From Balneolales bacterium ANBcel1 (GTDB taxonomy: Bacteria; Bacteroidota; Rhodothermia; Balneolales; Natronogracilivirgulaceae), in NCBI GenBank assembly GCA_029688905.1, contig JARULB010000006.1, positions 186,001-250,000 of the forward strand: a DNA stretch of 64,000 bases. Reading direction: 5' to 3'. Under the pieces are notes generated by a model. The model searched no databases, was not told the DNA's origin, and saw nothing but the letters and a program-made list of their open reading frames with translations. Shown one piece after another: positions 1 to 64,000 of the stretch. The stretch's first letter is position 1, and each line of letters opens with the position of its first letter. The position numbers were made by a program, and so were the translations under genes.

Positions 1-65
1 CAGGTGGCAAACAGGGCGCTTACAAAAGCAAGAGAGAGGGCGACGTGGCCGAGAATTCCAATCAT
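1..65 (-). CDS. ccmF: CcmF/CcsA-type haem lyase, N-terminal fragment cut by the window edge
   Basis: Only the first 21 codons are present on the minus strand, reading MIGILGHVALSLAF and onward. This matches the first transmembrane helix of the CcmF haem lyase family, whose members start with a short M-x-x-x-G-x-x-x-L-x-L-A-F pattern. CcmF attaches haem from holo-CcmE to apocytochrome c on the outer face of the inner membrane. It starts 6 bases after the ccmE stop codon and lies immediately downstream of ccmE, as expected for a ccmC-ccmD-ccmE-ccmF order. The identification rests on a short stretch plus position, so it is likely rather than certain. Confidence 0.7.
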   Translation of the reverse strand, partial: MIGILGHVALSLAFVSALFAT

Positions 66-71
66 GGAAGG

Positions 72-467
72 TTACTGCAGTTCGGAAAGTTCGGGGGTGA
101 CGGCATCGTTATACTTGGACGGGCATTTGACCAGCATGTCGCGCGATACAAACGTTTCACCGCGCATCTCTCCGATTACAACGATCTGGTCTGCCTGCTC
201 GAAATTATTGGGCTTCGGCCGCGGATAGGTCACCCGACGAGAGTTGCCCGCTTCATCGTTCATATAAAAAGAGAACGTCATGGTTTCGGTGGAAAATCTG
301 GCGGGCCGGGTGTTGTCCCATGTACCGATGACATGGATATTGTCACCGCTAAGCGTTGCTGCCTGCTCAAAGTCGACATACGAGCTGATGCTCTGACTGA
401 AGTTGAACATCACCAGAGAGGTGAAGGCGATAATACCGATGATTCCGAAAACAAGTCTGGGTCGCAT
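72..467 (-). CDS. ccmE: Cytochrome c maturation haem chaperone CcmE, CxxxY variant
   Basis: A 131-residue membrane-anchored periplasmic haem chaperone. Residues 5-22 form the single N-terminal anchor, followed by the OB-fold beta-barrel domain. Canonical CcmE binds haem covalently through a histidine in an HxxxY motif. Here the corresponding segment near the C-terminus reads LVKCPSKYN, so the motif is C115-P-S-K-Y119. The Cys form (CxxxY) is known from some anaerobes and archaea and goes with a reduced 'System I*' lacking CcmH. The acidic tail after it is short (12 residues). The gene sits between ccmF and a ccmD-like gene in a minus-strand ccm cluster. Confidence 0.92.
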   Translation of the reverse strand: MRPRLVFGIIGIIAFTSLVMFNFSQSISSYVDFEQAATLSGDNIHVIGTWDNTRPARFSTETMTFSFYMNDEAGNSRRVTYPRPKPNNFEQADQIVVIGEMRGETFVSRDMLVKCPSKYNDAVTPELSELQ

Positions 468-581
468 GGTTAACGTAAGCTGATCTTTGGGGTGATTTCG
501 TATCGCTGTTGCCGTGTGGTCCGGGTCAATGGTCCGGTGCCCAGTTTGCCGGATTCACAGCAGCCAAATGGTGTTGGAGCC

Positions 582-836
582 TTAGCTGCCCTCCATCCGT
601 TTTTCGAGTTTATCGAGCTTTTTCTCAAGCCGAATCAGATAGGCGGCCAGTACAAACCATATAATAAGGCTTACACCCAGTACGACAAATATCAGGTTGT
701 TGGATGCCATGGCCTGCATGAATACATTGCCCTGTTCCGAAGCCTGGACTCCATCCCACGACTCACCGTAGGCGGTATTCAGTGTATCGGAAACAAAAAG
801 AAAGATGGTGATTAACAGGGAGGAAATTGCGGTCAT
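582..836 (-). CDS. ccmD: CcmD-family small membrane protein
   Basis: An 84-residue protein with an N-terminal hydrophobic segment (about residues 4-17), a polar linker, a second membrane helix (about residues 47-67) and a charged C-terminal tail ending in RLEKKLDKLEKRMEGS. CcmD proteins are small single-helix partners of CcmC, CcmE and the haem exporter that help release haem-loaded CcmE. The hydrophobic helix followed by a short basic/coiled tail matches CcmD-family proteins of Bacteroidota, which carry an extra N-terminal hydrophobic region. Position between ccmC (upstream) and ccmE (downstream) supports the call. Sequence conservation in this family is weak, so context carries much of the weight. 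Confidence 0.75.
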   Translation of the reverse strand: MTAISSLLITIFLFVSDTLNTAYGESWDGVQASEQGNVFMQAMASNNLIFVVLGVSLIIWFVLAAYLIRLEKKLDKLEKRMEGS

Positions 837-914
837 TGGATTGAGAAACGGATGATCAGATAGAGATATTCTGAAGTTTTTCGGTGATATTCAATGTCGA
901 AGACAGGAGGCGTG

Positions 915-1589
915 TCACGGGATGGTCCCTCGATCCGCCTGAAGCTCAAGCGTCCGGTACCGGTAGCGAAGCTGGATCATCCAGGCGGCCAGTCCGATAA
1001 ACCCGAGTACCGCCGGATAAAAAACCAGTCGGAGTTCGGGAGCGGTCAAATCGCTGAACGCGGGATTGCCGTCGGCGCCGGGGTGCAGACTCGGTAATTG
1101 GCGCGGAACCACATAGAGAAGAAAAGGCACGGTCGTCGCTGCGAAGACATTGTAAACGGCGGCGATTTTAGCTCGCTTTTCGGGATCATCGAAGGCGGAG
1201 CGCAGGATAAAGTAGGCCACGTAAATCATCATGGCCATTGCCGAAAGGTTCATCTTGGGTTCGGCGAATGTCCACCAGGTACCCCAGGTAAAACGGGCCC
1301 ACAGCGAGCCGGTAAGGAGTCCGCAGATGCCGAACAGCAGCCCGATCAGGGTAGCCGATTCGGCAAGCGTATCCATGCGAATGTTATTGCTCGCGAGATA
1401 GCGGATACTGAAAACCAGCCCGGCACCGAAAACGACCGTCATGGTAAACCACATCGGCACATGAAAAAACAGGTTCCGGGTCGTTTCGTAGAGGATGGGC
1501 ATGTCGGGGATGCGGATCAGGAACGCGGCTACGAGTACAACGGTCATCCACAAAAGAACAACATATTTCCAGATGGAGAGTCCGGGCAT
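915..1589 (-). CDS. ccmC: Haem exporter / cytochrome c assembly protein CcmC
   Basis: A polytopic inner-membrane protein with six predicted helices and the tryptophan-rich WWD-type segment, seen here as WARFTWGTWWTFAEPKMNLSAM between two helices. That segment presents haem on the periplasmic face for loading onto CcmE. Conserved histidines flank it (the HVPMW segment near residue 44 and a C-terminal HPGADG segment), as expected for the two axial ligands. The usual D after the WGTWW block is replaced by E in this protein. I chose the ATG at 1589; a TTG at 1604 in the same frame would add five residues. It is the first visible gene of the ccm cluster; no ccmA or ccmB is in view. Confidence 0.9.
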   Translation of the reverse strand: MPGLSIWKYVVLLWMTVVLVAAFLIRIPDMPILYETTRNLFFHVPMWFTMTVVFGAGLVFSIRYLASNNIRMDTLAESATLIGLLFGICGLLTGSLWARFTWGTWWTFAEPKMNLSAMAMMIYVAYFILRSAFDDPEKRAKIAAVYNVFAATTVPFLLYVVPRQLPSLHPGADGNPAFSDLTAPELRLVFYPAVLGFIGLAAWMIQLRYRYRTLELQADRGTIP

Positions 1590-1759
1590 GATAAACGTGA
1601 GCAATTACTTACATAACTTTGCTGACCCGGCTGATTCTTCCGAATTCCTGAATAGCCGGTCAATTAGGGCTAAATTACAAAAAAAACAGAACCGGGACTA
1701 CGAAAAAGCGAATTTCCCCCGGACCGTAATTGTTGTATTAGCATTAACGGAGAAACCAT

Positions 1760-2299
1760 ATGACTACTGGAAAAAATTCCGGCCTCGCTGAAAATGTCTT
1801 TCGCCTGAAACCCGACCGCCGGCTGTTTCTTGTGCCGATCGTGCTTGGAATCCTGCTGGTACCTCTGTTAGGATTGGGAATCTGGGTTTTGTACCGATAC
1901 CATCAGAAGTGGAAACGGATAGCGTACCGGATCACCGATCATGAGGTAACGCTTCAGGACGGCGAACACGAAACGATCATTCCCGTTGCGGAGATCGAAT
2001 CCTGCGAGGCCACCTCTCCCCGTCTGCTGTCGAAATTCGGCCTCGGCCACATTTTGATCCGCCACAGCGGTGAAACTTCGGTCATGCTGGCGATTGAAAA
2101 CCCGGAGCCCATAGCCGGGCTGCTGGAACAGGCCGCATCGTCCGAACGCGAGCGCATGAAACTCCGCGAAGAGGTTGAACAGACCCGGCCAACACATCCC
2201 ACCGGCACGCTTGACAAAAAAAACGAGCTGGTCGGCTACTGGCAGCAAGGGCTGATATCAGAAGAGGATTACCGCCGCGAGCTAAAGAAATTCGAGTAA
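1760..2299 (+). CDS. Membrane PH-domain (bPH2-like) protein with SHOCT-like tail
   Basis: A 179-residue protein of unknown role. Residues about 20-46 form one long or two closely spaced hydrophobic helices. A bacterial PH-like beta domain follows (about 50-125), with the typical pattern of a W/Y-rich first strand, then 'YRITDHEVTLQDGEHETIIPV' split by turns. A linker rich in charged residues leads to a C-terminal SHOCT-like motif (LVGYWQQGLISEEDYRRELKKF) of the kind that mediates oligomerisation. A GGAG sequence lies upstream of the ATG. It is transcribed away from ccmC and converges on ilvD. Function cannot be inferred beyond membrane association. Confidence 0.7.
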   Translation: MTTGKNSGLAENVFRLKPDRRLFLVPIVLGILLVPLLGLGIWVLYRYHQKWKRIAYRITDHEVTLQDGEHETIIPVAEIESCEATSPRLLSKFGLGHILIRHSGETSVMLAIENPEPIAGLLEQAASSERERMKLREEVEQTRPTHPTGTLDKKNELVGYWQQGLISEEDYRRELKKFE

Positions 2300-2314
2300 A
2301 AGCGACCGGGGATA

Positions 2315-3988
2315 TCAGCCGTCGGTTACGCACCCTTTCGAAGCGGACGACACATTTCGCAGATACTTCACCAGGGTGCCGCGGGTGGCCTTTAACTCCG
2401 GCGCCTTCCATTCGGCACGCCGCCGTTCCAGTTCGGTCTCGTCGAGATCCACCTCCAGCCGGTTTCGGGCGGCATCAATGGTGATGGTGTCGCCGTCCCG
2501 TACCAGCGCTATGGTTCCGCCTGCCTGCGCTTCCGGTGTAACATGGCCCACGACAAAGCCGTGCGTACCACCCGAAAATCGTCCATCGGTGATGAGAGCG
2601 ACGTCATTGCCGAGACCGGCGCCCATGATAGCCGAAGTCACCGAAAGCATTTCGCGCATCCCGGGTCCGCCCTTCGGACCCTCATACCGGATGATCACCA
2701 CATCACCGGCTCCGACTTTCCCTTTCGATATCCCCTCCAGACACTCCTCCTCGGAGTCGAACGCACGGGCGGTACCGGTAAACTCGGTGCCTTCCTTCCC
2801 GGTGATTTTCGCGACAGACCCCTCCTGCGCCAGGTTGCCATATAATATGGAGAGGTGACCGGTTTTTTTGATCGGTGCGGATACGGGCGCGATGACGGTC
2901 TGGCCCTCCGACAGCCCGGGCAGTTCTTCCAGATTCTCTTCCAGGGTTTTGCCGGTTACCGTGAGGCAGTCACCATGCAGAAAACCCTCTTTAATCAGAA
3001 GCTTCTGCACCGCCGGAACCCCGCCGATATCGTAGAGGTCTTCCATCACAAACTTGCCGCTCGGCTTGAGGTCGGCCAGGAACGGGGTTTTGTCGGAAAT
3101 TCGCTGGAAATCGTCAATGGACAGTTCCACCCCGGCCGAATGGGCCATGGCGAGCAGATGGAGCACTGCGTTGGTGGAGCCGCCGAGCGCTATCACCACG
3201 GTAATGGCGTTCTCGAATGATTTTCGGGTGAGGATTTTGTCGGGGGTGATGTCGCGCTCCAGCAGGATCTTCATGGCGGCGCCTATACGCTCGCACTCCT
3301 CGCGCTTGTCGTCGGAGGTAGCCGGGATGGAGGAGCTGTAGGGCAGACTCATGCCGATGGTTTCGATGGCCGAGGCCATGGTATTGGCGGTGTACATGCC
3401 TCCGCAGGCTCCGGCGCCCGGACAGGCGTGCTTCAATACATTGTCCAGCTCCTCGTCGTTGATTTTTTTGGTCACATATTGTCCCCAGGCCTCAAAAGCC
3501 GAGACAATATCCAGTTTGCTGCTGTGAAAATTTCCGGGACGGATGGTCCCGCCATACAGCATTATTGCAGGGCGATTGAGACGGGCCATGGCCATGACCG
3601 AGCCGGGCATGTTCTTGTCGCATCCCGGAAGAGCCACCACACCGTCGTACCACTGGGCGGCTACCACGGTTTCGATGGAGTCGGCGATGATATCCCGTGA
3701 CTGAAGCGAGTACTTCATACCGGTGGTACCCATGGAGATTCCGTCACTGACCCCGATCGTATGGAAGATGTATCCGATCATGGATTCGGCGATGACTCCG
3801 CTCTTGACCAGCTCCGCCAGTTCGTTCAGGTGCATGTTGCAGGGATTACCGTCCCAGCCCATGCTCGCGATTCCAATCTGGGGTTTATCAAAATCCTCTT
3901 CCTTGAGTCCTGTTGCGTAAAGCATGGCCTGTGATCCCACCTGGGAGCGCACCTGGGTCAGTCTGCTGCTGTATTTGTTCAATGCCAT
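2315..3988 (-). CDS. ilvD: Dihydroxy-acid dehydratase
   Basis: IlvD dehydrates 2,3-dihydroxy-isovalerate and 2,3-dihydroxy-3-methylvalerate to the 2-keto acids, the third common step of valine and isoleucine synthesis. From the ATG at 3988 the protein has 557 residues, the usual family length. The Fe-S ligand cysteines are visible in [10 protein letters not shown] (about residue 50), [10 protein letters not shown] (about 123) and [16 protein letters not shown] (about 190). The C-terminal [14 protein letters not shown] block is also typical. A longer frame reaches 4018 but lacks family similarity there. The gene diverges from the ilv-leu operon and completes the pathway with it, so coordinated control from the 4.0-4.4 kb intergenic region is plausible. 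Confidence 0.96.
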
Positions 3989-4018
3989 ATGTAATAAGGA
4001 TAAATAATACGTTACCAA

Positions 4019-4371
4019 TAGGTTCTAATGATGTTACGGCCGGTGCCGATCGCTATGCTACCACATTGCCACCTCATTCTCAACCTGAAATCATGAATTA
4101 CAGATAACTTTCTTAATTTATTCAAAATAACAGCGATAATTACGCAAGAAGCGCTTACAGATATGAACTAAATCATGCTTATTCGTAAATATCCTGTAAT
4201 TTATAAGGTAATGACTAATTGGTATTTTACTTTATAATGCAAAACTCCGGCAACTTTTAGTGGTTTTTTATTTTTCTCTGAAACGTGCAGTTGACAAAGC
4301 CGATAAAATGATTAGTTTGTGTCGTATCACATTAACAGAAATGCACAAACGGCATATTTGATTTTTTTCTG
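4019..4371. promoter_or_regulatory. Divergent ilvD / ilv-leu intergenic region with candidate promoter
   Basis: About 350 bases, clearly more AT-rich than the flanking genes, separate ilvD from the ilv leader peptide. A consensus TTGACA lies at 4291-4296. Downstream of it, TTAGTTTG at 4312-4319 resembles the Bacteroidota -7 element TAnnTTTG with one mismatch, whereas no good TATAAT occurs 17 bases away. I propose this as the ilv-leu promoter, with low confidence. No operator repeat was obvious. The region carries no convincing gene. Confidence 0.35.
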
Positions 4372-4560
4372 ATGACAACGCATAATCCAAAAACGGTAGC
4401 TCGAACACTCCCCTCCGGCGGCTTCTCCGCCCTGAGCAACCGGCTTGTCACTGAAGGTTATGTGAATATACTCTCCGAGTATGTCGATACGGTTGTACGG
4501 ACATCTGTCGTTGTCGTATCGATTATTCTTGTTATTGACCTACTAATTGGAATTCTATAA
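4372..4560 (+). CDS. Branched-chain amino acid leader peptide (candidate attenuation peptide)
   Basis: A 62-codon frame placed just before ilvB. Of its last 22 residues (41-62), 16 are Val, Ile or Leu, in the order VVRTSVVVVSII then LVIDLLIGIL. The four Leu codons there are CTT, CTA, CTA and CTA, whereas the surrounding enzymes mostly use CTG and CTC. Rare Leu codons of this type are characteristic of leader peptides that time ribosome stalling (E. coli leuL uses them too). The only ATG is at 4372. A GTG at 4462 preceded by GAAGG would give a 32-residue peptide, a more typical leader length. The alternative reading is a small one-helix membrane protein; the position, composition and the hairpins beginning in its last codons favour a leader. 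Confidence 0.65.
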   Translation: MTTHNPKTVARTLPSGGFSALSNRLVTEGYVNILSEYVDTVVRTSVVVVSIILVIDLLIGIL

Positions 4561-4640
4561 TTCCACTCAGAGGTCAACCTTAAGCCCACCCCATACAGGT
4601 AACAAGAAATCGGATTTTAGGTAACGACCTCTGAAAGAGG
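4535..4640 (+). promoter_or_regulatory. Candidate attenuator with mutually exclusive stems 1:2, 2:3 and 3:4
   Basis: Segment 1, TTGACCT at 4535-4541, lies inside the Ile-Asp-Leu codons of the leader peptide. It is perfectly complementary to AGGTCAA at 4571-4577. Segment 2, TCAGAGGTC at 4567-4575, overlaps that arm and is perfectly complementary to segment 3, GACCTCTGA at 4626-4634. Segment 3 overlaps CCTCT at 4628-4632, which pairs with AGAGG at 4636-4640 (segment 4). A further perfect hairpin, GGAATT/AATTCC at 4549-4564, spans the leader stop codon inside the 1:2 structure. This is the classical attenuator logic: a ribosome stalled on Val/Ile/Leu codons would mask segment 1 and favour 2:3. 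No U-tract follows segment 4, so an intrinsic terminator is not evident; Rho or a translational mechanism would be needed. Confidence 0.5.
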
Positions 4641-4850
4641 AACCAACCCGAAACCGATGATCTCCAGCCATATTACTGTATCTGTTTGTAAAGCAACCCA
4701 TCCCGGGCCATCTGCTCTCACAGCTGGCGGGCACACTTCATATATATGTGTCAACGGAAAAGCGACGGGCACATAGGTTACTGTATTCCCGAACACACCA
4801 TCTTTCCCATCTTACGGCACCAACAATCAACACAGATCCCAGATAACACC

Positions 4851-6662
4851 ATGAAACAGTCCCATACGACCCAAACAGCTACGGAAGCGGCAACCAGCCG
4901 ACAGGCATCCGGTTCCGAATCCGGTAAACAGAACCAACAAACCGCACCTTTCGTAAAAAAGGAGATGAACGGTGGCGAGATTCTGATTCAGTCGCTGCTC
5001 GACCAGGGTGTGGATACCATTTTCGGTTACCCCGGAGGTGTGGTCCTGGGAGTGTACGATACTCTGTTTAATACGCCGGAGCTCCGCCATATTCTGGTGC
5101 GCCACGAGCAGGCCGGCACCCATGCCGCCGACGGCTATGCCCGTGCGACCGGCAAACCCGGGGTGATACTGGCGACATCCGGTCCCGGAGCCACGAATAC
5201 GGTAACCGGCATTACCACCGCCATGATGGACTCCATACCGATGGTAGTGCTCACCGGCCAGGTGGCTTCATCGCTCATCGGAAACGATGCTTTCCAGGAA
5301 GCAGACATTATCGGGATGACACGTCCGGTCACCAAACACAGCTTTTTGGTAAAGGATGTCGCCGACCTCGCCGATGCCATCCGGGATGCCTTCTACATCG
5401 CCACTTCGGGACGGCCGGGCCCGGTACTTGTGGATCTGCCCAAGGATATGCTCTTTACAAAGGCAATGTACGAGAAGAGGGATCCGCAGACCGCACTTCG
5501 CGGATATCAGCCCCAGGTGACCGGAGAAAACGACCAGATCCGCAAGGCGGCCGAGCTGATTAATGTTGCCAACAAGCCGCTGCTGTATGTCGGCGGCGGT
5601 GCCATCTCAAGCGATGCCCACAAAGAGGTGATCGAACTCGCCCGCAGAAACAACATCCCGGTAACCACTACGCTGATGGGCCTCGGCGCGTTTCCGGAAA
5701 CGGACCCGCTCTCGGTCGGCATGCTCGGCATGCACGGTACCTGGTACGCCAACATGGCCATCCAGAACTGCGATGTACTGATTGCTGTTGGAGCCCGGTT
5801 CGACGACCGGGTAACCGGCCGTGTTGACGGTTTTGCACCGCACTCCCGCAAAATCCACATCGATATCGACCCCTCCTGCGTAAATAAAAACGTGCATGTG
5901 GAGGTACCGGTAATCGGGGATGTCAAAGTGGTCCTCAATCAGCTCAATAAACTGGTGGATGGAGTTGATACCACCGAATGGCGGGCCACCATCGACAAAT
6001 GGCGGGAAGAGCATCCGCTGCGCTACGAACCCAGAGAAAACGAGATCGCCCCGCAATACATGATCCAGGAGATCTCGCGGGTTACCGGCGGCGAAGCCAT
6101 CATATCGACCGATGTTGGTCAGCACCAGATGTGGGCGGCGCAGTACTACAAATTCAACCATCCGAAATCCTGGTTGTCCTCCGGTGGACTCGGAACAATG
6201 GGCTTCGGCTTCCCGGCCGCCATGGGCGCCGCAGTTGCTCGGCCCGACCGCGATGTGTGGAGCATTACCGGCGACGGTGGATTCCAGATGACCGCCATGG
6301 AGCTGGCAACCGTGGCCGCGTACAATATCCCTGTCAAAATCGCCATCATGAACAACGGATACCTCGGCATGGTGCGCCAGTGGCAGGAGATGTTCTACGG
6401 CGGACGCTATTCCCACTCCTTCCTTGAGGAAAGCAATCCTGATTTTGTGAAAATGGCGGAGTCCTTTGGTGTTACGGCGATGCGGGCCCAAACTCCGGAT
6501 GAACTCAAAGAGGTACTCGAAAAGGCACACGCGATCAAGGACAGGCCGGTATTAATGGATATCCGGGTATCGCAGGAGGAATGCGTCTATCCGATGATTC
6601 CCCCGGGAGCCGCGGTCGACGAGCTGGTTGATACGCCTTACCCTGTTAAACCCCGGAAATAA
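4851..6662 (+). CDS. ilvB: Acetolactate synthase, large (catalytic) subunit
   Basis: A thiamine-diphosphate enzyme that condenses two pyruvates, or pyruvate with 2-oxobutyrate, in the first common step of valine/leucine and isoleucine synthesis. The N-terminal TPP-binding domain contains the catalytic glutamate in [21 protein letters not shown] (split here for length). The central Rossmann-like domain binds FAD. The C-terminal domain has the Mg/TPP motif [15 protein letters not shown]...[12 protein letters not shown]. From the ATG at 4851 the protein has 603 residues. The first about 38 are a Ser/Gln/Thr-rich tail, and a second ATG at 4965 would start exactly at the conserved core ([10 protein letters not shown]). 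It is the first enzyme gene after the proposed attenuator and is followed by ilvN after 30 bases. Confidence 0.96.
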
Positions 6663-6692
6663 TCTCACATAACCATTAGAACCGAAACCAAC

Positions 6693-7205
6693 ATGTCCGA
6701 AGGCTCCAAAAAGGGAAAAAAACACACCATCTCGATGATGGTGAACCACAACTTCAACGCGCTGGCCCGGATCGCCGGGCTCTTCACCGGCCGCGGATTC
6801 AACATCGACAGCATTAGCATCGGCGAAGCGGAAGAAGAGAAAATGGCCAGCTGTACCATCACCACCCACGGCGATGAACGCATCATCGACCAGATCATCC
6901 TCCAGCTCGACAAGCTGGTGGATGTCGTAAGTGTCGAGGATCTCACGTTCCTGCCCCATGTGGAGCGGGAACTGGCGCTGATCAAGGTCAAATCCAGCAA
7001 GGAAAAACAGACCGAAATCATCCAGGTGGCCAACGTCTTCCGGGCCAAGGTGATCGACATCAGCACCGAAAGCCTGACCATCGAAATCACCGGCCGGAAG
7101 GACAAGGTGGACGCCGCCATCGGCATGTTCGAGCCGTTCGGCATCCGACAGGTAGCCCGAACCGGTACCGTCGCCATGAAACGGGAGTACCGGCCCAAAG
7201 AGTGA
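6693..7205 (+). CDS. ilvN: Acetolactate synthase, small (regulatory) subunit
   Basis: A 170-residue regulatory partner of IlvB. Residues about 8-85 form an ACT domain (ISMMVNHNFNALARIAGLFTGRGFNIDSI), the site of valine feedback in the family. The remainder is the ALS_ss_C domain ending in GTVAMKREYRPKE. The conserved N-G/N-F turn and the RGFNIDS block are both present. It lies 30 bases after ilvB and in the same direction, so the two subunits are presumably co-translated. The following gap of about 340 bases before ilvC suggests a possible internal promoter or processing site. Confidence 0.95.
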   Translation: MSEGSKKGKKHTISMMVNHNFNALARIAGLFTGRGFNIDSISIGEAEEEKMASCTITTHGDERIIDQIILQLDKLVDVVSVEDLTFLPHVERELALIKVKSSKEKQTEIIQVANVFRAKVIDISTESLTIEITGRKDKVDAAIGMFEPFGIRQVARTGTVAMKREYRPKE

Positions 7206-7541
7206 GTACCATGCTAACCGGCGCTTCCCGCCAGTTGCACAGAATGTCGGGCAATCCACATGTAACGACATATCACATTATATTTCAATACTTTAACCCA
7301 TAACACACCATCCCCGGATGAACAGCCGTCACTCGACTCAGCCACCCCGCAAGGCAGCAACGGCCGGATTGGTGCTGACGCTCGGGCCGGCATTCAACGG
7401 GATGATCCATCCATCTTACATCCAATCATTAAAACTTATACCAACAGATGAAACATCCATGGCCAACAATTCGGCACACAGGCGGATGATTAAACCCATG
7501 GATGCTGCATGTGACAGTATGAGTCAAAAAAATTTAAACAC
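7206..7541 (+). other. ilvN-ilvC intergenic gap
   Basis: 336 bases without a convincing gene. An AT-rich stretch around 7275-7300 (ATTATATTTCAATACTTTAA) could hold an internal promoter for ilvC and downstream genes, but no clear two-part promoter is visible. An open frame from 7318 has no family features and runs into the ilvC start. The bases just before the ilvC ATG are A-rich (AAAAAAATTTAAACAC) and there is no Shine-Dalgarno sequence. Confidence 0.4.
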
Positions 7542-8534
7542 ATGAAACTTTATTACGACAACGACGCCGACCTTTCCGTCCTGAAAAACAAAACCGTGGC
7601 CGTTCTCGGTTACGGCAGTCAGGGACACGCCCATGCGCGCAACCTGCACGAAAGCGGAGTTTCGGTGATCGTCGGTTTGCGAAAGGGGAGCAAATCCTGG
7701 AAAACGGCGGAATCCGACGGGCTGACCGTCCATGAAACCGCCGTGGCTGCCGAAAAGGCCGATATTGTGATGGTACTGCTGCCCGATGAAAAGCAGAAGG
7801 AGGTGTACGAATCGGATATCGCTCCGAACCTCAAGGCCGGAAACGCGCTGGTATTCGCGCATGGCTTCAACATTCATTTCAGTCAGATCGTACCGCCTGA
7901 GAATGTAGGCGTATTCATGGTAGCGCCAAAAGGACCGGGACATCTGGTGCGCCGCGTGTACACCGAGGGGGCCGGCGTACCCTGCCTGTTTGCCATCCAC
8001 CAGGATCCCGACAACACCATGCGCGAAATTGCCCTGGCCTATGCCAAAGGCATCGGCGGCACCAGGGCGGGTGTTATCGAGACCACCTTCGAGGAAGAGA
8101 CTGAAACGGACCTGTTCGGCGAGCAGGCGGTATTGTGCGGCGGCGTTACCGAATTGATCAATACCGGTTTTGAAGTGCTGGTGAACGCAGGCTACAAACC
8201 GGAAATCGCCTATTTCGAATGTCTGCATGAAATGAAGCTGATCGTGGACCTGATGTACGAGGGCGGTATCGCCGGCATGTACTACTCGGTGAGCGATACG
8301 GCGGAGTACGGTGGAATGACGGCCGGCCCGAAGGTGATCGATGCCGGAACCCGCCGTCGTATGGAAGAACTTCTGGAGAATATCCAGAGCGGGAAGTTTG
8401 CCCGCGACTGGATCCTGGAAAACAAGGCCGGGCGCCCCTCGCTCGAAGCGTTGCGGAGAAAGCATGATCGGCTCCCCATTGAAAAGGTCGGTGGTGAATT
8501 GCGAAACATGATGAGCTGGATCAAAAAGGACTGA
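7542..8534 (+). CDS. ilvC: Ketol-acid reductoisomerase (class I)
   Basis: Converts acetolactate and acetohydroxybutyrate to the dihydroxy acids by Mg-dependent alkyl migration and NAD(P)H reduction. It is 330 residues long, the short class I size. The N-terminal Rossmann motif is [17 protein letters not shown], and the cofactor-selecting beta2-alphaB loop is LRKGSKSW. The C-terminal knotted domain carries the metal ligands in the [16 protein letters not shown] and [12 protein letters not shown] segments. The R-x-x-S-x-S pattern in the loop is the usual NADPH type. The gene is followed after 7 bases by cimA. Confidence 0.97.
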
Positions 8535-8541
8535 ACAACTC

Positions 8542-10136
<1,595 letters not shown>

Positions 10137-10140
<4 letters not shown>

Positions 10141-11345
10141 AAAAACGGATTCAGATTTTCGACACGACTCTGCGCGACGGTGAACAGGCACCCGGGTTCA
10201 GCATGAACCTGGAAGAAAAAGTTCGGATGGCGAGTCAACTCGAACTACTGGGGCCGGATGTGATTGAAGCCGGCTTCCCCATCTCTTCCGAGAGTGATTT
10301 CATGGCAGTTCGCGAAATTGCGAAGAAAATCAAAAGCTGCACCATTGCAGGACTCTCCCGTGCGATTAAAGGCGACATAGACCGCGCCTGGGAAGCGGTG
10401 GAATACGCGGAGAAACCGCGCATTCACACCTTTATCGCCACCTCCGACATCCATATGAAATACAAACTCAAAAAGTCGCGGCAGGAAGTGCTGGACGATG
10501 CGGTCTGGGCGGTGGAATACGCCCGCAGCCTTTCGCCCGATGTTGAGTTTTCGGCCGAAGATGCCACCCGCACCGACATCGACTTCCTCTGTCAGATTGT
10601 GGAGGCGGCCATCGATGCCGGCGCCAACGTCATCAACATCCCCGACACGGTGGGGTATGCCCTCCCCTGGGAGTTTGGCGAGATGATCCGCACGATTCGG
10701 CAGCGTGTATCCAATATCGACAAGGCCATTCTGAGTGTGCATTGCCACGACGATCTCGGCATGGGTGTCGCAAACTCCCTGATGGCCATTCGAAACGGGG
10801 CGCAGCAAATCGAGTGCACTGTGAACGGTATCGGCGAACGGGCCGGCAACGCCGCACTTGAGGAAATTGTAATGGCGATCCAGACCCGGAGTCCCGAGTT
10901 TGAGCAGGAGACCGGCATCAACGCGACCGAAATCTACCCCACCAGCCGTATGCTCTGCGAAATCACAGGCATGAACGTGCAGGTGAACAAGGCGATTGTC
11001 GGAAACAACGCCTTTTCGCACGAGGCGGGAATCCATCAGGACGGCGTGCTTAAAAACCCGCTCACCTACGAGATCATGACACCGCAGTCGGTAGGTATCT
11101 CATCCAACAAGATTGTGCTGGGCAAACACTCCGGGCGACGCGCCCTGAGCGCCCGCCTGGAAAACCTGGGCTACAAGTTCACAAAGGAGGAGATGAACGA
11201 GGTGTACGAAGCGTTCATCCGGATCACCGACAGCAAAAAGATTGTCGAGGACGATGACCTTCACGGACTCGGTCCCGCCGGAATTTCCGATCTCAGTAAC
11301 AAGTTTATCAAGGAGACCGTGCAGGAAATCCTTGAAAAGAAATAG
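10137..11345 (+). CDS. leuA: 2-Isopropylmalate synthase, short form without allosteric domain
   Basis: Catalyses acetyl-CoA plus 2-oxoisovalerate to 2-isopropylmalate, the first committed step to leucine. The HMGL-like barrel contains [17 protein letters not shown] at residues 8-24 and the [15 protein letters not shown] metal motif, followed by the two small subdomains with [17 protein letters not shown]. At 402 residues it ends just after the linker region ([15 protein letters not shown]). The roughly 120-residue C-terminal leucine-binding domain of full-length LeuA, which the neighbouring CimA still has, is absent. Direct leucine feedback by that domain is therefore unlikely (inference). 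The stop codon is intact and no frameshift remnant of the missing domain was seen downstream. Confidence 0.93.
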
Positions 11346-11447
11346 CCGGTGGAACTGCCCCCGCTCTTTCGTGAGGCATTTGCGGAAGAGTCCGCCGTGC
11401 CACATTATACTATCAACAGCATACGAACTATCTAATTATCTGTAATC

Positions 11448-12761
11448 ATGTCAATGACTTTAACGGAAAAAATCCTGGCCAGGGCATCGGGCCGCACACA
11501 TGTCGATGCCGGAGAAACCGTATGGGTGAATGTGGACGTTCTCCTGACCCACGACGTCTGCGGACCACCCACCATCGGAATCTTCAAGCGGGAATTTGGT
11601 CAGGATGCCCGGGTTTGGGATAAAAACAAGATCGTTATCATCCCCGACCACTATATTTTCACCAACGACAAGTACGCCAATCGCAACATCGACATCCTCC
11701 GTGCCTTTGCCGCCGACCAGGACCTGCCGCACTATTATGATGTCGGCACCGACCGGTATAAAGGGGTCTGCCATACCGCCATGCCCGAAGAAGGCTTCAC
11801 ACGTCCCGGCGACGTGCTTTTCGGTACCGATTCGCATACCTGCACCGCGGGAGCGTTCGGACAGTTCGCCACCGGAATCGGAAATACCGACGCCGGATTC
11901 ATCATGGGTGCGGGCAAGCTCTGGGTAAAAGTGCCGGAGACCATGAAGTTTATTTTTGAAGGAGAAATCCCGCCGTATGTGATGGCCAAGGACCTTATCC
12001 TTCAAATTATCGGAGATATCGGTGTGGACGGCGGAACCTATCGTGCCATGGAATTTGCCGGCGACGGTGTGATGAACATGGATATGGAGGGGCGCATGAC
12101 GCTGACCAACATGGTGATCGAGGGCGGTGGCAAAAACGGAGTGGTTGAACCCGACGAAACAACCTTCGAATACGTACGCAAACGCACCGACTACCAGTTT
12201 ACGCCAATGTACAACGACCCGGACGCAAAGTATCACAGTGTGCGTACCTATAAAAGCTCCGAGCTTCAGCCCATGGTCGCCAAACCCCATTCGCCGGATA
12301 ACAAGGCGACCGTATGGGAGGTCAGAAACACGCCCCTTACCCGCGCCTACATCGGCTCGTGCACCGGCGGCAAGCTCTCGGACTTTGAGGCCGCCGCGAA
12401 AATCATCAAAGGACACGAGGTTGGTATTGAGACCTACGTGGTTCCCGCAACAACCAAAGTTCGCGAAGATCTCAAAACCACCTATTACGAAGGGGAAACT
12501 CTCTGGGATATTTTTGAAAACGCCGGTGCCCGCATGGGTGAAGCCTCCTGCGCGGCCTGTCTGGGCGGCCCCTCCGACACCTTTGGACGCATGCAGGGCG
12601 AAGAGGTCTGTATCTCCACCACCAACCGGAATTTCCCGGGGCGGATGGGATCCAAAAAAGCGCAGGTGTATCTGGCTTCGCCCTATACGGTTGCCGCATC
12701 GGCCATCACCGGAAAGATCACCGATCCGCGGGAATACCTGCCGGTTGAAAGTGCCGTTTGA
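11448..12761 (+). CDS. leuC: 3-Isopropylmalate dehydratase, large subunit
   Basis: LeuC and LeuD isomerise 2-isopropylmalate to 3-isopropylmalate via a [4Fe-4S] cluster. It probably also handles citramalate here. At 437 residues it is somewhat shorter than E. coli LeuC and resembles the LeuC/HacA group found in archaea and many non-proteobacterial lineages. Visible aconitase-type features are GTDSHTCTAGAFGQFATGIG (first cluster cysteine), YIGSCTGGKL and CAACLGGPSDTFG (remaining cluster cysteines), then TTNRNFPGRMG. A 100-base gap follows leuA and a 186-base gap precedes leuD. The latter holds a perfect GCCGGT/ACCGGC hairpin at 12788-12801. Confidence 0.95.
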   Translation: MSMTLTEKILARASGRTHVDAGETVWVNVDVLLTHDVCGPPTIGIFKREFGQDARVWDKNKIVIIPDHYIFTNDKYANRNIDILRAFAADQDLPHYYDVGTDRYKGVCHTAMPEEGFTRPGDVLFGTDSHTCTAGAFGQFATGIGNTDAGFIMGAGKLWVKVPETMKFIFEGEIPPYVMAKDLILQIIGDIGVDGGTYRAMEFAGDGVMNMDMEGRMTLTNMVIEGGGKNGVVEPDETTFEYVRKRTDYQFTPMYNDPDAKYHSVRTYKSSELQPMVAKPHSPDNKATVWEVRNTPLTRAYIGSCTGGKLSDFEAAAKIIKGHEVGIETYVVPATTKVREDLKTTYYEGETLWDIFENAGARMGEASCAACLGGPSDTFGRMQGEEVCISTTNRNFPGRMGSKKAQVYLASPYTVAASAITGKITDPREYLPVESAV

Positions 12762-12947
12762 CGAATTTTGGTGTACCGCAGGACAAAGCCGGTCAACCGG
12801 CGGGCCGATAGTCAGGGTACCGGACCGGAACCGCGACTTGCGATGCCTGTCAGGCCGGCCTGTTGTCCGGAAGCGGCCGGGCTGCCCGCACAGACAGCAT
12901 ACCGGTTACCATGCCAATCGATTTTTACCCATTAACCACATTTACTC

Positions 12948-13505
12948 ATGAGCAAAGTTATTAAAGGAAAAGCATTTGTCGTTGGAAACGACATCGACAC
13001 CGACCAGATCATCCCCGCCGAACACCTCGTGTACAGTCTGGAGGATCCGGAGGAAAAACGGTTCTACGGACGCTATGCGCTTTCGGGAGTGCCGGATGCT
13101 CAGTCGGGCCTTCCCGGGGGAAACATTCCGTTTACCGACCCCGACAAGTTCGAATCGGAATTCAAGGTGATTATCGGAGGCAAGAACTTCGGTTGCGGCT
13201 CCTCGCGGGAGCACGCTCCGTTCGCGTTGCAGGTTGCCGGCGCCGAAGCGGTAGTGGCCACCGGGTACGCACGGATCTTCTTCCGGAATGCGGTCGACGG
13301 CGGTTTCATCATCCCCTACGAAAGTCACGATGACCTCAGCGAGCATATCTCGACCGGTGACGAAGTTGAGATCAACGGGGAACTGGATATCATCAAAAAC
13401 ATCACCACCGGCAAGAGTTATCCGCTGAAAAAACTGGGCGATGTTGTGGACATCGTCGATGCCGGCGGAATCTTCAAATACGCCGCCAAACACGGTATGA
13501 TTTAG
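12948..13505 (+). CDS. leuD: 3-Isopropylmalate dehydratase, small subunit
   Basis: The swivel-domain partner of LeuC, 185 residues. Family landmarks are GNDIDTDQIIPAEHL near the N-terminus and NFGCGSSREHAPFALQVAG in the middle, where the serine and arginine bind substrate. The FRNAVDGG segment that follows is also typical. It lies between leuC and leuB in the same direction. No Shine-Dalgarno sequence is evident before the ATG. Confidence 0.96.
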   Translation: MSKVIKGKAFVVGNDIDTDQIIPAEHLVYSLEDPEEKRFYGRYALSGVPDAQSGLPGGNIPFTDPDKFESEFKVIIGGKNFGCGSSREHAPFALQVAGAEAVVATGYARIFFRNAVDGGFIIPYESHDDLSEHISTGDEVEINGELDIIKNITTGKSYPLKKLGDVVDIVDAGGIFKYAAKHGMI

Positions 13506-13590
13506 CGGGAAATCCGCTATTTTGCAGGATGGGGAAAGGGGGATTATTTGCCATCCGGGATCCTTCTCCGCCGGTACATCGGTGGGGGCG

Positions 13591-13635
13591 GGGTCTGAAG
13601 GCAGAGACCCGATACCGCCGGAAGCCTTCCGGTGG
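13591..13635 (+). repeat. Two tandem hairpins in the leuD-leuB intergenic region
   Basis: GGGTCT at 13591-13596 pairs with AGACCC at 13605-13610. CCGCCGGAA at 13615-13623 pairs with TTCCGGTGG at 13627-13635, with one G-U pair. No T-run follows, so these are not standard intrinsic terminators. They lie about 60 bases upstream of leuB and could act as RNA processing or stability elements. Confidence 0.5.
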
Positions 13636-13695
13636 TTGATTACGGCGCACCTCCTGTCGCCACCAATACAGCATTTTAAAGCAATAAAGGACGTT

Positions 13696-14769
13696 ATGAG
13701 TAAAAAAATTGTTCTTCTGCCCGGTGACGGCATCGGTGTGGAAGTTGTGAGGGAAGCGGAAAAAATCATCACCTTCATTTCAGAGCGGTACGGGATGGAG
13801 ATAGAGACGGAGCGTCACCTGGCAGGTGGTGCCAGTCTGGACGCCCACGACATTCCGGTAAAGGATGAGGTCATCGAAGCGTGCAAAAGATCGGACGCGG
13901 TTTTGCTGGGAGCGGTAGGCGGACCAAAATGGGACGATTTTCCTGCCGACAAGCGTCCGGAGAAAGCGTTGCTCAGGCTGCGGAAAGAGCTGGGCCTGTA
14001 CAACAACCTGCGACCGGTAACCGTGTTTTCCTCCCTTAAAGACGCCTCCCCCCTCCGCCCGGAAGTGGTTGACGGGGTGGATCTGCTGGTGGTGCGCGAA
14101 CTCACCGGCGGACTCTATTTCGGCGAGCCGAAAGAGATCACGGAAAAAGACGGGGAGGAAGTGGGCGTGGACACCATGGTGTACACGACATCCGAAATCG
14201 AACGAATTGCGGTTGCGGCATTTGAAGCGGCTAAAAAACGCCGCAACAAGGTTACCTCGGTTGACAAGGCCAACATCCTGGCGAGTTCGCAACTGTGGCG
14301 CAAGACGGTCAGCCGTATTTCCGAATCCTACCCCGATGTGGAGCTGGAACATATGCTGGTGGATAACTGCGCGATGCAGCTAATCCGGGAGCCGGGACAG
14401 TTTGATGTGATACTGACGGAAAACATGTTCGGAGACATCCTCAGTGACGAGGCGGCCATGCTCACCGGGTCGATCGGCATGCTGCCATCGGCCAGCCTTG
14501 GCGACGGTACCGGCATGTACGAACCTGTGCACGGATCCGCTCCGGATATTGCGGGAAAAGACATCGCCAATCCGCTGGCTACCCTGGCCTCCACTGCCCT
14601 GCTCTTCCGCTACTCGCTGAACCACGAAGAGGCGGCGGTGGATATTGAAAAAGCGATCGCCAAAGTGCTGAATGCAGGATACAATTGCAAGGATATGAGC
14701 CGACACGCCCGCCACATCCTGTCCACCTCCGAAATGGGCGATCGGATTCTTGAAACCATGAAAGAGTGA
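13696..14769 (+). CDS. leuB: 3-Isopropylmalate dehydrogenase
   Basis: Oxidatively decarboxylates 3-isopropylmalate to 2-oxoisocaproate, and likely acts on the methylmalate intermediate of the citramalate route too. From the ATG at 13696 it has 357 residues, the standard length. That ATG follows AAAGGA, one of the few clear ribosome binding sites here. Family motifs include LLPGDGIGVEVV at the start, LRKELGLYNNLRPV, the substrate-loop RELTGGLYFGEP, DKANILASSQLWRKTV and the Mg ligands in NMFGDILSDEAAML. The open frame continues upstream to 13522 without similarity to the family. It is followed after 6 bases by proC. Confidence 0.97.
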   Translation: MSKKIVLLPGDGIGVEVVREAEKIITFISERYGMEIETERHLAGGASLDAHDIPVKDEVIEACKRSDAVLLGAVGGPKWDDFPADKRPEKALLRLRKELGLYNNLRPVTVFSSLKDASPLRPEVVDGVDLLVVRELTGGLYFGEPKEITEKDGEEVGVDTMVYTTSEIERIAVAAFEAAKKRRNKVTSVDKANILASSQLWRKTVSRISESYPDVELEHMLVDNCAMQLIREPGQFDVILTENMFGDILSDEAAMLTGSIGMLPSASLGDGTGMYEPVHGSAPDIAGKDIANPLATLASTALLFRYSLNHEEAAVDIEKAIAKVLNAGYNCKDMSRHARHILSTSEMGDRILETMKE

Positions 14770-14775
14770 TATATT

Positions 14776-15591
14776 ATGTTCAAGGCTAAAAGTATTACCG
14801 TAATCGGCGGAGGCAAAATGGGGGAAACGCTGATCTCCCGTCTGCTCTCCACAAAAACACTCAAAAAGAAACATCTGTTTGTCGCCGACAAGCACCCGGG
14901 ACGTATTACTTTCTTCAAGGAGAAACTTGGTGTGTCCGGATCCACCGACAATGCCGAGGCGGCTGAAAAGGGAGACATCATCCTGTTATGTGTCAAGCCC
15001 CAGACCGCCACGCAGGTGATCGCCTCCATTCGCGATGTGCTCAGGCCCGACCAGCTGGTGATTTCCATTATGGCCGGCTTTACCTTGCAGCAGCTTCAGG
15101 AGGCCATTCAAAAGCCGGTTCCGGTAATACGGGCCATGCCCAACACTCCGAGTGAAATCGGCGCCGGCATGACGGTTCTCGCGGCGGGAAACAAATCCAA
15201 CGGCGAGCACATTCAACAGGCCCAGAAACTGTTTGACGCGGTCGGAAAAACGCTGGTCCTGGACGAGCATCATTTTGACGCGGTTACGGGACTCAGTGCA
15301 AGCGGGCCGGCTTTTTTCTATGTGATTATCGAAGCCCTGGCCGAGGGTGGTGTCAAATGCGGCCTTCCCCGTGACATTTCGACCCTGCTCGTTGCCCAGG
15401 CATGTCTCGGTTCGGCAAAGATGGTGGTAGAAACGGGACAGCATCCCGCTATTTTGAAAGACCACGTGACCACCCCGGCCGGATGTACCATCGACGGTTT
15501 ACTGAAACTGGAGGAAGGCGGCCTGCGAAAAACCCTGATCAAGGCGGTTGACGAAACAGCCCGGCGTGCGAGGGAACTGGGTCAGGAATAG
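14776..15591 (+). CDS. proC: Pyrroline-5-carboxylate reductase
   Basis: Final step of proline synthesis, reducing 1-pyrroline-5-carboxylate with NAD(P)H. The 271-residue protein begins with a Rossmann motif GGGKMGETLISRL, then has CVKPQ, the RAMPNTP motif and the C-terminal signature GLSASGPAFFYVIIEAL...GLPR with TTPAGCTIDGL. It follows leuB by only 6 bases, so it is probably the last gene of the ilv-leu transcript, which links proline with branched-chain synthesis. It converges on the next gene with just 9 bases between stop codons, and no terminator hairpin is visible in that gap. Confidence 0.96.
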   Translation: MFKAKSITVIGGGKMGETLISRLLSTKTLKKKHLFVADKHPGRITFFKEKLGVSGSTDNAEAAEKGDIILLCVKPQTATQVIASIRDVLRPDQLVISIMAGFTLQQLQEAIQKPVPVIRAMPNTPSEIGAGMTVLAAGNKSNGEHIQQAQKLFDAVGKTLVLDEHHFDAVTGLSASGPAFFYVIIEALAEGGVKCGLPRDISTLLVAQACLGSAKMVVETGQHPAILKDHVTTPAGCTIDGLLKLEEGGLRKTLIKAVDETARRARELGQE

Positions 15592-15600
15592 TGATTGGAA

Positions 15601-17226
15601 TTATCCCCGGCCTGAGTTTTCTTCGGCCCGCCTGTTGCTCAACTCCAGTGTAATGCGGTCCATCTTTTCCTGATTCAATGGATAAAATGTCATTAACACG
15701 GCTGCCAGCATCGCTATGACTGCCGGAATCCAGCTCATCAGCATGATGATACCCGGAATAGCGCCCTGAATGGCGACGGCATCCTGACCATCATAGTGAA
15801 ATGCCGCCAGTACCAGTCCAATGATGGCTCCTGCAACTCCGCCACCGAACTTGGTTGCAAATGATCCCGCCGAATAGACCAGGCCGGTGGCACGACGTTT
15901 GTTTTGATATTCCGAATAATCCGCGGCATCCCCGAGCATGGCAAAAAACAACGTCGGAAATATGGCTGCCCCTACCTCGGATACGATGCCAATCATAAAA
16001 ATGGGAATGATATCATCAGGTCCGCAGAAAAAAAACAGTGCATTGATACCCCCTGAAAAGATCAGGGCATAAATAAACAGGCTTTTCTTGCCGAATATAC
16101 GGCTTAGTGGAGCAGTGATCATTGCCCCACCGATCGAGGCAAGCATCAGTCCGACCATAAACGTACCGGCCATCAGCGGTTCGTTCAAATAGTGGGAAAA
16201 ATAAATGACAATAATCCCCTGTTTGATGGAATTATAGACACTGAATAACAGTCCGATGACAAGAAGCACCAGCCACGGCCGGTTTTTGATCAAATCCTTT
16301 AGATCATTTTTCAGGTTGGTCTGCTGGGATACCGGTGGCGTAACGCGCTCTTTGGTACTGAAAAAAGTAACAATCAGGAACAGCGCCAGAAAAACCGACA
16401 TCAGGAACATCGAATAACTGTAGCCGCGCTCCTGGTCAATGATCACAATGTCAGCGGCCTGCAGATCCTCCTCCCCCGAAATGATAAACGTATAGGGCTC
16501 ATTGGCCTCCATGGTAAAACTCATCCCGGGGGCAGGTTCATGGGCAGGGTTCAGCTCATCAGGATCCGCCCATACAAACAGGGCGAGCCCGGCATCGGTG
16601 CTGATATTGGCATTTTCCACATTTCTCGATGACGATACCGTGACCCGGAACTCCTCCGTATCCATTTTCGTCACATGAATCTCGGGGCCAACATTACCGA
16701 ACAATGAAACCAGCAGCAGCAATGAACCCTGTACCAGCATGCCGCCGGCAAAAGCTCCAACCATTCTGAACGATCCGATACTGGCACGCTCCTTGTTATC
16801 GCCGGTCATCACCGCCATCAAAGCTCCATAAGGAACGTTATTGGCCGTATATATGAGCGTAAAAAGGATATACGTGGAGTAAGCATAGATCAGTTTACCC
16901 GTGTAGCTCAGGTCAGGGACAAAAAACAGCATCGAGAGCATCACGGCCAGGGGAACAGCCGTCCATAAAATCCATGGGCGGAACTTGCCGAATCTGGAAT
17001 GCGTACGATCTCCGATGATACCCATGGCCACATCGCTGAAGCCATCACTGGAACGGGCAATAAGCATCAACAACCCAACTGATGCCGGATTCAAGCCATA
17101 AACATCGGTATAAAAAACAAATAAAAAGGTGGTCACACCTCTCCAGGCAATATTGGCAGCCCCGTCTCCAAGAGCATAACCTGCTTTTTCCCAGAAAGAA
17201 AGCCTGCTCTTAGCAGAAAATTCCAT
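15601..17226 (-). CDS. GPH-family sugar:cation symporter (MelB-like) with extracytoplasmic insert
   Basis: A 541-residue major facilitator of the glycoside-pentoside-hexuronide type. Family features are the N-terminal KAGYALGDGAANIAWRG, the cation-site D/ARSSDGFSDVAMGIIGDRT loop with RFGKFRPWIL, and the C-terminal domain with the GDAADYSEY segment. Between the helices around residues 160-177 and 270-288 there is an insert of about 90 residues (about 178-268). It is polar, has no predicted helix, and by topology lies outside the cytoplasm. GPH transporters normally have a short loop at this point. The substrate cannot be read from sequence; a glycoside or pentoside is likely. Confidence 0.85.
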   Translation of the reverse strand: MEFSAKSRLSFWEKAGYALGDGAANIAWRGVTTFLFVFYTDVYGLNPASVGLLMLIARSSDGFSDVAMGIIGDRTHSRFGKFRPWILWTAVPLAVMLSMLFFVPDLSYTGKLIYAYSTYILFTLIYTANNVPYGALMAVMTGDNKERASIGSFRMVGAFAGGMLVQGSLLLLVSLFGNVGPEIHVTKMDTEEFRVTVSSSRNVENANISTDAGLALFVWADPDELNPAHEPAPGMSFTMEANEPYTFIISGEEDLQAADIVIIDQERGYSYSMFLMSVFLALFLIVTFFSTKERVTPPVSQQTNLKNDLKDLIKNRPWLVLLVIGLLFSVYNSIKQGIIVIYFSHYLNEPLMAGTFMVGLMLASIGGAMITAPLSRIFGKKSLFIYALIFSGGINALFFFCGPDDIIPIFMIGIVSEVGAAIFPTLFFAMLGDAADYSEYQNKRRATGLVYSAGSFATKFGGGVAGAIIGLVLAAFHYDGQDAVAIQGAIPGIIMLMSWIPAVIAMLAAVLMTFYPLNQEKMDRITLELSNRRAEENSGRG

Positions 17227-17301
17227 ACCCGTATGATTAATCCTTTATGAGTTATTTTTTAATAATTCATTTTGATTAATTGAATATAGAAAAATAAATC
17301 A

Positions 17302-17487
17302 TTATCCCTGATCCGGAACTGCAGAAATTTGATGTTTACGCATATCCTCCCGCCAGGGACGGGCTGCCTGCATGCGGTGCCAGCGCGACTCTTTCCGGGC
17401 CACAATCCACAACCATGCCACTCCTGTTATGATCAACCCGGTGGCCACAACAGGCAACCTCACCATCTTGAAAATGCATGCAATCAT
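17302..17487 (-). pseudogene. Truncated MFS exporter C-terminus (duplicate of the gene at 19791-21098)
   Basis: A 61-residue frame whose last 47 residues align without gaps to the C-terminus of the MFS transporter at 19791-21098. By my count 32 of 47 residues are identical, and the final 15 ([15 protein letters not shown]) are all identical. Only part of the final membrane helix and the cytoplasmic tail is present, so it cannot be a working transporter. The first 14 residues have no counterpart. It sits 6 bases after the stop of the GLUG gene. It is best read as the leftover end of a second transporter copy, or as a duplicated gene end generated when the GLUG gene moved in. Confidence 0.75.
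17304..17354 (-). repeat. Direct repeat, left copy (MFS gene 3' end)
   Basis: This 51-base stretch matches 19793-19843 in 48 of 51 positions by my count, in the same orientation. Beyond it the similarity falls to the level expected of older duplicates. The two copies bracket the GLUG-protein gene with a spacing of about 2.49 kb. Confidence 0.8.
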
Positions 17488-17493
17488 CTCTCC

Positions 17494-19260
17494 TCACTTC
17501 ACAAACATCATCTGCCTGGTCTCCACATACTCCCCGGCCTTAATCCGGTAGATAAACACACCGCTGGAAAGGGCAGACGCATCAAAGGTGGCATCATGCC
17601 AGCCTGCTGACCGGATCCCGTTTACCAGAGTTGCTACCTGCTGGCCGATCAGGTTATATACTGAAAGTTTTACATGAGCCTGTTCCGGAATAGCGAAACG
17701 GATCCGGGTGGAAGGGTTGAAGGGGTTGGGGGAGTTTTGGTGCAAAATGAATTGTTCGGGTTGATCATATTCATGTTTTTCTGCAAAAACTTTTATTGAT
17801 TCTACATCTTCCCAATGCAATGCCGGATAACCTTCGGTTAATAGCCATATTTCTTCAAAGTCAAATTCTTCCATGTTACCATGTGCAGATGTACCGGTTA
17901 TTTGATCGGTTGATAACCCAATAACTCCTTCAGAAGAGCCTCTGCCAATTCCCTGTTCTTGTTCGCCGGAGTTGGTGTCCCAGTAACAATTTTCTATTGT
18001 TCCCCCGTTATATCCTGCAAAGCCACCCACATCCGTATTCCCGGATACGGTACCGGCAGAAAAACTTATTGTAATTTCTCCATCATTTCGGTTTGCACCG
18101 ACGAGCCCACCAACTTCTTCATCGCCATCAACTGTTCCAAGCGCATAGGAGTCTTGAATCAAACCACCCAAATTGTCACCGATAAAACCTCCTATACGAT
18201 TCCGCCCGTTAACAACACCTATGCCAAAGGATTCGGTGACATTGCCATAAGCATTCCACCCGATCAGCCCGCCGACGTTATCACCTGTCCCGATGACATT
18301 TCCTTCAGCATGGGAACCGGTGACATCGCCGGAAGCATTCCACCCGATCAGTCCACCGGCATTATTACCTGTTCCGATAACATTCCCTTTGGCGTGGGAG
18401 CCGGTGACAACGCCGCCTCCATTTCTCCCGATCAACCCGCCGATGGTATTACCTGTTCCGCTCACATCGCCGGTGGCATAGGAATCGGTGACAGTGCCTC
18501 CGGGGGCGAACTCACTGCCTATACTCCCGATCAGCCCGGCTGTAAACCAACTCCCGTTCACATCGCCTGTAGCATAGGAATCGATAACAGTGCCTCCGCC
18601 ATTCTCCCCGATTAACCCGCCTGTAAACCAATTCCCGCTCACTTCACCTGTAGCATGCGAGCCGGTAACATTGCCGTAATAATTATACCCGACCAGCCCA
18701 CCAACATATTGGCCCTCTACGCTGACATTGCCTGTGGCATACGAATCGGTGACCGTTCCCCCTTCATTATACCCGATCAGTCCACCGATATATTGACCCT
18801 CTACGCTCACAGTGTCCGCGCCACCCGTTTGCCCAACAATAGCATTTTCAATCAAGCCGATATTACTGATGGAAGCATCCTTGATGTAACCAAAAAGGCC
18901 GGTGTAATACTCACCAGGTCGATTGATGTACAGCCCGTCAATTTCATAGCCGTTGCCGTTATAATTTCCGGTAAACGGTATTGTATCATCCCCGATCGGC
19001 TCAAAGCCCGCCCCGTCATTCCATTCGGCTGTTGCGCTTGCATCTATATCGGCGATCTGAATGAAGTGCTGGTCCGGGTGACCGGCCACTTCCTGCAATT
19101 GTTCAAGCGTCGCCACCTGAAACGGATCTTCCATTTCGCCGTTGCCTCCTTCGAATTGAGCGGAAACCGAAGCAAACAGCCCCATAAAAACCATCATTCC
19201 CGTCACCGTTAGTGCCCTGATTACAGCAGTGGGCGATATGTTCGAAATCGGCTTCCTCAT
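17494..19260 (-). CDS. Secreted GLUG-repeat protein with type IX sorting domain
   Basis: A 588-residue exported protein starting at the ATG at 19260. It has a signal peptide with probable cleavage after VSA at residue 34. Residues about 100-430 are made of roughly 24- to 35-residue repeats of the GLUG type, with the pattern GGLIGxNxxGxVTxSYATGxVSG repeated many times. Such repeats build a right-handed beta-helix and are found in bacterial surface and adhesion-like proteins. The last about 85 residues form a Por/type IX C-terminal sorting domain (NSPNPFNPSTRIRFAIPE...VYNLIGQQVATL...GVFIYRIKAG). The protein is therefore expected to cross the outer membrane and be released or attached at the surface. 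A longer frame to 19317 lacks signal-peptide character. It is flanked by the MFS repeat copies. Confidence 0.85.
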   Translation of the reverse strand: MRKPISNISPTAVIRALTVTGMMVFMGLFASVSAQFEGGNGEMEDPFQVATLEQLQEVAGHPDQHFIQIADIDASATAEWNDGAGFEPIGDDTIPFTGNYNGNGYEIDGLYINRPGEYYTGLFGYIKDASISNIGLIENAIVGQTGGADTVSVEGQYIGGLIGYNEGGTVTDSYATGNVSVEGQYVGGLVGYNYYGNVTGSHATGEVSGNWFTGGLIGENGGGTVIDSYATGDVNGSWFTAGLIGSIGSEFAPGGTVTDSYATGDVSGTGNTIGGLIGRNGGGVVTGSHAKGNVIGTGNNAGGLIGWNASGDVTGSHAEGNVIGTGDNVGGLIGWNAYGNVTESFGIGVVNGRNRIGGFIGDNLGGLIQDSYALGTVDGDEEVGGLVGANRNDGEITISFSAGTVSGNTDVGGFAGYNGGTIENCYWDTNSGEQEQGIGRGSSEGVIGLSTDQITGTSAHGNMEEFDFEEIWLLTEGYPALHWEDVESIKVFAEKHEYDQPEQFILHQNSPNPFNPSTRIRFAIPEQAHVKLSVYNLIGQQVATLVNGIRSAGWHDATFDASALSSGVFIYRIKAGEYVETRQMMFVK

Positions 19261-19317
19261 ATACCACTCTTGGGAGTTCATAAAATGTAATTTTAAGGAG
19301 TAAAAAAAATCTGCCAT

Positions 19318-19790
19318 GTTTCGGTTTTATTGGGTCATCCTGGTTTCAACACCGGAATTCTGAGGTAGTGAATCTAAAGAAACCAGTATAACAGCAACCA
19401 ACAGGTCACATAATCGCTTACTTATAGTCGATTATGCATTTTATTTCAAGTTCAACTTTATAAATAGTCAGGTCTCTCATAGTTTTAAAAATAACCTTTA
19501 TCGAATAGTTTGTATCATCTATGTTTATGAATTAAACTCTCACTTTTAAGAGCAGGAGTATCGAAACAACAATTTGTATTCAATGTTTACCATTTCTACT
19601 TGAACCAAAGCCAATTAAATAATATTTGGCGAGTGCTAATGACCTGAAACTTGTACGGTAAGGTAGCAGGTTATTTTGATGCTGGTTTATGTCGGATGCT
19701 GCTGGAATCAAATCAGTGATTCTTTAGTGGGAATCGGACTGTTTGAAGCAACCGAATCGGACATCATCAAACTGGCGGTATAATAACATA
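19318..19790. other. Gene-free AT-rich interval between MFS gene and GLUG gene
   Basis: 473 bases with no supported gene. The middle (about 19380-19690) is strongly AT-rich compared with the neighbours. The promoter of the GLUG gene should lie near 19270-19400 on the minus strand, but I cannot place it. I see no transposase remnant, terminal inverted repeat or tRNA. Confidence 0.5.
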
Positions 19791-21098
19791 CTATCCCTGA
19801 TCCGGAACGGCAGAAATTTGATGTTTCCGCATATCCTCCTGCCGGGCATGGGCTTCCTTCATTCGGTTCCAGCGCGACTCCCTTGATGCCACAAGCCAGA
19901 TCCAAAGCACTCCGGCAATAATGAGTCCGGCGGAATAGATCCAGATAGCCTGCCGTAGTGTCAACAGGCCAAACTCCATAATCAATGAGGCTCCGGTAAC
20001 CGACAGTGCCTGCAAGGAGGTAAACAGCAGCCACTCCGAGCTGAAGATTCGTCCGCGAAACGCGTCCGGTGACCGCTGTTGCAGCAGAACGGTGCTCATC
20101 ACCCAGTTGGCGCCGGATCCACAGTGCGCCAGAAACACCAGGATCAGCATTACCCAGGCGATCCCGATGGAGCCGATAACCAGGTAGAACAAACCGGCGG
20201 AGATCATCGCCAGCCCCATCATCCTGACCCAGTTGCGTTCGTCACTGAAATAGCGTCTCACCAGAACGGGCCCGACGGCCGTTCCGAACCCCCGGCTGGC
20301 ATACAGCAAACCGAGCCCGATGCTGCCCATCAGCAGGATTTCTTCCGAGACCAGAATCAGCATATACACCAACGCTCCCAGAAAGAACGTAATAGTGCCT
20401 TTGGCCAGGGCCGGCCTGAGAATATGCGGGTTGGAAAAAATGAAACGATAGCCGTCGATAATGCCACTGACCGGGTTGCTCAGGGACTGCATCGTCTGTT
20501 CATCCCGGTGATGCGGGATGGTCGCCTTGAAAATAAACCAGGTGGACAGGATATATCCGGTTCCGTTGATGACAAAGACGGCATCGGTACCGAACCAGGC
20601 GGTGGCCAGGCCGCCAATTCCCATGCCGGTGGTAAAAATGATGCTCCAGGACAGATTGGAAATGATGTTGGCCTTCACCAGCTCGTCCCCGCTGGTGATG
20701 TTGGGTATGGAGGCCTGTTTGGCGGGTTCAAAGATGGAAGCGAAGCCCATCTGCATGGTGGTAAGCACATACACCAGCCAGAGCAGCGAGGGATCGCGCA
20801 CAAAGAGGAAACTGAGCACAACCGCTCCGCGCCCGAAGTCGCAGATTATCATGAGCATGCGGCGGTCGTACCGGTCGGCGAGGTACCCGGCGTAGGGAGA
20901 AAGTGCGGCAAAGGCCAGGAACTTGGTGACAATGACCAGCCCCAGCAGGAATTCGGAATCGGAGTACTCAAGGACGATGGTGAACACCGCAATTACCCCG
21001 AACCAGTCACCGAAATTGGAAATAATCTGACTCAGCCACACCCTTCGGAACTGATGGTTGCTGCGCAGTACATGAAGATATGGCTGGAGTTTACTCAA
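19791..21098 (-). CDS. MFS exporter (EntS/MFS_3-like)
   Basis: A 435-residue major facilitator with twelve predicted helices. The loop between helices 2 and 3 has [20 protein letters not shown], the conserved MFS signature, and [16 protein letters not shown] is typical of the EntS/MFS_3 group that exports siderophores or drugs. The start is a TTG whose sequence overlaps the dut stop (TTGA), so the two genes are translationally coupled. The C-terminal 47 residues are duplicated at 17302-17487. The substrate is unknown. Confidence 0.85.
19793..19843 (-). repeat. Direct repeat, right copy (MFS gene 3' end)
   Basis: Encodes the last 17 residues of the intact MFS exporter and matches 17304-17354 at 48 of 51 bases. 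It is the likely source copy, because the gene around it is complete. Confidence 0.8.
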
Positions 21099-21547
21099 GA
21101 CTTTCCTGTGCTTCCAAAACCGCCGACTCCCCGTTCGGTTTCAGGAAGTTCCTGCACACCGGTCACAATAGCCCTGGTTACCGGTGCGAATACCATTTGG
21201 GCGATGCGGTCGCCGTGTTCGATGGTAAAAGGCTCCTCACCCAGGTTTATCGCCAGCACTTTGACTTCGCCACGATAGTCGGCGTCGATGGTTCCGGGGG
21301 TATTAAGCATGGTGATTCCGTGTTTGTAGGCCAGCCCGCTGCGCGGCCGGATCTGGGCTTCGTAGCCTCGCTGAATGGCCATCTGGAGGCCGGTGGGAAT
21401 CAGGGCGCGTTCACCGGGTTTCAGAACCACCGGCCGGCCGGGTGCGGCCCGCAGGTCCATTCCGGCCGAATCCGGCGTTGCGTAGGCGGGAAGGTCCAGG
21501 GATTCCGCGTGCGGCAGCTTTTTTATCATTACATGCATGAGTATCAC
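21095..21547 (-). CDS. dut: dUTP diphosphatase (trimeric)
   Basis: Hydrolyses dUTP to dUMP and pyrophosphate, keeping uracil out of DNA and feeding thymidylate synthesis. The 150-residue protein shows the five trimeric dUTPase motifs in order: [40 protein letters not shown] and the C-terminal GVGGFGSTG that closes over the active site. The frame starts [11 protein letters not shown], so any of three methionines could be the start. It overlaps the downstream MFS gene by four bases. A dCTP deaminase that can supply dUTP is encoded at 32938-34146. Confidence 0.96.
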
Positions 21548-21694
21548 ACGAATATTTTAGGTGTCGGCCGGAGCCGTCAAATGGCATTACTACAAAAAGT
21601 TGATTCTCAAGATATCGGGATTCAACAGCCAATCAGGGCCAAATCGTTACCCCGGACCAGCGGGGAGATCCGGAGCGGAATTCTCCTCAGCGGA

Positions 21695-22516
21695 TTAATA
21701 CCGCTCGTACTCCACGAGTCTGACCCTCACGCTGCCCAGCCAGATACTGACTCTGGCTTCCAGCGGTATGCGCAGCTCGTCGTCGCGGAAATAGGCTTCA
21801 AATTCTCCTGAAAAGCCGAAGGGTCCTTCGAAATCGGCATTTCCCTCCATATAGTATGCAGAGATGGCTTCATCCGGAAATGCTTTCGATTCATAAGGTT
21901 CCTTTCGGCTGGTGAAAGCCATTTCGATTTCAGAGGCCTCATGGTCAATATAGATCGGGTAGGTTCGGTTGCTGTCGGTTCCGGCAAATAAACGGGCGTA
22001 GAACATGATGGCGGGTCCGCTGTCGGACGGTCGATCGAGATCCAGCGTATCCACCGGTTCCCCTTCCTCGAAGCTGTAGACCCTGCCCTGTTCGTAATCA
22101 TAATCATAGAGATACCGTTCCATCATGTCGTGGTGCAGGCTGTTCTGCCAGAATCGCACACCATAGGGAACGGAGTCGTTGAAGGCGATATAGCTGTGGT
22201 AATGCACCTCACGATAGCCCACCAGGGGCAGGCGTCGGTTGGAGACCATCTCGGTGACCAGATGCCTCACCGGGGTGTCCCGGTAGACGGTATCCCTTTC
22301 AACATACACATGTACATTGCCGAGCCGCAGAAATCCGTATCTCACTTCGTAGGTGAACCGCTCGTTGAGGTGTTCCAGCACCTCCATGCTGGGCGGGCCC
22401 GCGCCGGTGCTTTCGGTGTGATTGTTGCCCATAGCAATGCTTCCACCGATTCCGGATGCGATAAAAAACAGGCCGGCCACTCCAAGAGCCACTACGATGG
22501 ATAACGGTCGCGGCAT
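21695..22516 (-). CDS. Exported DUF3108-family protein
   Basis: A 273-residue protein with an N-terminal signal or anchor segment (residues about 5-28). A beta-rich domain matching the DUF3108 pattern follows: FTYEVRYGFLRLGNVHVYVE near residue 54, repeated pairs of strands, and a C-terminal RIPLEARVSIWLGSVRVRLVEY strand. DUF3108 proteins are periplasmic or outer-membrane associated and have been suggested to resemble lipid-carrier folds; their role is not established. The start codon overlaps the stop of the upstream ArsC-like gene by one base, so the two are likely co-translated. Confidence 0.78.
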   Translation of the reverse strand: MPRPLSIVVALGVAGLFFIASGIGGSIAMGNNHTESTGAGPPSMEVLEHLNERFTYEVRYGFLRLGNVHVYVERDTVYRDTPVRHLVTEMVSNRRLPLVGYREVHYHSYIAFNDSVPYGVRFWQNSLHHDMMERYLYDYDYEQGRVYSFEEGEPVDTLDLDRPSDSGPAIMFYARLFAGTDSNRTYPIYIDHEASEIEMAFTSRKEPYESKAFPDEAISAYYMEGNADFEGPFGFSGEFEAYFRDDELRIPLEARVSIWLGSVRVRLVEYERY

Positions 22517-22866
22517 TACAGGCTTTCCTCCAGGAATATTTCGATGGCGTCTTCATCAAAACCCACCAGTACGGCATCCCCGTAGCGAAGAACCGGCCTT
22601 TTGATCATGGTCTGATGCTCCAGGAGCACATCAAACAGGTCGTTGTCGGAAAGTTCTTTATCCGCCAGACCCAACATCTTCCACTTGCGGCCGCGGCGGT
22701 TGACCAGTGTGTCCAGCCCCGCCTTCATCACCAGGTCGGCGAGTTCGTTCGGCGTTAGCGGATCCTTCTTCACGTCACGGAAGGAATACTCAATTCCCTG
22801 TTCTTCCAGCCAGTCTCTGGTTTTTTTTATGGTATTACAATTGGTTATGCCAATTACTTCCAACAT
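22516..22866 (-). CDS. ArsC/Spx (YffB-like) thioredoxin-fold protein
   Basis: A 116-residue protein of the ArsC family. The N-terminal active-site loop ITNCNTIKKTRDWL has one cysteine followed by N-T-x-K-K. This fits the YffB/Spx-like subgroup rather than the CxxC redox Spx or the classical arsenate reductase (C-G-T-S-R). The C-terminal IKRPVLRYGDAVLVGFDED block, containing the cis-Pro and anion-binding Arg region, is conserved. YffB proteins have been linked to glutathione-dependent thiol reduction, but the physiological role is unclear. It is the first gene of a two-gene minus-strand unit with the DUF3108 gene. Confidence 0.85.
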   Translation of the reverse strand: MLEVIGITNCNTIKKTRDWLEEQGIEYSFRDVKKDPLTPNELADLVMKAGLDTLVNRRGRKWKMLGLADKELSDNDLFDVLLEHQTMIKRPVLRYGDAVLVGFDEDAIEIFLEESL

Positions 22867-23037
22867 AATTCGTTATTTTTGAGTTACCGCTTCCCCGGGG
22901 CATGCCGGATTTCTCATTCCCCGGGTTGCGGGCCTGAACCTGTTTTGTGACACCGGCCAAATATACTGTAGCACTGCAACATCCGGCCCACAGGAAATTA
23001 CATATTATCGCATGAAACCCCATGTCGATTTTTTAAA

Positions 23038-23595
23038 ATGACCATGAACCGATACAACACTGAAGCACCACTCCTGGCGTTCCTTTTTGCTGCCATCATG
23101 ATTTCGGCGGCCGCGATGGGATGCAGCCGCAGCGAGGATCAGATAGAATTCGAGCGAAACGCCTTCCGCACACCGGAAAACTTCACCCGGGTATCGTCCG
23201 GCGGGGTGGTGGATACCAGCCATGTTGATGACAGCGACTGGCAGATCGGACCCATGTTCCGGATGTTCATAGAGGTGGAAATTCCCGCTTTCCCCAATCC
23301 CACCGAAGATCAGCGTGTGGAAATTGAGCTTTTTGCTACCGGCAGCGGTACTATTGAAGGAATATACGCAATGGCTTACCCCGATATGCACGACCTCAGC
23401 TACCGAAGGTTGCTCGATGCGGAAGAGCGGACCATCCGTGCGGCGGAACGGGTGGTACTCAGCTTTGAGCCGGCCGACTTCGCCTACAATGGTGTCTACA
23501 GGGTGGCCCAGCAGACCAACAACGGGTTGCATCGGGTATTCATCTTCGACCGCAACAACAATCTGATCACCTACGGTGACGTCCAGCTTTTGTAA
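23038..23595 (+). CDS. Hypothetical lipoprotein
   Basis: A 185-residue protein with a hydrophobic N-terminal helix ending in the lipobox-like AAMGC (Cys about residue 29), followed by a polar, Ser/Glu-rich start of the mature protein. This indicates a lipoprotein. The body is beta-rich and suggests a single sandwich-like domain with an RVEIELFATGSGTIEGIYAMAYPD core. I do not recognise the family. It is followed after two bases by a small winged-helix gene, so the pair may form an operon with murA. Confidence 0.6.
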   Translation: MTMNRYNTEAPLLAFLFAAIMISAAAMGCSRSEDQIEFERNAFRTPENFTRVSSGGVVDTSHVDDSDWQIGPMFRMFIEVEIPAFPNPTEDQRVEIELFATGSGTIEGIYAMAYPDMHDLSYRRLLDAEERTIRAAERVVLSFEPADFAYNGVYRVAQQTNNGLHRVFIFDRNNNLITYGDVQLL

Positions 23596-23597
23596 CC

Positions 23598-23861
23598 ATG
23601 AGCAACATAACCGAAAGCCAGAGAAGCATTTTGCAGCAGCTGATCTATCCCGAATCGTACCACCATATCCGGGAAGAGACGGGGCTCAGTCCGGGTGAGG
23701 TGCGGGACGACCTGACCACCCTGCTGCATCTCAACATGATCGAGGTGTACGAAGGCTTTGGTGGCAATATTGGGCAAAAAGTCCGACATTTCGACAACGA
23801 CCATCCCGAGTCGTTCTTCTATCGAGCTACAAAAAGCGGCCTGAACGCCATGCACCGGTAG
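23598..23861 (+). CDS. Small winged-helix-like DNA-binding protein
   Basis: An 87-residue protein. Residues about 5-50 look like a helix-turn-helix (SQRSILQQLIYPESYHHIREETGLSPGEVRDDLTTLL). A wing-like segment follows (MIEVYEGFGGNIGQKVRHF), then a final YRATKSGLNAMHR that resembles the end of PadR/ArsR-type domains ('T..G...L'). It is probably a transcriptional regulator; targets are unknown. It sits two bases after a lipoprotein gene and 36 bases before murA. Confidence 0.6.
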   Translation: MSNITESQRSILQQLIYPESYHHIREETGLSPGEVRDDLTTLLHLNMIEVYEGFGGNIGQKVRHFDNDHPESFFYRATKSGLNAMHR

Positions 23862-23897
23862 CTTCCATTTTCTGTAACTACACAATCACCCGTATCA

Positions 23898-25166
23898 TTG
23901 GACAAATTTGTAATCCTGGGCGGAAGCCCACTGAAGGGGACTATTTCTGTCAGCGGTTCGAAAAATGCCGCCCTGCCGCTCATGGCCGCCGCACTGCTGG
24001 CCGATGCTCCCGTCACCATCACCAACATCCCGCTTCTCAAGGACATTTTCACCTTCAACAAGGTGATCTCGGTAACCGGTGCCGGCTTGTCCTTTGATGA
24101 GGATCGAAGGGAGCTGACCATCGACCCGACATCATTGACTTCGTACGAGGCGCCCTATGAACAGGTTCGCAAGATGCGGGCGTCGTTTTACATGGCCGGA
24201 GCGCTGCTTGGAGCTGCGGGGTATGCCCGTGTATCATTACCGGGGGGATGTGCCTGGGGTCCGAGGCCGGTGAATCTCCACCTGGAAGGGTTGACCGCCC
24301 TTGGTGCCGAAATTGAAATGGATCAGGGCTATGTGATTGCCAGGGCACCAAACGGGAGGCTGCCCGGCGGCACGTTTGAGCTGAAGCCCAGCAGCGTCGG
24401 GGCAACGGTGAATTTGGTTTTGGCGGCAGTCCGGGCCCGGAAAACCTCCGTGATCCGCAATGCGGCCATGGAGCCGGATGTCGTGAACCTCTGTGACAAC
24501 CTGAATCGGCTCGGGGCACGCATCGAAGGCGCGGGCACGCCCGTCATTACCGTGGAAGGTGTCGAACGACTGGAAGGCGGCCGCATGGACAACACCCCCG
24601 ACCGCATCGAAACCGGTACGTTCATGATCGCAGCGGCCATGCTGCCGGGGTCGGACCTGACCCTCACCCACACCCTCCGGGAGGATCTCGGCTCCTTCAC
24701 CGAAACCTTTGCCAGACTGAATACCGGACTCGACCTTGCGGAGAACACCATCCGGGTCCGTGCCGCCGATACCATCCCCCCTGTGTCTGTTGAAACGGCC
24801 ATATACCCCGGTTTTCCAACGGATTTGCAGGCCCAATGGGCGACGATGATGACCCAGGCGAAGGGCCTGTCCACAATCACCGACCACATTTACCCCGACC
24901 GTTTCAGCTATGTTCCGGAGCTGAACCGCCTGGGTGCGGATGTGCGGCGCAACGACAATCGGGCGACTATTTACGGGAAGTCACACCTCAAGGGGGCGTC
25001 GGTGATGAGTACCGACCTCAGGGCAAGCGTGAGCCTGGTGATGGCCGGGATGGCCGCAGAGGGCGAGACCGAAGTGCTTCGCGTCTACCACCTTGACCGA
25101 GGCTACGAAGCGCTGGAGAAGAAACTCAACGGTGTCGGTGCGCAGATCCGCCGTGAATCGGAATAA
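23898..25166 (+). CDS. murA: UDP-N-acetylglucosamine 1-carboxyvinyltransferase
   Basis: First committed step of peptidoglycan synthesis: transfer of enolpyruvate from PEP to UDP-GlcNAc. It is 422 residues long, the normal size. The start codon is TTG (TTGGACAAATTT), which places the conserved first strand FVILGG at the N-terminus. Key residues visible are K22 in SGSKNAALP and the catalytic cysteine C118 in LPGGCAWGPRPVNLH. Because that cysteine is retained, the enzyme should be sensitive to fosfomycin (family knowledge). The two inverse alpha/beta repeats and the GTDLRASVSLV-like end motif (here STDLRASVSLV) are present. Confidence 0.96.
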   Translation: MDKFVILGGSPLKGTISVSGSKNAALPLMAAALLADAPVTITNIPLLKDIFTFNKVISVTGAGLSFDEDRRELTIDPTSLTSYEAPYEQVRKMRASFYMAGALLGAAGYARVSLPGGCAWGPRPVNLHLEGLTALGAEIEMDQGYVIARAPNGRLPGGTFELKPSSVGATVNLVLAAVRARKTSVIRNAAMEPDVVNLCDNLNRLGARIEGAGTPVITVEGVERLEGGRMDNTPDRIETGTFMIAAAMLPGSDLTLTHTLREDLGSFTETFARLNTGLDLAENTIRVRAADTIPPVSVETAIYPGFPTDLQAQWATMMTQAKGLSTITDHIYPDRFSYVPELNRLGADVRRNDNRATIYGKSHLKGASVMSTDLRASVSLVMAGMAAEGETEVLRVYHLDRGYEALEKKLNGVGAQIRRESE

Positions 25167-25673
25167 CCTCCCGGAGTCCCGGTGCGAGACGAAAGTGACA
25201 GTCTGGCCGTAGTCAAAGTGCATATGAAGACTCAAAGACAGGGTGTCATTATTCCGGTATTTACATTATATTGTCATCCAAAGTATCGGTGTTTTTCCGA
25301 CACATCGCCGCCGGGACAATGAGACCTCCTAACCGAAAACATTCCGGCCGCAGCCCCCGATACCCAGCATTTTTATCATAAGCGAAACAGGATATACACA
25401 TTGATCCCTCTTCTCTCGGATCTCTGATTGGATGACCGGTGAACAAGACCCGGCACGATGGTTGCCGCTATCGGCGACGAAAAACCGGAGAAGAAATCAG
25501 CACACATCTGTTATCGCCCTTTTTACAGGAATTATACGCAAAGCAGAATCGCATGTACGAGTCAAACAACAGTTTTCCAATGACATTATCGGCATACAGA
25601 AATCCAATTTCCCTCCCAATCAGAGATTTGGTTTTTGATTCCTGCATCGTCTGCTTTTCAAACTGGAATCCAC
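25167..25673 (+). promoter_or_regulatory. Long 5' region of the RNase E/G gene with a 12-bp inverted repeat
   Basis: 507 bases without a supported gene separate murA from the RNase gene. ATCTCTGATTGG at 25420-25431 is perfectly complementary to CCAATCAGAGAT at 25616-25627. The pair could close a 184-base loop ending about 46 bases before the start codon. Short open frames at 25432-25638 and 25439-25732 have no coding character that I can recognise. RNase E of E. coli controls its own mRNA through a long structured 5' leader. A similar arrangement here is inference. Confidence 0.35.
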
Positions 25674-28112
25674 ATGAAAAACCAAATCATTATTCACGCG
25701 GCAGCAAATCAAACCCGCGTAGCCCTGATTGAAAATGGTGAATTAGCCCAATTATTCATAGAGTCCCCTGAAAACCAACGTACCGTTGGTAATATTTACC
25801 TTGCGGAAGTCCACAAGGTGATGGCCGGTATTCGCGCCGCGTTCATCAACATGGGTACTCAGAAAGACGCCTTTCTTCACTTCTCCGACACCGGCGAGCA
25901 TCTTGAGGATTACCTTGTGATGCTGAACGGCAAGGAGGCGGTTCCCGATCAGAACCAGCAAAATGCCCGCGTACGCAATATCAAAGGCTCCGGCAGCGGG
26001 TCGGTGACCGACGAACAGAACCGTGCCGGCGCGTTGCTGCAATCAAAGCAGAGAGTGCTGGTACAGATAGTCAAGGAGCCGATCGGCTCCAAAGGACCCC
26101 GCGTATCGACCAATATCACGGTAGCAGGCCGGTTTCTGGTACTCATTCCGATGGGCGAATACGTTGCGGTTTCCAAACGCATCCGTAGCCACCGTGAGCG
26201 CCGGCGCCTGCGAAGCTGCATCTCCTCCGTACTGCCGGACGGATTCGGGGTTATTGTACGGACTCTTGCCGAAAAACAGAGCGAAGAAGCGCTTCACGAA
26301 GACCTCAAGGATGTGCTCGACAAGTGGAACAATATACTTGATAAACTGAAAGAGGCGCGCCCTCCCGCCCTTCTGCATCAGGATATGGACATGACCGAGA
26401 GTCTCGTTCGTGACCTGTTCGCCAAAGATTACAGCAGAATCCTCATAGACGATGCCAAAATCTACCGGTCGATCAAATCCTACGTCTCCCGGGTTGCTCC
26501 GAACATGGTTCCCAACATCGAGTTGTACAAGGGATCGGAGCACATTTTCGACTATATGAAAATCTCCAAAGACGTAGAGTCGGTGTTCAGCCCCAGGGTC
26601 AAGATGCCCAGCGGCGGCTATCTTATTTTCGAGCAGACCGAAGCAATGTACGTGGTTGATGTGAACTCCGGCCGATACGCCGCCAAGCGGGAGCAGGAGG
26701 AAAACTCGTTGAGAACCAACCTTGAGTCGGCCCGGGAAATTGCCAAACAGCTGCGCCTGCGCGATATCGGCGGTATCATCGTTGTGGATTTCATCGACCT
26801 GCGGGAGGACTCCAACCGAAAGAAGGTATTTGACGAGCTGAAGCGTGAGTTCCGGAAAGACCGCGCCAAGACCAACGTACTGCCTATGAGCGACTTCGGA
26901 CTGGTTCAGATTACGCGGCAGCGCATCCGGCCCAGTGTCGTCAAATCGGTTTCCAAAGTCTGCCCCATGTGCGGCGGCTCGGGCAGCATTGTCTCCCAGA
27001 ACACCATCTTCGCAGACATCGAAGGATGGCTTACGAAATTCAAGTACAACTACAAGGGTCAATATTCGCTGGATCTTCATCTGAATCCGTACGTGAAATC
27101 GATGCTTCAAAAAGGCTGGGTCAGTCAGCGTATTAAATGGTTTTTCTCCTACCGGCTGAATGTGAACCTCGTCAGCGAAGACACCCTTTCCATGAACGAC
27201 TTCAAGTTCATGCTGCCCAACTCGGAGATTGAAATCACAGATACGGTGCTCAACGATCAGCCTCTGGACAAGGCCATCACCGAGGCGAACCTGGACGAGG
27301 AAGCGGGGAGGCAGAAAAAAGAAGACGACCCCGGCCTCGACTACTTCAGGAAGGAACAAAAAAAGGCAGATGGCGGTCAACAGGCCGAAAGAAGCACAAG
27401 AGGTACGGCCAATCAGCGCGGCGGCGCCCCTGACAAGAAGAAACACGGAGAGTCCAAATCCGGTGGTGGTACTCCTTCCGGAGGTGGTCGCAAAGAGCGT
27501 CCCGACAGTACAAAAACCCGGCGTTCCGACACCAAGGCCAAATACTTCAAGTCCTCGAAAGAATCCGGCGAATCCCCTTCCGGTGACCAGGGGGGAAAAT
27601 CACAAAGGAACCCCGGACCTCAGCAAGGATCCGGCAAGGACCGCAACAACCCTGCACCTTCTGAGCAGCAGGATAGAAAAAGTTCCTCCAGCAACACATC
27701 CAAAGAACAGCCCGGTGAAAAAAAATCGGACAGGGTGATCGATTCACAAAATGAAGCTGTTAAAGGAGAAACTGCGGCTGCCAAATCCGGAAGTTCTCGG
27801 GAACCGGAGCAGGAGGACAACTCTCACCTGCCCTCGGCCATTGAAGTTGCCCGCAGGCATCGCATCGAAAAGGAGAAAGCCCGGGAGGCGGACAGGCTAA
27901 ATGTAGAAAAGGAGACATCGCCCGGAGCTCAGAACGATAAAAACGAAGCCGGTCAAAACAACGAAAACGCGGATAGCGGCTCAAAAGTCAAAGATAACGA
28001 CAGCCGGAAAACCGAAACTGCCAGGGAGACCAGCCAAAGCGATACCGGTCCAGGCGGTGAAAACGGACAAAATGAGCCGGAGCACGACTCCCGAAACAAA
28101 TCAAAATCATAG
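25674..28112 (+). CDS. rng: Ribonuclease E/G family endoribonuclease with long disordered tail
   Basis: An 812-residue RNase E/G-type enzyme for mRNA decay and rRNA processing. From the ATG at 25674 it begins with the RNase G-like [18 protein letters not shown]. An S1 domain follows (about 40-140), then the 5'-sensor and DNase I-like catalytic core with the VVDVNSGRY and VVDFIDLR metal-binding aspartates. The zinc-link CPMCGGSG lies near residue 430. The core ends near residue 540. The last about 270 residues are low-complexity, rich in Lys, Glu, Ser, Gly, Pro, Asn and Gln. This is longer than typical RNase G (about 500) and recalls the RNase E scaffold tail, although the sequence itself is not recognisable. 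hslV starts 14 bases later. Confidence 0.93.
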
Positions 28113-28126
28113 ACAACCGGAGTACC

Positions 28127-28669
28127 ATGTCATTTCAACTGGATGCCACCACGGTCATTGGAATTATCCACGAAGGCAAGGCCTGCATCGGTGGCGACGG
28201 ACAAGCTACCCTGGACAAGGTGGTCATGAAAGCCAATGTGCAGAAAGTCCGCTTTCTTCACGACAAACAGGTGCTTGCCGGATTTGCCGGTTCTACCGCC
28301 GATGCCTTCACCCTTTTCGAACTGTTTGAGGACAAACTCAACCAGTATAACGGCACGATCGAGCGCGCCGCGGTGGAGCTGGCCAAGGAGTGGCGACGTG
28401 ACCGCTACCTGCGCCGTCTTGAAGCGCTCCTGGCGGTAATGAACAAGGATCGAGGACTGCTCATTTCGGGCCAGGGTGATGTTATTGAACCGGACGATCA
28501 CATTCTGGCTATCGGAAGCGGCGGCTCCTACGCGCAGGCGGCAGCCCGGGCGCTGAAAAGCAAGGCGGCCCATCTCTCGGCCCGGGAAATGGTCGAGGAA
28601 TCACTGAATATCGCCGCAGACATCTGTATCTACACCAATCATAATTTAACACTGCTTGACCTTGAGTAA
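28127..28669 (+). CDS. hslV: HslV peptidase subunit of the HslUV protease
   Basis: A 180-residue proteasome-type peptidase that assembles as two hexameric rings capped by HslU. The N-terminus reads [13 protein letters not shown]. The conserved T-T pair therefore comes after a seven-residue leader, so either processing exposes Thr8, or the enzyme resembles Bacillus CodW/ClpQ, which starts MSSFHATTI and uses the N-terminal Ser. The [22 protein letters not shown] and [11 protein letters not shown] blocks and the [16 protein letters not shown] segment are all characteristic. It overlaps hslU by 14 bases. Confidence 0.96.
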
Positions 28670-30086
28670 TCTTACCCTCCTCCACAACGAATCAAATCTG
28701 ACACCCCGCCAGATTGTTGAAGCGCTGGACGTATACATCATCGGTCAGAGCGAAGCCAAGAAATCGGTTGCCATCGCGTTGCGAAACCGTTGGCGAAGGC
28801 TGAATTCGGACGAGTCAATTCGCGACGAGATTGTCCCGAACAACATCATCCTGATCGGTCCGACCGGAGTGGGGAAAACGGAAATCGCCCGCCGGCTGGC
28901 CAAACTGGCCAAAGCGCCGTTTGTGAAAGTGGAAGCCTCCAAGTATACCGAGGTCGGCTATGTGGGCCGTGATGTCGAATCCATGATCCGCGACCTCACC
29001 GACATCGCCGTGTCGATGGTCAAGTCGGAGATGCAGCAGCGGGTGGTAAAAAAGGCCTCGGAGCTTGTTGAGGAGCGTATACTGGATCTGCTCATACCGC
29101 CGATGAAAAAATCGCGCGGAGAATCCCGCACCGGCTTTCAGTCCACCGACAGTACCTTCGACCCCGATCATGCCGGAGATGAGGAGCTCAACCAGCGCAC
29201 ACGGGAGAAGTTCCGTGAAAAGCTCCGGAACGGAGATTTGGAAGACCGCAAGATCGAGATTCAGGTACAGCCCTCCGGGCAAAACCCCATGATGCAGATC
29301 TTCGGGCCCGGCGGCATGGAAGAGATGGGGGTTAACCTGCAGGATATGCTCGGGAACCTGACCAAATCCCGCAGCAAGAAACGTCAGATGAAGATCAGCG
29401 ATGCCAGGCCGATTCTGCTCAATGAAGAGACCGAGAAGCTGATCGACCACGATGCCGCGACCGGCGAGGCGATCGACCGGGTACAGAACTCCGGCATTGT
29501 CTTTATCGATGAAATTGACAAGGTAGCGGCAGGATCATCCGGCGACGGCAGAGGCGGCCCGGATGTCAGCCGCCAGGGAGTGCAGCGCGACATGCTTCCG
29601 ATTGTGGAAGGGTCCAATGTCTCCACCAAACACGGCATGGTAAAGACCGACCACATCCTGTTCATCGCATCCGGCGCGTTTCATACGGCAAAGCCGTCTG
29701 ACCTGATCCCCGAACTTCAGGGCCGATTCCCCATCCGCGTGGAGATGGACTCACTCACCGAGGAGGATTTTTACAACATCCTCACCCGTCCAAAAAACGC
29801 ACTCACCAAGCAGTATGTCGCAATGCTGAAAAGTGAGAAAGTGGATCTGGAGTTCACCGACGAAGCCATCCGTGAAATCGCCCGGGTCGCCGCCCAGGTC
29901 AACGCATCGGTCGAAAACATAGGCGCCCGGCGGCTTCACACCATCCTCTCGACGGTGCTGGAAGAGTTGCAGTTCTCCATTCCCGACGACATCAGCAGCG
30001 GGAAGATCACCATCGACAAATCATACGTGGACAAGCAGCTTGAGCGGCTCACCAGAGACAAAGACCTCAGCCATTACATTTTATAA
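28656..30086 (+). CDS. hslU: HslU ATPase subunit of the HslUV protease
   Basis: A 476-residue AAA+ unfoldase. Walker A is GPTGVGKTE at residues 68-76 and Walker B is IVFIDEID. The pore motif region GYVGRDVE is intact. The inserted I domain (about 105-240) is rich in charged residues and Met/Gly ([14 protein letters not shown]). The C-terminus ends SHYIL, corresponding to the tail that docks into HslV. The start is a TTG inside the end of hslV; a second TTG six bases later (28662) is also possible. Overlap with hslV suggests coupled translation of the two partners. Confidence 0.96.
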
Positions 30087-30159
30087 AGCACCGGTTTCAT
30101 TACATTCCATGATGAAACTTTTTCGAACCGACGAGGTATAGTCATAAAGTCGTGCATGG

Positions 30160-30239
30160 AACGCTCCCTTATCATTACATCCCCATCGTCCATTGGAATG
30201 AATGATAATTCGGGATAACAATGTTATCAGGGAAGCGTT
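30160..30239 (+). repeat. Inverted repeats upstream of the processing protease gene
   Basis: AACGCTCCCT at 30160-30169 pairs with AGGGAAGCGTT at 30229-30239, with one bulged base. Inside it, GATAAC at 30214-30219 and GTTATC at 30223-30228 form a perfect hairpin with a three-base loop. The 30087-30286 interval otherwise has no gene. The structure could end the hslUV transcript or regulate the next gene; no T-run follows. Confidence 0.35.
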
Positions 30240-30286
30240 AAAATGAATGTAATTATCTGAATACGAAATCCAACCCTTCTCGCATA

Positions 30287-32167
30287 ATGAGTCTGAAACG
30301 ATTTGTAACTCCGCCGCTGGTTTCCATCCTGGTACTCTCCTTTCTTTACATCAGCGGTCTGGACCGGGTCACGACCAGTAACAATTCCCACGAAATCAAT
30401 CTCCGGAAGTACACCGAAGTCCAGAGTAAAATATATGAGAATCATGTGGATGAAATCAGCATCCTGGATTTGCATGTCAACAGTCTGAAGGGTTTTGTCG
30501 GGAATATCGCGGACACCACCCTGGATATTTCAGGCACGCCGCTCGACACCACATTCGCCGACCCTGATTTCTCTATCGGCTCCCTGCGTGAATCGGTTTC
30601 CCGTTTTGAACGCGCCTACCTGTTCCTCAAGAACAACTCTTCGGAGGAGGAAGACATGGTAGCCCGCACCGAAGACGCCATTAACGCGATGTTCCGGCCC
30701 CTCGATCCGCATTCGGTCTATATCGAGCCGGAAACCAGCGAGCGTATTCAGGATGAGTTCTCCGCCAGATTTGAAGGCGTCGGTATACAGTTTCAGGTCA
30801 TTGACGATACGATTACGGTGATTTCCGCAATTTCCAACGGACCAAGCGACCAGCTCGGAATCCGGTCAGGCGATCGGATCGTCACCATCGACGGCGAAAG
30901 CTCCGTAGGGTTCAGTGAGCAGGATGTGGTGAGCAGCCTCAGAGGTCCCAAGGGAACCCAGGTGAATGTCGGTATCCTGCGGCCCGGCATCGATCGGATG
31001 CTGGATTTTGAAATCACCAGGGATGAGATACCGCTCTACACGCTTGACAGCTCCTACATGCTGGATGAAAAAACCGGCTATATACGCGTTAACCGCTTCG
31101 CCGCAACCACGCACCAGGAATTCACCGAGGCGATGACCGACCTCCGGCGGGAGAATATGGAGCGGCTGATCCTCGACCTCAGAGGAAACCCCGGCGGCTA
31201 TCTGGAGCAGGCCGTGAGAATGACCAACGACTTTTTCCCCAGAGGCACCCGTCTTGTGGCAACACAAAGTCGCCACTCGCGCTTCACTTCGGAGTACCGG
31301 GCCCGCTACAACGGCCCATACCGCGATATTCCGCTCATCGTACTGGTGGATGAAGGGTCGGCATCCGGAAGTGAAATCGTCAGCGGCGCTATTCAGGACC
31401 ACGACCGCGGGCTGGTCGTAGGGCGACGAACCTTCGGCAAAGGACTGGTTCAACAGCAGTACGAACTCCCCGACAAAAGTAACATCCGTATTACCATCTC
31501 GCGATATCTCACGCCGAGCGGACGGGAAATTCAGAAACCCTACAAGGATGGCCGCGAGCAGTATGCCTATGAAATCTATGCGCGGGACCGTCAGGACGCC
31601 AGTGGAGATGTCAGCAAATTCATCCAGAATGTCCCCGATTCGCTGCGGTACACAACCTCGGCCGGCCGTGAAGTGTTTGGCGGCGGCGGAGTGGTGCCGG
31701 ACCATATCGTCGATCTCGAGCCCACCAACGAGCTGTTTGTGCTGATGCGGCGGAACAACGTCGGTTCGACTTTCGTCCGCGAATACATCGACCGTAAAGG
31801 CGAGTCTTTCCGGGACGAATGGCTGGAGCGCTTTGACGATTACCGAAGTGATTTCAGCTGGTCGGAGAGCAACCGGAACGAGTTCGTCAGCCGGCTTGAA
31901 AGCAAGGGACTGGTGGTTGCGGATACCGTCACGGCCGCCCGCATGGAGGATGACAAGCTCTACCTGAACCAGGAACTGCTGAAGGAGCAGCTTACCATAC
32001 CCCTGGGTTTCATGAAAGCGGATCTTTCCCGCCAGGTCTGGGGAAATGAGTATTTCTATCCCGTGATCAATGACGAGGTGGATGATATGGTGCGCATCGC
32101 CCTGACACTCTGGCCAGAAGTTCAGGAACTCAGGGTTATGCGTGAAAGCATCGAGGAGCGCTGGTAG
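30287..32167 (+). CDS. C-terminal processing peptidase (S41 family, CtpA-like)
   Basis: A 626-residue periplasmic serine protease. An N-terminal signal anchor (residues 9-24) is followed by a helical region and a PDZ domain (about 152-245; RFEGVGIQF, GIRSGDRIVTIDG). The S41 catalytic domain has LRGNPGGYLEQAV, the nucleophile S360 in DEGSASGSEIVSGAI and the general-base lysine K385 in RTFGKGLVQQ. The 25-residue Ser-Lys spacing is the family norm. The roughly 180 residues after the catalytic domain are charged and helical and are likely a capping region. Such proteases trim envelope proteins; the substrate is not known here. Confidence 0.92.
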   Translation: MSLKRFVTPPLVSILVLSFLYISGLDRVTTSNNSHEINLRKYTEVQSKIYENHVDEISILDLHVNSLKGFVGNIADTTLDISGTPLDTTFADPDFSIGSLRESVSRFERAYLFLKNNSSEEEDMVARTEDAINAMFRPLDPHSVYIEPETSERIQDEFSARFEGVGIQFQVIDDTITVISAISNGPSDQLGIRSGDRIVTIDGESSVGFSEQDVVSSLRGPKGTQVNVGILRPGIDRMLDFEITRDEIPLYTLDSSYMLDEKTGYIRVNRFAATTHQEFTEAMTDLRRENMERLILDLRGNPGGYLEQAVRMTNDFFPRGTRLVATQSRHSRFTSEYRARYNGPYRDIPLIVLVDEGSASGSEIVSGAIQDHDRGLVVGRRTFGKGLVQQQYELPDKSNIRITISRYLTPSGREIQKPYKDGREQYAYEIYARDRQDASGDVSKFIQNVPDSLRYTTSAGREVFGGGGVVPDHIVDLEPTNELFVLMRRNNVGSTFVREYIDRKGESFRDEWLERFDDYRSDFSWSESNRNEFVSRLESKGLVVADTVTAARMEDDKLYLNQELLKEQLTIPLGFMKADLSRQVWGNEYFYPVINDEVDDMVRIALTLWPEVQELRVMRESIEERW

Positions 32168-32205
32168 CCGGCCGAATCCATCCGTTTTTAGGGGCTCTGT
32201 TCCCC

Positions 32206-32919
32206 TCACCGGCATTCCAGCAACGCCAGCAGAGCACAGACCGCCGTCTCCGCGCGCAGACGGGCACTGCCAAGGCTCACTTCTCCCGCCCCGGCGGTAA
32301 CCGCGTCAGCTATCTCCTCTTCGGAGAAACCACCCTCGGGACCCACCAGCAGCAACGACGGAGCATCATTACTCCTTCCTGCGGATGGATCCTGCAGCCC
32401 GGACTCCTCGCTTGACAGATGAGCCATTAGCACCTGCCGGCCGGGGCCGTAATCCAAAAGTACCGATTTGAAATCATCACGCTCCTCCCACGCCGGAAGG
32501 TGGCAGCGGCGACTCTGTTTCATGGCCGAAAGGATGGTTGCGGCAACCCGTGACGGACGAATTCCTGTTTTTTCGGCATGGTCGGAGTGAACCAGTACGA
32601 TACGCGATGCCCCGAGTTCCACCGCTTTTTCGATAGCAAACTCCAGCCGGTCGCGCTGTTTGATGACTCCCATGGCAAGAATCCGGTCCGGTCCGGGCGG
32701 TATCGCCACCCGCGAAATCACCTCTCCGGTCACGGACTTCCTGTCGGCATGTGTCAGCCTTACCTCCAGCAGGTTTCCCGTGCCATCGGTTACCTGCACG
32801 AGATCCCCGGCCCGTTTTCTGAGCACCCGGACCATGTGATGCGCCTCCTCCTCCGGAAACACGATGTGGTCAGACCGACTCTGCTCCGGGGGCACATAAA
32901 ACAGAAAATGTGAATCCAT
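32206..32919 (-). CDS. rsmE: 16S rRNA (uracil-1498-N3)-methyltransferase
   Basis: A 237-residue SPOUT methyltransferase that modifies U1498 of 16S rRNA. The N-terminal PUA-like domain has HHMVRVLRKRAGDLVQVTDGTG. The knotted C-terminal domain carries the SAM-binding LLVGPEGGFSEEEI and the final VSLGSARLRAETAVCALLALL. The IQKRDRLEFAIEKAVELG-like helix (here VIKQRDRLEF) is also typical. It follows the dCTP deaminase gene by 18 bases and ends a minus-strand run that includes the rhamnose genes. Confidence 0.95.
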   Translation of the reverse strand: MDSHFLFYVPPEQSRSDHIVFPEEEAHHMVRVLRKRAGDLVQVTDGTGNLLEVRLTHADRKSVTGEVISRVAIPPGPDRILAMGVIKQRDRLEFAIEKAVELGASRIVLVHSDHAEKTGIRPSRVAATILSAMKQSRRCHLPAWEERDDFKSVLLDYGPGRQVLMAHLSSEESGLQDPSAGRSNDAPSLLLVGPEGGFSEEEIADAVTAGAGEVSLGSARLRAETAVCALLALLECR

Positions 32920-32937
32920 AGGTAAAATCTCCCGGTG

Positions 32938-34146
32938 TCATTCCCGGAAATGCTTCCCAAGCTTCAGTGACTGGCCCTGATAATTGCTTTTCAGATCCTG
33001 TCCGTAGAGATCATCCGGCAGTACGGTATTCGGCTCAAACACCATCCGAAAAAACGTCTGGCCGTCCTCAACGAGGAACGGAACGTCGTGAGAGCGCACT
33101 TCCAGTACCGCCTTGGCTCCGCCCTGGTCGACATCCCCCCCGAACCCGCTGTCGAAAAAGCCGGCGTAGTGGGTACGCAGTTCGCCGGAACCGGTATCGT
33201 AGGGAACCATTTCCGCGGCGAGATGGCGCGGGATACGGCAACGCTCCCTGGAGGCAAAAATGTAGAACGCCTCCGGTTCCAGGATCATGTAATCGTCCTT
33301 GCGGGCATAAATGGGGTCCCAAAATTCCCGGACGCCGTAACAGCCGGTTCTATCAAGATCGATAAGGTCGCGGTGCTTTTTGGCCTTGTACCCGACGATA
33401 TCTCCCTCCTTTCCCTGGAGGCTGACCCTCATGAAAAGTCCGTCGCGGACATTCAGGTCATCCACCGGCAGCGCTATACCCTCTTCGTTAAACAGGATCG
33501 GGTCCTTGATATGGGTGTGCAGAATATCCTGGTCGCTTAGCATTGCCTGGCCATGTCGAATCCGCAGCTGATTGAGCCGCTGACCGGTTTTAACCCGCAC
33601 CGGGAATGATTTCGGAACAACTTCCAGGTAGAGCTCGCCCCGGTATCCGCCCATGATTTCCTCAAAGCGATGCGAATAGTCGGTGATCAGCCGGGTGAAG
33701 ATGTCGAGCCGTCCGGTGCTGCTTTTGGGATTGGCCTTGGCGGTAAGCGGCACTTCGGTGGAGAGCGTGCCCATCGATCCGCCGTCGAACAGGCCGGGCG
33801 GCGGAAGCTCAAGAGTTTCCAGCAGCGGAATCAGATAGGCGCAATTCTGTTCCAGCACCGCCCCGTCCCGGATGTCCAGGGTATGCTGGGTGAGGCGTTC
33901 CATTTTGCTTTGCACCGTCTCGTTTTCCGGCAGAAAGCTGCATCTGACACGGTAGGCGGTGGTGCCCAACCGCAAATCCAGGGAGTTGGGCTGAAACTGA
34001 TCCTTCCGGATGGGATAGTCCGGGTGTGACCGTATGATCCCCAGGTCGCACAATTTCCTCAGATGCTGAATGGGCAGGATGCCGCGGGTGCGGATGGAGA
34101 GTGAGCCGGACATGTTACCCGGTTTATCGGCGGCTGTTTTGCTCAT
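32938..34146 (-). CDS. dcd: 2'-Deoxycytidine 5'-triphosphate deaminase, double-domain form
   Basis: A 402-residue protein of the long dCTP deaminase family, which fuses two dUTPase/DCD-like domains. The first covers about residues 25-190 (QFQPNSLDLRLGTTAYRVR, then ANPKSSTGRLDIFTRLITD) and the second about 200-400 (DDYMILEPEAFYIFASRERCRIP, then YAGFFDSGFGGD). The PKSSTGR motif and the substrate-binding FDSGFGG are visible. The enzyme makes dUTP from dCTP; dut at 21095-21547 would remove it. The start codon overlaps the stop of the EVE gene (ATGA), which fixes it at 34146 even though a later methionine exists. Confidence 0.85.
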   Translation of the reverse strand: MSKTAADKPGNMSGSLSIRTRGILPIQHLRKLCDLGIIRSHPDYPIRKDQFQPNSLDLRLGTTAYRVRCSFLPENETVQSKMERLTQHTLDIRDGAVLEQNCAYLIPLLETLELPPPGLFDGGSMGTLSTEVPLTAKANPKSSTGRLDIFTRLITDYSHRFEEIMGGYRGELYLEVVPKSFPVRVKTGQRLNQLRIRHGQAMLSDQDILHTHIKDPILFNEEGIALPVDDLNVRDGLFMRVSLQGKEGDIVGYKAKKHRDLIDLDRTGCYGVREFWDPIYARKDDYMILEPEAFYIFASRERCRIPRHLAAEMVPYDTGSGELRTHYAGFFDSGFGGDVDQGGAKAVLEVRSHDVPFLVEDGQTFFRMVFEPNTVLPDDLYGQDLKSNYQGQSLKLGKHFRE

Positions 34147-34622
34147 TTCGGATCCACCCCGGCCAGTTCATGGATGATCTTCCACTCCTGCTCGGTCACC
34201 GGCTGAATGGAAAGTCTGCTTCCCTTGCGAATGACCATCATATCCTCCAGGCCCGGTGTCTCCTTGATCTGCTCGCGGGTTACCGGCGGATCGAATTTCG
34301 CCGTGAACTGCACATCCACCAGAATCCACCGGGGGTTGTCTTTCGAGCTTTTCGGGTCGAAGTATTTGGAGCCGGGGTCAAACTGGGATGGATCGGGATA
34401 AGGTTCGCCGGCAACATTCATCGTACCGACAACCGCCAGCGGTTTCGCTCTCGAATGGTAGAACAGTACTCCGTCACCCACTTTCATCTCATCCCGCATG
34501 AAGTTCCTTGCCTGGTAGTTACGGATTCCCTCCCAATAGGTGGTGCCGTTTTCCCGGCTGATCAGGTCGTCGATGCTGAATTCGTAGGGTTCCGACTTCA
34601 TCAGCCAATAATTTCTCGCCAT
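34143..34622 (-). CDS. EVE-domain protein
   Basis: A 159-residue single EVE domain, related to the YTH/PUA fold and to human THYN1. Landmarks are YWLMKSEPYEFSIDDL at the start, GIRNYQARNFMRDEMKVGD, VLFYHSRAKP and the final VIRKGSRLSIQPVTEQEW. EVE domains recognise modified bases in DNA or RNA and in some genomes associate with restriction, but the sole context here is housekeeping. GAAGGAG lies just before the ATG, one of the best ribosome binding sites in the window. It overlaps dcd by four bases. Confidence 0.92.
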   Translation of the reverse strand: MARNYWLMKSEPYEFSIDDLISRENGTTYWEGIRNYQARNFMRDEMKVGDGVLFYHSRAKPLAVVGTMNVAGEPYPDPSQFDPGSKYFDPKSSKDNPRWILVDVQFTAKFDPPVTREQIKETPGLEDMMVIRKGSRLSIQPVTEQEWKIIHELAGVDPK

Positions 34623-34667
34623 GGTCTCCTTCGTTTTAATCTGTGTGTTACGTTCGTGCCGCCTGGC

Positions 34668-35666
34668 TCAAGAATAGCGGTTGATGTACCAGGCAACGGT
34701 TTGCCGAAGCTGGTCTTCAAAATTCATTTTGGGCTTCCAGCCAAGTTCCCCGGATATTTTGGACGGATCGATGGCGTAGCGCAGATCGTGTCCCGCCCGG
34801 TCGGTTACAAAGCTGATGAGGTTGTTGTAATCGCCATCGGGGCCTTCGCCTTTCTCCTCATTCAGAAGGTTGCAGAGGAGCCGCACCAGGTCGATGTTCT
34901 TCCACTCGTTATGCCCGCCGATGATGTAGGTCTCCCCGGTCCTTCCGCGCTCAAACACATCCAGGATGGCGCTGCAATGATCATCCACATAGAGCCAGTC
35001 ACGCACATTTTCCCCTTTGCCGTAGACCGGAATCGGCTCGTGCGCCAGCGCTTTCCGGATAACGGTGGGAATCAGCTTTTCGTCGTGCTGATGCGGACCG
35101 AAATTGTTTGAGCAGTTGGTGGTAACGACATTCATGCCGAAGGTTTTGTGATACGACCGCACCAGGAAGTCGCTTCCCGCTTTGGTGGCCGAGTAGGGAG
35201 AGTTCGGCGCGTAGGGTGTTTTTTCGGTGAATACCCCATCCCGGCCCAGCGATCCGTACACTTCGTCGGTGGATACATGCAGGAACCGTTTGGTGGCGAA
35301 GGTGTCGGGATCCTTGAGCCAGAACTGCCGGCACTCCTCCAGCAGGTTGAAGGTACCGACCACATTGGACATCACAAACGGTTCGGGTCCCTTGATGGAG
35401 TTGTCCACATGGGATTCGGCCGCCAGATGCATCACCGCGTCGGGACGAAATTCCCGGACAACTTTGCTGACGGTGCTGCGATCGACCAGGTCGGCCTGGA
35501 CAAACCGGTAGGCCGGATTGCCCTCCACCGGTTTGAGGTACTCCGGATCGGATGCGTACGTCAGCTTGTCCAGGTTCAGGATTTCAAAATCATTCTGCTG
35601 CGAGAGCAGGAACAAAATCAGGTTTGAGCCGATAAAGCCGGCACCGCCGGTCACAATTAGTTTCAT
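34668..35666 (-). CDS. rfbB: dTDP-glucose 4,6-dehydratase
   Basis: Second step of dTDP-L-rhamnose synthesis, using bound NAD. From the ATG at 35666 it has 332 residues and begins with the Rossmann motif VTGGAGFIGSNL. The catalytic YSATK is present, as is the family-specific ST-D-E motif (HVSTDEVYG). NCSNNFGPHQHDEKLIP and the C-terminal GHDLRYAIDPSKI confirm RmlB rather than a general epimerase. The frame extends upstream to 35738 without similarity. It is the last of the three rfb genes in this run. rfbA, the thymidylyltransferase, is not in the window. Confidence 0.95.
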   Translation of the reverse strand: MKLIVTGGAGFIGSNLILFLLSQQNDFEILNLDKLTYASDPEYLKPVEGNPAYRFVQADLVDRSTVSKVVREFRPDAVMHLAAESHVDNSIKGPEPFVMSNVVGTFNLLEECRQFWLKDPDTFATKRFLHVSTDEVYGSLGRDGVFTEKTPYAPNSPYSATKAGSDFLVRSYHKTFGMNVVTTNCSNNFGPHQHDEKLIPTVIRKALAHEPIPVYGKGENVRDWLYVDDHCSAILDVFERGRTGETYIIGGHNEWKNIDLVRLLCNLLNEEKGEGPDGDYNNLISFVTDRAGHDLRYAIDPSKISGELGWKPKMNFEDQLRQTVAWYINRYS

Positions 35667-35792
35667 AGTAACGGATTTTTCAGGGTAAGGGGCCGTACAT
35701 CCGGGGATAATCTCGGAAAGAACACGCCGGAAGCACAAATGGGCTATCTGTTGCCGGGAGCCGTTTAGTGCACATCCTGCCGACCGGTGACA

Positions 35793-36341
35793 TCACCCCC
35801 CGAAATCATCGGACTTGAGTTCAGAAAGAAACGGAAGTTTTTGATCTTTTGCAGATAAAATGGGCGTCGAAGAGGGCCATTCGATTCCGATTTCCGGATC
35901 GTTCCAGCGAATGCCCCGTTCCCCTTCAGGGTGATAGTAATCGCTGCATTTGTAGAGGAAAGTCGCTTCCGCGGAGAGTACAAAAAAACCGTGTGCGAAA
36001 CCCTCGGGGATGTAGAGCATCTCCTTGTTGGCTTCGGAGAGACGGCAGCTTACGTGCCTCCCGAATGTCGGGGAATTCCGGCGCACATCCACCGCTACAT
36101 CCAGGATTTCGCCGGAGGTGACCATCACCAGTTTGGCCTGGGGCCGCTCTGCCTGGTAATGGAGCCCGCGCAAGGTACCCTGCACCGACCGCGATATGTT
36201 GTCCTGTATAAAACGCTTGTCAATTCCCGCTTGCTCAAACAATTCCTGTCGATATGTCTCTGCAAAAAAACCGCGGCGATCCTTGAAAATTTTGGGCCTG
36301 ACCAGCACCACTTCTTCCAGTTCTGTGGGAACAAACTCCAT
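35793..36341 (-). CDS. rfbC: dTDP-4-dehydrorhamnose 3,5-epimerase
   Basis: A 182-residue cupin enzyme of dTDP-L-rhamnose synthesis. Characteristic segments are KIFKDRRGFFAETYRQELF, FIQDNISRSVQGTLRGLHYQ with the catalytic His, VVDVRRNSPTFGRHV-like (here VAVDVRRNSPTFG) and IPEGFAHGFFVLS. The last WNDPEIGIEWP block matches the dimer interface. It lies between rfbD and rfbB in the same direction. Confidence 0.96.
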   Translation of the reverse strand: MEFVPTELEEVVLVRPKIFKDRRGFFAETYRQELFEQAGIDKRFIQDNISRSVQGTLRGLHYQAERPQAKLVMVTSGEILDVAVDVRRNSPTFGRHVSCRLSEANKEMLYIPEGFAHGFFVLSAEATFLYKCSDYYHPEGERGIRWNDPEIGIEWPSSTPILSAKDQKLPFLSELKSDDFGG

Positions 36342-36384
36342 TGCTGCTATTCTGTTAATTCGTTAATTATTTCGAAACCGGATT

Positions 36385-37302
36385 TCAGTCCGGCAGGTCC
36401 CGCATGAATTCCGCCAGCTCTTCCTGCCAGGGCAAAATACGTGATCCTTTTACTTCCGCCAATCTTTTGATGCACAATCGTGACCATTCCGGCCTGGCGG
36501 CTTTGGTCGGGTACTCCGAGGTCGGAATGGGGATCACCGAAACCGGGCCATGGTTCCGGTCGGTACCGTTTCCCCGGCTTCTGTGCTTTTCGAAGACGGC
36601 TTTGGCGAAATCGTACCATGTTGTCTCTCCCGCAGATGAAATGTGCCAGGTTCCCCGCTGTTCCGCTTCGATCAGAGCCATGGTATTGAGGACGGCGGGC
36701 CGGGTAAAGGTGGGACACCCGTGCTGGTCGTTGACTACGTTTATCTGTTTTTTTTCGCGAGCCAGTCTCAGCATGGTATGGATGAAATTATTGCCGTAAT
36801 GGCCGCACAGCCAGGAAACCCGAACGATGAGATGCGGGCACCTTTCTTGCTGAATCGCCTTTTCCCCCATCCACTTGGTTTCACCGTACCTGTTCACGGG
36901 ATGTGGCTCGGCGGCTTCCGGATACCCTTCAGGGTAGGCGGCGCGGTCTTCCAGCTTCCCGGCAAAAACATAATCCGTGGAGTAATGGACCAGCAGTGTG
37001 CCGTGGTCCGCGCATAGCCGGGCCAGATTGCCGGCAGCCACCGAATTGACCTTGCCGGCGGTAACCGCGTCCTCTTCGGCCTGGTCGACCGCCGTGTATG
37101 CCGCCGCATTGATTACAATATCCGGACGAAATTTCGCGATCACACCGCGCACCTCATCGGGACGGGTGATGTCCACCTCCTTGCGGGTACATGCTTTGTA
37201 CGCATAGCCGTGGGTTTTGAGATACCGGGCCCATTCCGCGCCAAGCTGACCACCCGCGCCAAGGAGCAGCCAGCGCTGATTTTCAGGTGTCATCGGGTCC
37301 AT
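36385..37302 (-). CDS. rfbD: dTDP-4-dehydrorhamnose reductase
   Basis: Last step of dTDP-L-rhamnose synthesis, reducing the 4-keto group with NAD(P)H. The 305-residue protein has the Rossmann start LLLGAGGQLGAEWARYL, ADRIVNAAAYTAVDQAEED-like (here PDIVINAAAYTAVDQAEED), STDYVFAG and the YGETKWMGE catalytic Tyr/Lys. Two methionines (residues 1 and 4) could be the start. It is the first rfb gene in transcription order. Rhamnose is expected to go into surface polysaccharide. Confidence 0.95.
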   Translation of the reverse strand: MDPMTPENQRWLLLGAGGQLGAEWARYLKTHGYAYKACTRKEVDITRPDEVRGVIAKFRPDIVINAAAYTAVDQAEEDAVTAGKVNSVAAGNLARLCADHGTLLVHYSTDYVFAGKLEDRAAYPEGYPEAAEPHPVNRYGETKWMGEKAIQQERCPHLIVRVSWLCGHYGNNFIHTMLRLAREKKQINVVNDQHGCPTFTRPAVLNTMALIEAEQRGTWHISSAGETTWYDFAKAVFEKHRSRGNGTDRNHGPVSVIPIPTSEYPTKAARPEWSRLCIKRLAEVKGSRILPWQEELAEFMRDLPD

Positions 37303-37339
37303 ATCCTGATTCGGGTTTGATTTAGGTTAGTTTTTGCGG

Positions 37340-37507
37340 TTAGCGGATGTAAAACAAAGGCTCTGTTTGCCGGCGGATCGTGCCGGCGACTCTGTCCTCT
37401 TCAGCGAGATCGTTCGCTTCAGCGTTTCCGTCTGTTTCAGCAAAACCGGCTGCTTCAGGGAATGCATTCTGCTGATCGATTACGGCTGTTTCAGCATAAT
37501 AGGACAT
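37340..37507 (-). CDS. Possible 55-residue protein with six-residue periodicity
   Basis: A short open frame between the THUMP-like methyltransferase and rfbD. On the plus strand the word TTCAG recurs at 37400, 37418, 37436, 37454 and 37490, i.e. at multiples of 18 bases. Read on the minus strand this gives hexapeptide units such as YAETAV, FPEAAG, FAETDG, NAEAND and LAEEDR, acidic and alanine-rich. A GGCGGG precedes the ATG, but with only one base of spacing. The phase of the repeat and the absence of stops fit coding, yet no family is recognised, and a simple degenerate 18-base repeat without function is equally possible. Confidence 0.3.
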   Translation of the reverse strand: MSYYAETAVIDQQNAFPEAAGFAETDGNAEANDLAEEDRVAGTIRRQTEPLFYIR

Positions 37508-37571
37508 TCCCGCCAATTGCTAAAGGATGGCTTTCTGCTTCCGGGAGCAACAGCTGCAAGGAAACACCCTC

Positions 37572-38882
37572 TTATTGCGGCACAGCCCTGGCAACAAGTA
37601 TCACCAATGATCCCGTATAATCTCTGGTAGCAATAAGATGGGCGTCATCGCCCATGCGGCACTGAAGTTTTTTGTAGAGCTGATCGACGGTCAGGGGAAA
37701 ACCGCGCCGGTGAATATGTACGCAGCGCATGCCCATACCGGACAACCATTTATTGACTTGCTTCGGCTTGTACGGAAGTATTGCATCGACCCTGTACGTG
37801 CGTCCGGGAAAATCTTCGATTGTCCTGTTGCCGGTTAGATAACCGATCTCCGGATGTACTCGACGCAGGCCAAACCGTCCGGAGAGCGCATCAATCAGGC
37901 GCATTTTAAATAATGCCGGATCCGCTTCAAAAAGATATGTGCCGACAGCATCGACCTCGGGGGCGGGCGTGCCGGTTTGCTCCCCGGCCAGGCGAAACCG
38001 CACGGTACCATCTCTGTGAAGCAATACCGACTCAAATATAACAGCGGAACGGGCGGGCCGCGCCGGGTTGCAGTCAGCCAGCAGCTCCTTGACCTCACCA
38101 TCGACCGAAATGGCCATCAGGCGCTCCGCATCAGGGAGCAACCGTGCTGTTTCGGCCGGATCCACCATCGGTGACAGCTTAATCAGGTAGCGGTCAGCTG
38201 AAGAGCGAAGCAGATCCAGGTGATCCAGCACCGGTGGATCGCTCTCCTGCAGAGCATACACACGTCGGCCGGAAAATCGGCGGGACGGATCGACGTAGAT
38301 CAGCGAGCCTGTTCGAGGAACTTCCGGAGTGCCGGTGGTTTTTCCGATGGCTGCTGTGGATGGGGCCGAACCGTGTTCCGAACCCTGGCCGGCAAATGTG
38401 TGTGCATGGGTTTCAAGCCACCTGATCGCATCCCCACTGAAATATTTGATGCGGTCTGTCAGTTCCTGCAAGCGGTGATTATGCCGCGCCAGGCCGGCCA
38501 GCACGGTATTGCGCTCACAGTAAAATACGCGGGCACCCGCCGATGCCCATGCTGCGGAATCGATTCCGAGTCCGCCGGTAAGATCGGTCACCACGGCGGC
38601 GGGCCACTCCGAGGCCCTGAAAACGGCAGCGGCGAACCCGGATGACTGTTCAAGCGCCTCGCGGGTGTAGATCATTCCCGGTCGGTGAAACGCTCCGAGT
38701 TTTGATTCTGCCCTGGGGTAGCAATGCAGCTGGTCGGCGATCTCCCGGGCGGGGAAGTCTCCATTGTCACGAAAACGCAGCGCAAAGTCCGCCGGATCCG
38801 CATCCTGATGCTCCTCCAGCACTTCAAGCCAGTTCCTGCAAGCAATCAGCGGATGCGTTTCGGATGCCGGAGAATCAGGCAT
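37572..38882 (-). CDS. THUMP-like class I SAM-dependent methyltransferase (PG1098 family)
   Basis: A 436-residue protein. The N-terminal helical part (about 1-80) is followed by a Rossmann methyltransferase domain with VVTDLTGGLGIDSAAWASAG as the SAM-binding motif I. LIYVDPSRR provides the motif IV-like acidic/Pro segment. The C-terminal half (about 330-436) matches the THUMP-like / ferredoxin-like domains of the PG1098 family, with PKQVNKWLSGMG and a final VILVARAV strand. The family is common in Bacteroidota and is thought to modify RNA, but the target is not established. It precedes the rfb genes with a 269-base gap. Confidence 0.82.
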   Translation of the reverse strand: MPDSPASETHPLIACRNWLEVLEEHQDADPADFALRFRDNGDFPAREIADQLHCYPRAESKLGAFHRPGMIYTREALEQSSGFAAAVFRASEWPAAVVTDLTGGLGIDSAAWASAGARVFYCERNTVLAGLARHNHRLQELTDRIKYFSGDAIRWLETHAHTFAGQGSEHGSAPSTAAIGKTTGTPEVPRTGSLIYVDPSRRFSGRRVYALQESDPPVLDHLDLLRSSADRYLIKLSPMVDPAETARLLPDAERLMAISVDGEVKELLADCNPARPARSAVIFESVLLHRDGTVRFRLAGEQTGTPAPEVDAVGTYLFEADPALFKMRLIDALSGRFGLRRVHPEIGYLTGNRTIEDFPGRTYRVDAILPYKPKQVNKWLSGMGMRCVHIHRRGFPLTVDQLYKKLQCRMGDDAHLIATRDYTGSLVILVARAVPQ

Positions 38883-38902
38883 GGGGTACGGTTGGGTTGT
38901 TG

Positions 38903-40087
38903 TCAGTTATTCGCGGGCAGCAGCCGGTGAATAACACCCGGGTGCTCCACGGCGATATAAAGATAACCATCCGGGGCGAGACGTACATCACGAACCCTTC
39001 CAATTCCATCCAGCAGTTCTTCCTGTTCAATCACCTCTTCTCCGTCAAGCACCACCCGGTGGAGATACCTGGGAGCCAGGGTGCCGACCATGATGTCGCC
39101 CTGCCATCCGGGATACCGGTTGCCGGTTACAAATGCCATTCCGGACGGGGCGATGGAGGGCGTCCAGTGCAGAAGCGGCTGCTCCATACCATCTCTGGCG
39201 GTATCCGGTGTGATGATAGATCCGTCGTAATTGGTTCCGTGCGTGATTTCTGGCCAGCCGTAATTGAGTCCGGCCCCGATGATGTTGATTTCATCGCCGC
39301 CACGCGGACCGTGTTTGTGTGACCAGATTTCGCGGGTTTCCGGATGGATCGCCATCCCCTGGATATTTCGCAGGCCGTACGCGTAGATCTCCGGAAGCGC
39401 CCCGGGCTCATCAACAAACGGGTTATCGGACGGGACCGAGCCGTCGTCGTGCAGCCGGATGACCACAGCGGTGTGCGAATCCAGCTCCTGCGAGGACTCC
39501 ATCACGCCCCGGTCACCAATGGAGAAATAGACATATCCGTCGTCGTCAAAAGCGATCCGGCTGCCGAAATGTTGCCCGGTATGATAGCCAGGGGTGCCGG
39601 TGAACAACTCCTGGAAATCAATGGCCCGGTTATCCTCAAGCCGGAATCGTGCCAGAGCGGTATTGGCTCCGCCTTGCGGCAGCGTCCGGGAATAGGTGAC
39701 ATAAATCCAGCCGTTCTCGTCATAATCGGGATGCAGAAGGATGTCGAGCATGCCGCCCTGTCCGCTGGCATACACCTCGGGGGTTCCTTCGATCGGTTCG
39801 GAACGGCGTTCCCCATTCTCAATGACATAAATTTCACCCGACCGCTCGGTTACGAGCACTTCTCCGTCGGGCAGGAATGCCATCGCCCAGGGAACCGAAA
39901 ACCCTTCGGCGACGGTCTGAACATGAAAGCGCTGATCGCGGGACTCGACAACGTCCGGAGTCTCATCCGGCATCGGGAAATAAAACGTATCGCCTACCAG
40001 CGGATCCTCGTCTTCTATTCCCGAGTCAGACGCACATGCCTGCATTGTTAACGCTGAAAGGATGAGCAATGGAAGTAGCTTTTTCAT
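38903..40087 (-). CDS. PQQ-dependent aldose sugar dehydrogenase-like lipoprotein
   Basis: A 394-residue six-bladed beta-propeller of the soluble glucose/aldose sugar dehydrogenase family. The N-terminus is a signal with a lipobox-like MQAC around residue 18, so the protein is probably a lipoprotein. Propeller landmarks are VPWAMAFLPDGEVLVTERSG, GGMLDILLHPDYDENGWIYVTYS, GYHTGQHFGSRIAFD with the expected catalytic/PQQ histidine, RNIQGMAIHPETREIWSHKHGPRGGDEIN and the WTPSIAPSGMAFVTG block. These enzymes oxidise aldoses in the periplasm and pass electrons to the respiratory chain. No PQQ synthesis gene is visible here. Confidence 0.88.
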   Translation of the reverse strand: MKKLLPLLILSALTMQACASDSGIEDEDPLVGDTFYFPMPDETPDVVESRDQRFHVQTVAEGFSVPWAMAFLPDGEVLVTERSGEIYVIENGERRSEPIEGTPEVYASGQGGMLDILLHPDYDENGWIYVTYSRTLPQGGANTALARFRLEDNRAIDFQELFTGTPGYHTGQHFGSRIAFDDDGYVYFSIGDRGVMESSQELDSHTAVVIRLHDDGSVPSDNPFVDEPGALPEIYAYGLRNIQGMAIHPETREIWSHKHGPRGGDEINIIGAGLNYGWPEITHGTNYDGSIITPDTARDGMEQPLLHWTPSIAPSGMAFVTGNRYPGWQGDIMVGTLAPRYLHRVVLDGEEVIEQEELLDGIGRVRDVRLAPDGYLYIAVEHPGVIHRLLPANN

Positions 40088-40274
40088 AAGAAACTGCTTT
40101 TAGTGACGGGCCACACGGTGCAATCCCGCGTTTGCCCAATACAATTATTATTCGTAACTGATGGAAATAACTATTATTTTAAAGCATATTTATATTGAAT
40201 TTGCAACAATAAACAAGGCAGTATCATTTCGATCGTTAATTATTGTTGTTTGAATTGGCAAGACCTGTTTTTAT

Positions 40275-42080
40275 ATGACACTTTTGCACACGTTCCACAT
40301 ACCGGTCATGGGAACCGGGCACTCAATCGACACTCCCATACGCGTAGCCCCTTTTGGAATTGATTCGGTTATCTCCGTTGTTGACGACCTTCTGGTTGAG
40401 CGCATCCGGAAATACTATGCCGGAGAATTTGACCTCCCTTTTGAAAGCATCCCCCGCAACGCCGAAGACGGGCGCGCACGACGTATCACCGCCTATCTGA
40501 ACACAGTAGAAGAGGTGGTTCGCAAGAAGTTTGATGACATCTGCAGTCAGCCCTTCTTTTCGGATAACGACAAGGCCCGTTTCTTCGAAATGCTTCCGGA
40601 CACATCCACCCTGAAAAACGGATGGCAGCAATTGATGGACATGGCCCCGTCGTTTGAACGCGAGGAGCTTGAGAAAAAGCTCACGCAAAGGATGAAACCC
40701 GGTTCCATCGATGTAAACATTATGGCCAAGGTGGATCGGCTCCTCAACAACGACGAGGGCAAGCCGCTCAGCAATGAATTCAGTGATGCCAATGCGGCAT
40801 TTCGAGGTTTCGCGCGCAGCAATCTGCGTGCGTCCGTTATCCTGTCGGCCGGTTTCAATCCCCGTCTGTACAACTACATGTCCGAGTTCCGGGATTTCTA
40901 TCGCGACGCCACCGGCGACTTGAAGAAACGCATTGTGCTGAAGGTCAGCGACTTCCGCTCAGCGCTTATACAGGGCAAGTTTCTGGCCAAGAAAGGATTG
41001 GAGATCTCGGAGTTCCGGATTGAGTCGGGTCTGAATTGCGGCGGACACGCGTTTGCATCCGAAGGCCAGCTGCTTCCGGTCATACTGCGTGAATTCCGGG
41101 ACAAGAAAGACCAGCTGAACAAGACCTTCCAGCCGATGATCCGGTCGTTTTATGATAATATGGGCTGGGAGTATCCCGAGTCAGCCGCCGCCGAAGAGCC
41201 GCTGGTAACGGTTCAGGGAGGCATCGGCACCCATGGCGAGACGCGCCGCCTGATGGAGCAATACGGCATGGACAAAACCGGCTGGGCCACTCCGTTTCTG
41301 CTGGTACCGGAAGCGACTCCGGTGGACGGCCCCACACGTGAGCTGCTGCGCGATGCCGGAGAAGAGGATTTGTACCTGAGCGGGGTATCGCCGCTGGGCA
41401 TTCCGTTCAACAATGTGCGCAATACCGGATCGGAAACCTGGACCAAAAACAGGGCGCAAACCGACAAACCCGGCTCACCGTGCCCGAAAGGATTCCTGCA
41501 GTTCAACACCGAGTTCACCGAGAACCCGATCTGCACGGCTTCGAGTCAGTATCAGCTGCTTAAAATTGATGAGATCAACCGGTCCGAGCTGGATGATGGC
41601 GAGAAAGAGAGCAAGCGCAACGCCGTACTGGAAAAGACCTGCCTGTGTGATCACCTGGGCAACGGAGCCCTGATCTCGCTGGGCATATTGAAGGAGCACC
41701 GCGGTCCGCAGGCGGTGTGCCCGGGTCCCAATCTGGCGTGGTTCAACCGGTTCTACTCGCTGCGCGAGATGATCGACCACATCTACGGGCGGGGCAAATC
41801 ACTTGTTCCCGAAGAGCGGCCCCACATGTTCGCCAAGGAGATGTCGATGTACGTCGACTATGTCGGTGAACAGCTTCGGCAGCTCGATTTCTCGGATGCA
41901 AAGGCCGTCAAAAAGATCAAAACCCTCCGTGACAACCTGGTGGACAGCATGGTGTACTGCCGTGAACTGGCTTCTGGCGAACGGTACGGGGATGAAAATC
42001 TGATGTCGCTGATGGAGGCCGCCGACCGGGAGGAAAAACGCCTGCATCAACTGTTTGAAGCGGAGCCGGTTTTTGCCTGA
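40275..42080 (+). CDS. Unrecognised 601-residue cysteine-rich cytosolic protein
   Basis: A large soluble protein with no signal peptide or membrane helix and normal codon use. I do not recognise the family. Several segments look strongly constrained: an N-terminal HIPVMGTGHSIDTPIRVAPF, FRIESGLNCGGHAFA around C255/H258, VQGGIGTHGETRRL at 313-326 and YLSGVSPLGIPFNNVRNTG. The second half holds C403 (GSPCPKG), C420 (ENPICTAS), C456 and C458 (KTCLCDHLG) and C482 (AVCPGPN). This cysteine set could bind an Fe-S cluster or zinc, and the Gly-rich strand-loop motifs are reminiscent of a TIM-barrel oxidoreductase. That is inference only. It has its own AT-rich upstream region (40088-40274) and stands alone, transcribed opposite to both neighbours. 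Confidence 0.8.
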   Translation: MTLLHTFHIPVMGTGHSIDTPIRVAPFGIDSVISVVDDLLVERIRKYYAGEFDLPFESIPRNAEDGRARRITAYLNTVEEVVRKKFDDICSQPFFSDNDKARFFEMLPDTSTLKNGWQQLMDMAPSFEREELEKKLTQRMKPGSIDVNIMAKVDRLLNNDEGKPLSNEFSDANAAFRGFARSNLRASVILSAGFNPRLYNYMSEFRDFYRDATGDLKKRIVLKVSDFRSALIQGKFLAKKGLEISEFRIESGLNCGGHAFASEGQLLPVILREFRDKKDQLNKTFQPMIRSFYDNMGWEYPESAAAEEPLVTVQGGIGTHGETRRLMEQYGMDKTGWATPFLLVPEATPVDGPTRELLRDAGEEDLYLSGVSPLGIPFNNVRNTGSETWTKNRAQTDKPGSPCPKGFLQFNTEFTENPICTASSQYQLLKIDEINRSELDDGEKESKRNAVLEKTCLCDHLGNGALISLGILKEHRGPQAVCPGPNLAWFNRFYSLREMIDHIYGRGKSLVPEERPHMFAKEMSMYVDYVGEQLRQLDFSDAKAVKKIKTLRDNLVDSMVYCRELASGERYGDENLMSLMEAADREEKRLHQLFEAEPVFA

Positions 42081-42163
42081 GACAACCTGCGGATCCGGGC
42101 TGCACAGGCTACACTGCTTTTAGTTAAGTGATTGACAGACAGCCAGACCGTTGACCGGGGGTA

Positions 42164-43360
42164 TCAGCCCTTGTAATCGCGAAGGGCACGGTGGATCTGG
42201 CGGGTGGCCTGCCGGATCCGGTGGATGTTCTCCACCAGACTCATTCGAACGTACCCTTCGCCCGCTTCACCGAATCCGGTTCCGGGCGTTACCAGCACTT
42301 CGGCTTCATCGAGCAGCCACTCTGCAAAACGGTAGGAGCCCATTTTCCGGAAGGCTTCCGGTATCTGGGCCCAGACAAACATGGCGCCCCGCTGAAGCGG
42401 AACATCCCATCCCGCCCTGGCAAGACCTTCGATCATGGCGTCGCGCCGAAGCTCGTACTTGTGGGCCAGTTCCCGCACCTCCGACTGGTCTTTTTTCAGA
42501 GACACGATAGCCGCCACCTGGATTGGAGTAAACATGCCATAATCGAAAAAAGCCTTTATACGCGATAGCATTGCGATGATTTCGGCATTGCCGAGGCAAA
42601 AACCCACACGCCACCCGGCCATGTTATAGGACTTGCTCATGGTAAAGAACTCCACGGCAATATCGCGTGCGCCGGGAACCTGCATGACGCTGGGCGCCTT
42701 GTAATCACCGAATGTGATGTCCTTGTAGGCAAAATCATGGATCAGGATAACCGACTCAGCCCGGCACCAGGCGACCATCTTCTCGAAAAAGGGCAATTCA
42801 ACCGTGATTCCCGTAGGGTTGTGGGGATAGTTCAGATAGAGAACCTTGGGACGCTCATCCAGCTTTTCCAGAGACCGGATAAGCTCATCGGCGTCATTGG
42901 TCACCGGAATATTGATAACCCTGGCCCCGGCGATCACCGCGCTCCACATATGCACCGGGAAATAGGGCTCCGGTACCACACAGGTATCACCGGCACCCAG
43001 CAGCGCCAGCGACAGGTGCGATAATCCCTCCTTGCTGCCGATGGTGGAGATGATTTCGGTTTCGGCGTCCAGATCGACATTGTACCAACTTTTGTAGTGG
43101 GTAGCCACCGCTCTAAGCAGATGAGGGATGCCGGTAGCGCGGGAATAGCGGTGCGACTTGTCATCCTCAAGGACCTCCCTGATTTTTTCCACCGCGTCGC
43201 GCGATGCGGGCATATCGGGGTTCCCCATGCCGAAGTCGATAATATCAACCCCCTCGGATCGCCGTTTCTGTTTCTCGGCATTCAGGCGGCCGAAGACATA
43301 TTCCGGCAACTGACGCATCCGGTCGGCCGGTTTAATTACGGGTTTTTTATCCGTCATCAT
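42164..43360 (-). CDS. PLP-dependent class I aminotransferase (AlaC/DapC-like)
   Basis: A 398-residue fold type I aminotransferase. Visible landmarks are DFGMGNPDMPA, YSRATGIPHLLRAVA, the NYPHNPTG motif, HDFAYKDITF with the PLP-contact Asp and Tyr, and the Schiff-base lysine in FTMSKSYNMAGWRVGF. The closest well-known relatives are alanine transaminase AlaC (YfdZ) and LL-diaminopimelate aminotransferase. Next to dapD, dapA and dapB it may be the missing N-succinyl-diaminopimelate aminotransferase (DapC). That is an inference from position, and glutamate-pyruvate transamination is the main alternative. Confidence 0.88.
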   Translation of the reverse strand: MMTDKKPVIKPADRMRQLPEYVFGRLNAEKQKRRSEGVDIIDFGMGNPDMPASRDAVEKIREVLEDDKSHRYSRATGIPHLLRAVATHYKSWYNVDLDAETEIISTIGSKEGLSHLSLALLGAGDTCVVPEPYFPVHMWSAVIAGARVINIPVTNDADELIRSLEKLDERPKVLYLNYPHNPTGITVELPFFEKMVAWCRAESVILIHDFAYKDITFGDYKAPSVMQVPGARDIAVEFFTMSKSYNMAGWRVGFCLGNAEIIAMLSRIKAFFDYGMFTPIQVAAIVSLKKDQSEVRELAHKYELRRDAMIEGLARAGWDVPLQRGAMFVWAQIPEAFRKMGSYRFAEWLLDEAEVLVTPGTGFGEAGEGYVRMSLVENIHRIRQATRQIHRALRDYKG

Positions 43361-43535
43361 TCGGAATTAGCTGTATGTTTCTCTGGTAGTCAATTGCGCA
43401 ATATACAAATAAGCTGGTTCTATGTGGACGGGAAAACCGGTACCTATCCATATTGAATAAACCGGTTTCGGTCGGCGCGTGCCGTTATCCTGTTCGTCCC
43501 GGCAATATGCCGCCCACCTGCAACTTATCGACGGT

Positions 43536-44279
43536 TTACCGAAGCGAGTCTTCCAGAGCCAGCGACGCGTCGCTCTTCTCATCCCTGTACTTGATAATCA
43601 GGGCGCAGCTCATTTGAAATCCGGACTCCCGGGCCCATGACAGACGTTCTGAAACCGGCCGGGTACCCGAAACCACCACGGCCCGCTCGGGAATGGGCTC
43701 CCCTCGCTCCAGAACTCTTTCATTGACACAATCGTACACCGGAACACCCTGTGACAGGACCACCCCCGGAGCGATAACCGCTCCTTTCAAAACCTGAACC
43801 CCTTCAACCAGAACCGCGCCGGCACCGACAAATGCACCGTCCTCCACAATTACCGGCGACTGATTCACCGGCTCCAGAACTCCGCCAATCTGTACGCCCG
43901 CCGACAAATGCACCTTCTTGCCGATCTGCGCACAGGATCCGACCAGCACATGGGAGTCGATCATAGTTCCTTCATCCACATACGCTCCGATATTCACGTA
44001 GGATGGCGGCATGATGATGACCCCGGAGGCAACGTACGAACCGGTGCGCACCGAGGTACCGCCGGGAACCACCCTTACATTTCTGTCCAGGGTGAATTTC
44101 TGCGGAAGCAGATTGTGCTTGTCGACAAACGCTTCATGTTCCACCATCTCTCCGGCCTTGAACGCCGAAAGAATTGCCTGCTTTACTTCGGTGTTTGCCT
44201 TCCAGGTGCCGTTTTCCTTGTTCGCGCTGCGAACCGTTCCTTTTTCCAGTTCCTGAAGAGTCGTTTTCCAGTCACTCAT
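43536..44279 (-). CDS. dapD: Tetrahydrodipicolinate N-succinyltransferase (DapD)
   Basis: Acylates 2,3,4,5-tetrahydrodipicolinate in the acylase branch of lysine/diaminopimelate synthesis. At 247 residues it has the helical N-terminal domain and a left-handed beta-helix of hexapeptide repeats (VRTGSYVASGVIIMPPSYVNIGAYVDEG and IGKKVHLSAGVQIGGVLEPV). The VEDGAFVGAGAVLVEGVQV segment and PIPERAVVVSGTRPV follow. The motif set is that of the succinyltransferase. The pathway then needs DapC and DapE; a DapC candidate lies just downstream and dapE is not in view. Confidence 0.94.
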   Translation of the reverse strand: MSDWKTTLQELEKGTVRSANKENGTWKANTEVKQAILSAFKAGEMVEHEAFVDKHNLLPQKFTLDRNVRVVPGGTSVRTGSYVASGVIIMPPSYVNIGAYVDEGTMIDSHVLVGSCAQIGKKVHLSAGVQIGGVLEPVNQSPVIVEDGAFVGAGAVLVEGVQVLKGAVIAPGVVLSQGVPVYDCVNERVLERGEPIPERAVVVSGTRPVSERLSWARESGFQMSCALIIKYRDEKSDASLALEDSLR

Positions 44280-44441
44280 ACACGTTGTTTTCTTTAAGAT
44301 TTAGATTTCAGTTCACCATCCCGGTGTGTGGCTCCGCAAGTCCGATATACGCCCGGATCACACAGGAGCTGTGACAGCCGCTTCCGGCTGGAACCGGGGA
44401 TTTACAATTTGTTGATTGCCGGCAATTGAAGCGATTGTCGA

Positions 44442-45362
44442 TCAGCTTACCGAAAGACCGGCATGACTTCTTTTTCCATGCCACTCACGAACCTCTTCGG
44501 AGAGTCTGATGAGCCTGTCCAGGGAGTTCATGTCATCGGCATGCAGCGGAAGCTTCACATTGGGGGTTCGGATACGCCCTTCCCTGTGCATAACGGCCTT
44601 GGCAGGAACCGGGTTGGGAGCTACGAACAGCTCATTGCTGGTACGTTTCCAGAACGTTCGGTCTTCTTCCGACAATTCGCCTGCAAGGGCCATTTCGGAA
44701 TAGAGCCTTGTAGCTGCGGGCCAGACATTTCCCGCCACCGATACCACACCGCAGGCGCCATGCGGGGCAAAATCAGGAAGCATGAGGTCATCACCGCTGT
44801 AAAGCTGCACATCACCGCAAACCGCTTTGTATTCGCGAAAATCATCCACCGACCCGCTGGCCTCCTTGATCGCCCAGAAATTCTTGTGCGTATGAAGCCG
44901 GGACACCGCGTCCAGATGCAGCGCGATACCGGTGCGTTTTGGAATATTGTAGAGCATCACCGGCCGTGTAACCAGATCCAGCAGTGTTTTAAACCAGTGA
45001 TACTGCCCCTCCGGACCCGGTTTTGAGTATATCGGGGTTACCATCAGATAGGCATCCACCTTTTGTGATTCCAGAAAATAGAGCCACGAGGCCACGCCGG
45101 GCAGATGATGTCCGCCCACTCCGACCATGATCGGTATGTCCAGTTTCAGCGATACGGTATATCGAACAATGAGTTTACGCTCTTCCTCATCCAGGTTCAG
45201 GGATTCTCCGGTACTGCCGAGGATCAGAACGCCGTTTCCGGCCTCTTCCTGTTCACGCAGGAGTCTTTGAAGGCCTTCAAGGTCAGGGCGCCCCGAATCG
45301 GTAAGAGGTGTAATCAGGGCGGTCCAGAGCGGGTTGTTCAAACGGTTATTCACGTGCTTCAT
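44442..45362 (-). CDS. dapA: 4-Hydroxy-tetrahydrodipicolinate synthase
   Basis: Condenses pyruvate with aspartate semialdehyde in the first step of the diaminopimelate branch. The ATG at 45362 gives 306 residues and starts 11 bases after the dapB stop. The barrel shows GSTGESLNLDEEER, the catalytic-triad Tyr in VMLYNIPKRTG and the Schiff-base Lys in FWAIKEASGS. A longer frame runs back to 45422 through the dapB end but has no similarity. The 162-base dapD-dapA gap holds only a small AGCCG/CGGCT hairpin near 44375. Confidence 0.93.
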   Translation of the reverse strand: MKHVNNRLNNPLWTALITPLTDSGRPDLEGLQRLLREQEEAGNGVLILGSTGESLNLDEEERKLIVRYTVSLKLDIPIMVGVGGHHLPGVASWLYFLESQKVDAYLMVTPIYSKPGPEGQYHWFKTLLDLVTRPVMLYNIPKRTGIALHLDAVSRLHTHKNFWAIKEASGSVDDFREYKAVCGDVQLYSGDDLMLPDFAPHGACGVVSVAGNVWPAATRLYSEMALAGELSEEDRTFWKRTSNELFVAPNPVPAKAVMHREGRIRTPNVKLPLHADDMNSLDRLIRLSEEVREWHGKRSHAGLSVS

Positions 45363-45373
45363 TGATTTGCTGT

Positions 45374-46105
45374 TTAGGAGGAAAAATTCGATTGCCCGGC
45401 GGCGGGGCCGGTACGCTTCCAAAGTTTGTCGAGGGCGATCTGCTGGATATCGTACAGTCCGGGCGCCATTTCGTGGCGATCGGCAAGAACCTGCCGGGCG
45501 GTCCAGAGCGCGCCTGAGGCAAATATGCTTCGGTTACGGGCCGAGTGTTCCACCGTGATCTCTTCAAAAGGGGTTGAAAGGGTAAGCGAATGTTCGCCGA
45601 CAACGTCTCCGGTCCGTTCCGAGGTAACCTCTACCGGCTTGGCCAGCCATTCTTTCCAGGCCAGTGCGGTTCCGCTGGGGGCGTCTTTCTTTCGGGTGTG
45701 ATGGACTTCGTGGATGGCGTATGACCACTCATCGTACAGGGAATCGGCCATGCTCAGGATGCGGATAAGCTCGTGCATGATATTCATGCCCAGGCTGAAA
45801 TTGTTGGCATGGACCCAGATCAGGCCCTGTTCCCCGAGTTTCTCCGAGAATGCTTGCCGGCCACCCGGCCAGGCGAAACCGGTAGAGCCGGTTACAACGG
45901 GAATTTTGGCGGCAAGCAGTTCCGGAATAGCTGCTACAAATGGGTCTCCGGGAAGAAAACAGATGGCAATATCGTGTCCGGCAAGTTTCGATGCTTCGGG
46001 CGGGTTGTCAATATCATAGACCGTGACCTGGATTTCCTTTTTTCCATGGGCCAGCTTCAGTACTTCGCCACCGGTCCGTCCGGCGCCGACCAAAGCGATG
46101 TTCAT
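45374..46105 (-). CDS. dapB: 4-Hydroxy-tetrahydrodipicolinate reductase
   Basis: Reduces the DapA product with NAD(P)H. The 243-residue protein starts MNIALVGAGRTGGEVL, a Rossmann motif with the R that follows GAG as in many DapB proteins. The catalytic EVHHTRKKDAPSGTAL segment is intact, with the second His and the Lys. VTGSTGFAW is the mid-domain motif. A methionine two codons earlier (46111) is an alternative start. It is the first gene of the minus-strand dap group and diverges from the B12-sensor operon across a 640-base gap. Confidence 0.95.
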   Translation of the reverse strand: MNIALVGAGRTGGEVLKLAHGKKEIQVTVYDIDNPPEASKLAGHDIAICFLPGDPFVAAIPELLAAKIPVVTGSTGFAWPGGRQAFSEKLGEQGLIWVHANNFSLGMNIMHELIRILSMADSLYDEWSYAIHEVHHTRKKDAPSGTALAWKEWLAKPVEVTSERTGDVVGEHSLTLSTPFEEITVEHSARNRSIFASGALWTARQVLADRHEMAPGLYDIQQIALDKLWKRTGPAAGQSNFSS

Positions 46106-46111
46106 CTGCAT

Positions 46112-46745
46112 GATTACAATTGCATTTCAGATTCAGGCGGAGCAGCCGGGAAAAAGATTACGCACAGGCCGCAAGGTTTCACTGCAGGCAGCAGAACTCA
46201 TCCGGTTGATCCGCCGATTACAAACGATACAAGAGAGGGGCCACTTGGAAAATCGGCTGCTCGACAAGAAGGGCAAAAGAAGTGGTTCGCTGCATGCCGG
46301 CGAATTCACTCCCAAAGCACTCCACGATCAGCATTTGAATACACTTCGTGACAGTCCCGGGGATTCAGCCCACGGTCCCAACACACCGGAAGGCCACTCT
46401 CCCGGGATGTTTCGGCAAATGCCCCCTGGCCATCGGTCACTGGCAAAAACTGGCGCCTTGCGATAGTTACCTGGCATCTGCTCCTCTTCAGGTTTTTGAT
46501 AAACTTAGCAAGAATTGCCGTCAACTCAAAACAAAAAACGCTTGTGTCACTACCAAAAATGGTTATTATAAAGCAGGTTACCTTGACGATAAGAATGGCA
46601 ATTACCACTCGTTACCCGCAGTCGAATACAAGATGGAGCGGGTGGACGGCATGAATTTCGGAAGCCCGTTATACTTTCAAATAAAGAGCAGGAACCCGGG
46701 ACCTCCTCGCGCTGAAACGGACCCGCAATTGCAGATACTGTTCAG
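46112..46745. other. Divergent 5' region between dapB and the B12-sensor operon, no supported gene
   Basis: 634 bases that should hold promoters for both directions. The 46490-46740 part is AT-richer and includes a GGTTATTATAAAGC stretch at 46561-46574 that could contribute a -10 box for the plus-strand operon. No -35 match at proper spacing stands out. Open frames here (for example 46348-46749 plus and 46306-46608 minus) show no family features, and I do not accept them. A stretch at 46340-46379 on the minus strand loosely resembles a cobalamin riboswitch core but lacks the other conserved parts. Confidence 0.4.
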
Positions 46746-47780
46746 ATGAACATTGCAGAAACCAGAAAACTGAAGGATTTTATCGAAACAAAGCGGGCTG
46801 TTCTGCTGACCGACCTTTTATTCGATCTGCAGCAAGAGTCGCCCGGTTTCGATTGGGATAATTATCTCTCCTTCTACATGGGCCACCTAAACGAGTCGCT
46901 TTCTTCCAATAACACGGCTGTTTTTTCAAAATTCCTGAGCTGGTCGCGATCGGTCGGCCGGCACCATTCCATCAAGGCACTGGAAGCAGACACCATCACG
47001 AAGAAGCTTGCCGCACTTTCGGGCAGACATCTTCCCCGTGAATGGCAGGAGGAGTTTATCCGTTTTCTGGAAGAGAGCCGGTTCAGGTCGGAAAAAGCGG
47101 AGCCGGAGGCACAGTCGTTTCTGGAGGTCGATTCCGGGCTGGAATCGCTCGCTTCGGAGTATTTTGAAACCCTGATCAGCGGTGACCGAAACAAGGCCTC
47201 AAAACTGGTGATGGATGCTGTTGCCGGAGGGGTACCCGTCAAAGACATCTATCTGAAGGTCTTCCAGCCGGGATTGTGGGAGCTTGGACGACTTTGGCAA
47301 ATGAACCGGATTTCGGTTGGTCAGGAGCATTTTTTTACTGCGGCCACCCAGATGATCATCTCCAGATTATATCCGAAAATATTCAGCACCGAGAGAAACG
47401 GAAAGCGGATGATGGCTACAGCAGTGGGTGGAGAACTGCACGAAATCGGCATCCGTATGGTCTCCGATTTTTTCGAGATGGATGGATGGGACACCTACTA
47501 TATCGGTGCCAACTGTCCGGCCGATGAATTGCTCGAAGAGCTTCAGAAACAGAGACCCGACCTTCTGGGCGTTTCCGTTACCCTGGGTTCGCATATTGGA
47601 ACGGCCCATAATCTCATCCGGCAGATTCGTGATGTTCCGGAGCTAAGCGGACTAAAAATCCTGATTGGTGGCCGTGCTTCCCTGGACCACCCGGATCTTT
47701 TTTCCAACATGGAGGCCGACGGATTTGCCCTCGATGCGGAAAGTGCGGTTACCACGGCAAACGAGGTCACGGGATCATGA
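46746..47780 (+). CDS. Cobalamin-binding sensor protein with CarH-type W-x9-EH motif
   Basis: A 344-residue soluble protein. Residues about 1-120 are helical and resemble an N-terminal sensor-type bundle. Residues about 130-215 form the B12-binding cap domain, with W184 followed by nine residues and then E194-H195. This W-x9-EH spacing is the signature of the CarH/LitR family of adenosylcobalamin photoreceptors. Residues about 222-340 form the Rossmann B12-binding domain with E230-L-H232-E-I-G235 (the DxHxxG motif, E in place of D), S277-V-T and GG at 308-309. H232 should be the lower axial cobalt ligand. There is no MerR DNA-binding domain. The residue after W184 is Gln, where Thermus CarH has the His that takes over cobalt after light. 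It overlaps the kinase gene by four bases. Confidence 0.85.
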   Translation: MNIAETRKLKDFIETKRAVLLTDLLFDLQQESPGFDWDNYLSFYMGHLNESLSSNNTAVFSKFLSWSRSVGRHHSIKALEADTITKKLAALSGRHLPREWQEEFIRFLEESRFRSEKAEPEAQSFLEVDSGLESLASEYFETLISGDRNKASKLVMDAVAGGVPVKDIYLKVFQPGLWELGRLWQMNRISVGQEHFFTAATQMIISRLYPKIFSTERNGKRMMATAVGGELHEIGIRMVSDFFEMDGWDTYYIGANCPADELLEELQKQRPDLLGVSVTLGSHIGTAHNLIRQIRDVPELSGLKILIGGRASLDHPDLFSNMEADGFALDAESAVTTANEVTGS

Positions 47781-48766
47781 AAGAAAGCGACAAAAATAAA
47801 TCACAGAAAAAAATAAAAACAGTGGGAACCGGACGTATTCGCCTCACAGACGATCCGTATTACAACAAAATCGCTCACCTGAACAATGAGCTGGCCAACA
47901 TTCAGCGCAGCCTTGCCAAGAGCCGATTCGAGCTGGAAGAGAAAAACAAAAAGCTCGAAGAACAGCATGAAGAATTGTCCCACCTCAACCATCTGAAGAA
48001 TGAAATGTTGGGCATGGCGGCACATGACCTGAGAAATCCGCTGTCCACCATCATGGCACTCAGTGAGCTGCTTCTCGAGGACGATGCCGATGAGTTGAAT
48101 GAGTCGCAGAAAGAGTTCATCGGGGAAATACGCACCTCCAGTGCATTCATGCTCAAGCTGGTCAACGATATGCTTGACCTTTCGCAAATAGAATCGGGCT
48201 CCATCAACATGGAGCTGCAAACCGTTGATCTTGAGAAGATGCTGAAGCGTTCCGTGAAACTGCACAACATGATGTCCGCACGAAAAAAAATCAGAATCGG
48301 CTTCACCAACACCATTTCACCGGAAATTGACGGGAACACCAATGGAACTGCCTTGTTGATTCAGGCAGATCCCGGAAAGCTGGAGCAGGCAATCAACAAT
48401 CTCCTGGGGAATGCCATCAAGTTTTCACCGGAAGATACTGCCATTGAAGTACAAACCGAGCAATGTGCGACACCGGGCAGCCATGCCGACGGTCGAAATT
48501 ATGATGCCGGTGACATTCTGATCCATATACGGGACAAGGGACCGGGGATATCACCCGACAACCAAAAAAAGCTGTTCAAACCTTTTACCCGGATAGCAAC
48601 CGAATCCGGTCACTCTGGCAAAGGTACCGGGCTGGGCCTGGCTATCACCCGCCGTATCATAGATGCACACGGATGGAGTATTCATCTGGATAGTGAGGTC
48701 GGCCGGGGTTCGGTGTTCACGATCCGGATACCGGTTCAAAAGCGGGTGCAATCACATTCGCGATGA
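47777..48766 (+). CDS. Soluble sensor histidine kinase
   Basis: A 329-residue kinase with no membrane segment. Residues about 31-77 are a heptad-like coiled coil (NNELANIQRSLAKSRFELEEK and onward). The HisKA domain carries H83 in MAAHDLRNPLS. The HATPase has the N box (AINNLLGNAIKFS, about 205-217), G1 (DKGPGISPD), F (KLFKPF) and G2 (GKGTGLGLAITRRI). No sensory domain of its own is visible, so the signal probably arrives from the co-encoded B12 protein. No response regulator gene is present in the window, so the kinase is an orphan here. The ATG overlaps the B12 gene stop and its stop overlaps the CPBP start. Confidence 0.92.
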   Translation: MKESDKNKSQKKIKTVGTGRIRLTDDPYYNKIAHLNNELANIQRSLAKSRFELEEKNKKLEEQHEELSHLNHLKNEMLGMAAHDLRNPLSTIMALSELLLEDDADELNESQKEFIGEIRTSSAFMLKLVNDMLDLSQIESGSINMELQTVDLEKMLKRSVKLHNMMSARKKIRIGFTNTISPEIDGNTNGTALLIQADPGKLEQAINNLLGNAIKFSPEDTAIEVQTEQCATPGSHADGRNYDAGDILIHIRDKGPGISPDNQKKLFKPFTRIATESGHSGKGTGLGLAITRRIIDAHGWSIHLDSEVGRGSVFTIRIPVQKRVQSHSR

Positions 48767-49407
48767 TGATGCGTCAGGAGCATGACACTCCCGGAGATCT
48801 GGTCAAGACCTCGTCCGGCGGCCTGGCGCTGATGTCGCTTGCCTCGCTTGTGGTCTATGCCGGCCTTGCCTGGGTACTCGTCCGTTTTTTTCATGATGCA
48901 CCGCCCGCCGCTATGTTTCAGCATGGATTTCCATGGCCGGTTCAGCTTGTCGTTGGCGCGACACTCGGAGTTCTTGCGGCATTGGTTATCTCCCGGATCA
49001 TGTTCCGGACAGCGTTTTCTTCCATTCTGAAGGATTACGCCATCGTGCAAATGCTTTCCGAAATGCGCCTTTCGCGTTTTGACCGACTTCAGATATCTCT
49101 GTTTGCGGGTGCGGGAGAAGAGTTGCTGTTTCGCGGCGCCATCCAGCCGTTGCTCGGCATCTGGGTCACCTCGTTCCTTTTTGTTGCCCTGCACGGATAC
49201 TTCCGGTTCCACTCCATCCGGCATGTGCTTTTCGGTGTGATTTTCTTTGCCCTGAGTGTGGGGCTTGGCTGGCTGTTTCAGTGGGCCGGACTCCTTGCGG
49301 CCATGGCTGCCCACGCCGCTTACGATTATGTGATGCTTGTTTCCGGTGAGCGGTATTCTTTTGGCCGGGACCGTGAGGATGTCTCCCCGGCAGAGCCCGT
49401 ATCCTGA
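48763..49407 (+). CDS. CPBP-family intramembrane protease
   Basis: A 214-residue polytopic membrane protein of the CPBP (CAAX/Rce1-related) family. The metal-binding motif is AGAGEELLFRGAIQPLL around residue 116. The second motif region is FVALHGYFRFHSIRHVLFGV and the third is AAMAAHAAYDY, giving the Glu/His set of an active Rce1-like protease. The start is the first of three ATGs (MMM) and overlaps the kinase stop. Members of this family act in peptide maturation, membrane-protein turnover or immunity to bacteriocins. Tight coupling to a sensor-kinase pair suggests that protease activity is an output or a partner of the signalling unit. It converges on the ABC permease gene. Confidence 0.88.
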   Translation: MMMRQEHDTPGDLVKTSSGGLALMSLASLVVYAGLAWVLVRFFHDAPPAAMFQHGFPWPVQLVVGATLGVLAALVISRIMFRTAFSSILKDYAIVQMLSEMRLSRFDRLQISLFAGAGEELLFRGAIQPLLGIWVTSFLFVALHGYFRFHSIRHVLFGVIFFALSVGLGWLFQWAGLLAAMAAHAAYDYVMLVSGERYSFGRDREDVSPAEPVS

Positions 49408-49478
49408 AAATCTTTTTGCGGCAAAGTGAAACCGCGGGTCGAAGCCTGTACCAGCAAAAGACCGTGTTCCGGGTTCGG

Positions 49479-52070
49479 TTACTGCTCCAGGTTTGAGCGC
49501 AACGTCTCAAGCGGACTGTTTCCCAGCATTCCCCGCATATTCAGGAAACCCACAAAAAGGGTCAGGGCAATGACAACTGCAGAGGCAACGACCAGAGCAA
49601 GCAGATCAGGGACAAAAGCCAGATCGAAATAAAACCAGGCCAGCAGCCATCCGGCCGCAAACGCGAGAAGGAGTCCGGCCAGGCAGGCCAGCGCGCCCAG
49701 CCAGAAATACTCAACAAACTGTATCCCCCGGATCTGGTACCGCGAGGCGCCGAGCGTGCGCAGGAGCACCGATTCGCGTATCCGCTGGAACCGGCTGATG
49801 GCAATGGCGCTGGCCAGGACAATGAGTCCGGTGAGAATGGTGAACAGCGCCATGAACTGCACGGCCATCGCGATTTTACCGAGGAACGTCTGCACACTCT
49901 CAAGCACCAGTCCGATGTCGATCGCCGAAACATTTGGATGGGACCTGACCACCTCCTGCTGCATTCGATGGGTGGCGGCCTCGTCCGGTGCACGGAGCGT
50001 CATGGCATGGAACTGTGGTGCCGGTTCCAGCACACCGGCGGGAAACAGCAGGAAAAAATTGGGCTGGGGCCGCTGGAAATCGACATCCCGGATGGAAGCG
50101 ATGTACGTATCCACCGGAACGCCCTGAACATCGAACCGGAGGGTGTCGCCCAGGCCGCTGCTCAGATCATCCGCCAGGCGGTAATCCATCGAGACCGGCA
50201 CGATTTCACCAGACCCGATGCCCGCGGATCGACCGATCCACTCACCTTCCAGCAAGGTTTCCGCTTCATTCAGGGATTCCCGGTAGGTGACGCGGTATTC
50301 GCGAGTCAGGGCCCAGCTGCTCTGTTGCCGTGTGGTATCCTCCCGGATCTCTCTCACCGGCCGGCCGTTCAGGTGTGTCAGCCGCATGGAAACGATCGGT
50401 ACGTTTTCGATGACATCCACCCCGTTTTGTTCCGCGATCGAAACGATATCCTCAATCTGATCCTGCTGGATGTCATAAAAGACCAGGTTGGGCTGACCAT
50501 CGCCGCCGGTTTGCAGCTCGATGCGCTGAAGGATCATCTCCTGAGAAAGGTACATCGAGCCGATGAGCAGCATTCCCATGCCTAGTGTTGTAACCAGAAC
50601 GGACGTTTGATTGTTGGGCCGGAACATATTGGCGATTCCCTGGCGCCAGATATAGGAAAAAGAGCGCAGGCGTAGCATTCTGGCCAGGTGCACAAACAGG
50701 GTCGAAGTACCGAGGAGCAGTGCCATGGCTACAACTAGTCCGATCACAAAAACCGCAGCGGCGACAAAACTTTCCAGTAAAAGTCCCAGAATGGTGGTAA
50801 GAGTCACAATTATACCGGCCGAAACCGCTGCTTTGGTCCGTTTCCCAACATGGGCCAGCGGCGAGAAATCGGTTGCGCGGATGGTTAACAGCGGCGGGAT
50901 GTTGTTGATGCTCAACAGCGGCAGCAGCGACAGGACGAAACTGACCGCCACCCCCGTAACAAACCCGAGTGCCACAGCGGACAGCGACACCTGCTGCATC
51001 AATTCAAACGGAAGGAAATCTGTGAACAGCATCGGCAGAAAACGCTGTGCCACCATGCCGAGCCCCACACCGATCAGGCTGCCTGCCAATCCGATACCCG
51101 CCACTTGTATCCCGAATATCTGGAGGGTTTGTCGTGATGAGGCGCCGAGGCACCGCAACGTGGCAACCGTCGCGCTTTTCCGCTTGATGTACACGTAAAT
51201 AGCGCTCGCCACCCCCAGGGCTCCCAGCATCAGGGCGATAAAACCCACCATCCCCAGAAAACGGACCAGGTTGTCGATCACCATTGCAAAATCATTTTTC
51301 CGGGATGCGACGGTTGTGACAGTAAGCATGCTTTCAGGTTCCCGTTCGCGAAATGCCGAAGCCAGGTGCTCCAGTTCCGCTTCCGATTGCAAATCCTCAC
51401 GCCCGTCATCAAAAGCAAACCAGGTGGTGTACTGAACCCGGCTGCCCCGGTCCAGAAGTTCGGTACCGGCAACCACGCTTCGGGGCACCACCACTCTCGG
51501 ACCGATCAGAGAAAAGACGGCCGATTCGCCCGGAAACTCCAGCAATACGCCGGATATAGGCATCCATTCGTTACCTACACGAATGGAATCCCCCACCTGA
51601 AGGCCGAACTGATTCATCGCCGGGCGATCCACCAGTGCCGAGCGCTCCGCCTGATACCGGGCCGCGGCATCGGGAGGCTCGGTTTTCATCTCACCGTAAA
51701 ATGGAAACTGACCCTCAATGGCCCGTATCTGTGATAAGCGAGTGGATTCCGCGCCACGAGATTCCCCGGGTCGATAAAGCACCATAGAGGAAAACGAAAG
51801 CGCATGAGCCTGGCTTCCTCCCACCGAGTCCACCATCTCCTGAAGCCGATCACCGAAGGGTTCGGTGCGGCTGATTTCCATATCCGCTCCCAGCAGCTCC
51901 TTGGCCTGATCGTTCACCGTCAGCATCACGTCGCTTCGAAACGACAATATGGCCACCAGCGCCGCAACCCCGGCCACGATTCCGCCACAATAGAGCAGCA
52001 GGCTTCGATACTGTGCCCGGGCGTCACGCCAGGCGGTCTTCATGCTGAACAGATCGGGCAGCAGATTCAT
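49479..52070 (-). CDS. ABC transporter permease, YbbP-like (two FtsX domains)
   Basis: An 863-residue permease with an N-terminal helix, a large extracytoplasmic domain and then three helices (about 260-400). A second helix group (about 420-490) is followed by a second large periplasmic domain and a final three-helix FtsX unit (about 740-860). This duplicated FtsX organisation and length match YbbP, the permease partner of YbbA. Together with the adjacent ATPase and the divergent TesA gene it reproduces the tesA-ybbA-ybbP neighbourhood known from proteobacteria. Substrate is not firmly known; lipid or lipoprotein handling is often assumed. Confidence 0.88.
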   Translation of the reverse strand: MNLLPDLFSMKTAWRDARAQYRSLLLYCGGIVAGVAALVAILSFRSDVMLTVNDQAKELLGADMEISRTEPFGDRLQEMVDSVGGSQAHALSFSSMVLYRPGESRGAESTRLSQIRAIEGQFPFYGEMKTEPPDAAARYQAERSALVDRPAMNQFGLQVGDSIRVGNEWMPISGVLLEFPGESAVFSLIGPRVVVPRSVVAGTELLDRGSRVQYTTWFAFDDGREDLQSEAELEHLASAFREREPESMLTVTTVASRKNDFAMVIDNLVRFLGMVGFIALMLGALGVASAIYVYIKRKSATVATLRCLGASSRQTLQIFGIQVAGIGLAGSLIGVGLGMVAQRFLPMLFTDFLPFELMQQVSLSAVALGFVTGVAVSFVLSLLPLLSINNIPPLLTIRATDFSPLAHVGKRTKAAVSAGIIVTLTTILGLLLESFVAAAVFVIGLVVAMALLLGTSTLFVHLARMLRLRSFSYIWRQGIANMFRPNNQTSVLVTTLGMGMLLIGSMYLSQEMILQRIELQTGGDGQPNLVFYDIQQDQIEDIVSIAEQNGVDVIENVPIVSMRLTHLNGRPVREIREDTTRQQSSWALTREYRVTYRESLNEAETLLEGEWIGRSAGIGSGEIVPVSMDYRLADDLSSGLGDTLRFDVQGVPVDTYIASIRDVDFQRPQPNFFLLFPAGVLEPAPQFHAMTLRAPDEAATHRMQQEVVRSHPNVSAIDIGLVLESVQTFLGKIAMAVQFMALFTILTGLIVLASAIAISRFQRIRESVLLRTLGASRYQIRGIQFVEYFWLGALACLAGLLLAFAAGWLLAWFYFDLAFVPDLLALVVASAVVIALTLFVGFLNMRGMLGNSPLETLRSNLEQ

Positions 52071-52840
52071 CGCAACTCCTCCTGCTGACGGACTATCGCA
52101 TCAGAATTCTGAAGCACAGAGGGCGCTTCCTCGGAGTGACCTTCGGTATGGGTATCCGATGCCACTTTGCCTCCCTTCAGGCGGATGATGCGGCCACACT
52201 TCCCGGCCAGCTCCGGATCGTGGGTGACAATCACAAGGGTGGTTCCCTCCTTTCGGTTCAGATCGAAAAGAATCTCTTCTATCTGCGCACCGGTCTCCGA
52301 ATCCAGGTTACCGGTAGGTTCATCAGCAAACAGAATATCGGGTTTGTGGATAAATGCCCGTGCGATTCCAACCCGTTGCTGCTCCCCGCCCGACAGCTGC
52401 GACGGGTAATGATGCATGCGTCCGGCCAGGCCTACCTCATCCAGCAACCGTTCGGCCTCCCGGGCCACCTGCGCATACGAGGCGCCACGCAGTTCTACCG
52501 GCACCATCACATTTTCGAGGGCCGTAAGTGTGGGAATAAGTTGAAACGACTGGAAAATAAAGCCAATGTGACGGTTGCGGATGACGGCCAGCCGGTCTTC
52601 GTCCATCTGGTGAAGCGCATGCTCGCCGAGCAGGATTTCTCCGGAAGTGGGACGATCGAGTCCGGCACAAAGGCCTAACAAGGTGGTCTTGCCGCTGCCG
52701 GAGGGACCGATAACCGCGCAGGTTACACCCTGGCCGATTTCAAAAGATACACGGTCAAGAACCGTCAGGGGTTGATCTCCGCTGTTATAGGTTTTGGTCA
52801 GTTCATGGACTCGAAGCATGGAAGTGGTGTTAGATAGCAT
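52067..52840 (-). CDS. ABC transporter ATP-binding protein, YbbA/LolD-like
   Basis: A 257-residue ATPase. Walker A is GPSGSGKTTLL, the Q loop lies in FIFQSFQLIPTLTALENVM, the signature is LSGGEQQRVGIARA, Walker B is ILFADEPTGNLD and the switch His is in VIVTHDPEL. The PTGNLDSETG block and the subclass motifs are those of the LolD/MacB/YbbA group. A second methionine at residue 8 (MLRVHELTK) is an equally good start. It overlaps the permease start by four bases and so forms a two-gene unit. Confidence 0.92.
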   Translation of the reverse strand: MLSNTTSMLRVHELTKTYNSGDQPLTVLDRVSFEIGQGVTCAVIGPSGSGKTTLLGLCAGLDRPTSGEILLGEHALHQMDEDRLAVIRNRHIGFIFQSFQLIPTLTALENVMVPVELRGASYAQVAREAERLLDEVGLAGRMHHYPSQLSGGEQQRVGIARAFIHKPDILFADEPTGNLDSETGAQIEEILFDLNRKEGTTLVIVTHDPELAGKCGRIIRLKGGKVASDTHTEGHSEEAPSVLQNSDAIVRQQEELR

Positions 52841-53122
52841 TGTGATTCCGGGAGATTAACGGGCCGGGCGGTAATGCCCTGGTAGTGATTCGCTGTGAAT
52901 TGGTGATGCCCGGGACGACACCCGACATCGCAGATAGATTCGACATTCTAAACTTAATCTGTTATAAAATCGTTGACGTTTCTTACATTAATTACGTGTA
53001 TGGCTCTGAGTCGCCTTCCATTCCGGGCTGCAGGCGAATTAAAACCACACGGCAACAAAACCCCGTATAACGGCCCGAGCCCAACCAACGGCTGAACGTT
53101 CAAGACGACACGAAACACAACG

Positions 53123-53788
53123 ATGCACCTCCGTATACTCATATTCTTCCTGTTTGGTTTCCCCTTACTTGCATTTTCTCACACCCCGGCTGCCGGTGCG
53201 AGCGTCGACAGGCCCGCAGACTCGACCATTACCGTACTCTTTTTCGGAGACAGCATCACGGCGGGTTACGGACTGGACGTGGATCAGGCGTTTCCCGCGA
53301 TACTCGAGAAGATGGCCCGGGATGAAGGATTCGCCCTGGAAGCTGTGAACGCCGGTGTGAGTGGTGAAACCTCCGCCGGCGGACTTCGCAGAGTGGGCTG
53401 GATCCTGCAGCGGCCATTTGACCTGTTCGTTCTTGAACTCGGGGGAAATGACGCCCTTAGGGGAATCGATCCGGATCATACCCGCGACAATCTGGCACAG
53501 ATCATCGACAAGGTACTGGAGGAGCGGCCGGAGAGCAAAATTTTACTTGCCGGTATGGAGGCCCCTCCCAATATGGGCAACGACTACCGGCAGGCTTTTC
53601 GCCAGCTGTATGTTGATCTGGCCGAATCCCGGCCGGTCAGCTTTATGCCGTTCATCCTGGAGGATGTCGCCGGTGAACCGGAACTGAACCTTCCCGACGG
53701 CATCCACCCCACCCCCGAAGGACACCGGATCATCGCCGGAAACCTGTGGGAGGTTTTGAAACCCGTACTTGAGGAGCTCATGCCATGA
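53123..53788 (+). CDS. tesA: SGNH-hydrolase esterase / lysophospholipase (TesA-like)
   Basis: A 221-residue exported GDSL/SGNH hydrolase. A signal peptide precedes the catalytic domain. Block I is FFGDSITAGYG with nucleophile S44, block II has GVSGET (Gly), block III is ELGGNDAL with N109, and block V is LPDGIHPTPEGH with D192 and H195. The set matches TesA, the periplasmic thioesterase/lysophospholipase L1. It is divergent from the ybbA-like ATPase across 282 bases, the conserved arrangement that suggests a link between the ABC system and lipid turnover. The stop overlaps the next gene by four bases. Confidence 0.93.
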   Translation: MHLRILIFFLFGFPLLAFSHTPAAGASVDRPADSTITVLFFGDSITAGYGLDVDQAFPAILEKMARDEGFALEAVNAGVSGETSAGGLRRVGWILQRPFDLFVLELGGNDALRGIDPDHTRDNLAQIIDKVLEERPESKILLAGMEAPPNMGNDYRQAFRQLYVDLAESRPVSFMPFILEDVAGEPELNLPDGIHPTPEGHRIIAGNLWEVLKPVLEELMP

Positions 53789-54498
53789 CAAAACGCTTTG
53801 AGCCGGAATTTCGATACATCGGTTGGAGTTCGGGTGTCTCAATCGGGCGCAAAATTTTCCTGACCCTGGAATTCCTCCTGCTGTTTCTTGCCGTGCCGGC
53901 ACTGATTTTCTACGACGTTATGCCGTTTTCCAAAATCGGTGTTTTGCTGGCGTTCACGGTTTTTTGTGCGTTTATCCTTTGGCGAGACGGCCGGTTCAAC
54001 CGCAAGAAACTCTGGAACACCAAAGGGGTTCGTAAAGCAAGCCGCAATATCTTCATCCGATTCATCCCGGCGGCGGTCTTTCTGACTGTCATCATTCTCA
54101 TGCTCGAACCGGATCAGCTGTTCAATATGGTTCGCAATGACTTCAACAACTGGCTGTTCGTGGTCATCGCCTACCCGCTGTTTTCCGTCTATCCGCAGGA
54201 GGTCATCTACCGCGGTTTTGTATTTCACCGCTACGAACCCCTCTTTCCGAAACAGCGGTTCATGATCCATGTCAACGCTCTGAGCTTCGGTTACCTGCAT
54301 ATCATCTTCGGAAACTACCCGGCCATTTTTCTGACCTACGGGGCCGGCTACCTGTTCGCCCGCACCTACGCCGAAACCAAATCCCTGCTGGCTGTATCGC
54401 TGGAGCATGCCCTTTACGGCGTGCTGATTTTCACCATCGGTTTCAACGATTACTTCCTGAATTCGGTGGTTCTGGATCTGAACCTGTTTTTCAAATAG
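53785..54498 (+). CDS. CPBP-family membrane protein with QExxxR motif
   Basis: A 237-residue polytopic membrane protein. The CPBP motif appears as SVYPQEVIYRGFVFHRYEPLF, so the first Glu of EExxxR is Gln while the second Glu and the Arg are kept. The second motif is NALSFGYLHIIFGN and the third EHALYGVLIFTIG, keeping the two histidines. Proteins of this type are common in Bacteroidota with P-Q-E in this position. It starts within the tesA stop codon (ATGA) and is probably co-translated with it. Function is unknown. It differs clearly from the CPBP gene at 48763-49407. Confidence 0.85.
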   Translation: MTKRFEPEFRYIGWSSGVSIGRKIFLTLEFLLLFLAVPALIFYDVMPFSKIGVLLAFTVFCAFILWRDGRFNRKKLWNTKGVRKASRNIFIRFIPAAVFLTVIILMLEPDQLFNMVRNDFNNWLFVVIAYPLFSVYPQEVIYRGFVFHRYEPLFPKQRFMIHVNALSFGYLHIIFGNYPAIFLTYGAGYLFARTYAETKSLLAVSLEHALYGVLIFTIGFNDYFLNSVVLDLNLFFK

Positions 54499-54538
54499 CC
54501 GAGCCCTTTGCATAATTGCTTTTCAACCCGGTAACGTT

Positions 54539-54793
54539 ATGGCCAAACTGAAACTTGACCTCCACGACATCTTCAACAAAGGCGAGCGGATCGATTCCGA
54601 ACTGGAACGGATCATCGACGAGGCCGTCGAAAAAAAGATCAAAACGGTCGAGATCATCCCCGGCAAGGGAAGCGGCCAGTTGAAAAAACGGGTTCTGAAA
54701 TTTCTGGAACGCCCCGATATCAAGTCGCGCTACCACCGCATCGACAAGGACAGCAAGAACCACGGCCGGCTTTTTGTCTATTTCAAGAAGTGA
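54539..54793 (+). CDS. Small Smr-domain protein
   Basis: An 84-residue stand-alone Smr domain. Visible family motifs are LDLHDIF near the N-terminus and the IIPGKGSGQLKKRVLKFL block, where GxGSG-L carries the nucleic-acid-binding loop. A final strand GRLFVYFKK closes the domain. Smr domains act as nicking endonucleases or RNA-cleaving modules at stalled ribosomes. The gene follows a CPBP gene by 40 bases, and no direct functional link is evident. Confidence 0.88.
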   Translation: MAKLKLDLHDIFNKGERIDSELERIIDEAVEKKIKTVEIIPGKGSGQLKKRVLKFLERPDIKSRYHRIDKDSKNHGRLFVYFKK

Positions 54794-54899
54794 ACGCCGC
54801 CTCGAGCAACAGGCAAAATCTCTTGTTTTTCGGTGGACTGTAAAGTAGGTTGCCTTGAGAGTCGCCTAATTGCCCCCTCCCACTCAGCGTATCACCGCC

Positions 54900-57473
54900 A
54901 TGAAAACCGTGATTCTCTCTCTGGCACTTCTATTGACTCTGTTGTTCCAGCCCCTTTCACTTCAGGCACAACACTCATCCTCATTCGACCTGGAAGCCTA
55001 CAAGAGTTTCCTGGAGCAACACCGCAATATTTCCTTCAGTGAGCTCGAAGCCCTGTACCCCGCCGATGAACTGCTGCGGGAAGCTCCCGTCACCTTCAGC
55101 CGCGCCCTCTATGCCGACACCGTCGTTCAGCACTATCGGCTGAACGACCAGGAAATCGAGCTCCTTGAGCGGAACAGCTTCGTTGTAACCGACCGTATCC
55201 GCTACAAAAGTTTCGGTGAAGCCTTCTTCACCATCTACAAACGCGATCTGCCGGTCTATCTCTCCAGTGACGCGATCCTTCACGCGTTGCATATGTCGTA
55301 CTCCGAAATATTAATTAATCTGGAACTGCAGGAACTGAAACCCCGCCTCCGCGACCTGCTTGACGGACTGCACCGGGAGCTTCCGTCACTGGATGATCAG
55401 TACGGCGGCGACCCGCTCATGCGGCGAAGCCTGATGGACCTGGACCTCTACCTCGCCATCCCGCGCCTGCTGCTGGGCGACAGCGCGACTCCTTTTTATT
55501 CCGAGAACGAGAGCGAGATCGAATCCCTGATGGGACTGGTGGATGCCCAAAATGCGACTCGCTATCCGCTGTTCTCTCCGGTGGACATTCCCAGAGATAT
55601 CGATTTCAGTCAGTTCACTCCCAGGGGGCATTACACCCAAAATGAGCGCCTCACCCGCTATTTTCAGGCGATGATATGGCTCGGGCGTTCGGAGTTCTAC
55701 CTGATTCCGCCTGAATCGGGTGATTATAACCATCTGACCGAAGATCAACGCAACCGGCTTGGCCAGCGCCAGACCATCAACGCCTATCTGCTGGCCGAAG
55801 CGCTTGAAACCCGTGCTCTTGCCGGGCCGCTCAATGAGATGGAAAGGATCCTCACCTTCCTGATCGGAGAATCCGATAATGTCACTGTGCCTCATCTGAT
55901 CGAACTCAGGTCGGAGTCCGGCTTTGCCGATGCCGGCTCCCTGGCCGATATGGACACCTATCTCACATTCCGGCAGAATCTCGAAAACAAGCCGTACGCG
56001 TCACAGCGCATTCTGTCGCAGATTCTCAAGACCGATCCCTCCTCCCCCGACAAGATCGAGCCGGCATCCGCTTTCTTGCTTTTGGGTCAGCGGTTTATCA
56101 TCGACTCCTTTGTGATGGCCAATGTTGTCTACGACCATGTCAGGAACCCCAACCGCATGCTTCCGAAAAGTGCGGATGTGCTGTTCGCGCTGGGGAATAA
56201 CGATGCGTTGCTGGTGCTAAAAGATGAACTGGAAGAGTACAGGTATGAGGAAAATCTCCTGGCCCTTCGTTACCTGATCGATCAATACGACTCCGAGTTC
56301 TGGAATTCCTCGTTCTTCAATTTGTGGCTCAATGGCATCCGTACGCTGAATCCCGACAGACAACAGGCTTCTGCCGGAATAACCAGAAATCAGCTGCCCC
56401 TGTTCATGCAGACCGAGGCCTGGAGCCGGAAGAATATGAATACCCAGCTGGCATCCTGGGCACAGCTGCGCCATGACAATCTGTTGTACGGCAAGCAATC
56501 TTACAGCGGCGGACCGGTATGCGAGTACCCTCACACCTACGTCGAACCGGTGCCGTACTTCTTCCGTGCGATGGGCCACCTGGCTGTGACCGCGCAGACC
56601 TCCTTTGACAACATCCTGGACGGCAGCCATGCACAGACCAGAGTCTCACGCTATTTTGAGTCGTTCGCTGAAATCATGAACAAACTGGCCGTCATTGCCC
56701 GGAAACAGCTGGACGGCGTCGATACCACGTCAGAAGAGAAAGCCTTTCTGCAGAACATGCTGCACGAATCGGATATGTGCGGCGTGGAGCTGACCGGCTG
56801 GTACAAGGATCTGTATTTTACGGGAGATGTGGGTGCACTTGAACAAGACTATGTTGTGGCGGATGTGCACACCTCTCCCTACAGCGAATCCGGAAGCAGA
56901 GTCGGATGGGTCAAGCACGTCGGTACGGGTCCGCTGAACCTGGCCGTACTCAGTGCGGAACTGGGTGACGGCAACACCTATGCGTTCGTGGGACCGGTTA
57001 TGAGCTTTTACTCGCATGTAACCGTTGATTTCCAGCGTCTCACCGATGAAGAGTGGGTGCAGATGTTTGAAGATGAGCCGGCGCTCAGGCCGGAATTTAT
57101 AAACACCTATCTGTTTGATTCCGGCACCTTCTTTTATGATCACCGCCACCATGTCGTTTCGGCCGGACAGGAGGAGGCCCGGAACAATCAGCCGGAAGCC
57201 CCGGGATCGCTGGAATTACGGCAAAATTATCCGAACCCGTTCAACAACACGACCAATATCGCATTCCGGATACCGGCTTCGCTGTCCAATGCCCCGGTCA
57301 AGCTAACCGTATATAATGTCCAGGGCCAGCTGGTGCACACCCTCCTGAACCGACCGATGCCGGCCGGAAACTACACCGTCCGCTGGGAGGCAAACGTGGC
57401 AAGCGGCACATATTACTACCGGCTGGAAGTGGCCGATCAGGTCAGGTCCGGTAGCATGACGCTTATTAAATGA
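54900..57473 (+). CDS. Secreted DUF3160 protein with type IX sorting domain
   Basis: An 857-residue exported protein. From the ATG at 54900 a signal peptide runs to about residue 23 (SLQAQ). Most of the mature part matches the DUF3160 family, with a typical block FGEAFFTIYKRDLPVYLSSDA ILHALHMSY (about 96-126), a central helical region and YVEPVPYFFRAMGHL. The last about 85 residues form a Por/type IX sorting domain (NYPNPFNNTTNIAFRIP...VYNVQGQLVHTLL...TYYYRLEVADQ). DUF3160 proteins occur in bacteria and archaea, are secreted, and have no assigned activity. An earlier methionine at 54870 lacks signal-peptide context. Confidence 0.88.
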   Translation: MKTVILSLALLLTLLFQPLSLQAQHSSSFDLEAYKSFLEQHRNISFSELEALYPADELLREAPVTFSRALYADTVVQHYRLNDQEIELLERNSFVVTDRIRYKSFGEAFFTIYKRDLPVYLSSDAILHALHMSYSEILINLELQELKPRLRDLLDGLHRELPSLDDQYGGDPLMRRSLMDLDLYLAIPRLLLGDSATPFYSENESEIESLMGLVDAQNATRYPLFSPVDIPRDIDFSQFTPRGHYTQNERLTRYFQAMIWLGRSEFYLIPPESGDYNHLTEDQRNRLGQRQTINAYLLAEALETRALAGPLNEMERILTFLIGESDNVTVPHLIELRSESGFADAGSLADMDTYLTFRQNLENKPYASQRILSQILKTDPSSPDKIEPASAFLLLGQRFIIDSFVMANVVYDHVRNPNRMLPKSADVLFALGNNDALLVLKDELEEYRYEENLLALRYLIDQYDSEFWNSSFFNLWLNGIRTLNPDRQQASAGITRNQLPLFMQTEAWSRKNMNTQLASWAQLRHDNLLYGKQSYSGGPVCEYPHTYVEPVPYFFRAMGHLAVTAQTSFDNILDGSHAQTRVSRYFESFAEIMNKLAVIARKQLDGVDTTSEEKAFLQNMLHESDMCGVELTGWYKDLYFTGDVGALEQDYVVADVHTSPYSESGSRVGWVKHVGTGPLNLAVLSAELGDGNTYAFVGPVMSFYSHVTVDFQRLTDEEWVQMFEDEPALRPEFINTYLFDSGTFFYDHRHHVVSAGQEEARNNQPEAPGSLELRQNYPNPFNNTTNIAFRIPASLSNAPVKLTVYNVQGQLVHTLLNRPMPAGNYTVRWEANVASGTYYYRLEVADQVRSGSMTLIK

Positions 57474-57647
57474 ATGTATGCCCGCATAAACCATTATCGC
57501 CGGGATGAAATGTTCGGAGGCTGAAGACAACTCAGTTAGCTCATTGCCAACCACCATAAACGAGAAAACGGTCTTTAAGAGGTCATGGTGATGCCCCTGA
57601 ACAGGCTGATAAAAAACTGGTTAGTCTCTTGTGCTGAAATCAATTGC

Positions 57648-58847
57648 TTAATCCCGGGTATTAAAAAAAAGTCTGGCTCCTGCTTGTGATGCCTCCGGGT
57701 CTTTAGCCAGAATCACCGGGTTAATAGCTCCGAGCGGACGTATCAGCAACCCTTTGGTAGTTCCGTCCAATAAACGCTGCATCACTGGCCGTGACAGGGT
57801 TATGCTGGTTTTTCCGCCGGGCGTTTCATTCAGGGCAAGATCAATAATCATCTGCGTATTAAACACTTCGGCATACGGAAGCCCCTGTGTTAGCCTGTTG
57901 TAGCTGAGTGTTTCGGTATCCCAGTCAGCTTCACCGCCCAAAATTTCAATTACGCGAATTTTGCCAAACTCCACTCCGAGATCTTCCCCGTAAGCTTCCA
58001 CATATCTGCCGCCCCGGGATACCGAATGCGTCGTCACTTCCAATATACCCGCACCTTCGGCTTCAGCACCGGCATGATCCCCGAAATCCCAGCGTAAAAC
58101 AGCCCATTGGCTGGCATAGACCGACAGCACACGGGTATCCCCTGTCTTCCAGTTACTGAAATTAACCTCCGGAAAATCCAGGTTGATTAATCCGTCATGC
58201 GTTACCGGCAGCTTATGGGCAAAGGTATCCAGATCCGGAACCGGCGGGTGGTACTTCAGCGGTTCGCCCGCATCGGGACCGGCTTCGTCTACATACACGA
58301 TATCGGCGCGATAATAATCCAGGTCAACGTGGTAGGTGTCCGGTCCCCAGTCGGTAACGCCGAGTTGAACAAACAGGGAATCATCGGGTCCGGCATCCAG
58401 GTCTTTGGTGGTAAAACCTATGGTGTGCCAGTTGGTATTATCCGGTATATCATGCTCGATAAGCTGGCGATAGAAATCCGTGGTGCGATCCGTATTTATC
58501 ATGAAATTTAGCCTTCTCGGGGCATGACTGACCCTCACCCTTGCCTCCACTCGCAACTCATAACCCGGCTTTGAAAGCAGGCTCAGATCCAGGTCATCTG
58601 AAATATCCCGTTTGATCACGGCCCACCAGACGTTAAAGCGATCTTCGGTGGCATCCACACTGATGCGGGCAAATCCATCCTTCTGAACAAAATCCATGGA
58701 TGCATCACCATCTCCGGTAAAGAAAAACCACCCTTCTATATCATGCCGGTCAAATTCATCCAGAAACTGTGCGTGGCAGACACAGGGCACCATCATCACA
58801 AAAAAAAGAACTATCCGTAAGGCCGATTTTGAAAAGTTTATTTTCAT
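57648..58847 (-). CDS. Secreted two-domain carbohydrate-binding-like protein
   Basis: A 399-residue exported protein with a signal peptide ending near CHAQ (residue about 27). The first domain (about 28-190) begins FLDEFDRHDIEGWFFFTGDG and looks like a beta-sandwich carbohydrate-binding module. The second (about 215-395) has alternating strands (LSVYASQWAVLRWDF, GAGILEVTTHSV) that recall the DNRLRE/CBM96-type modules found with polysaccharide lyases and hydrolases. No catalytic residues are recognised. Position directly downstream of two hydrolase genes on the same strand suggests a role in binding plant or algal polysaccharide. The family assignment is tentative. Confidence 0.65.
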   Translation of the reverse strand: MKINFSKSALRIVLFFVMMVPCVCHAQFLDEFDRHDIEGWFFFTGDGDASMDFVQKDGFARISVDATEDRFNVWWAVIKRDISDDLDLSLLSKPGYELRVEARVRVSHAPRRLNFMINTDRTTDFYRQLIEHDIPDNTNWHTIGFTTKDLDAGPDDSLFVQLGVTDWGPDTYHVDLDYYRADIVYVDEAGPDAGEPLKYHPPVPDLDTFAHKLPVTHDGLINLDFPEVNFSNWKTGDTRVLSVYASQWAVLRWDFGDHAGAEAEGAGILEVTTHSVSRGGRYVEAYGEDLGVEFGKIRVIEILGGEADWDTETLSYNRLTQGLPYAEVFNTQMIIDLALNETPGGKTSITLSRPVMQRLLDGTTKGLLIRPLGAINPVILAKDPEASQAGARLFFNTRD

Positions 58848-58983
58848 AAGAATGTCCGGGATTATATTTCAGATTCTGCTGGTTCTTCAACTCGGGTATT
58901 TGCATGCTACGGGAGATAGGGTATTATCAGATAGCTAACGGCCGCCATCGTATCCCATCAAAATACATTGCAATTTAATCGGG

Positions 58984-60903
58984 TTACTCTACCGTAATTT
59001 TTGCTGCCCAGTCACGGACAGAACGCTGTCCGCCTTCCGGGAATCCGGGAAGGGTAAGCATACCGCTTGAATCGGCAGTTATGCTAACGGCTTCGTGCCA
59101 CTGGCCCGTCATGGTATCGAACCACCGGAACGTGTATTTGGTGCCGGCTGTGAAATTGTGGAGTACCGGCAATTCGGACTCGTTCTCAAAATACAGCATG
59201 GCCAGGTTTTTGTCTTCGGTACGCATCATGTAGGCCCAGCCGTCCAGCCCGTCTTCGGGAGCGTCGGATGCTTTGCCCGGTTCCATATCGTTCCGGGCAA
59301 GTTTCAGCTGCTGATACCGATCTCCTTCTGAAAGCATAAAGAGTTCCAGATGGCGCATGTAACCGGCTGATTCGTATTGAAAAGCATCCCATACATGCGG
59401 ACGTGCACCGTCGGGTTCACCGGTCGTGGTAATATCATAGGCCGCGGTTCCGTGTACATGGCCCGACAATCCCCCGGATAGCACCGAGCCGTACATTTGT
59501 GCACGCGCAAAATAGTTATCCCGGTCGGAATTTGCAGGCGGACGCTCTCCTCCCGGCATATTGATTTCATGATGCCATCCCGTGTAATACGGTTCGAAAT
59601 TGATGGTCGGGTATGGAGGGTCCAGATTGAAAATCGTTTCCATGGTGTACTTGACCCGGTGATCTCTTGGTTTGTTGCCTACGCTGTGCATGGTCAGCCA
59701 CGGGGCCTCCTCGGCATGGCCAAAGGCTTCGTAGGTGGTACTGTCGATAAGAACCGTCACCGGTTGCGCAAAAGGCATGGGACCGTACGTTTCCAGATGA
59801 TAGGTCAGCGCTTCGTTGAACTGATCGGCGGTGAGGCTGAAATCGTCGGGGATCCAGTCGAGGTGCAGCACACTGTATACAAAATTATGCGCCCCGTACC
59901 GGGATGCCAGATACTGCACAAACCGTGCAAAGGTTTCGTTAAAATCAAAGTAGGCATCCCAGGAAGGCCCCACATCACGCCGAATGGTTTCCAGCAGGGG
60001 CACAAATCCCTGTTCGGCAAGGTAGTCCATTTTTTTATCAAGGCTTTGAAAGTACTCGGGATTGATTTTGTTGAAATCCGACACACCATCGTACTCCTCT
60101 GACATGGCAAACGGGAGATGTCCATATTCATCCCTCATGCTTTTGGCGGTAAAGGTGCCCCAATACGCGTCGCCGCCGGAGGCATCCACACCCGGTCCGT
60201 CGGCGACATCATAGCCGAATTTTTCCCAGGCGTTACGGATATAGATCCCGTTCTCATCCGCATGGGTGCTTGGGTTCAGGTCGGCATCCCAGTTGGGGAA
60301 AGCGGCGATCATACTCACAGAGTTAAAACCCTGATTTTTCCGGTAGATCACCGCGTCTTCAAAGCCCATGCCGGGTCCGGGTACATAATCATCAGAAGTG
60401 GCCGCATTCCGGAACGGCAGCCGCCATGTGGCACCGGCCAGCCAGGTATCCCCCACCATAAAATACGGGGTGCCGTCGGCGTATTGCAGAGCGTGCCCGT
60501 TGGGTGTAGGCCGCAAAAAACCGCGCCGGGTCGGGTTTTCCCGTTTCTCCCTTTCGGTCCATGCCCGCGCCGAAAACGAACCGGACTGACCGTTCAGCCC
60601 CTCGTCTCCGGGATGATTGGAGCCGCTCGTCCAGTGCCAAATACCGGGTTCGGTAGCTGTGACCCGCACCCGGAAGGTGTTGCCTCCATCCCAGAAACCG
60701 TAAACTCGTTTGGAGAAACCGGGACCTTCGAGCTCTACCCAACACGTGACATCCGTGTAATAATTATCGTATTCATTAGCAGCGGTCAGTGTAATCTCTT
60801 TTATTTCCCAAACACCCATATCGGCATCCTGTGCTTGCAATGACATGGCAAACACCAAGAAAAACAGAACCAACGCTGATTTGATCCGGACTGCAGGTTT
60901 CAT
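58984..60903 (-). CDS. Apiosidase-like glycoside hydrolase (DUF5060-DUF4038-type)
   Basis: A 639-residue exported enzyme. I chose the ATG at 60903, preceded by GGAG six bases away; a TTG at 60909 in the same frame is less likely. A signal peptide is followed by an N-terminal DUF5060-like beta domain (about 30-125, VWEIKEITLTAANEYDN and GFWDGGNTFRVRVTATEPGIW). A TIM-barrel apiosidase-like DUF4038 domain follows (about 130-520; DGTPYFMVGDTWLAGATWRLPF and EPYYTGWHHEINMP). A C-terminal collagen-binding-like domain ends in YTFRWFDTMTGQW. DUF4038 includes GH140 enzymes that remove apiose from rhamnogalacturonan-II. Whether this protein has that specificity is not proven. Confidence 0.8.
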   Translation of the reverse strand: MKPAVRIKSALVLFFLVFAMSLQAQDADMGVWEIKEITLTAANEYDNYYTDVTCWVELEGPGFSKRVYGFWDGGNTFRVRVTATEPGIWHWTSGSNHPGDEGLNGQSGSFSARAWTEREKRENPTRRGFLRPTPNGHALQYADGTPYFMVGDTWLAGATWRLPFRNAATSDDYVPGPGMGFEDAVIYRKNQGFNSVSMIAAFPNWDADLNPSTHADENGIYIRNAWEKFGYDVADGPGVDASGGDAYWGTFTAKSMRDEYGHLPFAMSEEYDGVSDFNKINPEYFQSLDKKMDYLAEQGFVPLLETIRRDVGPSWDAYFDFNETFARFVQYLASRYGAHNFVYSVLHLDWIPDDFSLTADQFNEALTYHLETYGPMPFAQPVTVLIDSTTYEAFGHAEEAPWLTMHSVGNKPRDHRVKYTMETIFNLDPPYPTINFEPYYTGWHHEINMPGGERPPANSDRDNYFARAQMYGSVLSGGLSGHVHGTAAYDITTTGEPDGARPHVWDAFQYESAGYMRHLELFMLSEGDRYQQLKLARNDMEPGKASDAPEDGLDGWAYMMRTEDKNLAMLYFENESELPVLHNFTAGTKYTFRWFDTMTGQWHEAVSITADSSGMLTLPGFPEGGQRSVRDWAAKITVE

Positions 60904-61083
60904 ATCCAACTCCGTTTTTTGTGTTGTCTATTACATGCCGGCAACATACGGATTTTAAGGATACTCTCGGCAGTCGATCCGATGGTCAATTGGGCGAAAG
61001 CAGTAGTCCTGTCCCCGGCGCGGACTCCCGACAGAGCGCGAAATCCCGACAGAGCGCGGGTGTCCGTTACGCGATAAATTCTG

Positions 61084-63573
61084 TTACCGCCTCACCAGTT
61101 CCACCGACTCCCCTTCCCGCAAGGTGATATCATATTCATACGCCCGGTCCGGCGAAAAATCCGGCTCTTCCCGGGAATGAATCAGTGGGGGCAAAATATC
61201 AGGATTCGCATAAAACGGATTCGGGTTTTCGCCCTCAGCTTCCGCAATTCCGTTGCCCTGCAGCGGTACCGCCGAACGCACCCGCAAATGTCCACCGATT
61301 TTTGAAGTAATTGACGCCGAGCTCACTTCACCGTCCCGCCATTCGACATCCACTTCAAAACCGCCCCGGGCCCGCAGCCCCTTCACATGGCCGTCAGCCC
61401 ATTTTTCGGGCAGCGCCGGGAGCAGGTGAATAGCCTGATCATGACTTTGGACCAGCATTTCGGCTATTCCGGAAGTCGTCCCGAAGTTACCGTCAATCTG
61501 AAATGGCGGATGGGAGCCGAACAGATTGGGGTAGGTTCCGCCGGATTCCGCAAAACCGTCCTCCAGAGTTGGCGTTAATTGATCGGTGATCAGTTTCAAG
61601 GCGCGATCACCATCCAGCAAACGGGCCCACAGATTGATTTTCCAAGCCATGGACCACCCGGTCGACTCATCCCCCCGGGCATCCAGAGAGGTTTTAACAG
61701 CAGAGAACAGCTCCGGGTTTTGGTATAGTGAAATCTGATTTGACGGGAAAAGTCCATACAGGTGCGAGACATGACGGTGGGAATCATTCGGATCATCCCA
61801 GTCGTACATCCACTCCTGCAATTGTCCCCAGCTCCCGACCTGCATCGGCGCTAGCCGCGGCAGCAACGTTTTAAGGCTGTCGGCGTACTCATGGTCCATA
61901 TCCAGAATGGATGAGGCCGAAATCACATTTGAAAAAACATCAAAGAGCAGCTGGTTGTCCATGGTTGCGCCGCAGGCGATGGAGGTATTGTCCCTATGGG
62001 CGTTTTCCGGTGATTTGGACGGGCAAATCACCAGCCAGTTGTTTTCCGGTTCCTCCACCAGGATATCCTTGTAAAACAGGGACGCGCCTTTCAGAATCGG
62101 ATATACTTCGCGCAGGAACGCCTCATCACCGCTGAACATGTATCGATACCACAGATGCTGACTCAGCCAGGCACCGCCGCTCGGCCACAAGCCATAAAAA
62201 GCGCCATCCACAATTCCGGAGATTCTCCAGATGTCCGTGTTGTGATGGGCCATCCAGCCCCTGGCATTATAAAGCCGGGAGGCTGACTCCTGTCCGGTTT
62301 CCGAAAGATCCCTTATCAGGCCGATCATAGGCTCATGCATTTCCGACAAATTGGTTACCTCGGCGGGCCAGTAATTCATCTGCGCATTGATGTTGATGGT
62401 GTATTTGCTGTCCCATGCCGGTTGAAGCTGGTCGTTCCAGATGCCCTGCAAATTGGCCGGCTGCGTACCGGGCCGGGAACTTGATATGAGCAAATACCTT
62501 CCGTATTGGAACAGCAGTGCGGCCAGTTGCGGATCATATCCTTCCGAAAACTCTTCCAGACGAACATCCGTGGGCTTTTGCACAGCCTCGCTGCTCCCGA
62601 CGTACAGATCAACCCGATCGAACATGGAGGCGAACTTGTCGATATGCGCATTCTTCATGGGTTCAAACTCCTTGTGCCAGGCACCGTCCAGCCGGGATTG
62701 CGCCCGCCGGGTGGCATCCCCCGAAAGATCATTATAGCTGTTGAAGTTGGTTCCCGTGCTTACGAAAATCACCACCTCATCCGCATCCGAAATAACCAGC
62801 TCGTCATCGGCAACTTCCAGCGCTCCACCGGAGACCTTCGGTTTGGCAATCGCAGTAAATGCAACACGCCCTTGTTTGTTTTCATGATCACCGGATGTGC
62901 CGGTCAGATGAATCGCGTTGTCTTTGGCAGTGATATTGTGTCTCTCATGAGGGCTGTCCATACCAAGGGAAAATGACAACGCGCCGGGTTGATCCGCCGT
63001 AAGCCGGACCAGAATAACATCATCCGCAAAAGACGAAAACACTTCCCGCTTGAATGAAATGCCGTTCCGGGTATAAGATACCGTGGATATCGCCTCGGAG
63101 ATATCGAGCGTTCGCTTGTAGTTCTCTGCCGGTGACTGATCCGCAAACGTGATGTTCAGATTGCCAACGGTCTGATACATCATGCCGTGATTTGAGCCCT
63201 CTTTTGCTTCAAACGGCAGGACACTGCTTGCCAGGTTCTGGGCTTCGGTATGCTCTCCGTCAAAGATCAGTTGCCTGATTTGGGGGAAATACGCTTTAAT
63301 ATCGTCGACAATGTTGTTTCCGGGTTCACCGGCCCAAACCGTATCGTCATTCAGCTGGATCACTTCCTGGTCAACCCCACCGTAAACCATGGCTCCGAGC
63401 CTTCCGTTGCCAACAGGCAGTGCCTGCACCCACATTTCCGCAGGCTGATCGTACCACAACAACATGGGGTTTCCGGAATTATGATCACGTTTCCCGGTGT
63501 GATCACTGCATGAGATCAGGACGAAAGCAATCGCCGCAATCATCAGAGTTACAGGAATATTCAATTTGGACAT
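61084..63573 (-). CDS. Glycoside hydrolase family 95 lipoprotein
   Basis: An 829-residue exported enzyme of family GH95 (alpha-1,2-L-fucosidase or alpha-L-galactosidase). The N-terminus is a signal with lipobox LISC (Cys22), so the enzyme is probably a lipoprotein. The N-terminal beta domain (about 35-290) starts [21 protein letters not shown]. The (alpha/alpha)6 barrel contains [17 protein letters not shown] with the two catalytic-centre Asn residues. [20 protein letters not shown] and the [17 protein letters not shown] motif with the conserved Asp follow. A long C-terminal domain follows the barrel. Substrate choice between fucosyl and galactosyl residues cannot be made here. Confidence 0.9.
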
Positions 63574-63633
63574 TTCGCTAGCAGTTACATGATGAAAGGA
63601 TTCGGTTCTGGCAGCTTGTGGTGTGCTTTTTCT

Positions 63634-64000
<367 letters not shown>

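Follow-up and report, generated by a model that had tools for sequence, protein, structure and literature searches.

The window, that is, the whole stretch of 64,000 nucleotides analyzed here, corresponds to positions 186001-250000 of contig C6 in a 3.3 Mb genome, with the Balneolales MAG L031 (86% IlvB identity) as its nearest named relative. The leader described below is located between a divergent ilvD-like ORF and ilvB, and the locus contains the following features.

2315-4018, minus strand: ilvD-like ORF, divergent from the ilvB operon.
4291-4319, plus strand: putative promoter-like element, TTGACA (4291-4296) and TTAGTTTG (4312-4319), conserved in aligned relatives.
4372-4560, plus strand: leader peptide ORF of 62 aa with an I/L/V-rich tail and rare CTA codons, from the ORF call and tail conservation.
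4535-4541, plus strand: segment 1, TTGACCT, in the last leader codons ATT GAC CTA.
4567-4577, plus strand: segment 2, TCAGAGGTCAA, beginning 7 nt past the leader stop.
4609-4658, plus strand: OFF hairpin, ATCGG (4609-4613) with CCGAT (4654-4658), GGT (4620-4622) with ACC (4646-4648), and CCTCT (4628-4632) with AGAGG (4636-4640).
4626-4634, plus strand: segment 3, GACCTCTGA, the partner of segment 2 in the ON fold.
4657-4776, plus strand: putative uORF2 of 39 aa, MISSHITVSV..., its ATG partly paired within the OFF hairpin.
4851-6662, plus strand: ilvB, coding for the acetolactate synthase large subunit (Pfam TPP_enzyme_N, M, and C), with ATG 4851 as the likely start.
6693-12761, plus strand: ilvN, ilvC, two HMGL-like synthases (LeuA/CimA type), and an aconitase-family gene (leuC-like), assigned by Pfam.

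The ilvB start ATGAAA is kept in most relatives. The promoter-like element has an identical TTGAC and an equally spaced TTA..TT in 11/11 aligned loci of family 1, and a comparable TTGAC ... T(A)..TTT was found upstream of the leader in the Balneolaceae. Elsewhere in the window, a lysine riboswitch (Rfam RF00168, 84.7 bits; 46307-46496, minus strand) precedes dapB-like (46111-45374) and dapA-like (45422-44442) minus-strand ORFs, which were named from sequence only.

A preliminary description of this DNA had pointed to a short frame rich in branched-chain residues. This frame, 4372-4560, indeed contains 16 Ile, Leu, or Val residues among its last 22, with the Leu codons CTT, CTA, CTA, and CTA, and its C-terminal end reads ...VVRTSVVVVSIILVIDLLIGIL. 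Only 1 of the 1580 stop-to-stop frames of at least 22 aa in the window has at least 14 such residues in its last 22, and that one is the leader frame. Leucine is coded by CTA in 77-80% of cases in the leader tails, compared with 2% in the window genes (based on 36 window ORFs) and 1% in the Balneolaceae ilvB genes. Rare codons make amino acid sensors sensitive, as in the leu leaders, so the excess of CTA in the tails fits expectation. The tail of the family 1 leaders is 68% identical, compared with 25-29% for the remaining peptide (11 loci); the start codon is ATG in 10 of the 11 aligned loci and ATA in L009. Many Balneolaceae leaders (L024-L027, L111-L141) have no in-frame ATG, and a conserved TTG (TTGTCTACCGCAATAACACAT) is their likely start.

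The pairings proposed earlier were all recovered at the stated coordinates. TTGACCT in the last leader codons pairs with AGGTCAA (4571-4577), and TCAGAGGTC (4567-4575) pairs with segment 3 in the minimum free energy fold. In the window (L001), codon permutation gives a mean energy of -10.4 kcal/mol for the 1:2 duplex, and the actual duplex has -16.7 kcal/mol (p 0.025); for 2:3 the value is -24.3 kcal/mol, with a shuffle mean of -11.7 (p 0.005, the lowest p that 200 shuffles allow). The 3:4 stem needs one correction: CCTCT and AGAGG do pair, but as the tip of a longer hairpin closed by 4609-4613 and 4654-4658. This OFF hairpin takes in the AU of ATG 4657 and has an energy of -17.2 kcal/mol (z -2.79), with 0/200 shuffles as low, and L003 has the same outer stem. 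The observation of a leader with these pairings is right and lies well beyond chance.

To place the element in its lineage, 128 genomes of the order were searched, of which 59 carry this type of IlvB and 54 were testable; in the other 5 of the 59 loci the contig start lies too near, or inside, ilvB. In 54/54 testable Balneolales loci, an I/L/V-rich frame stops just ahead of a segment 2 that has a matching segment 3 downstream. Conservation of the Val/Ile/Leu run in related genomes had been suggested as a check, with orthologous loci lacking both frame and pairing as evidence against attenuation, and every testable locus has the run and the pairing. Tested locus by locus against codon permutations or shuffles (p<0.05), the 1:2 pairing was significant in 40/57 and the 2:3 pairing in 57/57. 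Segment 2 has a conserved core, CAGAGGTCA in family 1 and GCCAGAGGTTAG in the Balneolaceae, and segment 3 is kept across all families retaining its sequence. The codons of segment 1 shift and yet pair, being GAC CTA in family 1, CTA ATT TCT GGC in the Balneolaceae (f3), and TCA GGA AT in f5. Family 1 has (T)TGACCT, within ATT GAC CTA, as segment 1, and the Balneolaceae have CTAATTTCTGGC, which forms 12 pairs with GCCAGAGGTTAG; 95.6% of the cells of this Balneolaceae pairing are paired, compared with 28-50% when it is slid. In L021 and L023, TCAGGAAT (segment 1) appears to pair with ATTCCTGA, and segments 2 and 3 read as GTCATTCC and GGAGTGAC.

The proposed search for compensatory changes was successful for one helix. 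The 3:4 helix of the Balneolaceae showed such changes in 8 cells, a score that 0/500 shuffles reached, while within this family covariation in 2:3 was weak and that in 1:2 was no better than in shuffles. The lack of a 1:2 signal is explained by the sequence, which hardly varies in this family. Consensus folding of the same alignment found the 2:3 helix alone, and this is expected because the segments must satisfy two pairings. Between families the sequence changes and the predicted pairing logic stays, and this replacement of segments is, at the level of sequence, stronger evidence than covariation within the Balneolaceae.

The preliminary description had also noted that no U-tract follows the last stem, and this was confirmed and extended, as the longest T run between segment 3 and the first ATG was 3 in the 54 loci. 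No terminator-like site was found in window 4000-5000. A canonical intrinsic terminator (GC hairpin plus U tract) as the 3:4 structure is not supported, as none was found and no T run exceeds 3. The terminator step of the earlier proposal was therefore not borne out; what lies next to or within the last hairpin is a start codon. The distance from segment 3 to the ilvB ATG is 32-36 nt in 34/34 Balneolaceae loci, while the gap between segments 2 and 3 varies. In the Balneolaceae this space is taken up by the hairpin competing with 2:3, which stops just a few nt short of the ilvB ATG. Its family 1 counterpart is longer and likewise reaches the first downstream ATG; examples are GGTAATGAC/GTCATTTACC directly before the ATG in L007 and GTAGGG/CCCTAC in L013. 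The region from -15 to +3 of the first ATG was then folded with segment 2 free or masked, and it was more open with segment 2 free in 51/51 loci (means 0.60 vs 0.38, p ~5e-10), with a moderate gap in the window (0.48 free vs 0.34 masked) and a gap near zero in L013 and L025. Sequestration of the start region by the OFF hairpin, as in erm-type attenuators, was found in the Balneolaceae and only indirectly in the window, where the ATG is that of uORF2. Since the last hairpin abuts or includes a start codon and no terminator accompanies it, the output of the attenuator is more likely translation initiation than transcription termination.

An internal control is provided by sister Balneolaceae genera that have another IlvB (45-48% identity) and ilvD first in the operon. 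An I/L/V leader of 20-25 aa was found by the scan in L165, L167, and L168, and a similar leader was recognized by eye in L166; a GC hairpin followed by T8-T9 lies right before ilvD in 4/4 of the loci examined. One of these leader peptides reads MLSTIISLVIIQVIIGEYRLGK. The ilvD leaders of L165-L168 are predicted to be classical transcription attenuators. Terminator-type leaders are thus visible in this order, and therefore the absence of a terminator at ilvB is real.

Outside this set, an apparent ilvD coding sequence lies directly upstream of ilvB, with no leader, in L032 (67% IlvB, a Calditrichia MAG), L035, and L038. Beyond the order, I/L/V leaders with a strong 2:3 pairing of unrelated sequence were seen in the Rhodothermus-like L036 and L162-L164, and in L149-L152, L156, and L041. 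L036 and L162-L164 combine a 2:3 pairing of 10 pairs with a neighboring, very stable helix, TTGGCACTTCACAGGC/GCCTGTGAGGTAGCC, whose end coincides exactly with the ilvB ATG. With these Rhodothermus-like loci, the start-codon design may extend outside the order.

Taken together, we favor, with a probability of about 0.7, ribosome-mediated attenuation in which charged Leu/Ile (and Val) tRNA is sensed and translation initiation is the main target. The ribosome-mediated logic suggested earlier for the ilv-leu genes is strongly supported by every testable relative, each of which has the I/L/V run, rare codons, and three competing pairings, and the term attenuator is supported because the leader, the overlapping pairings, and the CTA bias are conserved. 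In the proposed mechanism, the leader 4372-4560 would be translated, and slow reading of the CTA and ATT codons would leave a stalled ribosome covering segment 1, so that 2:3 could form and the downstream start codon would be open (ON). Complete reading of the leader, or no translation of it at all, would leave segment 2 either covered or paired with segment 1. Segment 3, now free, would enter a hairpin that reaches or spans the first ATG downstream (OFF). This hidden ATG would be that of ilvB in most family-4 relatives and in the Balneolaceae, but ATG 4657 of uORF2 in the window species, where coupling, reinitiation, or a loss of ribosome cover might switch ilvB. We infer that the leader is translated, that ribosomes stall on it, that the system responds to amino acids, and that uORF2 relays the signal to ilvB.

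A footprint model helps to refine these steps. The state with no ribosome was the most closed (mean 0.41 vs 0.53 for stalled, p ~2e-8). Placing a ribosome at the stop codon gave 0.51 vs 0.53 for stalled, which was not significant, and did not always restore the OFF fold. As this position does not clearly give OFF, we take ribosome release and subsequent 1:2 re-pairing to be the likelier OFF route. Modeled openness rises for stalls over the tail, and in the window the ON state required a stall within roughly the last 4-8 codons, at CTA CTA ATT.

The putative uORF2 of the window opens with ATG 4657 in the OFF hairpin and ends 74 nt before the ilvB ATG. Small ORFs are present at the matching place in other relatives with a long spacer, namely L003, L007-L009, L011, L015, and L018, and most end 13-38 nt before ilvB. 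They are 25 aa long in all four of L007, L008, L009, and L011, and in L011 the stretch before ilvB is partly duplicated. Several of these second small ORFs contain Cys pairs, e.g., RACVCF, GACCRYSC, and ARCCM. Just before ilvB in L004, L007, L008, L009, and L011, CATCTG...CAGATG could pair over the ilvB ATG. In four of these five, the uORF2 stop appears to lie within the 5' arm, a position that would suit a relay by coupling. A precedent for such a relay is ermB, which uses two leader peptides (PMC8274638). The last step in the window species can only be proposed indirectly because the hidden ATG belongs to uORF2 and not to ilvB, and a relay from uORF2 to ilvB by coupling or reinitiation would be the simplest reading. 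That stalling throughout the order opens a start codon and does not prevent a transcription stop, with some species including that of the window acting through such a relay, is a tentative generalization, to which we give somewhat less than an even chance.

Other explanations of the locus were considered. Ribosome-mediated transcription attenuation, Rho-dependent or lacking a U tract, would have the OFF hairpin or an untranslated C-rich spacer stop RNA polymerase before ilvB. It would use the same leader and antiterminator-like logic, and the long G-poor spacers seen by eye in family 1 and the canonical ilv transcription attenuators of the sister genera speak for it, as do the Rho-dependent leaders without obvious terminators that have been proposed for Mycobacterium cys operons (PMC1262725). 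However, we consider it unlikely, as there is no U tract anywhere, and the Balneolaceae hairpin has a fixed position relative to the ilvB ATG and ends so close to it that no spacer is left for Rho loading.

The preferred reading, a translational attenuator, was also weighed against explanations that involve no stalled ribosome. A riboswitch, T-box, ppGpp riboswitch, or other ligand- or protein-binding RNA might overlap the ORF by chance; segments 2 and 3 are conserved RNA segments ahead of ilvB, and some Firmicutes use ppGpp riboswitches to regulate ilvB (PMC10272879). Such an RNA is very improbable here: Rfam gave no match (E<=1) on L001, L016, L034, L036, L037, or L041 and nothing except the lysine riboswitch in the window, segment 1 lies within the codon run, and the variable sequence between the paired arms leaves no conserved aptamer core. 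Least probable of all is that the leader frame codes for a small, hydrophobic membrane protein that has no part in regulation, a possibility that the preliminary description had raised against its own proposal. The hydrophobic C-terminal tail and the conservation of the start and the length of ~60 aa in family 1 would agree with this. However, the peptide has no Pfam match, and its tail alone is conserved, mainly as an I/L/V run, with ~80% use of a 2% codon; in addition, the RNA pairs with the sequence after the stop, and the frame is always located just ahead of ilvB.

Amino acid attenuators are a textbook case of translation controlling transcription. The same amino acid sensor appears here to control translation, and it is conserved in at least 54 genomes of the order. 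The terminator version in the sister genera is a natural comparison, with one sensor and two outputs, and the two can be compared within one order because the sister genera with the rearranged operon use the classical terminator form. The element also offers reporters for the branched-chain amino acid state in Balneolota. The preliminary description knew of no such leader in this lineage. This agrees with our search of largely non-subscription papers, in which no such leader was described for Balneolales, but it needs qualification, as canonical terminator-type ilv leaders are present in the sister genera.

Attenuators with branched-chain leaders are known, including the ilvB motifs in several phyla (PMC10272879, PMC1262725), and classical transcription attenuators have been described in enteric bacteria and for Corynebacterium ilvBNC (PMC11857589, PMC10272879). 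Similar to the classical ilv, leu, and ivb attenuators, the element has an I/L/V-rich leader before ilv genes, mutually exclusive pairings, and segment 1 within the leader codons. However, it has no intrinsic terminator or U tract, its final hairpin lies on a start codon, its leader of ~60 aa has a CTA-rich tail, and its RNA sequence is unrelated. The ilvD leaders of L165-L168 are likewise short I/L/V leaders before an ilv operon, and in the same order, but theirs is a peptide of 20-25 aa with a GC hairpin and T8-T9 before ilvD. The ilvB-OMG, ilvB, and ilvB-II motifs are also ilvB leader RNAs with branched-chain-rich uORFs (PMC10272879); in contrast, ilvB-II is of the terminator type in Corynebacterium (PMC10272879), and the Balneolales loci tested match no Rfam family. 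Amino acid attenuation by covering the ribosome-binding site was outlined by Lopatovskaya, Seliverstov, and Lyubetsky (2010; cited in PMC4833913), and, as far as that account goes, their predicted attenuators share this concept with the element. The likeness to the erm-type translational attenuators (ermC, ermB) is that stalling of a ribosome on the leader would release a start region held in a hairpin, and the second small ORF that lies between leader and gene is reminiscent of ermBL2 of ermB (PMC8274638). Unlike in the erm type, uncharged tRNA for the pathway's own products, and not a drug, would be the trigger, and the target is a biosynthetic operon.

Follow-up and report, generated by a model that had tools for sequence, protein, structure and literature searches.

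A photocobilin-like globin-B12 protein encoded beside a soluble histidine kinase in a Balneolales bacterium: a candidate light-sensing module

Photoreceptors of the CarH/LitR type carry a B12-binding fold with a W-x9-EH light signature, possess a MerR HTH domain and act on DNA. The same CarH-type B12 domain, with its Trp, Glu-His pair and axial His, is found in the photocobilins SasPcob and AbDPcob and in photoglobin-B12 proteins, joined to a phycobiliprotein-like globin with a conserved Trp (PMC10979010). The B12 domain of photocobilins can sit at either terminus (PMC10979010). These proteins occur with a fused cyclase or with no known partner; the role of the standalone forms was described as less clear in 2024, and the main text of that paper names no kinase partner for them (PMC10979010). 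Our literature searches for a pair of B12 photoreceptor and kinase returned nothing relevant, and a 2022 survey of photoglobins may already report an association with kinases. Globin and B12 proteins are further associated, also with heme oxygenase, in the BBAG-2 clusters, where they are encoded by separate genes together with pre-PcyA (PMC10151467).

Here, we analyse a locus of Balneolales bacterium ANBcel1 within a stretch of 64,000 nt (the window), in which a single fused protein of the globin-B12 type is encoded next to a histidine kinase. This protein shares the B12-binding fold and the light signature with CarH/LitR but has no MerR domain; its N-terminus is a globin and its partner a kinase instead of DNA. 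It shares the B12 domain residues and the globin with the photocobilins, from which it differs in the N-terminal position of the globin, in the replacement of the bilin-contacting Asp by Tyr, in the absence of about 11 pocket residues and in the adjoining kinase gene.

Gene order and the neighbouring protease

The host genome comprises 3.32 Mb, is 98% complete and has named relatives among the Balneolales. Three genes on the forward strand (Table 1) overlap by four bases (ATGA) at both junctions, in agreement with the initial annotation. Pfam matches above the curated cut-offs were obtained for B12-binding_2 and B12-binding in the first product, for HisKA and HATPase_c in the second and for Rce1-like/CPBP in the third (214 aa). 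They bear out the earlier description of a B12 protein without MerR domain, a soluble kinase lacking a sensor domain and a CPBP protease, and the W-x9-EH motif is present exactly as numbered there (W184, E194, H195). An additional ORF of 133 aa (46348-46749), which overlaps the globin-B12 gene, was rejected as spurious because it lies largely over a lysine riboswitch aptamer on the opposite strand (Rfam RF00168, 84.7 bits, 46307-46496). The aptamer is located upstream of the divergent lysine genes dapB/dapA/dapD (43536-46111).

Table 1. Features of the globin-B12, kinase and protease genes (positions in the window)
Feature	Position	Strand	Basis
Globin-B12 protein (photocobilin architecture), 344 aa	46746..47780	+	Pfam, PDB sequence search, homologue profile, AlphaFold model
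N-terminal bilin-type globin (photoglobin) domain, residues 1-127, six helices in model	46746..47126	+	profile, AF2, Foldseek
Tyr40, position of biliverdin-contacting Asp270 of SasPcob	46863..46865	+	alignment; role of Asp270 from PMC10979010
Trp66, equivalent of SasPcob Trp296	46941..46943	+	alignment
B12-binding_2 helical cap, residues 137-208, with G181xxW184 and E194H195	47154..47369	+	Pfam, alignment
B12-binding Rossmann domain, residues 223-335, with G229xxH232 (lower axial His) and G254xxxP258	47412..47750	+	Pfam, alignment; signature from PMC11796333
Soluble histidine kinase, 329 aa	47777..48766	+	Pfam, comparison with relatives
Coiled-coil linker signature LNNELANIQRSLAK, kinase residues 35-48	47879..47920	+	conservation among partner kinases
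HisKA domain, phospho-acceptor His83 (codon 48023-48025)	47996..48199	+	Pfam
HATPase_c domain	48368..48739	+	Pfam
CPBP/Rce1-like intramembrane protease	48763..49407	+	Pfam

The third product matches PF02517 with 41.8 bits (cut-off 22.4), and the residues E119-E120-R124 (EExxxR), H144 and H184 were assigned by reading. It had been put forward as a third signalling component, so that all three genes would form one functional unit with the intramembrane protease as output or regulator. The overlaps at both junctions are in line with such a unit, as is the order B12-kinase-CPBP-permease in the sister species of the genus (G001), whose contig ends inside the B12 gene. However, a phmmer search of about 110 related loci found no CPBP related to the window protease beside the pair. 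Orthologues or homologues of the protease are present in 26 of 60 relatives: the orthologue adjoins dapB in G003 and G004, in the latter also the same ABC permease, with no B12-kinase pair at either place, while in G008 and G010 the pair is present and the CPBP orthologue lies on another contig. Orthologues within the family thus occupy the place between dapB and the ABC permease, or other places, without the pair. The three-gene order was seen in only two species of one genus, and a functional unit of three genes is very unlikely. The CPBP gene is a local neighbour, co-transcribed by position and outside the conserved module. Inspection by eye revealed one different CPBP-like ORF two genes upstream in L003/L033.

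The two halves of the globin-B12 protein

In a PDB sequence search, the photocobilin entries 8j2w/8j2x were the top matches to the B12 domains (5e-20), and the full-length AlphaFold model (pLDDT 92.9) matches B12 domain structures of the CarH and photocobilin types. The published SignatureFinder signature for light response comprises GxxW, EH, GxxH and GxxxP (PMC11796333) and has been confirmed by spectra for only a few proteins. The window protein carries all four elements (G181-W184, E194-H195, G229-H232, G254-P258). These positions are invariant in 63 homologues except for G229 (52/63), and the CarH-like Trp, Glu-His pair and lower axial His are all represented (W184, E194, H195, H232). Binding of AdoCbl and a response to light are predicted from this residue signature, and a supply of AdoCbl in the host is plausible since the genome contains a cobalamin adenosyltransferase gene. 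NCBIfam models of corrinoid proteins also gave weak matches, which would fit a carrier of corrinoid methyltransferases (MtaC/MtbC-like) placed beside an unrelated kinase. Their scores are far below the cut-offs (50.9 vs 215, among others), no methyltransferase is encoded nearby, and the W/EH signature, the globin domain and the pairing with a histidine kinase in 67 of 75 loci all argue against such a carrier, which we regard as hardly credible.

Residues 1-127, overlooked in the initial annotation, constitute a bilin-type globin domain according to two profiles, one built from 63 homologues and one from the N-terminal domain, and to structure models. The 63-homologue profile matches photocobilins in two blocks of swapped order: the B12 domain, which is N-terminal in the matched photocobilins, aligns with residues ~131-340, and the biliverdin globin, C-terminal there, with residues ~10-106. 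With the N-terminal-domain profile, the best 60 matches among solved structures were all phycobiliprotein-type globins or photocobilins (CpcA 2.8e-8, SasPcob 4.6e-8). The AlphaFold (AF2) model of this domain alone (pLDDT 89.4) retrieved almost entirely phycobiliproteins in Foldseek, along with smURFP and photocobilins, at a probability of ~1.0 and with weak E-values (0.03 and up). Trp66 is invariant in 63/63 homologues; its counterpart in SasPcob, Trp296, contacts ring D of the bilin as well as the corrin. The predicted architecture is that of a photocobilin in the order globin-B12, and the B12 domain can no longer be taken for the sole sensor domain.

Biliverdin is contacted in SasPcob by Asp270 (PMC10979010). 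The equivalent column, assigned by counting along the printed alignment with the offset checked on Trp61, Glu71-His72 and His108, contains Asp in 58 of 63 homologues and Tyr40 in the window protein, where ~11 residues of the bilin pocket around this position are missing. The window protein forms one branch with L033, L045 and L032 (support 98), and Asp is absent from all four, with Tyr and a local deletion also in L033 and L045 and His in L032. AbDPcob still binds biliverdin, though less of it, after an Asp-to-His exchange (PMC10979010); the missing Asp accordingly counts against a dual-chromophore function and not against homology. Neither a heme oxygenase of PF01126 nor an IsdG-like ABM gene was found in the window genome by family searches that matched in control genomes. 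Most likely, the bilin pocket has decayed in the window lineage and the protein senses through B12 only, while the persistence of W66 and of the globin fold suggests a structural role for the globin domain. Sensing by B12 alone is perhaps true for this lineage by way of decay.

Pairing with a histidine kinase across phyla

A single scan of 85,000 species genomes yielded 321 relatives, of which 80 were kept. The next gene on the same strand encodes a histidine kinase, or in a few cases the N-terminal part of one, in 67 of 75 readable loci. Where the kinase gene is next or second (n=68), it starts within 20 bases in 59 loci and overlaps the B12 gene in 31. The tree spans 15 phylum-level groups, some of which may reflect mislabelled bins, and the distances of B12 proteins and kinases correlate with r 0.65 (0/2000 permutations, shared ancestry being uncontrolled). 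A linker of the form LNNELxNLQREL is present in 64 of 68 partner kinases; among 58 further kinases encoded in these loci, 4 carry it. One of these four carriers, in L083, is a true partner beside a missed ORF; those in L039, L051 and L108, lying directly at the B12 gene, are by position probably partner kinases too. The pair of B12 protein and histidine kinase recurs much more often than chance would allow, and it is strongly supported that it is a real and ancient module. A B12 sensor that signals to a separate kinase, as proposed initially, is still the best reading, save that B12 is not the sole sensor domain. Calling the layout a distinct one was too strong, because both standalone proteins and enzyme fusions with the globin-B12 architecture have been described before (PMC10979010). 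With a kinase gene following in ~90% of loci and a linker signature of its own, the module offers a concrete and testable output for the standalone class of photocobilins and a possible red/green optogenetic kinase.

The window kinase resembles other soluble HisKA/HATPase_c kinases in its intact H-box with the phospho-acceptor His83 and its ATPase domain, and differs from them by the LNNEL-QREL linker. It carries a window-specific insertion of 14 residues between linker and HisKA and lacks an N-terminal domain of ~130 aa that is present in nearly all relatives (e.g. L035:7050-7496), for which no Pfam match over the cut-off and no PDB match were obtained. As the usual N-terminal domain is absent, coupling in the window pair could differ or be lost. 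In three species of Adhaeribacter (L034:6922-7437, L043:6942-7436, L098:6926-7447), the partner consists of the N-terminal domain and the linker and has no kinase domain. The linker is the element common to these partners and the window kinase and would therefore be the likeliest contact site for the B12 protein. The window version provides a natural test of the B12 half in the absence of both a bilin antenna and the kinase N-terminal domain.

Some related loci deviate in their arrangement. Split globin genes are located near B12-kinase pairs in L037, L068 and L083, which in this respect resemble BBAG-2 (PMC10151467). A member of the window's own family (L012, 1465-2136) encodes a globin-less B12 protein of 223 aa with a 4-base overlap to a kinase of 398 aa. 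In L015, the gene after a distant B12 homologue (1399-2445) encodes a CheY-like response regulator (959-1330) and not a kinase.

Proposed signalling and bilin supply

We consider it probable that the first two genes form a two-protein light-sensing kinase module in which AdoCbl photolysis alters the contact with the kinase linker; the light response, the cofactors, the contact and the direction of the effect are what we infer. In the dark, the globin-B12 protein holding AdoCbl would form a dimer of the CarH/photocobilin type. Green or blue light would break the Co-C bond and change the dimer interface around W184/E194/H195, and the altered protein would in turn change its contact with the coiled-coil linker of the kinase and switch autophosphorylation. 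Coupling would depend on the linker segment LNNELANIQRSL. No response regulator is encoded near the pair at the locus, and the cognate one would be encoded elsewhere in the genome. Most likely, the window protein senses green light through AdoCbl and controls the soluble kinase by protein contact; in most relatives, a bilin antenna for red light would be contributed by the globin. Regulation through protein contact has been described in vitro for a standalone photocobilin and a cyclase (PMC10979010). In the case of SasPcob, the sign of the light effect on the cyclase is reversed without biliverdin (PMC10979010), and hence the direction of the effect on the window kinase is not predictable.

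Alternatively, the globin-B12 protein could report the form or availability of cobalamin, or redox state or adenosine, to the kinase in the dark, light being incidental. Binding of B12 is strongly predicted, and, judging by record titles, many host genomes come from sediment or from other places that are probably dark. Nevertheless, this explanation appears unlikely because the adenosyl-pocket residues typical of light-responsive domains and a bilin-type globin are strictly conserved, and because genes for heme oxygenase or IsdG-like proteins adjoin many of the related genes.

Beyond the candidate light-sensing pair of the window, a wider scheme is possible, albeit rather doubtful: standalone globin-B12 proteins may be the input half of a widespread two-component light-sensing system with the LNNEL-QREL linker as dedicated receiver. 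In many lineages the IsdG-like neighbour would supply a bilin carried on the Cys of a CxxD motif in the globin, the window lineage operating with B12 alone.

Concerning the source of the bilin, a canonical heme oxygenase was rejected as a general supplier, since a search of 52 genomes, nearly all of them bearing the module, detected it in only 6. An ABM gene lies upstream of the module in more than 20 loci. The IsdG/HmoB-like ABM gene goes together with a globin Cys located three positions ahead of the chromophore Asp, in 14 of 19 Cys-bearers versus 2 of 43 others (Fisher 4e-8), a comparison that is underpowered on the tree. In the loci combining both (L034, L043, L044, L053, L054, L066, L071, L084, L086, L087, L090, L098, L100, L102), the ABM gene precedes the B12 gene. 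The IsdG-like ABM proteins retain W65 and H75, and heme degradation by them is uncertain because the Asn expected of heme degraders is apparently Ser or Lys. A divergent heme oxygenase adjoins the module in L050, L052, L057 and L081.
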